Below are positions 1 through 32,535 of a stretch of 32,535 nt of DNA, in pieces. Source of the stretch: Bacillota bacterium. GTDB lineage: Bacteria; Bacillota; Dethiobacteria; DTU022; UBA8154. The stretch covers positions 1 through 32,535 of the forward strand of contig JAAYRR010000055.1 in the NCBI GenBank assembly GCA_012518675.1, written 5' to 3'. The notes under the pieces were generated by a model that was given only the letters and a program-made list of their open reading frames with translations, was not told where the DNA came from and ran no database searches. Position 1 is the stretch's first letter. Each line of letters opens with the position of its first letter. Both the position numbers and the translations under genes were made by a program.

Positions 1-688
1 ACCTACTGTAAAGCTTAAAATTTTCCAGGTTTAACATGACCAGGCCTATTTTATCCTGTTTTATCCCGCCATGGGCGGCGATCATTTTTTTTAACTGTTT
101 CCGGAAATACTGGTATGTATAAAACCCTGTTAGTTCATCTTGAATTGCTTTTTTTGTTAGCCTATTTTTTAGGGAGAGTTCTAATTCGCTGTAATTACCT
201 ATGAACCAGCTGAACAAAAAAAAAGCGGCTGATAAAAAAATGTTTTCTCTTAGGTTGGTATCATTTCTATGCAGACAAAAAAGGTAGTTTCCGAAATTTA
301 CCAAGGTGCTATACAGGGAAACAGCATGACCCCATTTTAGTCCAAAGTGCAAGCTATAAAAAATAACAGGTAATAAAAATAACATTTTAAAACTGCTATT
401 GTTTCCTCCCGTAAGATATAGCAACAAGGTAATGAGGATGGGAGGCAAGGCCAGCTGCAGATGATCAGCAATGACCGGGTCTATCATACGGGCACGACGG
501 TTCATTGTATGCAGGTAAAGGAGTGCAAAATAAACAGGAAGTGAAACAAAAATTATTGGCCACCAAAAAGCAACCCTAAAAACAGCCCTTGATAACAAAG
601 CGGTTACCAAAATAGCAGTGACAGCTGCAGTAAAGACTATAGCCAGGGGCATGGGCGGCCTTCCTGTTTGTGATGCTTTTATTTTCAA
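1..688 (-). CDS. GGDEF (diguanylate cyclase-like) membrane protein, truncated by the left window edge
   Basis: Hand translation of the minus strand gives an open frame from TTG at 688 (or ATG at 652) to the window edge: MKIKASQTGRPPMPLAIVFTAAVTAILV...LTKKAIQDELTGFYTYQYFRKQLKK...IGLVMLNLENFKLYSR. Several TM segments, then the DELTG.Y...YF start of a GGDEF domain. RBS-like GAGGTG upstream of the TTG. Not in the ORF track because it is open at the edge. Confidence 0.75.
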   Translation of the reverse strand, partial: MKIKASQTGRPPMPLAIVFTAAVTAILVTALLSRAVFRVAFWWPIIFVSLPVYFALLYLHTMNRRARMIDPVIADHLQLALPPILITLLLYLTGGNNSSFKMLFLLPVIFYSLHFGLKWGHAVSLYSTLVNFGNYLFCLHRNDTNLRENIFLSAAFFLFSWFIGNYSELELSLKNRLTKKAIQDELTGFYTYQYFRKQLKKMIAAHGGIKQDKIGLVMLNLENFKLYSR

Positions 689-941
689 ATAACAATACAC
701 CTCGCAAAACGTTAGCAAGGGAGGAATTTAGCTTTATTAGATATTAAGTTCGCTAAATTAGTAGTTAATCCTGCAAAAAAAGCTTAATTTCCTGGATATA
801 TTTCCAATTTCAGCGGCAGACATATACCCTAATATTAAAAACCTTGTGGCAAATATGTCATTTATGAATATAGTAAACAATATAAATAAAAGAGGCTATT
901 TAGTTTGGAAAAAAATTATTAATTAAAGGAAGATGTGTTAA

Positions 942-2228
942 TTGGTTCGCAGACAAGGTTTGGCTACAAAAATCCACTATGGCTGGGTTGTAATTTCGTT
1001 GGGCTTGCTGGTCACCACCGGAGCGCATGGTTTTGGTCGCATGGCCTATACACTTATACTGCCGGAAATGGGTAAAGGGTTGGGGATTACATTTACCCAG
1101 GTAGGTTTGTTGCAGGCTGGAAATATGGCGGGGTACCTTCTGTTTGCGCTTGTTGGCGGAATGCTGGCTTCTATGTACGGTAGCCGTATCGTAATCACTC
1201 TTTCCCTTATGTTGATGGGCATAACTATGTTACTGACAGGAATGGCGTCTTCATTTAAATTTGCCCTGATTATGCGCTTGTTTACCGGCATCGGCAACGG
1301 GGGTGCCTATGTTGTGGCGGTGGCGCTGGGTACCTCCTGGTTTGCCATGCAGCGGCGGGGGTTTGCTACGGGAATTGTAACCGGCGGCATCGGGGCCGGT
1401 ACATTGCTCAGTGGTATCATTGTCCCTGCTATTTTCAGGATTTATGGTGCCCGGGGTTGGCCTTTGGCCTGGTATTACCTGGGCGGCTTGATCCTAATTA
1501 TTGCAGTTGTTTGCGGCATATTTTTGAGAAACAGGCCTGCCGACTTAGGCTTGTCATTGGTCGGTTCTGAAAGGAAAAACGTTCTGTCGAAAACAATGGT
1601 AAGAAGCAAGGCCGGTAACCTGCAATGGGGGCTGATCTATGGGGTTAAGGAAGTCTGGTATATTGGTATTGTGTATTTTATGTACGGTTTTTCTTATGTG
1701 ATCTATATGACCTATTTTAAAGCCTTTCTTTTGGATGCCGGTGTAGCTGATGCCCAGGCCAGTATGATGTGGGCCTTGGCCGGGGGGGTAAGCATTTTTT
1801 GCGGTGTGATTTGGGGTAGTATTTCTGATGTTTTAGGCCGGGGGAAGGGTGCGGCGCTGGCTTATTTAACATTGGCTCTTTCCTATTTGATCTTTGCGGT
1901 CTTTAATTCCCAGGGGGCTTTTTATGTTTCAACTGTACTTTTTGGTTTAAGTGCCTGGAGCATACCTACTATTATGGGTGCCGCGGTTGGGGATCATGTG
2001 GGCCCCGATTTGGCGCAAGCAGGTGTGGGCTTTGTAACACTGTTTTTTGGTTTGGGTCAGGTTTTTGGCCCGGTCCTAGGGGGCTACTTACGCGACGCAA
2101 CCGGGGCCTTTGGCATTTCTTTTATAGTGGCTGCTGCAGTTTCCCTGCTGGGGCTGTTTGGGTCGCTGTTACTGCTTAAAAAAAACCGGACCGAGGCCTT
2201 GCCGGGGACGGAAATGAAAAAGGCTTGA
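942..2228 (+). CDS. MFS transporter
   Basis: 428 aa, about 12 hydrophobic segments, MFS-like glycine-rich TM motifs; TTG start preceded by GGAAG. Confidence 0.88.
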   Translation: MVRRQGLATKIHYGWVVISLGLLVTTGAHGFGRMAYTLILPEMGKGLGITFTQVGLLQAGNMAGYLLFALVGGMLASMYGSRIVITLSLMLMGITMLLTGMASSFKFALIMRLFTGIGNGGAYVVAVALGTSWFAMQRRGFATGIVTGGIGAGTLLSGIIVPAIFRIYGARGWPLAWYYLGGLILIIAVVCGIFLRNRPADLGLSLVGSERKNVLSKTMVRSKAGNLQWGLIYGVKEVWYIGIVYFMYGFSYVIYMTYFKAFLLDAGVADAQASMMWALAGGVSIFCGVIWGSISDVLGRGKGAALAYLTLALSYLIFAVFNSQGAFYVSTVLFGLSAWSIPTIMGAAVGDHVGPDLAQAGVGFVTLFFGLGQVFGPVLGGYLRDATGAFGISFIVAAAVSLLGLFGSLLLLKKNRTEALPGTEMKKA

Positions 2229-2280
2229 TGGTGTGCAGTTGATCACTGTGCGGCCGCTTATGTTTGTAAAAGGTAGATTT

Positions 2281-3291
2281 TTACTGTTCATGCTCATCTG
2301 CAACGCCTGTGGCAACACTTTCATTCCAAGTTGCAAGCAGGGTAGAAACAGATACTGGTTGCAAACCGCGTGCCTGTAATCCTTGGATGATTTCCGGCAG
2401 AGCTGTGAGTGTATTCCGGTACCCCTCATGCAGGAGGATAATGGAACCCGGCTGGACCTGTTCCATAACCTTTTTGACAATTTTTTCGGGGGGTGGTTCT
2501 TCCCAGTCGCGGGGATCAACGTCCCAATAAACCAACTTTTGTTGCAAGTCCTTTGCTGCAGCAAGTATGTCTGCAGAGCCACGCCCGTACGGGGGGCGCA
2601 TGAAGACAATTTCTTGTCCTCCTGCTTCATAAATGTGCGCTGTTGTTTTCTGTAAGTCGGCGGCAACTTGTTTCGGTGTAAGCTTATCCAAACGATCATG
2701 TTGCCAGGAATGGCCTCCCAGTTCGCTGCCCTGCGCAACAATCTTTTCCAATATTTCGGGATAAAGAACAGCCTGCCGCCCCACGACAAAAAATGTAGCC
2801 TGCAGCCCATAGGCTTGCAACACTGCCAAGTATTGTTCAGTCATTTGGGGACAGGGACCATCGTCAAAAGTAAGGGCCACCTTATCTGGGACATTAAGCC
2901 TATAGAAGGCTGCCGGCGCCGCGGGCGGCAAGCTGTTTTCACCAACATTGCCTTCCCAAGGCGGTGGGTATTTTTCTTTCGGTGTTTCCTCCACGGGAAG
3001 GGCTATAGTTTCCAGGGCGCCTGCTGTTGTTGCTGCCCCCTGCTGAGGCTGGATGCCTGGGTTTGCCATCAACTGGGGCTGTGTTTGCACGGTGGGTTCA
3101 GCTTGCGGCAGATCATTTTCCGGCAGGATGTTTTGTTGTACAGGCTGGGTCAGTGTTGGCGGGGCCAGTTGGGGATGTAACTGCAAGTCTAAAAAGGCAG
3201 TGTGGGCAGGGGCAAACAGGGATAAGGGATGGAAAATAATGCAGAAAAAAACAATTGATCCTACAAAAATTTGCAGATCATGCCGTAACAT
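2281..3291 (-). CDS. Polysaccharide deacetylase family protein (NodB-like) with N-terminal signal/anchor and P/Q-rich linker
   Basis: TFDDGP, GHSWQHD, RPPYG and LLHEG motifs of the NodB homology domain. Confidence 0.92.
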   Translation of the reverse strand: MLRHDLQIFVGSIVFFCIIFHPLSLFAPAHTAFLDLQLHPQLAPPTLTQPVQQNILPENDLPQAEPTVQTQPQLMANPGIQPQQGAATTAGALETIALPVEETPKEKYPPPWEGNVGENSLPPAAPAAFYRLNVPDKVALTFDDGPCPQMTEQYLAVLQAYGLQATFFVVGRQAVLYPEILEKIVAQGSELGGHSWQHDRLDKLTPKQVAADLQKTTAHIYEAGGQEIVFMRPPYGRGSADILAAAKDLQQKLVYWDVDPRDWEEPPPEKIVKKVMEQVQPGSIILLHEGYRNTLTALPEIIQGLQARGLQPVSVSTLLATWNESVATGVADEHEQ

Positions 3292-3634
3292 TTATATAAT
3301 ACTCTCCTTTAAGGGGTCTTCTTTATATATTAAGACGTTTAATTTACGATTTGGTTCCGGTACAGGGCATTTTTGACAAATTTAGGGAGGTTACATTTTT
3401 AAAACCAGAAAAGGTGTAGTAATTTAGGTTATAAAGATTTCCCGGGAAATAGCTTTTTCGACAAAGACCCTGCCTTGTGCAAAATAAAGGTGTTTTTCCC
3501 GGGGCAGGCGGGTTTGCTGTCCAAAGGGTTAAATTTTTTTATCCAAAAAGGCCTCCTAAGAGTTCTTGGAAATGGATCCGCAGCTGTAGGTAAGGATCGG
3601 TTTTTGGCAGGTTTGTGCAGGGTGGATTTTAGGG

Positions 3635-4369
3635 CTAGCATTGCAGTTCCTCCAAGATCGTTTTGGTTCTACTGGTACCGATTCTATCGGCCCCGGCTTG
3701 AACCATTTGTAACAGATTCTTGAGGGTGGCAATGCCACCGGCAGCTTTTACGCCGCAACGGTTGCCAACGGTTTTGCGCATCAGTTGGACATCGGCAACA
3801 GTAGCCCCGCCCGGGCCAAAACCGGTCGATGTTTTAACATATTTTGCCCCCGCGGCTAAAGCTATTTGACAGGCGGCGGTTATTTCTGCAGGAGTCAGGT
3901 AGCCAGTTTCTAAAATGACCTTAAGCGGTGCGGGGGTGGCTTCAACTACAGTTTGGATATCTGCCTGCAGCGCCTGGAAACGCTTGGATTTTAAATAACC
4001 CAGATGCAAAACCATGTCCAGCTCGGTGGCGCCATTCTTAAAGGCTTCTACAGCCTCCAAGGCTTTTAAACATGTAGTCTGCCTGCCTAAGGGAAACCCC
4101 ACTACAGCGCAGACGCCGGTTTTGCTGCCCGCCAGCACGCGGCAGGCTGCGGCCACATCGACGACATGGACACAGGCAGTATAGCATCCTGCCTGCCGGG
4201 CCAGGGTGAGGCCATTGTGGAGCTGTTGATCGGTGAGGTCTGGGGCCAGAAGAGCATGATCAATCAAGCGGGCCGCTTTCATTTTATCTAACAAATTTGT
4301 TGCCTGGTACAAAAGGCTGTTTGCAAGACGGTCCAAACCGGTTGGTAAAAACTGCATATTGTAAGGCAT
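3635..4369 (-). CDS. deoC: Deoxyribose-phosphate aldolase (start may be internal at 4282, MKAARLIDHALL)
   Basis: IDHALLAPD, VCAVVGFPLG, ELDMVLHLG, KVILETG, KYVKTSTGFGPGGATVADV and VKAAGGI motifs. Confidence 0.92.
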   Translation of the reverse strand: MPYNMQFLPTGLDRLANSLLYQATNLLDKMKAARLIDHALLAPDLTDQQLHNGLTLARQAGCYTACVHVVDVAAACRVLAGSKTGVCAVVGFPLGRQTTCLKALEAVEAFKNGATELDMVLHLGYLKSKRFQALQADIQTVVEATPAPLKVILETGYLTPAEITAACQIALAAGAKYVKTSTGFGPGGATVADVQLMRKTVGNRCGVKAAGGIATLKNLLQMVQAGADRIGTSRTKTILEELQC

Positions 4370-4563
4370 TTCAGTTTAAGGTTTAATTTTTAGGTTGTCT
4401 GCAGCCACGGTCCCTACCAGGCGGACACCCCCTGTTAAAGTATTTTTAGAACTATTAACCACATAGGTCAATCAGGAACAACACAGGGTCTTTAGAAGTG
4501 CAACATGGGCCTGCAGGAAAATTGGGATTGCTTTTGCCGGCAGTTATGGGGAATGCTGCAATT

Positions 4564-5286
4564 TTAAAGAATCTGGCTTAAAAATTCCTTGGTCCGGGCG
4601 GCCTGCGGGTGACGGAAAATTTGTTCGGGAGGGCCTTCTTCAGCAATAACGCCTCCGTCCAGGAAAATAACACGATCGGCTGCCTCCCGGGCAAAGCCCA
4701 TTTCATGGGAAACTACGATCATGGTCATGCCATCCCGGGCCAGTTGTTTCATCACGTTTAAAACTTCCTTGATCATTTCTGGGTCCAGGGCTGAGGTGGG
4801 TTCATCGAAAAGCATCACCTTGGGCTGCATGGCCAGTGCCCGGGCGATGGCCACCCGCTGCTGCTGCCCCCCGGAAAGGTGACGGGGGTAGGCGTTGGCT
4901 TTATCCCGTAGGCCAACCCTTTCCAGCTGAATCAGGGCCAGTTTACCGGCCTCCCGGGGAGCCATTTTTTTAACACGCAGGGGTGCCAGGCTGATGTTTT
5001 CCAAGGTTGTTTTATGGGGAAAAAGGTTGAAATGTTGAAAAACCATGCCCATATTCTGTCTGACATGGTTTAAATTTACCCCCGGCGCACAGATATTTAC
5101 CCCATCGATAATGATTTCTCCTGTTTGTGGTATTTCCAGCAGGTTGAGGCAGCGTAAAAAGGTGCTTTTGCCCGAACCGCTGGCCCCAATAATGACCACT
5201 ACTTCCCCCTTTTCAATATCCGTGGTGATACCGTGTAGGACATGTAGTTGATCAAAACTTTTGTGCAGATTTCGCACTTTAATCAC
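4564..5286 (-). CDS. Polar amino-acid ABC transporter ATP-binding protein (GlnQ-like)
   Basis: Walker [10 protein letters not shown], signature LSGGQQQR, Walker [15 protein letters not shown]. Confidence 0.95.
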
Positions 5287-5938
5287 TGGTTTGCAACCTC
5301 CTCTCCAGGTAGCCTAAAATTTTGGAAAGCGTATAGGTGATGACAAAATAAATAAGGGCGATTGCTGTAAAAATTTCAAAATCCTTATAGGTCCTGGTGC
5401 GAATATGTTCTCCGGCACGCATCAGCTCTGTTAAAGCGATGACGGACAGCAGCGAGGAATCCTTAATCAGCATAATCAGTTCATTGACCAATGGGGGGAT
5501 GACCCGGCGGAAGGCCTGGGGTAAAATTACATGGATCATGGCTGCAGTCCCGCTCATGCCCAGGGAACGCGCGGCTTCCATTTGTCCTTTATCGATGGAT
5601 TGGATTCCCGCACGGACAATTTCAGCCACATAGGCGCCGCTATTAATGGAAAGCCCGATCGCTGCAGCTGCCCGGCGGTCAAGATCAATACCCAGTTGGG
5701 GCAGGCCGTAATAAAGAATAAAAAGCTGTACCAACAGCGGTGTGCCGCGAATAAATTCGATGTAAGCTCCGGAGGCAAGTTTGAGGAACTGGAAACGGGA
5801 AAGCCGGGCCAGCGCAACAAATGAACCAATACAGAAGCCCAATGTTACGGCCAGGGAAGAAATGCGCAATGTTTCCCGCAAACCAAGCATTAGGAAAGGC
5901 CAGTTATTAATAACTACGGAATAATCAAGAAATTTCAT
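5279..5938 (-). CDS. Polar amino-acid ABC transporter permease
   Basis: Listed ORF extends to 6169, but homology-like sequence begins at MKFLDYSVV (5938); [13 protein letters not shown] and [10 protein letters not shown] loop typical of HisM/GlnP; 8-nt overlap with the ATPase gene. Confidence 0.9.
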
Positions 5939-6177
5939 CAGGCAACACCTCCATATAAGCTGATGTGTCTCTAGAAGCAGACCGGCCGGCCAACAAGAGG
6001 GGGGTGCCTTGCGGTTGGTTTCATGACTTGTTTGTAAGCTGTCCTTAAAACCAAGCGCGGTCACGCTATGGGTATGATATTCGTGCCTCGGATTGGTTTC
6101 GGGGGCGGCATTTCTGCCAACCACCAGATATATCCCCCTGGTTGCGGTAAGCCGGGGGCCGGTCCACATGTTTCCCC

Positions 6178-6249
6178 AGCCGGTTCCCGGGCTACAAACC
6201 GGGAAACCGGCTGGTCATAAGAAAGGCAAAGCGCGTGGCGCTTTGCCTT
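6178..6249. terminator. Two tandem stem-loops in the gap between the binding-protein and permease genes (possible attenuator or mRNA stabiliser)
   Basis: AGCCGGTTCCCGG/CCGGGAAACCGGCT (6178-6212, one bulge) and AAGGCAAAGCGC-GTG-GCGCTTTGCCTT (6223-6249, perfect 12-bp stem). Confidence 0.6.
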
Positions 6250-6366
6250 CGGCCAGCCCTGTTTTGAAGCTGGGGAGAAAAAGAAGTTTTTACCGGTTCC
6301 AAAGCTATGGCAGGAACCTTCAGCTTAGAATTGCCGTAAACCTAAGTTTGCCACAGCAGCTCCCCA

Positions 6367-7134
6367 TTAGAACCATTTGTTAATGAATTCGTCAAATTTG
6401 CCACTTTCTTTTAGATCTGCTAAAACGTTGTTGATTTCTGTCAACAATTCTGTGTTTTCCTTTTTGACGGCAATACCGAAATATTCTTCGGTAAAGGCGC
6501 CGCCAACGGTTTTACAGCCGCCTTTAATTTCAATGTAACGTTCGGCAACGGGGATGTCGATAATAATAGCGTCTACACGCTTATTGGCCAGATCAAGAAA
6601 ACCCTCGTTGATTTTGTTATATTGCCTGATATTTTCTTTTTCAAAACGTTCATGGGCTTCCAGATCGCCCGTTGTACCTAATTGGACAGCGACAATTAGG
6701 CCCTCCAGGTCATCAACACTTTCAATGTTTTCTTCGTCTTCCAGGACGACCACCGTTTGGCCGGCAAAGTGGTAAGGATCGGAAAAATCTACTTCCTCCA
6801 GGCGTAAGTCTGTAATGGTAATACCAGCAACTGCCATGTCGATTCTGTTGGAATTCAAGGCCTGGGTCAGGCCGCCAAATTCCATGTCTTCAATAACCAG
6901 TTCTTTGCCCAGGGCAGCGGCGATGGCTTTGGCTATATCAACGTCAAACCCATCCACTTCATTTTCCTCATTGCGGAATTCAAAAGGAGGAAAGTCCGCA
7001 TTGGTGCCCATCACCAGCTTTTCAGTATCCTCCGGATCTGGATCCTGGCCTGTTTCCTGGGTGCTTGTACAGCCGGAAACAACCAAAGCCAAAACGGCAC
7101 AACAAAGAACAGCATAAAACAAAAACTTTTTCAA
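6367..7134 (-). CDS. Amino-acid ABC transporter substrate-binding lipoprotein
   Basis: Lipobox VSGC; ADFPPFEF...GFDVDIAKAIAAALGKELV typical of SBP family 3. Confidence 0.94.
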   Translation of the reverse strand: MKKFLFYAVLCCAVLALVVSGCTSTQETGQDPDPEDTEKLVMGTNADFPPFEFRNEENEVDGFDVDIAKAIAAALGKELVIEDMEFGGLTQALNSNRIDMAVAGITITDLRLEEVDFSDPYHFAGQTVVVLEDEENIESVDDLEGLIVAVQLGTTGDLEAHERFEKENIRQYNKINEGFLDLANKRVDAIIIDIPVAERYIEIKGGCKTVGGAFTEEYFGIAVKKENTELLTEINNVLADLKESGKFDEFINKWF

Positions 7135-7171
7135 AGATGCTCCCCTCTCTCTATTTAAATTGGTTTTAAAT

Positions 7172-7177
7172 ATTATA
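7172..7177 (-). promoter_or_regulatory. Putative -10 element (TATAAT) for the binding-protein operon
   Basis: TATAAT on the minus strand about 38 nt upstream of the start; no strong -35. Confidence 0.4.
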
Positions 7178-7244
7178 TCATAATTTACTGCCCGGTGGTT
7201 GGAAGGCGGTTAAAATAATTTTGGAGGCAAAGCATAGTTTATGA

Positions 7245-7250
7245 TATAAT
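7245..7250 (+). promoter_or_regulatory. Putative -10 element (TATAAT) for the 7334 gene
   Basis: TATAAT in the divergent intergenic region; weak TTGGAG at 7221-7226 as candidate -35. Confidence 0.4.
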
Positions 7251-7333
7251 TATTGTACTTAATTAAGGTTATTTAATTTAAAAGGGGAATGTTCCCAGTA
7301 TGTTCCTGAGCTTAAAAAAAGGAAGTGATATTT

Positions 7334-8932
7334 ATGTCGGGCTCCCCACGAAAAAAAGGTTTATGGGTCCAGTTTTTAGCGTTGCTTATGGTTTTAGTAA
7401 CGGTTTTGCCCCTTGCCGGTTGTTTGGACAACCATGCCGACTTGAAAAAGGGTTTTATGCAGAATATGGAGGTTAAATCCTGCAGGAGCAGCGGGACTTT
7501 TTCCGTGGTTAACAATATTTCCACCGAACAATTAAACCCACAGGCACAAAAACTTTTTTCAGTGCTGGAAAAAGGACTGGCTTTGGAAACGGCTATGCAA
7601 AGTGCCACTTCCATGAAGATGGTACTTGTCCCTGCAGACGCTGAGGCGTGTAATCTTTTGGGGTGGGATTACCCCCAGGCGCCGGCTTTTGATTTTTATG
7701 TGGATGAAGGGAAAATAGCCCTGCAAACGTCTGCCGATGCCCGCTGCCTGGTGATAGATCCTGCTGAAACAGGCCTGGCTGCCCCCGAAGCCGATTTTGA
7801 TTTTTCCGCTGTGTTTGGTACTGATTATCTGCAGGGGCAGACAGATAAGGCCTACGCGTTTGCGAAAGCCTTGATTAAGGATTTTGACTTTCCACTTTCT
7901 CGGGTGGAATCGTTGGGTACTGAAACGTTGCAGCTTCCGGACGGCACTGTTACAACGCGCAAAATTAAAGTCAACCTTGATTTTGAAGAGATCTTGGCCC
8001 TGATTACTTACACAGCAGAATATCTGTCTGAAAGTGAGGCCTTTAAGGACTATGTGCTTTTTTCTGTGCGTGAGCCCCTGGAAAAAATGGTGGCGGAGGG
8101 GGCCTTACCGCCGGAGGAAATGCCTTCCCCGGAGGAAATAGAAAAGCTTGCGGAAACAAACTACCAACAACTGCAAAGCAGTCTTTCCGAAGCGGTGGCC
8201 TACCTGCGCGGGGTTTCTCCTGCCCTGTTAAAAAAACAGTTTGGTCTTGATCTGTCCGCAACAGAAGAATATTATCTGGATCAAGCAGGTTTTATCAGGA
8301 AAACCATAAGCACCTACCAGCTTAAAGCCGAACATGAAATGCTAAAATCAATTTTAGGTACGCCGCAGTTGGATCTGACTGTAAATTCAGAGCAAATTTT
8401 ATGGGATATCAACAAACCGGTAGAGGTGGTTTTTCCCGCTGCAGATGAACAGGTTTCCCTTTTTGCTTTGATGGCAGATCCTGATTTGCGGGCAGAGATT
8501 GGAGAGGGTCCCCTCTCCTTGTTTGTTAACTTGCTGGCGTCCCTAAATGCCGCGGCAGTTTCGGCAGCCCGGGCAAACCTGGTAATCGATCTTGAAAACA
8601 ACCTGTGCCTGTTAAACGGCGAGGCTGTAGATTTAGCCCCGGCTCCTTATAAGGAAGGGGAAACCCTGATGGTGCCGTTCCGTGCCTTGGCAGAGCTGGC
8701 CGGCGGGGAAATACAATGGATGCCGGAAAATAAACAGGCTTGTTACCAGGATGAACGTGTGGAAATGAAGTTTGCCTCCGGCAGTAAAAAAGCTTATGTA
8801 AACGGTGTAGAAAAAGAATTGACTGTGGCTGCTGTTGTTAGAGATGGCCGGCTGATGATCCCTGCCTGGTTGGCGGGTGAAATGGGACAGTATTTTGCTA
8901 CAGTGGAAAATTCGATCGTTTTTGTCTTTTAA
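7334..8932 (+). CDS. Secreted/lipoprotein with C-terminal copper amine oxidase-like (stalk) domain
   Basis: Signal peptide with LAGC; C-terminal NGEAVDLAPAPYKEGETLMVPFRALAELAGGEIQW...VNGVEKELTVAAVVRDGRLMIPAWLAGEMG; RBS GGAAGTGA favours ATG 7334 over GTG 7325. Confidence 0.85.
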   Translation: MSGSPRKKGLWVQFLALLMVLVTVLPLAGCLDNHADLKKGFMQNMEVKSCRSSGTFSVVNNISTEQLNPQAQKLFSVLEKGLALETAMQSATSMKMVLVPADAEACNLLGWDYPQAPAFDFYVDEGKIALQTSADARCLVIDPAETGLAAPEADFDFSAVFGTDYLQGQTDKAYAFAKALIKDFDFPLSRVESLGTETLQLPDGTVTTRKIKVNLDFEEILALITYTAEYLSESEAFKDYVLFSVREPLEKMVAEGALPPEEMPSPEEIEKLAETNYQQLQSSLSEAVAYLRGVSPALLKKQFGLDLSATEEYYLDQAGFIRKTISTYQLKAEHEMLKSILGTPQLDLTVNSEQILWDINKPVEVVFPAADEQVSLFALMADPDLRAEIGEGPLSLFVNLLASLNAAAVSAARANLVIDLENNLCLLNGEAVDLAPAPYKEGETLMVPFRALAELAGGEIQWMPENKQACYQDERVEMKFASGSKKAYVNGVEKELTVAAVVRDGRLMIPAWLAGEMGQYFATVENSIVFVF

Positions 8933-8960
8933 ATAATCAGGTAATGATCTTTTTTGGTGG

Positions 8961-8990
8961 GGGGAAGCAAAAAATATTTTTTGCTTCCCC
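8961..8990 (+). terminator. Intrinsic terminator after the stalk-domain gene
   Basis: Perfect 30-nt palindrome GGGGAAGCAAAAAATATTTTTTGCTTCCCC, 28 nt after the stop codon. Confidence 0.85.
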
Positions 8991-9009
8991 TATTTTCATA
9001 TTTAACTAT

Positions 9010-9041
9010 GGCATAGGCATACAAAGGCATAGGCATACAAA
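9010..9041. repeat. Two-copy perfect tandem repeat of GGCATAGGCATACAAA (16 bp)
   Basis: Direct reading: 9010-9025 and 9026-9041 are identical. Confidence 0.9.
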
Positions 9042-9128
9042 ACAATGCAGTGTTTCCCTATGGGGTGTGCCGCTGTTTCAGTTTGCGGTTTAAGCGCTGC
9101 CTGATAAAAAATAAAGGGTGGCTTGATT

Positions 9129-10166
9129 ATGATTGAAAAAATTTTACCTGGAATTTTTAGAATTGAATTGCCCCTGCCCGATCTTTCCCTGCAGGCAGTG
9201 AATACTTATCTGCTTAAGGGCAAGAAGCGCAGCCTGTTGATAGATTCAGGCATGAACAGGCCGGAATGTAAAAAAGCCCTGAATAATGCTCTTCAGGAAT
9301 TGGATATAAAGTTAAAGGATGTTGATTTTTTTATTACCCACCTGCATGAAGATCATTTTGGCCTGGCCCCCGAAATGGCTGCCGCGTCCTCTAAAATCTA
9401 TATTAACGCCCCGGAGGCTGCTTTTTGGGGGGTTCCCGGCAGGTGGAAGGAAGGTTTTGCCCACGGTAAAAGAAACGGTTTTCCGGCAGCAGAAGTAGAC
9501 AGGTTTATTCGGGAAACGCCGGAATTTTTAAAAAACCTGCCCTTGGAAGAAATGAAAGGCGCTGTGGAGGCCTACACACAGCAAAAGGCCCCCCGGGGCC
9601 GCATACAGATCTGCGGTGAAGGTGAAACTTTTAATATTGGGGCTTATTCCTTGCAGACCATAATGACGCCCGGCCATTCCAGCGGGCATCTTTGCCTTTA
9701 TGAACCGCAGCAAAAACTTCTTTTTGCCGGGGATCATATTTTGGAAACAATTACGCCGGCAATTTTTCTTTGGCCGGGAGAAGATCGCAACCCCCTGCGG
9801 GAGTATTTAGCCAGTCTTGATAAGGTGGCCGCCTTGGATGTTAATCTTGTTTTGCCCGGGCACCGCCGGCCTTTTAAAGATCACTTTGGCCGGGTTTTAG
9901 AGTTAAAAAAACACCACCTGCAAAGGGAACATGAAATTGCATCTGTTCTGAATACAGACGGCGGGGGCGGCAAAAATGCCCTAAAAATTGCCTCCCGGGT
10001 AAGCTGGAACATCCCCCCACCCTGGGAACAATTTACAATGGAATTAAAATGGATGGCCTTGGCAGAAACGCTCGCACATTTAAAATTTATGGAATACCAA
10101 AAAAGGGTTACAAGCAAGCTTTTGGGGGACGGCATAGAATACTATTATTACGTGCCGAAGGCATAA
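9129..10166 (+). CDS. MBL-fold metallo-hydrolase
   Basis: THLHEDHFGL metal-binding motif, TPGHSSGHLCLY, FAGDHIL; ATG 9129 preferred over TTG 9123. Confidence 0.92.
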   Translation: MIEKILPGIFRIELPLPDLSLQAVNTYLLKGKKRSLLIDSGMNRPECKKALNNALQELDIKLKDVDFFITHLHEDHFGLAPEMAAASSKIYINAPEAAFWGVPGRWKEGFAHGKRNGFPAAEVDRFIRETPEFLKNLPLEEMKGAVEAYTQQKAPRGRIQICGEGETFNIGAYSLQTIMTPGHSSGHLCLYEPQQKLLFAGDHILETITPAIFLWPGEDRNPLREYLASLDKVAALDVNLVLPGHRRPFKDHFGRVLELKKHHLQREHEIASVLNTDGGGGKNALKIASRVSWNIPPPWEQFTMELKWMALAETLAHLKFMEYQKRVTSKLLGDGIEYYYYVPKA

Positions 10167-10252
10167 TTTGTTGGTTTGCGGCAGGTCGGCAAAATTATTG
10201 TCAGCGGTCTGTCGTCTGTTTTTTTAATTATGATCAAAAGGAGGAAAATTGG

Positions 10253-10621
10253 ATGGAAATCAGGGAACAAGTGATTGTCCCCTTAGGCTACGGTAAATTT
10301 GTAAGGTCTGACAAGGTTATTGCCCTGGAGCCCATTGAAGACAACAGGGGGCCTGGACGGCGCACCAAGGTTTATGTTGAACAGATGCCCAATCCTCTTA
10401 TCGCCTCGCGGACAGAACATGCAATTTTGAAAAACATCGTCCAAACCCCCCAGGAAATATTAGAGGCTACTGCTGCCCTGGAATTACTGCAAGACCTGCT
10501 GGATGACATTGAACAGGTGGGGCCAATGTTGCGGAAAAGCATCAAAAAAGAAGCCACCCTGGATTTGGATCTGTTTGAATTAAAGATTAAGGAAATATTG
10601 GATCAGACAGAGTGGGAATAA
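10253..10621 (+). CDS. Small protein with RemA/DUF370-like N-terminal segment and helical C-terminal extension
   Basis: RBS AAAGGAGG before ATG 10253; LGYGKFVRSDKVIALEPIEDNRGPGRRTKVYVEQMPNPLIASRTEHAILKNIV resembles the RemA pattern (GFGN.V....-GRRTRAV-hViLSAV). Confidence 0.7.
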   Translation: MEIREQVIVPLGYGKFVRSDKVIALEPIEDNRGPGRRTKVYVEQMPNPLIASRTEHAILKNIVQTPQEILEATAALELLQDLLDDIEQVGPMLRKSIKKEATLDLDLFELKIKEILDQTEWE

Positions 10622-10877
10622 ACTGTTCTTGCGGCCCGGGAAATGTTTAAAGGCAGATGACATCTCCGGGAATTTTTAAAAAATAGGACAAGCACATGCG
10701 CAGGCCGTGCTGTTTCCTTTTTATGGTTTCCAAAAAAATTAACATTTTTGATAAAAATGCTTATAATACATTGATGGCTGAATTTTCTTCATATTTACAA
10801 TATATTGGGAATAACCTATTACTAATACTTTAAATGCCACTTTTTGATAAAGTGTTTTTGCAAAGGTAATTGCTAAG

Positions 10878-10977
10878 GGGGCCCCTGTGCCTAAAATTGT
10901 CAGGCATGTTATTCCAACCCAAATATTCAGATAATTCTTACAACAAGCTGCGGTAAAGATCAGGACCCAGGGGCCCC
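10878..10977. repeat. Inverted repeat GGGGCCCCTG ... CAGGGGCCCC in the leader region of the symporter operon
   Basis: Arms 10878-10887 and 10968-10977, exact reverse complements. Confidence 0.6.
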
Positions 10978-11062
10978 GTGGGGTTGAATGAAAGGGGTGG
11001 TAGTTTTCAGGAAATTTTTTAGTTGAAGGCAACAAAATTTAGAGAAAGGAGAGATCAATATT

Positions 11063-11161
11063 ATGTCCAGTGGATGGTTTGCTTGGTGGTGCGTGGGAAT
11101 TGCCAGTATTATTTTTACCCTCGCAGGGACGATCTTAACGATTGCGAGGTGGAAAGAATGA
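11063..11161 (+). CDS. Small single-TM ORF (32 aa), candidate symporter accessory subunit
   Basis: RBS AAAGGAGAG before ATG 11063; MSSGWFAWWCVGIASIIFTLAGTILTIARWKE; stop TGA (11159-11161) overlaps the symporter ATG (11158) as ATGA. Below the length cutoff of the ORF track. Confidence 0.8.
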   Translation: MSSGWFAWWCVGIASIIFTLAGTILTIARWKE

Positions 11162-12726
11162 CAGCAATACCGGAGTTGACTGCGGCTTATACAATAGCTG
11201 CTATTGCCGGTTTGGGCGGGATGCTTGTTTTTTGTTTTATTTTGGGGTTGGTTGCCCGGCGCCGTGCCTCCTCCTATGATACCTACATGGTTGGGAAACG
11301 GGAAATGGGACCGTTTATTACCGGTTGCGCCATTTCTTCAACTTACCTAAGTGGTTGGGCAACCATGGGTATGATGGGGATCACCTATGCTGTAGGGTGG
11401 TCGGGGATGTGGTTTGCAGGGGTATGGACAATTTTTGGCATAGTCCCCACAATTTTTCTTGCTGCACGCAAGCTCAGTGATTTCAGTGCACGTAACAACA
11501 CCCGTACCTTGGGTGATATTGCCCGGGTACGCTATGACAGCAAGATAGCTTCTACTTTTGTGGCGACAGCAATGGCCTTGATGATGTTTGCTTATGCGGT
11601 CGGCCAACTGAAGGCTGCCGGCACCCTGTGGTATGCCGTTACCGGCCTTTCGCCTTTTTGGTGCCTGCTTTTTGCAGTGCTTGTCGTGCTGGTGTATCTG
11701 ATTATCGGTGGTTACACTGCTACACAGTGGGCCATGGGTTTTCAGGGTATCCTTTTAGGCATTGCCTGTTTTGTTTTGGGGATTTTAGCTTTGAAGTTTG
11801 TTGGCGGTGCCGGGGCTATGGAAGCGCGTTTGGCTGCAGAAGACCCCAACCTGTTAATGTTGGTCCGTCCCGATCTGCCGCGGGTTGGTACAAATCAGCT
11901 GTTTTCCGATATGATCGGTGTCAGTTCCACCCTCCTTCTTTTCTTCAGCATGAGTACCGGGATGCCCCATAACGTGGCCCGTTTTCTGGGAATGAGGCAG
12001 ATGAAGAAGAAGATGGATTTTATCTGGTTAATTCTGCCGGTTTTTGCGATAGCCGGTTTCCCCATTATGCTTAACGCCGTTACCGGTTTATGTGCACGGG
12101 CTACTTTTGGCACGGCACTCTTCGATATCCTGCCCTGGAAAGGTGATCTGGCAGCACCCTTTATGGCGATGGCAGCCGGGGGTGTGGGCATGTCTACCTT
12201 ATATGTTACCGGTGTTTTTGCAGCAACCTTATCCACCTTTTCCGGCATGATTTTGATTATTGCCGGTAATATTGCCAACGATATCATCGGCACCTGGTCG
12301 CCAAATATTTCTCCCCGGTCACTTTTATTGCTCAACCGTATTCTATTAGTCCCGGTAGCCCTTGTACCTTTCATTTGGACACTCTACAATCCCCCGGAAC
12401 TTCTTGCCTTGCTCACCGGTCAGGCCGCGGCCGGCTTTGGCGGCATGTTTCTGCCGACAATTACCCTTGGTCTTTGGTGGAGACGGGCGACCAAAGAAGG
12501 CGCTATAGCCTGTGTTACCTATGGGCTTCTAACGACGATTCTATTTTCCTACCTGGTTGGTAAAAACATCATGGGTATGGGCTGGGCAATTTGGTTGATC
12601 GTGCTTGGTTCCCTGATTTGTTATGTGGTGGGCAGTCTTCTTTCCAAGCCCCTGCCCAAGGAAAAGTTGGATGAAATCCTGGGCCCTGTAGCCCCGGCAA
12701 AAGGTGCTACCGTTTCAGCCGAATAA
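11158..12726 (+). CDS. Sodium:solute symporter (SSS family)
   Basis: MTAIPELTAAYTIAAIAGLGG...; about 13 TM segments; YLIIGGYTATQWAMGFQGILL and TLSTFSGMILIIAGNIANDI typical of SSSF. Listed ORF starts at 11023, but ATG 11158 fits the coupled start. Confidence 0.92.
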   Translation: MTAIPELTAAYTIAAIAGLGGMLVFCFILGLVARRRASSYDTYMVGKREMGPFITGCAISSTYLSGWATMGMMGITYAVGWSGMWFAGVWTIFGIVPTIFLAARKLSDFSARNNTRTLGDIARVRYDSKIASTFVATAMALMMFAYAVGQLKAAGTLWYAVTGLSPFWCLLFAVLVVLVYLIIGGYTATQWAMGFQGILLGIACFVLGILALKFVGGAGAMEARLAAEDPNLLMLVRPDLPRVGTNQLFSDMIGVSSTLLLFFSMSTGMPHNVARFLGMRQMKKKMDFIWLILPVFAIAGFPIMLNAVTGLCARATFGTALFDILPWKGDLAAPFMAMAAGGVGMSTLYVTGVFAATLSTFSGMILIIAGNIANDIIGTWSPNISPRSLLLLNRILLVPVALVPFIWTLYNPPELLALLTGQAAAGFGGMFLPTITLGLWWRRATKEGAIACVTYGLLTTILFSYLVGKNIMGMGWAIWLIVLGSLICYVVGSLLSKPLPKEKLDEILGPVAPAKGATVSAE

Positions 12727-12755
12727 GTTTATTTTTTCAAAAATCCTGATAAGCT

Positions 12756-12816
12756 GAAAAGCAGTTCCCCTGTTTGCAGGTTGATATATTCTGCCGGACA
12801 GGAAGAACTGCTTTTC
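12756..12816 (+). terminator. Large stem-loop, likely terminator of the symporter operon
   Basis: GAAAAGCAGTTC (12756-12767) pairs perfectly with GAACTGCTTTTC (12805-12816); inner CCTGT/ACAGG pairing. Confidence 0.65.
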
Positions 12817-12926
12817 TGCATTTACATTAGTTTGTGCCGTGTTAAGGCCATTAAAAATATCATCTGACTGGCAAGGCTTCAGCCCTTTTTAACAACGCTT
12901 TTGTTGGTTATATTTTTACATGGTTT

Positions 12927-14072
12927 TTAGCTTTTGGGCAGGATTTTGCGTATGGCAGGATATCCGGCAAAAGAAAGGGCGTTGTAAACAAACAGTATTT
13001 CGTTTAACCCATATTGCTTAACATAGCCCTGCAGGGATGTGTTGAAGTGGCGCAGATCGATGACATGCATTTCATCATAATGGTTGGCGAAAAAAGGGAG
13101 CAGGCAGTTGGCATAAGAATCCTTGACCACGAGCAGCCTGCGGCCGGTTTGGTTTTGTACATTAATTCTGACTAGGGCATGGTTGCCGTCCAAAAAAACT
13201 GCATATTTGTCTTTTTGTAATAAATGTTCTTTGGCATACAGGCTTTGGTCTGTCTTTTTTTCATTCACGTACTCAACCCGGCAAGAAAAATTTCTCTTTG
13301 GTTTAAAAAGCTGGACAACATCAGGCAGTATAAAGCGATGGCCGCTTTTTGCATGCAGTGTGCCATAAAAATCGCTGCTAACCTGTTCGATGGTAAAATC
13401 ATTTATATCCAAAGGTTTATAATCTAAAAGGGGCCCTGCTTCCCGGTAGGCATAATATGCCCCCCGGGTTGTCCAGTGGTGGTCTGTTTTATAATAAATG
13501 TATTCCTGCCGGTGCGCGGCTAAGGCAGGGCCGGTATCAATAAATTTAATTTTGGGTGAAAGCAGTTTCTTGGTTGAAATATACTGATCATTTACGGGGT
13601 GGGGTGCTACAAAATGCGGCAGTTTGTCGGCTAAAACCTGAACAGAAGATGGCGCTAAAAGGAAATAAACCTTGGCGGGGATGTTTGCTGCAAAGCGGTT
13701 GACAGCATCAATGTTTTCTGCCAACAGGGCTGCATCAAGCTTCCCCGGTTTCTGCAGCAGGTAACCTTCCCGGCCGAAGTAGACGCCATTATTATCTTTT
13801 TTTTGTAAAATTAGTTCAGCAGCAGATTTAAGGCTGACCCACATATCCCGGTAGGCAAATTGATCGGCAACATAATTTTCAACAGCCGAACCGAATTTGC
13901 CAGAGATTAGATTGTCCCACGAAAAGGCCGGTTTTTTTTGCAGCATACGATTTTCTGTTTCTGAAAAAGCCTGGTCAGGCAACAATATAAACAGCAATGC
14001 AAAACTGGTTAAAAAGACTATTAATATGACTGTTAAAATTTTGTTGAAAAGATGCAAGCGATCATCCCCCAT
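12927..14072 (-). CDS. DHHW/AlgJ-AlgX-like SGNH-type acetyltransferase partner
   Basis: YYKTDHHWTTRGAYYAYREA, FLLAPSSVQV, LLVVKDSYANCLLPF; N-terminal TM. Confidence 0.85.
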   Translation of the reverse strand: MGDDRLHLFNKILTVILIVFLTSFALLFILLPDQAFSETENRMLQKKPAFSWDNLISGKFGSAVENYVADQFAYRDMWVSLKSAAELILQKKDNNGVYFGREGYLLQKPGKLDAALLAENIDAVNRFAANIPAKVYFLLAPSSVQVLADKLPHFVAPHPVNDQYISTKKLLSPKIKFIDTGPALAAHRQEYIYYKTDHHWTTRGAYYAYREAGPLLDYKPLDINDFTIEQVSSDFYGTLHAKSGHRFILPDVVQLFKPKRNFSCRVEYVNEKKTDQSLYAKEHLLQKDKYAVFLDGNHALVRINVQNQTGRRLLVVKDSYANCLLPFFANHYDEMHVIDLRHFNTSLQGYVKQYGLNEILFVYNALSFAGYPAIRKILPKS

Positions 14073-14086
14073 TTATTGGGCCCTTT

Positions 14087-15493
14087 TTAAAAACGAAAAT
14101 ATAAAAACGGGTTATAGGTTGTGTCAACTAAATATGCAGTGGAGAAAATCAGGATCAACAGGCAGGCTAGCACAGCCGCTAGCTTGTAGCATGTTGCAGA
14201 TTTTTTAAGTAATTTTTGGTGAAGGTTTTTAATATAGGGTACAGAGGCCCATATAGAGATGAAAATTAACGCAGCCTGGGTATAAAAATAGTAAAGCGTC
14301 TGCCTATCAAAAAAACCACTGTTATTTATGCCGAGCAGGGCCTGTATAAATTGAAAACCGGCAGGTAAATGATCAAAAGCAAATAGCACCCAGCCGAAAA
14401 GTATCAGCAAAATGGTATAAAAATGACGGACGAAACGGGGTGCCCCGTGCAGCCATTTTAAAAGGAAGGCTTTTTCCAGGGCCAAAATAAAGCCGTAGTA
14501 GAGCCCCCAACAGACAAAATTCCAGCTGGCCCCGTGCCATAGCCCGGTTAAAAACCAGACGATGAACAGGTTTCTGTAAAGCAGCGCCTTGCCGGAGCGG
14601 TTTCCCCCTAAGGGAATGTAAACATATTCCCGGAACCAGGTTCCAAGGGAGATATGCCAGCGCCGCCAGAATTCAGTAATATTTTGGGAGATATAGGGAT
14701 AATTGAAGTTTTCCGGGAATGTAAAGCCAAACATCTGACCCAAACCGACGGCCATATCAGAATAACCGCTAAAATCAAGATAGATCTGTAAAGCGAAGGC
14801 GATAATTCCCAACCAAGCTGTGCAGGTAGTCAGTTCAAGGGGGGGAATATGTTGAATTTGTGACCATAAAAGACCGATGTTGTTTGCAAGCAGTACCTTT
14901 TTGCCCAACCCGGCTACAAAACGCCATACGCCGGTTCCAAAACTGGCAAACCCCTCCTTTCTTTGTACCAACTGTGCAGAAATTGTTTGGTACCTTATAA
15001 TGGGGCCGGCGATCAGTTGCGGGAATAGCGCAATATAAGTGCCGAAGGCCATGAAGTTTCGTTGGGCAGTTGCCTTGCCGCGGTAAACATCAACGATGTA
15101 AGACAGGGCCTGGAAGGTGTAAAAGGAGATACCGATCGGCAGCGGCAGGTCTAGGCCTGTGAAAGAGGTACCCTGCAGGTTATTGACAATTTGTAAAATA
15201 AAGTCATAATATTTAAAAAAACCCAAAAGCCCGGCGTTAATGACAACGACAAAAAAAAGGGCCGGCCGGGTAATTTTTTTATTGTTGCGGTGGCCTTCAA
15301 TTAGCAGCCCAAACGCAAAGTTAATAACAATGGAAAAAAACATTAAAAAAATATAGAGGGGTTCCCCCCAGGCATAGAATATTAAACTGCCAATAAACAA
15401 GATAAAATTTCTCAGGCGGTACGGAACCAAAAAGTAAATTAAAAGGATCAGGGGCAGAAAAACAAAAAGAAAAAACAAGCTGCTAAAGACCAT
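14087..15493 (-). CDS. MBOAT family O-acyltransferase (AlgI/DltB-like)
   Basis: NYPYISQNITEFWRRWHISLGTWFREYVYIPLGGNR and FLTGLWHGASWNFVCWGLYYG motifs; polytopic. Confidence 0.95.
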   Translation of the reverse strand: MVFSSLFFLFVFLPLILLIYFLVPYRLRNFILFIGSLIFYAWGEPLYIFLMFFSIVINFAFGLLIEGHRNNKKITRPALFFVVVINAGLLGFFKYYDFILQIVNNLQGTSFTGLDLPLPIGISFYTFQALSYIVDVYRGKATAQRNFMAFGTYIALFPQLIAGPIIRYQTISAQLVQRKEGFASFGTGVWRFVAGLGKKVLLANNIGLLWSQIQHIPPLELTTCTAWLGIIAFALQIYLDFSGYSDMAVGLGQMFGFTFPENFNYPYISQNITEFWRRWHISLGTWFREYVYIPLGGNRSGKALLYRNLFIVWFLTGLWHGASWNFVCWGLYYGFILALEKAFLLKWLHGAPRFVRHFYTILLILFGWVLFAFDHLPAGFQFIQALLGINNSGFFDRQTLYYFYTQAALIFISIWASVPYIKNLHQKLLKKSATCYKLAAVLACLLILIFSTAYLVDTTYNPFLYFRF

Positions 15494-15520
15494 TGTATCC
15501 TGTCCTTTATTTCTGCATGT

Positions 15521-16045
15521 TTATTTTAAGAATGTATCCCAGACCTTTTTTACATCTTCGTTATGATTCGAAACGCAGACGATCACATATTTACCTTTAA
15601 CTGCAATAAAGGGGTCTTTTAACTTGGGCAGTTCTGCCGGCAGGTAATCTTCAAAACCAGTTATTTGGTTTGCAAGGCGTTCCCGGGCAGCCGTTTCAAT
15701 TTCCTGTGCGGCCTCATTATCAACAGCTTCAAAAACAGCGATCTCCTCCGCAGTGGCGCCGGTACTGACATACACCTGCTGTTGTACCACATTAGCTGTG
15801 GGTATTTGGTAGATGGCAGCGATCATTTCTGCACTGATTGCCGTCAGGGTGTCTTGGAAGGCAATTGTTTCCCGCAGTGTATCGGCACATTCTTCGACGT
15901 TTAAGGTTAAGTCTTCACCGGCAGGCCGGGTGCTGCAGCCTGGCAGTACTGTGACGGTTGTAAAAAATATCAACAACAGCATCAGCAGGGGTAAGCGCAG
16001 TAAGCGCTGCGTGTTTTCCGGGAAGGATCGCTCCCGTCTGTTCAT
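15521..16045 (-). CDS. DUF4358-like lipoprotein
   Basis: Lipobox LPGC; size, position next to MBOAT/DHHW genes, and C-terminal YVIVCVSNHNEDVKKVWDTF fit DUF4358 proteins; family call made from memory. Confidence 0.6.
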   Translation of the reverse strand: MNRRERSFPENTQRLLRLPLLMLLLIFFTTVTVLPGCSTRPAGEDLTLNVEECADTLRETIAFQDTLTAISAEMIAAIYQIPTANVVQQQVYVSTGATAEEIAVFEAVDNEAAQEIETAARERLANQITGFEDYLPAELPKLKDPFIAVKGKYVIVCVSNHNEDVKKVWDTFLK

Positions 16046-16071
16046 TGTTTATACACTCTCCCGTTAAAATA

Positions 16072-17151
16072 TTAGGGCAAGATATAGTGTTGCCTAAGAT
16101 AACCCAACCAAAGATCGCAATAAGCTTTCTGCAGGTGAATTCCATCAGTGGTTGCTTCACCGGCCAGATTTCCTTCCGGATCGGCAACACATTGCGCAAC
16201 GTCCAGGTAATAAAGTTCTTTTTCTGCAGCCATCTGTTGAATCAACCCATTATACTTTTCTATGTTGATGTTGTTATAAATTGCATCGTTTTTGGATCGC
16301 TCTTCGGAAACGGGGAGCAGGGATTGGACGTAGATTTGGGCCTGGGGCGCAATGTTTTTGATTTCATCAATGGCTTCACCATATCTTTTAATAAACAGAT
16401 CACTGTAAGCCCAGCCCAGTTCGTTGATGCCCAGCATGATATAGACCTTCCGGAACGGTGTTTGGGTTAACGCTTCGATAATAGTCATTTTTTTGCCACT
16501 GTTATTTACAATAAATTCCTTGGTCAGGATTGTATCCACCTTCAAACCTTTGGCGGTATAATACGTTGCCTCTTCCGGGCCGCTAAAGATTTTAAAACCT
16601 TCTGTACGGGAATCACCGATAAAAACAGCATCTTTAAAGTAATCGTCAGGCACGGCAGCACCTGCTGCCGGCACAGGTTTGTGATAATCGTACCCGTTTT
16701 TTTCAGGATCCCGGGGGGGTGTGACTGGAACTTGATCTCCGGGGCCGGGGGCATTGTATTCCCCTTTCCCTGCGGGCTGCGCGTGGGGCGGTGGGGTCGT
16801 GGTTTGTGCCCGTTCCCCAGGGTTACCGGCTTCATATACCCCTTTTTCAGGGGGCTGCGTGGCAGGCGGGGGTTTTACAGATACAGGGGGGGCAGGCCTG
16901 CCTGCATCTGTAGCTGATGAAGGTGCGCCGGTTTGTTCTGCAGGTGGGTAGGCCGCCTGGTTTACCGGGGGAAGGTTGTTCCCCGGGGGAACATTAACAC
17001 CGGCGTTGTGGGTATAACCGGGACGCAAAATGGTAATAAGGGCGATTATAAGAAAAAACAGGGCAACCAGTTGGGAAAAATGGGATCGCCGCAAGAAACG
17101 TTGTAACCTGTTTTTTGGTTTTAACTGTATTCTGTAATCTTTGTTTGCCAT
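16072..17151 (-). CDS. Membrane-anchored SGNH/GDSL hydrolase with proline-rich repeat linker
   Basis: FIGDSRTEGFK (block I), IMLGINELGW (block III), TTDGIHLQ (block V); N-terminal TM followed by a P-rich segment. Confidence 0.87.
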   Translation of the reverse strand: MANKDYRIQLKPKNRLQRFLRRSHFSQLVALFFLIIALITILRPGYTHNAGVNVPPGNNLPPVNQAAYPPAEQTGAPSSATDAGRPAPPVSVKPPPATQPPEKGVYEAGNPGERAQTTTPPPHAQPAGKGEYNAPGPGDQVPVTPPRDPEKNGYDYHKPVPAAGAAVPDDYFKDAVFIGDSRTEGFKIFSGPEEATYYTAKGLKVDTILTKEFIVNNSGKKMTIIEALTQTPFRKVYIMLGINELGWAYSDLFIKRYGEAIDEIKNIAPQAQIYVQSLLPVSEERSKNDAIYNNINIEKYNGLIQQMAAEKELYYLDVAQCVADPEGNLAGEATTDGIHLQKAYCDLWLGYLRQHYILP

Positions 17152-17221
17152 TGCTGGAAACGTTCCTTTCCCGGGCCATAATATTCCTGTTCCAGGGCAT
17201 TGAATTTATTTTACTGTGATC

Positions 17222-17227
17222 ATTATA
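17222..17227 (-). promoter_or_regulatory. Putative -10 (TATAAT) of the O-acetylation operon
   Basis: TATAAT on the minus strand, 71 nt upstream of the SGNH start; no recognisable -35, consistent with activator dependence. Confidence 0.5.
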
Positions 17228-17248
17228 ACCGCTTTATTTCGACAATTA

Positions 17249-17287
17249 TTTACAAGGTTATTAAAGATTGGTTACAAAAAAGTTACA
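17249..17287 (-). promoter_or_regulatory. Four-half-site WalR/PhoP-type response regulator box array
   Basis: Minus strand reads TGTAAC-TTTTT-TGTAAC-CAATC-TTTAAT-AACCT-TGTAAA: four hexamers with exact N5 spacing (11-nt period). Confidence 0.65.
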
Positions 17288-17373
17288 GTTGTCAAATTTG
17301 GGTTCTTTTTGGGGAAACATTGTTGTATTTATAGTACAATAGCAATGATCAACAGTCCAGAGGTGATTATTTC

Positions 17374-18090
17374 ATGCCGGCAAATAAAACGAAGGTCCTG
17401 GTAGTTGAGGACGAAGCCTCCATCCGTAAATTTATTGCCATTAACCTACATAGAAATGATTTTGTGGTTTTAGAGGCGGGTGACGGGGAAACCGCCCTTG
17501 AAATGGCCCGAAGGTATTCACCCGGTGTAATAGTACTGGATGTGATGCTGCCTGCGATGGACGGTTTTGAGGTGTGCATGCAAATAAGGCGCATGCTGCC
17601 CCAGGTTATTATTATTATGCTTACAGCCCGGGGAGAGGATATGGACAAAATTATGGGGTTGGAGCTCGGTGCTGATGATTACATGGTCAAACCCTTTAAT
17701 CCCCTGGAATTGGTGGCACGCATCCGTGCCAACCTGCGAAAAATGGCCAGCTGTGTGCCTGTAAAAACAAATTGTATCAGCTTTCAACAGCTGAGGCTGG
17801 ATTTAGAAGGGCAGCGTTTCTATAAAGATGAAGAAGAAATAGAATTAACACCGACAGAATTTGCCATGATGAAAGTTTTTATGAGCAATCCCCGGAAAGC
17901 GTTCAGCCGGAACGAAATTATGAACTGTGTTTGGGGCCAGAATTATTTTGGGGATCTGAAAACAGTAGATGTAAATATCCGCAGGATACGGGAAAAACTG
18001 GAGGAAGATCCCTCTGCCCCCCAATGGATTGAAACAGTCTGGGGAGTTGGTTACCGCTTAAAGGGGGCGGCAGGACATGCCCAGTATTAG
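17374..18090 (+). CDS. OmpR/PhoB-family response regulator
   Basis: VLVVEDE, VIVLDVMLPAMDGFEV, LTARGEDMDKIMGLELGADDYMVKPFNPLEL; C-terminal winged helix RRIREKLEEDPSAPQWIETVWGVGYRLKG. Confidence 0.96.
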   Translation: MPANKTKVLVVEDEASIRKFIAINLHRNDFVVLEAGDGETALEMARRYSPGVIVLDVMLPAMDGFEVCMQIRRMLPQVIIIMLTARGEDMDKIMGLELGADDYMVKPFNPLELVARIRANLRKMASCVPVKTNCISFQQLRLDLEGQRFYKDEEEIELTPTEFAMMKVFMSNPRKAFSRNEIMNCVWGQNYFGDLKTVDVNIRRIREKLEEDPSAPQWIETVWGVGYRLKGAAGHAQY

Positions 18091-19474
18091 AAGCAGGCTG
18101 GTAATGAGTTTTTTGTTTATTATCGTGTTTACAGTGTTTATCCTGGAAGTATTTTTAATTAGTAATATCCGCAATAATTACTATAAAAATTTGGAGGACA
18201 CCCTGGTAAACCAGTTGCAAACATCTGCAGATTTGTATGACAGATATTTTTCAGATGCAACTTTACACGAAAATGTACTTAATAATGTGGATACGTTTTG
18301 GAAACAGGTGACGGCCCAAGTAGAAATTATTGATATGGAAGGGGAAATGATCCTGGACTCTTTAGGTGTTGCCGACAGTTCTGTTACGGAAATGGATGAT
18401 GTCCAAGCAGCACTGCAAGGCCAAAAGGGTATCTGGAGCGGGCGTGTTCCCTACGATACGGAAAAGGTGATGGCTGCAGCCTACCCCCTTAGGGCAGCAA
18501 AAAAACAGGTGGGGGTTTTACGGTTTGTGGCTTCTTTAAGGGAAATAAACCAAGAAATTAGGGATGTTGCCCGCCGCTATATGTGTTTTGGGGGTATGGT
18601 AATCCTCTTTTCAGGGTTAATCAGTATAGTTTTAGCCAACACAATTACAGGGCCTTTAAAGCAAGTTACCATGGCAGCCAAGGAGATGGCTACGGGAAAT
18701 TTTAAGGTGGAATGCACCCCCGGGTCAAGGGATGAAATCGGCAAACTTTCGGTAGCGTTAAATTTTCTGGCCAGTGAAATTTTGGAAAAGGAAAGGCTGA
18801 AAAATGATTTCATTTCATCTGTTTCCCACGAGTTGCGCACACCGTTGACTTCAATAAAAGGCTGGGCCGTGACGCTTAAACAGGGCTATGAAAATAATGC
18901 ACTTTTACAGGATGGGCTGGAAATTATTGAAAAGGAAAGTGATCGATTAACCGGTATGGTCGCAGAACTTTTGGATTTTTCCAGGTTTGCAGCCGGTAAA
19001 ATTATGTTAAAAGAAGAAAAAGTTAATATGGCCGGCCTCCTGGAACATTTGCGGATGCAGCTAACTCCCAGGGCTATGCGGGAGGAAATAAATTTTCAGG
19101 TGAGGTATGATGAAAACAAGCAGTATGTTTTTACAGATGCTGATCGCTTAAAGCAGGTGTTTATCAACCTGTTGGACAATGCTTTCAAATTTACTGCTCC
19201 CGGCGGGAAGGTTTGCTTGACAGCTGTCTCTGATGAGCAACAGTACTACTTTTATATTGAAGACAGCGGATGCGGCATCCCCGCAGAAGAGCTGCCCAAG
19301 GTAAAGGAAAAGTTTTATAAAGGGAAATCAAGCCAGGCGCAAAGCGGCCTCGGTCTTTCTATATCTGATGAAATAATCAACCTGATGGGAGGAAAGTTGG
19401 TGATCAAAAGTAAAGTTGGCCATGGTACATGCATTACAATTACCCTACCCTTAAAAGAGGTGGGTGAAAAATGA
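18077..19474 (+). CDS. Sensor histidine kinase (TM-HAMP-HisKA-HATPase)
   Basis: SVSHELRTPLTSIKGW, VFINLLDNAFKFT, DSGCGIP, GLGLSIS; overlaps the response regulator by 14 nt. Confidence 0.96.
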   Translation: MPSIRSRLVMSFLFIIVFTVFILEVFLISNIRNNYYKNLEDTLVNQLQTSADLYDRYFSDATLHENVLNNVDTFWKQVTAQVEIIDMEGEMILDSLGVADSSVTEMDDVQAALQGQKGIWSGRVPYDTEKVMAAAYPLRAAKKQVGVLRFVASLREINQEIRDVARRYMCFGGMVILFSGLISIVLANTITGPLKQVTMAAKEMATGNFKVECTPGSRDEIGKLSVALNFLASEILEKERLKNDFISSVSHELRTPLTSIKGWAVTLKQGYENNALLQDGLEIIEKESDRLTGMVAELLDFSRFAAGKIMLKEEKVNMAGLLEHLRMQLTPRAMREEINFQVRYDENKQYVFTDADRLKQVFINLLDNAFKFTAPGGKVCLTAVSDEQQYYFYIEDSGCGIPAEELPKVKEKFYKGKSSQAQSGLGLSISDEIINLMGGKLVIKSKVGHGTCITITLPLKEVGEK

Positions 19475-21018
19475 AAAAACTGTTTCTGCCGGTTGTTTTC
19501 CTGGTGCTTATTGCTGTCCTGGCCGGCGGTTGTGTTGATCAAAACACTAACTTTACGTTGGCAGTCGTTCCCCCGCAAAATTTGCAGCCTCCCTTACAAG
19601 GCACATGGGAAATCGTCTCCCTTTTGCAGGAAAATACAGCTGTCCGAGGTGTAAAACCAAAATGGGTGGGAAAAACCATTTCCTTTTCAGATAAAGGTGT
19701 GTTGTTGGGTGATTATCTTTTATGTAACCCTCTTTACCAAGTAAAAAAAGTGGCGGCAGAAACCTTTCTGTTTTACCGCCACCAGGTTTTCCCAACTGAT
19801 TTTCACTTTCAGGATCCGGAGATTGAGGTTCTTATTCTTTATGACAACCAGTTGTTTTTCTGCGAATTGCTGCCGGAAAAAAACGATGAATTATTGCTGA
19901 TTCTTTTTGACAACTGCTATCTTGTCCAAAAAATTTCTGACGAGGTGGACGAAGCTGTTTTTTCCTCTTGGGAAATCAAAAATGCAGATACGGAAAGGGA
20001 TACCGGCAGCCGGGCTGAAATTGCAAACAGGCATACCGGTGTGCTGCTCGGGTTGCGGGCACCATGCCTGCATTCGCAGGGAAATTACGGTGAAAATTAC
20101 CGCACACTTTGGCTGGTGTTGGCGGACCAAAAGCTGGCGCCTGTTTTGGAAACAAGTGCGCTATTGTTTCCAAGAAGGAGCGGTTTTTACAGGCTGCAGG
20201 TTGAAAGGAAGAAAGAAGGAGGAAGGGCGGAAGACTTTCTAATTGTTGATCATATCTTAAAGCAGGAGAAGGAGGAAAAAACGGAAAGTGCACCGGGGAG
20301 GTCCGGGGATCCCCGGGAAGGCTTTGGGGGCGGGGAGGAAGGGGAAGCCTGTCTTGTACGCAGAATCCACTACATTGGCAATGAATATGTTTCCATTGAA
20401 GAAACATTTGAACAGTCACCCGTAGAAGAGGGGAAAGCCGGCAAAGGAGGCAAACTGCATATCTATGCTATTGACAGTCTGCCCGGGACCAAAGCGGTTA
20501 AAATTTCTGATTTGGCAGGGCAGGAGGCTTTGACTGCCATGGAACTCGGCAGGCAAAGGTTACTGCAGCAGCTGGGCCTGGAACAGGAAGGTTTGGAGGA
20601 TGAAAGAAATTTTGGCCTGACCAGAAAAATGGGGTATTGGATATTTAACGGCAGGGTGAATTACTGGAAAGGTAATGAACATGAAAAAGCGGACTATGAT
20701 ATTACTGTTATCCCGCCCCATGATGTAGTCTGCTACAACAAGCTGCATCTCCCCTGGACCCGGGTGAAGAACCATATCCCGGGTGCGGTTGACGTGTTTA
20801 CTTCACCTGCAAAGAACTTGGCGCTGGTGGTCACCAGTAATGAAATCGTTATTTATAAAATGCACCAGGAAACCCTGCTTGATCCCCCTCTAGGAAAGAT
20901 CCCCCTAAACAGGGGCGAAGCTGTGATCATGGCTGAATGGGCCTTGGATCAATATGTTGAAGACTGGACCCTGACATTTAAAGCATTCAGTGATCAGGAT
21001 TTTGTTTTGTTTGAATAA
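19471..21018 (+). CDS. Uncharacterised lipoprotein co-transcribed with the two-component system
   Basis: Lipobox LAGGC; 4-nt ATGA overlap with the kinase gene; no recognised domain. Confidence 0.85.
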   Translation: MKKLFLPVVFLVLIAVLAGGCVDQNTNFTLAVVPPQNLQPPLQGTWEIVSLLQENTAVRGVKPKWVGKTISFSDKGVLLGDYLLCNPLYQVKKVAAETFLFYRHQVFPTDFHFQDPEIEVLILYDNQLFFCELLPEKNDELLLILFDNCYLVQKISDEVDEAVFSSWEIKNADTERDTGSRAEIANRHTGVLLGLRAPCLHSQGNYGENYRTLWLVLADQKLAPVLETSALLFPRRSGFYRLQVERKKEGGRAEDFLIVDHILKQEKEEKTESAPGRSGDPREGFGGGEEGEACLVRRIHYIGNEYVSIEETFEQSPVEEGKAGKGGKLHIYAIDSLPGTKAVKISDLAGQEALTAMELGRQRLLQQLGLEQEGLEDERNFGLTRKMGYWIFNGRVNYWKGNEHEKADYDITVIPPHDVVCYNKLHLPWTRVKNHIPGAVDVFTSPAKNLALVVTSNEIVIYKMHQETLLDPPLGKIPLNRGEAVIMAEWALDQYVEDWTLTFKAFSDQDFVLFE

Positions 21019-21119
21019 TCAATGAAAAATAATGTAGGGTTTTGTAAAGTTATGATAAGATAGGGTAACACGCCGAATGATTCCTCACACTATATAGCGC
21101 GAAAGGATAGGGATAAAAT

Positions 21120-21650
21120 ATGTCTTTCTTGGAACTGGCAAAAAAAAGATATTCTGTGCGCAGCTTTAAGGATCAACCTGTTGAAGAAGGGGTGTTAAAG
21201 GAAATTTTAGAAGCAGGCAGGGTTGCCCCTTCGGCAGTAAATTTTCAGCCGGTGCAATTTATAGTTATACAGAAAAAGGAATTAAAGGAACAGGTATGTG
21301 GAACATACAGGGGTTCCTGGATGGCAGGGGCGCCGGTAATAATTGCCATCTGCGGTGATCATCGCGAATCCTGGCGGCGTGCTGATGGGAAGGACCATTG
21401 TGATATTGATGCTGCAATTGCCGTAGATCATCTGACCTTGGCTGCAGCAGACTTAGGACTGGGAACTTGTTGGGTCTGTGCTTTTAATTCCATGGCCTGT
21501 CACCGGGTTTTAAAGCTGCCTGCACATTTGGAAGTGATTGCCCTGCTTCCCTTAGGCTACCCTGCGGAAGAGGATGTTGATCGTAAAGCGGTGAAAAAGA
21601 GAAAACCGCTGGCTGAAATAGTGCATTGGGATGGTTTTGAAAAGGTATAA
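21120..21650 (+). CDS. Nitroreductase family protein
   Basis: KKRYSVRSFKDQPVEEGVLKEILEAGRVAPSAVNFQPVQFIV; GTCWVCAFN; LLPLGYPAE. Confidence 0.93.
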   Translation: MSFLELAKKRYSVRSFKDQPVEEGVLKEILEAGRVAPSAVNFQPVQFIVIQKKELKEQVCGTYRGSWMAGAPVIIAICGDHRESWRRADGKDHCDIDAAIAVDHLTLAAADLGLGTCWVCAFNSMACHRVLKLPAHLEVIALLPLGYPAEEDVDRKAVKKRKPLAEIVHWDGFEKV

Positions 21651-21664
21651 GGGGGAAACAGGAT

Positions 21665-22222
21665 ATGGAATCCGGAGGAGAAAATACAGTGGATAACAAA
21701 CAACAAAATAAGGTTTTAACTGAAATGTTCATCAGACCTGTAGGTGTAGTCCGGAATGAAGTAAAAAAGCCGACCTTGTTTGCTGAAACAGACGACTTAG
21801 CGCAGCGGCCCCAGGGTAAACGGGGGGAATATAAAAAACGTATTTCAGAGCTGGTTATTGATAAAAACTATGCAGAAAGCCTTGATGGCATCGAAGGCTT
21901 TTCCCACCTGTTGGTTCTTTACTGGGCCCATCTTACCCGCGCCGAGGGGCGCCGGCTGACCAAAGTTCATCCTATGGGCCGGAAGGATTTACCGTTGACC
22001 GGAATATTTGCGACCTGCAGCCCTGCACGGCCCAACCCTATTTTAGTGACAGCAGTACGTTTGTTGGCACGCATGGATAATGTTCTGAAGGTTGAAGGCC
22101 TGGACGCTGTCGACGGCAGCCCTATTGTAGATCTTAAACCCTATAACCCCGGATTTTGTGCTGCTGAAAATGTTAAAGTCGCCGGCTGGATGGAAAAAGT
22201 TTACCGGGAAATGCAGCAATAA
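21665..22222 (+). CDS. trmO: TrmO-type tRNA (adenine-N6)-methyltransferase (TsaA-like); start could be downstream of 21665
   Basis: RPVGVVRNEV, GIEGFSHLLVLYW, GIFATCSPARPNPI, LDAVDGSPIVDLKPYNP. Confidence 0.88.
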   Translation: MESGGENTVDNKQQNKVLTEMFIRPVGVVRNEVKKPTLFAETDDLAQRPQGKRGEYKKRISELVIDKNYAESLDGIEGFSHLLVLYWAHLTRAEGRRLTKVHPMGRKDLPLTGIFATCSPARPNPILVTAVRLLARMDNVLKVEGLDAVDGSPIVDLKPYNPGFCAAENVKVAGWMEKVYREMQQ

Positions 22223-22268
22223 AAAATCCTCGTTCACAGGTGGTGGGTTATGGGGATAATAGGTAACA

Positions 22269-22796
22269 ATGAATAATACTATTAAAATTGCTTGTTTTGA
22301 TGTTTATTATTTTAAGGATTATGCACAGGCTTGCAGCATTGTTTTTCAGATTGCACCTTCTGAAAAAATTATTTCCAAATACTGCACTGTGGTAAAAACA
22401 TTTGACGCCTATATGCCTGGGGAATTTTATAAAAGGGAGCTGCCCTGCCTCTTGCAGGTTTATGCCCGGGTGAAGGAAAAGATTAACATTATAATTATTG
22501 ATGGTTATGTTCTGTTGGGGGATGGTAGAAAAGGGCTTGGCGCTTATTTTTATGAAGCTTTGGATAAAAAAATTCCTGTAATCGGGGTGGCTAAGACATA
22601 TTTTCATAGCTGTGTAAGCTGCATCAAAGTTTACCGTGGTAAAAGCACCAAACCGCTCTATGTCAGCAGTATGGGTATTGATCTGTGTTTTTCTGCAAAA
22701 CTAATCGGCAACCTGCAGGGTAAACACCGCATACCGGAGGTGCTCAAAGCTGTAGATCGTTTGAGCAGGGAAAAGAAAAGGGAAGCGATCAGCTAA
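22269..22796 (+). CDS. Divergent endonuclease V family protein
   Basis: CFDVYY (D), MPGEFYKRELPCLL (E), IIDGYV (D) and IPVIGVAKTYF correspond to EndoV motifs; the usual DGxGxxHPR motif is altered. Confidence 0.65.
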   Translation: MNNTIKIACFDVYYFKDYAQACSIVFQIAPSEKIISKYCTVVKTFDAYMPGEFYKRELPCLLQVYARVKEKINIIIIDGYVLLGDGRKGLGAYFYEALDKKIPVIGVAKTYFHSCVSCIKVYRGKSTKPLYVSSMGIDLCFSAKLIGNLQGKHRIPEVLKAVDRLSREKKREAIS

Positions 22797-22939
22797 TTAT
22801 TATTTATTGGGAAGGGAAAAAGCAATATTTTAACGAATTATGGGGTGGATGCCCTTTCTGGCTGCAGGCTAAAATGGCGAAGTTTTTTTTAATTCATACC
22901 ATGGGGCAGCTAAATACTTAAATAAATGAGGTATATGGT

Positions 22940-24724
22940 ATGGAACGTGCAGAAGACAGGTACCTTATGCTGCTTAACGGTCTTCCCGACGCCTTAGCCT
23001 ATTGTCAGGTGATGACGGACAATGCCGGTCAACCGGTGGATTTTATCCTTTTGAGTGTGAATGACGCTTTTAAGGAAATGATCGGCCTTTTACAGGGCAA
23101 GGTTGTGGATTGTAGGGTTACAGATGTGCTTCCTTGTATTAAAAATTTAGAATATAACTTGATCGAAACCTTGGGCAAAGTTGCTTTTACTGGTGAAAGA
23201 ACCAGTTTTGAACAATACTCTGAACAGGCAAACCGTTGGTTCAGGATAACGGCTTTTAGTAAGGAACAGGGTTGTTTTGCTGTAATTATCCAAGATATTA
23301 CTGATTACAGAAAAGCTGAACAGGCGCTGCGTGAAAGTGAAACCCGCTACCGAGAACTGGTTGAAAATTTAAATGAAGTGGTCTATGTCTTGGATGAAAA
23401 CGCCCAAATTATCTACGTTTCCCCAAACGTTGAACAGTTAAGCGGTTATACCCCTGCTGAATTGGTTAAAAGGCGTTTTACCGAATTTGTCCACCCTGAA
23501 GACTTAACAGGGCGGATGGAGCAATTTCTTAAGGTATTATCAGGGGTTAATGAAGCTACCGAATATCGCTTTATAACCAAAAGAGGGCAGATCACCTGGG
23601 TGCGGACAGCTGCCAAACCAATTGTCAGCGGGGGCCGCACCATCGGCATACAGGGTGTGTTGATGGATATTACAGATCGCAAACAGGCCGAAAAAAAGAT
23701 TTTACGGCTGGGCCTGCAGGACAGCCTGACAGGGCTTCATAACCGTTATTTTATGCAGGAAAAAATAAAAAAGCTGGATACTGATAAGCTGCAGTTACCC
23801 GTTAGCGTCATCATGGCCGATCTGAACGGCTTAAAATTGATTAATGATACCTGCGGGCACAGTGCCGGAGATAAGGAGCTGCAACGAACAGCACGCCTTC
23901 TAAAGAAATCTTGCCGCAAAAAGGATTTTATTGCCCGTTGGGGCGGTGATGAATTTATTATTCTGTTGCCACAAACTACGCTGGCAGAAGCAGAACATGT
24001 CTGTAAAAGAATAACCGACAATTGCCGTAAAACACATGTCAAAGGCGTCCCTGTTTCCATTTCCTTGGGTGTTGCAACCAAAAACAGCATCAATAAAAGC
24101 CTGGCTAAAGCTTTAAATAAAGCTGAAAATAATATGTATGTGCAGAAACTTGCCGAACATTACAATGCAAGAAAAGTGATTTTAAATTACCTGCGCAAAA
24201 CCCTGACAGAAAAAAACCTGGGAATGAAAATACATATTGAACGTATGCAAGCTTTGGCCATGAAAATAGGTCAGAAAAAAGGGCTGTCTGCAGCAGAACT
24301 GGATCGACTGCACACGTTGATTGCACTGCACAATATCGGGAGGATAAACCTTCCCGGGAAAATAGTAACCCAAAAAGGGGTTTTGTCGGCCCCGGAAAAA
24401 GAAATTATGCAAAAGCAACTGGAATTTGGCTACAGAATTGCCCAGGCCACAGGGGTGCACTGCTACCTGGCAGAAGATATTTTGGCACACCACGAACACT
24501 GGGATGGTTCAGGGTACCCGTGGGGGTTAAAGGGGAAGGAAATACCTTTACAGGCCAGGGTTATCGCAATTGTTGACGCCTATGAGGTGATGACCAGGGG
24601 CGGGGCGGCAACTGTTTCTAAAGAGGAGGCCCTTGCCGAGCTGAAAAGGTGTGCCGGCACTAGATTCGATCCGGAATTGGTAGAAATTTTTGTAGGGGTT
24701 TGGCAGGAGGTGCAGGAATTATAA
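22940..24724 (+). CDS. PAS-PAS-GGDEF-HD-GYP signalling protein
   Basis: PAS/PAC-like region VQGVLMDITDRKQAEKK; RWGGDEFIILLP; HHEHWDGSGYPWGLKGKEIPLQARVIAIVDAYEVMT. Confidence 0.93.
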   Translation: MERAEDRYLMLLNGLPDALAYCQVMTDNAGQPVDFILLSVNDAFKEMIGLLQGKVVDCRVTDVLPCIKNLEYNLIETLGKVAFTGERTSFEQYSEQANRWFRITAFSKEQGCFAVIIQDITDYRKAEQALRESETRYRELVENLNEVVYVLDENAQIIYVSPNVEQLSGYTPAELVKRRFTEFVHPEDLTGRMEQFLKVLSGVNEATEYRFITKRGQITWVRTAAKPIVSGGRTIGIQGVLMDITDRKQAEKKILRLGLQDSLTGLHNRYFMQEKIKKLDTDKLQLPVSVIMADLNGLKLINDTCGHSAGDKELQRTARLLKKSCRKKDFIARWGGDEFIILLPQTTLAEAEHVCKRITDNCRKTHVKGVPVSISLGVATKNSINKSLAKALNKAENNMYVQKLAEHYNARKVILNYLRKTLTEKNLGMKIHIERMQALAMKIGQKKGLSAAELDRLHTLIALHNIGRINLPGKIVTQKGVLSAPEKEIMQKQLEFGYRIAQATGVHCYLAEDILAHHEHWDGSGYPWGLKGKEIPLQARVIAIVDAYEVMTRGGAATVSKEEALAELKRCAGTRFDPELVEIFVGVWQEVQEL

Positions 24725-24829
24725 TTATGACTACAGATCTGCAGCGACATGTTTTTTCAATTCGAGTTCTTCTACTTCCTCTTTAAAGGCTGGGGTTCGA
24801 AAATGCAGTAGGGGGGCAATGCATCTAAA

Positions 24830-26104
24830 GTGCAGATTTTCAAAGGTGATCTTATTTTTACCCCGACACCCCAGGGTTTTAAAACCCTCAAAGGCGGCTA
24901 TATTGCAGTTTCAAAGGGCCAGGTGGAAGGGGTTTATCAAAAATTGCCTGCTTTATTTAGCAATTTTAAGATTAAAAACTTTGGCCGGCGGTTAATTATG
25001 CCGGGTTTTGTTGATCTGCACGTGCACGCCTCTCAATTTTACCAGGCTGGCGTCGGCCTGGATCAGGAACTGCTTCCCTGGTTGGAACACTACATTTACC
25101 CCCTTGAAGAACGTTTTGCCGACCCGGAATTTGCCCGGGAGGCTTATGCACGTTTTGTCGAGGAGCTGATCAGCCATGGTACACTGCGGGCCTGTATTTT
25201 TGCTACTGTGCACCGGGAAAGCACGGCACTCTTATTTGATCTTTTAGCCTCCCGGGGAATTGGCGCTTATGTAGGCAAGGTAAATATGGATTGCCACGCT
25301 CCGCCGGGCTTGCAAGAAGTGACAGCGGTTTCCTTGCAGGAAACTGAAGAGCTGATTAAGCGTTATGGCGGCCACCCCCTGGTAAAGCCCATCATCACTC
25401 CGCGGTTTGCTCCCAGCACTACGCCTGAACTGTTGGCGGGGCTGGGAAGCCTTGCCAGAAAATACCACCTGCCGGTGCAATCCCATTTGGCTGAAAACAA
25501 GGCAGAGGTAGCCTGGGTGCAGGAACTGTTTCCCGATCAGCCCACCTATGCCCATGTTTATCACCATTATGGCCTGCTGGGGCCGACCCCCGCCCTTATG
25601 GCGCACGCCGTTCATTTAACAGAACAGGAAAAGACACTGCTCACAAAAAACAGCGCGGCCTGGCTGGTGCATTGCCCGGAGGCAAATATTAATTTAAAAA
25701 GTGGCATGATGCCGGTGCGGGAACTTTTAGAGCGGGGTATTAATTTGGGGCTGGGCAGTGATATTGGTGCCGGCCACAGCATAGCCCTTTACCGGGTTAT
25801 GGTGCGGGCTATTCAACTATCAAAAATAAGAAATATTTTAGAGCCCCCGCGTGCGCCTTTGACCACAGCGGAGGTTTTTTACCTGGGAACGAAAGGGGGA
25901 GGCAGTTTTTTCGGTAAGGTGGGCAGTTTTGAACCTGGGTATGCCTTTGATGCGATTGTTGTTGAGGACGAGGCGCTGATTACGGCCGGTTTTACTTTGG
26001 AAGAACGGTTGCAAAAATTTATTTACACCGGCGGGGCGGACAATATTGTGGCCCGCTTTGTGAAGGGCAAGCGGGTTGACTGTGGGCCGGGGGATTGTTA
26101 CTGA
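24830..26104 (+). CDS. guaD: Guanine deaminase (amidohydrolase), GTG start
   Basis: MPGFVDLHVHASQ, YVGKVNMD, ITPRFAPST, QSHLAENKAEVAWVQELFP, AHAVHL, VHCPEAN, GLGSDIGAGHS. Confidence 0.88.
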   Translation: MQIFKGDLIFTPTPQGFKTLKGGYIAVSKGQVEGVYQKLPALFSNFKIKNFGRRLIMPGFVDLHVHASQFYQAGVGLDQELLPWLEHYIYPLEERFADPEFAREAYARFVEELISHGTLRACIFATVHRESTALLFDLLASRGIGAYVGKVNMDCHAPPGLQEVTAVSLQETEELIKRYGGHPLVKPIITPRFAPSTTPELLAGLGSLARKYHLPVQSHLAENKAEVAWVQELFPDQPTYAHVYHHYGLLGPTPALMAHAVHLTEQEKTLLTKNSAAWLVHCPEANINLKSGMMPVRELLERGINLGLGSDIGAGHSIALYRVMVRAIQLSKIRNILEPPRAPLTTAEVFYLGTKGGGSFFGKVGSFEPGYAFDAIVVEDEALITAGFTLEERLQKFIYTGGADNIVARFVKGKRVDCGPGDCY

Positions 26105-26263
26105 AATTATGAAACAATAAGGGAACGGCCTCTTCGTTAGCCTGGGTGTGCCCCCAGACCTTTTCTACAGTTTTTAAAGGAACCTTCTAGGGCTATTCAT
26201 TAGTGGTATGCTTTACTGTGCTTTTAACAATTACTTCCAAACAACACAACTTCATTTTTTATT

Positions 26264-27100
26264 TCACGCATAATTTTTTACCAACACTTCATCAACCTTA
26301 CCCCTTTTATCTCCCCGGGAATTAACAGCCCGGTTGGCTTGCACGGTTATAATGTTATAATTTTTGTAGAGTTCAAGAATAAAATCTGTGGCTGAATTAG
26401 ATAAGAGAAACCTAACGCCCCTGTTACTTAACTGATCACACAGCTTTTTAAGCCTGAACTGTTCATTTCTGTCAAAACCCCCCCTGTTATAACCCGTAAA
26501 ATTTGCGCTTTCTGAAAGCGGGTCGTAGGGCGGGTCAAAATAAACAAAACTACCCTTTCTAATACCTTGCACTGCTTTTTTAAAATCCCCACATTTAAGT
26601 GTAATTTTTGCTTTATTAAAGTAGTTGCTGATGGCCCTTAGCGTTGTTTCATTAACGATGTTGGGGTTTTTGTAACGCCCGAAGGGGGTATTAAATTCCC
26701 CTTGTTGGTTTACCCTGAATAGGCCGTTATAGCAAGTTTTGTTAAGATAAAGAATTCTTGAGGCTTTTTCTACACCACTCATTTTGCCATAGGTATTTTT
26801 ATCCCTGTCTTTTCCTCTTATTTCATAAAAATAGGCGGCCTTGTTTTCATGTTTTTTTAAGTCTTCAACCAGATCCTCAACATGATCGCGAATAACGGTG
26901 TATACGTTAATTAATTCTTCATTAATGTCATTAACTACGGCCCGGCGGGGCTGTAGGGCAAATAAAACAGCACCCCCGCCCAGAAAAGGCTCGTAATAAG
27001 TGGAAAACTTGCCGGGCACATGTTTTAAAATATCTGGCAATAACTGTCGTTTTCCACCAACCCACTTTACAGCGGGAACGACTAATGGATTTTTTTTCAC
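26264..27100 (-). CDS. dam: Dam/M.DpnII-type (D12 class) adenine-specific DNA methyltransferase
   Basis: VKWVGGKRQLLPDI, YYEPFLGGGAVLF, LYLNKTCYNGLFRVN, FVYFDPPYDPL, VDEVLVKNY. Confidence 0.92.
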   Translation of the reverse strand: MKKNPLVVPAVKWVGGKRQLLPDILKHVPGKFSTYYEPFLGGGAVLFALQPRRAVVNDINEELINVYTVIRDHVEDLVEDLKKHENKAAYFYEIRGKDRDKNTYGKMSGVEKASRILYLNKTCYNGLFRVNQQGEFNTPFGRYKNPNIVNETTLRAISNYFNKAKITLKCGDFKKAVQGIRKGSFVYFDPPYDPLSESANFTGYNRGGFDRNEQFRLKKLCDQLSNRGVRFLLSNSATDFILELYKNYNIITVQANRAVNSRGDKRGKVDEVLVKNYA

Positions 27101-27308
27101 ATGATCACCCTTGAAGGATTATAACATAAATCTAGCGGGCACCTTATAAGCTTTTTATAATACGTATGTTTCCGGTGAAGAAAAAGGATCCTATGGGAAG
27201 CAAGATAAATATACTATATGTTAAGGGGTTCCTGTAGCCGGGAAGCCGGGATAAGATATTGCGTATTATGTTTATAGAGGGCATACCAGGAAGATGAAGG
27301 AGAATAAA

Positions 27309-27473
27309 ATGGGAAAACAACTGACAGAACAAACCTGGAACTGCCTCAGTGTGGCCAAAGATTTGCCCTTTGCCTGGCAATTTGGGGAAAGGGCCGGTAC
27401 CAGCTTGGGTGTGGCTCTGGTGTTGTTTCTGATCGGCCTGGCTGTCAAGGCCTTTTTAGGCATTGATATTTAA
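27309..27473 (+). CDS. Small single-TM protein (54 aa)
   Basis: RBS AAGGAG before ATG 27309; MGKQLTEQTWNCLSVAKDLPFAWQFGERAGTSLGVALVLFLIGLAVKAFLGIDI; TAA at 27471. Below ORF-track cutoff. Confidence 0.65.
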   Translation: MGKQLTEQTWNCLSVAKDLPFAWQFGERAGTSLGVALVLFLIGLAVKAFLGIDI

Positions 27474-27478
27474 TTTGT

Positions 27479-28432
27479 TTAAATCCCACGGTAAGTTTTA
27501 TAACCTTTGTAGGAGATTATTTGCACCTTTGAACTGTGGGAAAGTTTGCGGAAAATATCATTATCATCCGGGCAGCCTCTTTTATCCAGAAAGCTTTTTA
27601 TTTCGTGCTGATTCATTGGGTGTCTTTTGATAATACTGGCAACTGCCGCGAAATCGTCTTCAATTCCGCTGGAAAACCCGCCGGTAATTGCCTGATCAAT
27701 GGCCATACCATTCAACAGGGTTACCGCCTTTTCCAATGACTTTGGTGTAGGCGTTTCCACCCAAGGTTCAGCCGGGGGACGAAGTGGAATATTTAAATAC
27801 AGGCGGTCGTAATTTAATTTGTCCAATAGAATTTTGAATTTAGCCAGGGATTCATCGCCATCATTCAAGCCTCGGACCAGCATGGTTTCCAGCCACAATT
27901 GCCCTTTAAATCTTTCGGAAAAGGTTTTTAGTCCCTGGAAAACCTGTTTAAAGGAAAGTTGGCTTAAAGGCCGGTTAATTTTTTTAAAAATGTCTTCATC
28001 GTGGGCATCCAATGAAGGGAGGACAATATCTGCCCCGAGCAGTTCTTCCCGGACGGTTTCCTCAAATAGCAGCGAACCGTTTGTAATCACTGCTATTGGT
28101 TTCACCGTCAAATTTTTTAACCCCTTGATCAATGCCCCCAAATGGGAATAAAGAGTAGGTTCCCCTTCACCAACAATCGTTACCAGGTCCAAGGGGTGAT
28201 TTCCCGCTAAGTAATTATTAGCTTCCGCCAATATTTCCTCCGCCGGGCAGTATGCTTCCCGCCGGCGCCGCTTGGTCTTAGTGCGGCCCAGCTGACAATA
28301 GACACAAGAATAATTGCAATGTTTCTGGGGGATGGGACTCACCCCTAAGGACAGACCCATGCGACGGGAGGGCACAGGCCCAAAAATATAACGGTAATCT
28401 CCCAAAATTGTTCCCTTCTTTCCAGCGTTCAA
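27479..28432 (-). CDS. Radical SAM protein (COG0731-like)
   Basis: FGPVPSRRMGLSLGVSPIPQKHCNYSCVYCQLG (CX3CX2C), VGEGEPTL, ITNGSLL, LPSLDAHDEDIFKKINRP. Confidence 0.92.
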   Translation of the reverse strand: MNAGKKGTILGDYRYIFGPVPSRRMGLSLGVSPIPQKHCNYSCVYCQLGRTKTKRRRREAYCPAEEILAEANNYLAGNHPLDLVTIVGEGEPTLYSHLGALIKGLKNLTVKPIAVITNGSLLFEETVREELLGADIVLPSLDAHDEDIFKKINRPLSQLSFKQVFQGLKTFSERFKGQLWLETMLVRGLNDGDESLAKFKILLDKLNYDRLYLNIPLRPPAEPWVETPTPKSLEKAVTLLNGMAIDQAITGGFSSGIEDDFAAVASIIKRHPMNQHEIKSFLDKRGCPDDNDIFRKLSHSSKVQIISYKGYKTYRGI

Positions 28433-28682
28433 AAATAACCCATCAACCGGAGGGGCTATCCAATGAATAAAAAAATTGAATTGCTGGTGCTTGGACTATA
28501 TTTGGCATAATGGGTTTGGATAAAAAAACCGAATCAAAAGTATACCGCCAATGCCAGAATAACATAAAAACGTAAAACAATCGAATGAAAAACATGCTGT
28601 GCACGTCACCTGCTGACGGGCTATATTCATTTTCCGGCGCAAAAAGCCTCACTTCTGCAAAGTTAAAAACGCCATGAAGGCT

Positions 28683-28704
28683 GGCAGGCCCTTTAGGGCC
28701 TGCC
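28683..28704. terminator. Strong hairpin without clear U-tract
   Basis: GGCAGGCCC-TTTA-GGGCCTGCC, perfect 9-bp stem. Confidence 0.5.
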
Positions 28705-28878
28705 TGTAAATAAAGCCTGCCGGATGCCTTTTGTTGCATCAAATGCCGGCCTTTCAACAATCCTTGGAAGGGCTATTCTTGCTGTTGCCTGTCGTTTAGG
28801 TGCCAGGGATTTTTCTACTGGTGAATAGTTAACTTCAGCCATAACAAAGATTAATAGGGGACAATATTCCAGACTTGC

Positions 28879-29073
28879 CTATTTGGGAGGGATGCTTTGC
28901 CAGTGACCTTTTAGGCAGATCCTTCGCAAGTTACCTGTAATTAAAGGGAAGATCATCAACGCAAATATTGAAAACCCTATTATTATAGATAGTATGAATA
29001 AATTTAACGGAATTTCCCCCTTCAGTAATGAATACTTCACGAATAGATAACCAAGGATCCAAATTGGCGTCAC
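28879..29073 (-). CDS. Possible small two-TM protein downstream of the ABC permease, GTG start (may be a remnant or frameshifted)
   Basis: MTPIWILGYLFVKYSLLKGEIPLNLFILSIIIGFSIFALMIFPLITGNLRR...; same reading frame as the upstream permease; weak RBS. Confidence 0.35.
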   Translation of the reverse strand: MTPIWILGYLFVKYSLLKGEIPLNLFILSIIIGFSIFALMIFPLITGNLRRICLKGHWQSIPPK

Positions 29074-29130
29074 GAAGGATCAGATCTTTCAAAACGCAGC
29101 TTTCTGGTTCATATTTAATAACCTTTGCTG

Positions 29131-29889
29131 TTACAATTCCAACTTTGTATCGTAAATACAAGCGGCAGCAGCAAGGTACAGCCCGGTGATCAGCAGCTCA
29201 ATGCCTAGCAAAAAAAAGGCTATTTGCCAAATTAGTGCCGGTTCCGGCGGAGCTGCTGAAAAAGGGATCACGGCGCCGCCAAGACCTGCTGCAATTTTGA
29301 TTGCAACCCAAAGGGATAATAAAAAAAAGACGAAGGCACTTAAATCCTGATATTTCGGCACTAAGCGGCCCAGCGACTGGCTGAAGAAGATTGCAGCGGT
29401 AACCAGCGCCAGTCCGCCGAGCATAATTAAGGCGGCCATGCCCAGCGCATGTATTTCCGGTGCGTGTGCTAAATTGCCGGTGAAGAAATTGGCAAAATTA
29501 AAGGTTAGGCGCGGATTAGCGGCGCCGGACAGGCAAACAAACACGTTGGTCAGGCCAAAAACGGCTGTAATTTGGATCATAAATTCCAACAAGACGGCCA
29601 GCAGTTTGGAAAGGAAAATGAGAAAACCGCCCAGGGGCAAGGAAAGCAACAGGTAGATGGTGCCACTGGACCATTCCCGGCGAAAAAGCTGCACAGCAGA
29701 GTACAGGGGCACTAAAAAAGGGGCCATAAAAATAAAAACAAATAGCGGTACCGCCTGCCGGATGTTCAAAATATTGACAACCAGGTTTATCGTCAGGGTC
29801 AAGGCCAGGACGAAATAAATCTCCGTCTTTACCTGCGCCCAGTCTTTCCTGAACAACTGTTTAAACATGTTCCACTTACTTGCCGCCAT
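29131..29889 (-). CDS. ABC transporter permease
   Basis: Six hydrophobic segments, QLFRREWSSGTIYLLLSLPL; 14-nt overlap with the ATPase gene. Confidence 0.85.
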   Translation of the reverse strand: MAASKWNMFKQLFRKDWAQVKTEIYFVLALTLTINLVVNILNIRQAVPLFVFIFMAPFLVPLYSAVQLFRREWSSGTIYLLLSLPLGGFLIFLSKLLAVLLEFMIQITAVFGLTNVFVCLSGAANPRLTFNFANFFTGNLAHAPEIHALGMAALIMLGGLALVTAAIFFSQSLGRLVPKYQDLSAFVFFLLSLWVAIKIAAGLGGAVIPFSAAPPEPALIWQIAFFLLGIELLITGLYLAAAACIYDTKLEL

Positions 29890-30574
29890 CTCGGAACGCC
29901 TCCTTCATGATGGCCACTATGGACTTACCCTCTTGGCGACGCAGTTCGTCGGCATCGCCCAAAACAGTGATCCGGCCATTATCCAAAAATATAATATGCT
30001 CCACAAGGTTTTCAATTTCGTCAATTTCGTGTGTTGCCACCACAATGGTTTGTTGCCCTTCACTATAGTCGCGGACCAGCGCCTTGCTGATTTCTTCCCG
30101 GGCCAGGATATCAATACCGGAAAAAGGTTCATCCAGCAGAATGTAGCGTGCTTGGCGGGCGAGGGTTAAAACCAGTTTGGCCTTGGCCCGCTGCCCCCTT
30201 GAGATCCGGGCAAACCGCAGGTCATCTTTTAAGTTGAGAAATTCCATTTGCTTTTCGTAGCGCTTATTGTCCCAGTCGGCAAAAAAAGCACGGTAAAATT
30301 CTGCGGCCCGTTTTATAGTCCAATTTGACGGGAGCGTGTTTTGTTCCGGCAAGTACGCCAGCCGGGTGCGCCTTTGTCGCGGCGCTTTTCCATCCACGGT
30401 AACCCGGCCGCTGCTGAGGCGTACCAACCCGGCTGCCGCCTTAAGAAGGGTAGATTTGCCGGCGCCATTGGGGCCAAACAAGCCGATTATTTTGCCCTCC
30501 GGCAAAGATAAATTGACATTATTTAAGGCCGGTGTGCGGCCAAAATTTTTGCCGGCCTTTTCAAAGATGATCAC
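29876..30574 (-). CDS. ABC transporter ATP-binding protein
   Basis: GPNGAGKSTLLKAAAGL, SRGQRAKAKLVLTLARQ, YILLDEPFSGID. Confidence 0.95.
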   Translation of the reverse strand: MIIFEKAGKNFGRTPALNNVNLSLPEGKIIGLFGPNGAGKSTLLKAAAGLVRLSSGRVTVDGKAPRQRRTRLAYLPEQNTLPSNWTIKRAAEFYRAFFADWDNKRYEKQMEFLNLKDDLRFARISRGQRAKAKLVLTLARQARYILLDEPFSGIDILAREEISKALVRDYSEGQQTIVVATHEIDEIENLVEHIIFLDNGRITVLGDADELRRQEGKSIVAIMKEAFRDGGK

Positions 30575-30942
30575 CTTCCATTTGCCTCCTTTTCCCAGTT
30601 TTCTTGAACCTTGGTCAGTACTGCGGCCAGGGTAAAGCCAAGTGTCTTCATTTCATAAATAAAACTGTGCAAGGCATTTTCCGCGGTTTCCTCTTTCATG
30701 GTGCGGAGCTGCTTTTTTGTAACGGTAACAAACGTTCCTTGACCACGTAAAGTTTCTACCAGGCCCAAAGCTTCCATTTCGCGGTAGGCACGCTGAACCG
30801 TGTTAGGGTTAACCTTATACTGCTCGGCATAATTTCGTTGCGACAGAATCTTGTCGCCGGATTTAAGTTCCCCGGTCAGCAGGGCCCGTTTATACAGTTC
30901 AATGATTTGCAGATAAATAGGTCTTGTCGCATCAAAGTCCAT
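30571..30942 (-). CDS. GntR-family regulator, YtrA-like
   Basis: RPIYLQIIELYKRALLTGELKSGDKILSQRNYAEQYKVNPNTVQRAYREMEALGLVETLRGQGTFV; ATGA overlap with the ABC ATPase gene. Confidence 0.92.
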   Translation of the reverse strand: MDFDATRPIYLQIIELYKRALLTGELKSGDKILSQRNYAEQYKVNPNTVQRAYREMEALGLVETLRGQGTFVTVTKKQLRTMKEETAENALHSFIYEMKTLGFTLAAVLTKVQENWEKEANGR

Positions 30943-30958
30943 TTATTCACCACCGTTA

Positions 30959-30968
30959 TAGTGCACTA
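30959..30968. promoter_or_regulatory. Candidate GntR/YtrA operator (TAGTGCACTA)
   Basis: Perfect 10-bp palindrome between the -10 element and the GntR start, with a second TGCAC-containing segment nearby (30978-30982). Confidence 0.5.
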
Positions 30969-30986
30969 ACCCACCAATGCACCACC

Positions 30987-31015
30987 ATAATATTAAATAC
31001 CAAGCAGATTGTCAA
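30987..31015 (-). promoter_or_regulatory. Sigma-A type promoter of the GntR-ABC operon
   Basis: Minus strand TTGACA (31010-31015), 17-nt spacer, TATTAT (30987-30992). Confidence 0.75.
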
Positions 31016-31204
31016 TAGGTGTTTTTCAAAATCAACCGGCGATCGGGACTGTAAAAGTAAAAGTCTTTGCGGCTTTTAAACAATATACCATTAAATTATA
31101 TTATCGGTAGCCAACCTTATTGATTTTTCTGGCCGGATTTTATAATCTAATAGATGTTACTTTGAATATGGGCAGAATAATATGTTATAGGAGATGGGTA
31201 AAAA

Positions 31205-32284
31205 TTGCAGATAGGACTAATGGGGGCGCCTTTCGGGGGAAAGACTACTTTTTTTAACCTGTTGACAGGGTCAGAATACGTAACAGGATTTGAGGGCAAC
31301 GGGGAGGTGCACCGGAGCAGTGCTTTTGTCCCGGATCCGCGCATCAATTTTCTGACCACGCTCTTTAGGCCGCGTAAAACCACTTTTACACAGATACAGT
31401 TTAAAGATATACCGGGGGTACGATCGGAAAATGGCAACCGGGCCGCCACCGCCAGAATGCTCGACGAAATCCGGAGTTCAGATGTGCTTGTACAAGTAGT
31501 GCGGGCCTTTCAAACAAAGTTGGTTAACGCGGTCGCCGGCAACCCTACCCCGTTAAAGGAGCTGCTTGACTTTCGGCTGGAGTTGCTGCTAGCCGATATA
31601 GACCTGTTAGAAACCCGGATCAAACACATCAACGAAGCAAAAAAACCGCCAAAGGGGAGTGCCTTTCAACTGGCATTGCTTGAGGAAATACTTCCCGTTT
31701 TGCTATTAGAAAAACCTTTGAGCAGCGTTAGCCTGAACCGGGAAAAAGAATCGCTACTGGAGGAATACAACTTCCTTACAAAAAAGCCTTTTATGGCTGT
31801 CTTAAACCTAGATGAAGATCAACTTATCGCCGGGAATTATCCGGAAAAAGAAGAAGTAATTTCATTTGCCGCAGACAATAGAGTCGCCTTGATTGAAACC
31901 TGCGCCCAGATAGAAATGGAAATTAGTCAACTGCAGCCGGAAGAACGGGCAGAATTTTTAAAAGACCTGCACCTGCAAGAATCAGGCACGTCTCGTCTGG
32001 CCCGCGCCGCTTACGAACACCTTGGCCTGATTTCCTTTTTTACCGTTGGGGAAGATGAAGTGAAAGCATGGACAATTCGGAAGGGCACAACTGCCCAAAA
32101 AGCAGCCGGCAAAATTCATTCCGACCTGGAACGCGGTTTTATCCGGGCGGAGGTTTTCCATTACAATGATCTTTACAGGTTAGGCAGCACCGCCGCCGTA
32201 AGAGAAAAGGGCCTCTTGCGCCTGGAAGGGAAAGAATACCCTGTCCAGGACGGAGATATAATCAACTTCCGCTTTAACGTTTGA
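31205..32284 (+). CDS. YchF/Obg-like GTPase (DUF933/TGS C-terminus), divergent; TTG start
   Basis: G1 GAPFGGKTTFFNLLTG, DIPG, NLDE; C-terminus FFTVGEDEVKAWTIRKGTTAQKAAGKIHSDLERGFIRAEV...DGDIINFRFNV matches the YchF C-terminal pattern. Confidence 0.87.
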   Translation: MQIGLMGAPFGGKTTFFNLLTGSEYVTGFEGNGEVHRSSAFVPDPRINFLTTLFRPRKTTFTQIQFKDIPGVRSENGNRAATARMLDEIRSSDVLVQVVRAFQTKLVNAVAGNPTPLKELLDFRLELLLADIDLLETRIKHINEAKKPPKGSAFQLALLEEILPVLLLEKPLSSVSLNREKESLLEEYNFLTKKPFMAVLNLDEDQLIAGNYPEKEEVISFAADNRVALIETCAQIEMEISQLQPEERAEFLKDLHLQESGTSRLARAAYEHLGLISFFTVGEDEVKAWTIRKGTTAQKAAGKIHSDLERGFIRAEVFHYNDLYRLGSTAAVREKGLLRLEGKEYPVQDGDIINFRFNV

Positions 32285-32386
32285 CGTCGGTTTGGCAATG
32301 TACAGATAAAAACCCCCGCAGAAAAACAAAAAAGGAACTTTTCACCATGGCATATCATCTGTTTATTTAAAAGGGGGAAACAGACT

Positions 32387-32535
32387 ATGAAAAAATGTAT
32401 TTTGATGGTTGCTTGTTGTTAACTTTCCTGCTTTCTGCCTGTGCGGGGCCAGTTTCAAAAAGCGCTTTTAACTTGACGGACAATATTCAAAAAAGCGACC
32501 TGAAGCCCATAGAAATTTCGGATCCAAACGAACAG
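32387..32535 (+). pseudogene. 5' end of a lipoprotein gene with apparent frameshift in the signal peptide, truncated by the right edge
   Basis: RBS AGGGGGA then ATG AAA AAA TGT ATT TTG ATG GTT GCT TGT TGT TAA; a shifted frame continues LLLTFLLSACAGPVSKSAFNLTDNIQKSDLKPIEISDPNEQ with a lipobox. An alternative ATG at 32395 is in the lipoprotein frame. Confidence 0.5.

Follow-up and report, generated by a model that had tools for sequence, protein, structure and literature searches.

A phased direct-repeat array as the probable operator of an MtrA/WalR-like response regulator beside an envelope O-acetylation operon in a Bacillota bacterium

In class II promoters of the PhoB/PhoP type, direct repeats with a period of 11 nt stand in for a missing -35 element. 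Several other two-component systems (TCSs) act on the cell envelope through repeated sites. For instance, the C. glutamicum regulator MtrA has the consensus (A/G)TAACAATttn(A/G)TAACAAT (PMC3353115), and in the MtrAB-LpqB system of Actinobacteria the genes for the response regulator (RR), the kinase and a lipoprotein follow one another in that order. WalRK (YycFG) is characterized by TGTWAH-N5-TGTWAH boxes and envelope outputs. In B. subtilis, oatA is under the control of the lysozyme receptor RsiV, and in C. difficile and E. faecalis a GlcNAc deacetylase is governed by homologs of sigmaV (PMC5014341).

The locus described here belongs to a Bacillota bacterium and lies in a window of 32,535 nt, that is, the whole stretch of DNA that was analysed (contig JAAYRR010000055.1 of assembly GCA_012518675.1, positions 1 to 32,535). 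A three-gene TCS operon diverges from an operon in which an MBOAT protein is accompanied by SGNH/AlgX-type partners, as seen from Pfam matches to MBOAT, DHHW/ALGX and Lipase_GDSL_2. Between the two operons, the minus strand at 17287-17249 reads TGTAAC-N5-TGTAAC-N5-TTTAAT-N5-TGTAAA, and all four boxes are spaced at an 11-nt period. The layout, with boxes numbered from the divergent promoter, is as follows.

12927..14072, minus strand: DHHW/AlgX-like SGNH acetyltransferase gene
14087..15493, minus strand: MBOAT O-acyltransferase gene (AlgI/DltB type)
15521..16045, minus strand: DUF4358 putative lipoprotein gene
16072..17151, minus strand: membrane-anchored SGNH (Lipase_GDSL_2) protein gene, first of the divergent operon
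17222..17227, minus strand: TATAAT, -10 element of the SGNH/MBOAT operon (at spacing 21, 5.15/6 positions match on average)
17238..17244, minus strand: TGTCGAA, a separate element of the acetylation-operon promoter
17249..17254, minus strand: box 1, TGTAAA, promoter-proximal, which in the divergent promoter falls at about -39 to -34, the -35 place
17260..17265, minus strand: box 2, TTTAAT, a degenerate half-site that varies among orthologs
17271..17276, minus strand: box 3, TGTAAC, 11 nt to box 4 in all orthologs
17282..17287, minus strand: box 4 (distal), TGTAAC, within the best-conserved 22-nt block (83.5% mean pairwise identity, 14 loci)
17335..17340, plus strand: -10 element TACAAT of the RR operon, inside the conserved TATAGTACAAT (94.9% identity), with no clear -35
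17374..18090, plus strand: OmpR/PhoB-family RR gene, the presumed array binder
18077..19474, plus strand: sensor histidine kinase gene (HAMP-HisKA-HATPase, no PAS)
19471..21018, plus strand: gene for a 515-aa lipoprotein, same operon as the RR, with a predicted RsiV/DUF3298-like fold

By operon layout and box type, the RR appears closest to MtrA-MtrB-LpqB. The gene order is the same (and is retained as far as Alkaliphilus and Clostridium), the kinase has no PAS domain in either system, envelope genes are regulated, the site is an (A/G)TAAC direct repeat with an 11-nt period (PMC3353115), and, among solved structures, MtrA (2gwr) is the closest to the RR in sequence. Nevertheless, the RR scores 224.1 bits against the NCBIfam MtrA equivalog, below its cut-off of 300, the host is a member of the Bacillota, the lipoprotein is not of the LpqB family, and the intact site is found at one locus here as against a 22-target regulon for MtrA. 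The NCBIfam equivalogs for PhoB (225.5 bits, cut-off 296.2) and YycF (224.1 bits, cut-off 340) are also missed, so that the RR falls 70-116 bits short of the three cut-offs. The array resembles the PhoB/PhoP class II arrangement in having 11-nt direct repeats in place of a missing -35, but no phosphate genes (pst/pho) adjoin it. With the walA-walR-walK operon of C. difficile, compared by description, the locus has in common a kinase without PAS and a lipoprotein gene in the operon, and pgdA is strongly WalR-responsive there; in contrast to the present lipoprotein gene, that for WalA precedes walR, and its product is a predicted beta-propeller (PMC9210968).

As for WalRK itself, the boxes and the envelope outputs are alike, but the operon lacks the YycH/YycI genes and the PAS-bearing WalK of a WalR-type operon, its third gene encoding a lipoprotein and its kinase being devoid of PAS. 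A separate, canonical WalRK-YycH-YycI operon is present elsewhere in the genome, on contig C55, where the RR scores 335.5 bits on YycF (just under the cut-off of 340) and YycH/YycI adjoin. Thus, the window RR is not WalR. Its recognition helix, TVDVNIRRIREKLE, is nearly the same as TVDVTVRRLREKIE, the helix of the WalR encoded in this genome, which would account for the WalR-like boxes and means that WalR, too, might bind them. The original prediction had called the boxes WalR/PhoP-type; this stands for the direct-repeat type of site, but the separate WalRK and the missed cut-offs indicate a regulator other than WalR or PhoP. The regulator is best described as MtrA/WalR-like but not WalR, and as probably dedicated to the acetylation operon.

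When compared with four consecutive TGTWAH hexamers, the array matches at 23 of 24 positions, with three of the four boxes exact, and the best of 4000 intergenic dinucleotide shuffles reaches 21. A self-similarity test that uses no motif gives P = 0.00025, and the best period among 7-23 is 11. In the organism's own genome (1.93 Mb), a single further place, C111:28207-28245, is as good a match to three phased boxes; genome-wide statements of this kind rest on pattern searches. Shuffles and genome uniqueness together rule out a chance origin.

Orthologs of the RR were looked for in the family, the class, the phylum and a GTDB collection. The ortholog set consists of 14 loci with at least 63% identity and usable upstream DNA (the window, L003, L010-L019, L023 and L179); several loci with G handles are the same genomes as loci with L handles and were counted once. 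The array was found in all 14; 11 of these loci have a divergent SGNH gene, and L018, L019 and L023 do not. Over the 14 loci, mean pairwise identity reaches 83.5% in the block of boxes 3 and 4 and 88.2% around box 1. It falls to 52% in the spacer before the divergent -10, to 35% in the stretch that separates the array from the RR -10, and to 30% in the leader. Since the blocks are conserved and their flanks are not, a footprint rather than general conservation is indicated. The distance between boxes 3 and 4 is always 11 nt, that between boxes 1 and 3 is 21 or 22 nt, and box 2 is weakly conserved. The four phased hexamers of the original prediction are exact in sequence and coordinates and well beyond chance, and their phase is conserved in relatives that keep both operons, the point on which that prediction could have failed; the 11-nt phase holds for the whole array in the window and is strict among relatives for boxes 3 and 4 only.

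The geometry of the divergent promoter is fixed. The divergent -10 follows box 1 at a spacing of exactly 21 nt in 14 of 14 loci: at this spacing the mean match to TATAAT is 5.15/6 (13 loci), other spacings from 0 to 59 reach at most about 3.4 (next best 3.38), and the fourteenth locus, L179, likewise has a spacing of 21. In the window, the best -35 match of this promoter is 3/6 at any spacer of 15-19 nt, and a good -35 is absent from both promoters in every ortholog examined. With the -35 missing and box 1 at about -39 to -34, the box would take the -35 position, as in PhoB-type activation. On the other side, box 4 is 47-49 nt (about 48) from the RR -10 in 12 of 14 loci, and the sequence in between is unconserved. 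The exceptions are L019, which is 11 nt (one helical turn) shorter, and L003, with 43 nt; from the start of box 3 to the end of the RR -10, these two departing loci measure 60 and 66 nt, respectively. These distances support autoregulation from a phase-dependent site upstream.

Some relatives can be regarded as natural experiments. In G085 (the genome of L015), SGNH-DUF4358 has stayed beside the RR and MBOAT-DHHW lies 19 kb away, where it has its own array, TGTAAC-N5-TGTAAC-N15-TGTAAA-N21-TAAAAT, and no adjoining RR gene; the array has thus moved together with the output operon. A matrix made without the G085 site gives this site a score of 60.8, and loci beyond the ortholog set score 24 or less.

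L175 4654-7216 (G085:C2): split acetylation operon, moved half with its array copy

In two Alkaliphilus species and in L019, the divergent gene encodes a polysaccharide deacetylase (PF01522), an acetyl-modifying enzyme of another kind, and the array and the 21-nt spacing are retained. By contrast, in G071 the acetylation operon is intact, another gene lies upstream and no array is found there; this is a single negative control, in which the absence of the TCS is limited to matches at E 1e-98 and to the neighbourhood of the operon. Across the class genomes, DHHW is present in 9 of 9 with the RR versus 4 of 89 others (Fisher 4.5e-10, uncorrected for phylogeny). More distant RRs, in Salibacterium (51%) and two Paenibacillus (52-54%), have two- or three-box arrays directly after the kinase gene and before the next gene, 21 nt from a TANANT -10; at this distance the matches to the boxes are weak, and a chance origin is ruled out less firmly. 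In one Paenibacillus locus (L020 7130-7750), a weak two-box site lies 21 nt from TAAAAT, and the gene that follows encodes a small FG-GAP repeat protein that matches a lysozyme-inhibitor domain (PliI) below the cut-off. At L224 2733-4538 (G066), a broken DHHW gene and remnants of the kinase and lipoprotein genes mark a copy of the system in decay.

The acetylation-operon promoter has one more recurrent element, TGTCGAA; exactly 11 nt separate the end of its TGTCGA core from the -10 downstream. The core occurs in 9 of 11 SGNH-operon promoters and is absent from the deacetylase promoters. It was considered as a fifth RR box and discarded, since G071 still has it (L220 2563-2569) although array and adjacent TCS are missing there; this makes it an element of the operon and not of this RR. 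It lies outside what a model of an RR operator accounts for.

Control by a regulator other than the adjacent RR has to be weighed. The array could be a WalR site through which the genome's canonical WalRK controls the acetylation operon. The exact TGTWAH matches in three of four boxes and the almost identical recognition helices speak for this, as does a single two-box site, TGTAAT-N5-TGTAAC, upstream of the organism's own walR. Nevertheless, the reading is unlikely: the array is always beside this RR or its split-off operon and so follows the adjacent TCS, it is absent from the operon copy that lacks such a TCS (G071), and the site upstream of walR is not built like the array (joint score -3.6). 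The latter site lies between walR and a gene for an M23/LysM/G5 peptidase (L090 5683-5699, in G000:C55); wal operons elsewhere have been reported as not autoregulated (PMC9210968).

It is very improbable that the array serves only to autoregulate the RR operon and that the match at the divergent promoter is a coincidence. Such a role would fit the length-conserved 47-49 nt to the RR -10 and the conservation of the boxes in lineages that have no O-acetylation operon, but it does not account for a divergent -10 whose distance is exactly 21 nt in all 14 loci, nor for the MBOAT-DHHW genes that have moved away, which have an array of their own and no RR gene beside it. ECF sigma factors of the sigmaX/sigmaV type have the consensus TGTAAC...CGAC/CGTC, and TGTAAC boxes with GTCG nearby might therefore be read as ECF -35 elements. 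This has been rejected as scarcely credible, given that no conserved CGTC/CGAC is found 16-17 nt from any box, that the conserved -10 (TANAAT) is of the housekeeping type and that a -35 needs no repeated, phased boxes. Finally, the RR may repress the divergent operon through the array, since activation and repression are both known for such OmpR-family regulators (PMC3353115, PMC4168254). Against this, MtrA represses from sites close to the -10 and activates from sites that lie upstream, beyond the -35 (PMC3353115), and the present array ends at the -35 place. In addition, no ortholog has a -35, so the promoter would be nearly silent without an activator, and repression there is improbable.

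Thus, the array is very likely the operator of the adjacent RR, from which the divergent O-acetylation operon would be activated in a PhoB-like manner and the RR's own operon tuned. Dimers of the phosphorylated RR would bind head-to-tail TGTAA(C/A) half-sites, with box 1 filling the place of the missing -35 and the RR contacting sigma and RNA polymerase as PhoB does. The bound RR would then turn on the SGNH-DUF4358-MBOAT-DHHW operon, with the envelope as the presumed target of O-acetylation, and the same bound RR, 48 nt upstream of the RR -10, would tune the RR-kinase-lipoprotein operon. As judged from the conserved distance, autoregulation is likely, although on the RR side the position alone would be compatible with repression as well. 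The original prediction had placed a TATAAT without a good -35 downstream of the array, which is borne out, and had read it as an activator-dependent promoter leading into the SGNH operon, which the fixed 21 nt and the lack of a -35 support. Its proposal that the adjacent RR activates this operon gains support from G085, from Alkaliphilus and L019, and from G071, and the autoregulation that it suggested is made probable by the conserved length of about 48 nt.

No broad regulon was found: outside this locus, the intact array was seen once, at the split-off part of the same operon. Relaxed genome-wide scans exceeded a reversed-pattern control by little once the array and its homologs were set aside. 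Candidate regulon sites were rejected in G004/G006, where a conserved pair lies within coding sequence, and in G082/G083, which have no TGTAAC boxes. The further array of the organism's own genome (G000:C111:28207-28256, L096 about 4208-4257) has five phased boxes, TGTAAG-N5-TGTAAC-N5-TGTAAC-N5-TGTGAC-N5-TGTTTA, and is flanked by genes for a molybdopterin oxidoreductase and a sigma54 activator. Its neighbours are unrelated and it does not fit the matrix, so it was not taken as a regulon member and probably belongs to a different regulator. The window also contains a polysaccharide deacetylase gene (2281-3291, minus strand), 14 kb from the array and with no matrix match nearby.

There is also some indication of what the lipoprotein may resemble. 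No credible Pfam family was found for it with 17 homologs searched. The mean pLDDT is 78 in an AlphaFold model of the protein; for another model, covering residues 185-445, the pLDDT is 76. For both models, the significant PDB matches are to RsiV/DUF3298 only (3cyg, RsiV-lysozyme (5jen) and two DUF3298 structures), with Foldseek probabilities of 0.99-1.00, yet TM-scores of 0.2-0.5. For the 261-aa domain, the top six PDB matches are all RsiV/DUF3298, again at 0.99-1.00 and with low TM-scores (0.3-0.4), and the sequence profile reaches RsiV/DUF3298 at E 0.028-0.26 (3cyg at E 0.028). The outputs alternate between O-acetylation and a deacetylase, as is reported for sigmaV, with B. subtilis on one side and C. 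difficile and E. faecalis on the other (PMC5014341). From this alternation and the predicted RsiV-like sensor domain, a two-component counterpart of the sigmaV-RsiV-OatA/PgdA circuit can be proposed, speculatively and as a doubtful reading: the kinase might receive, through the lipoprotein, a signal of wall damage or of lysozyme, and the dedicated RR, through essentially one operator, might switch on the lysozyme-resistance modification of its lineage. The output would be O-acetylation in the Dethiobacter relatives, deacetylation in Alkaliphilus and, in Paenibacillus, perhaps a lysozyme-inhibitor-like protein. In contrast to the sigmaV circuit and its anti-sigma factor, a TCS with a lipoprotein would act here, and the proposed signal is attractive but hypothetical; lysozyme binding is not universal in DUF3298 proteins, as Rv1980c does not bind it (PMC5014341).

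If the operator reading is right, a TCS in a little-studied group of Bacillota gains a concrete target and a promoter geometry that is exact to the base, and its link to envelope acetylation rests on three natural experiments, beyond adjacency. The paired outputs behind one operator suggest that the response is conserved, and not the enzyme. The sensing role of C. difficile WalA has been stated as open (PMC9210968); the present system, if correctly read, would offer a testable idea about what the accessory lipoprotein of three-gene systems senses.
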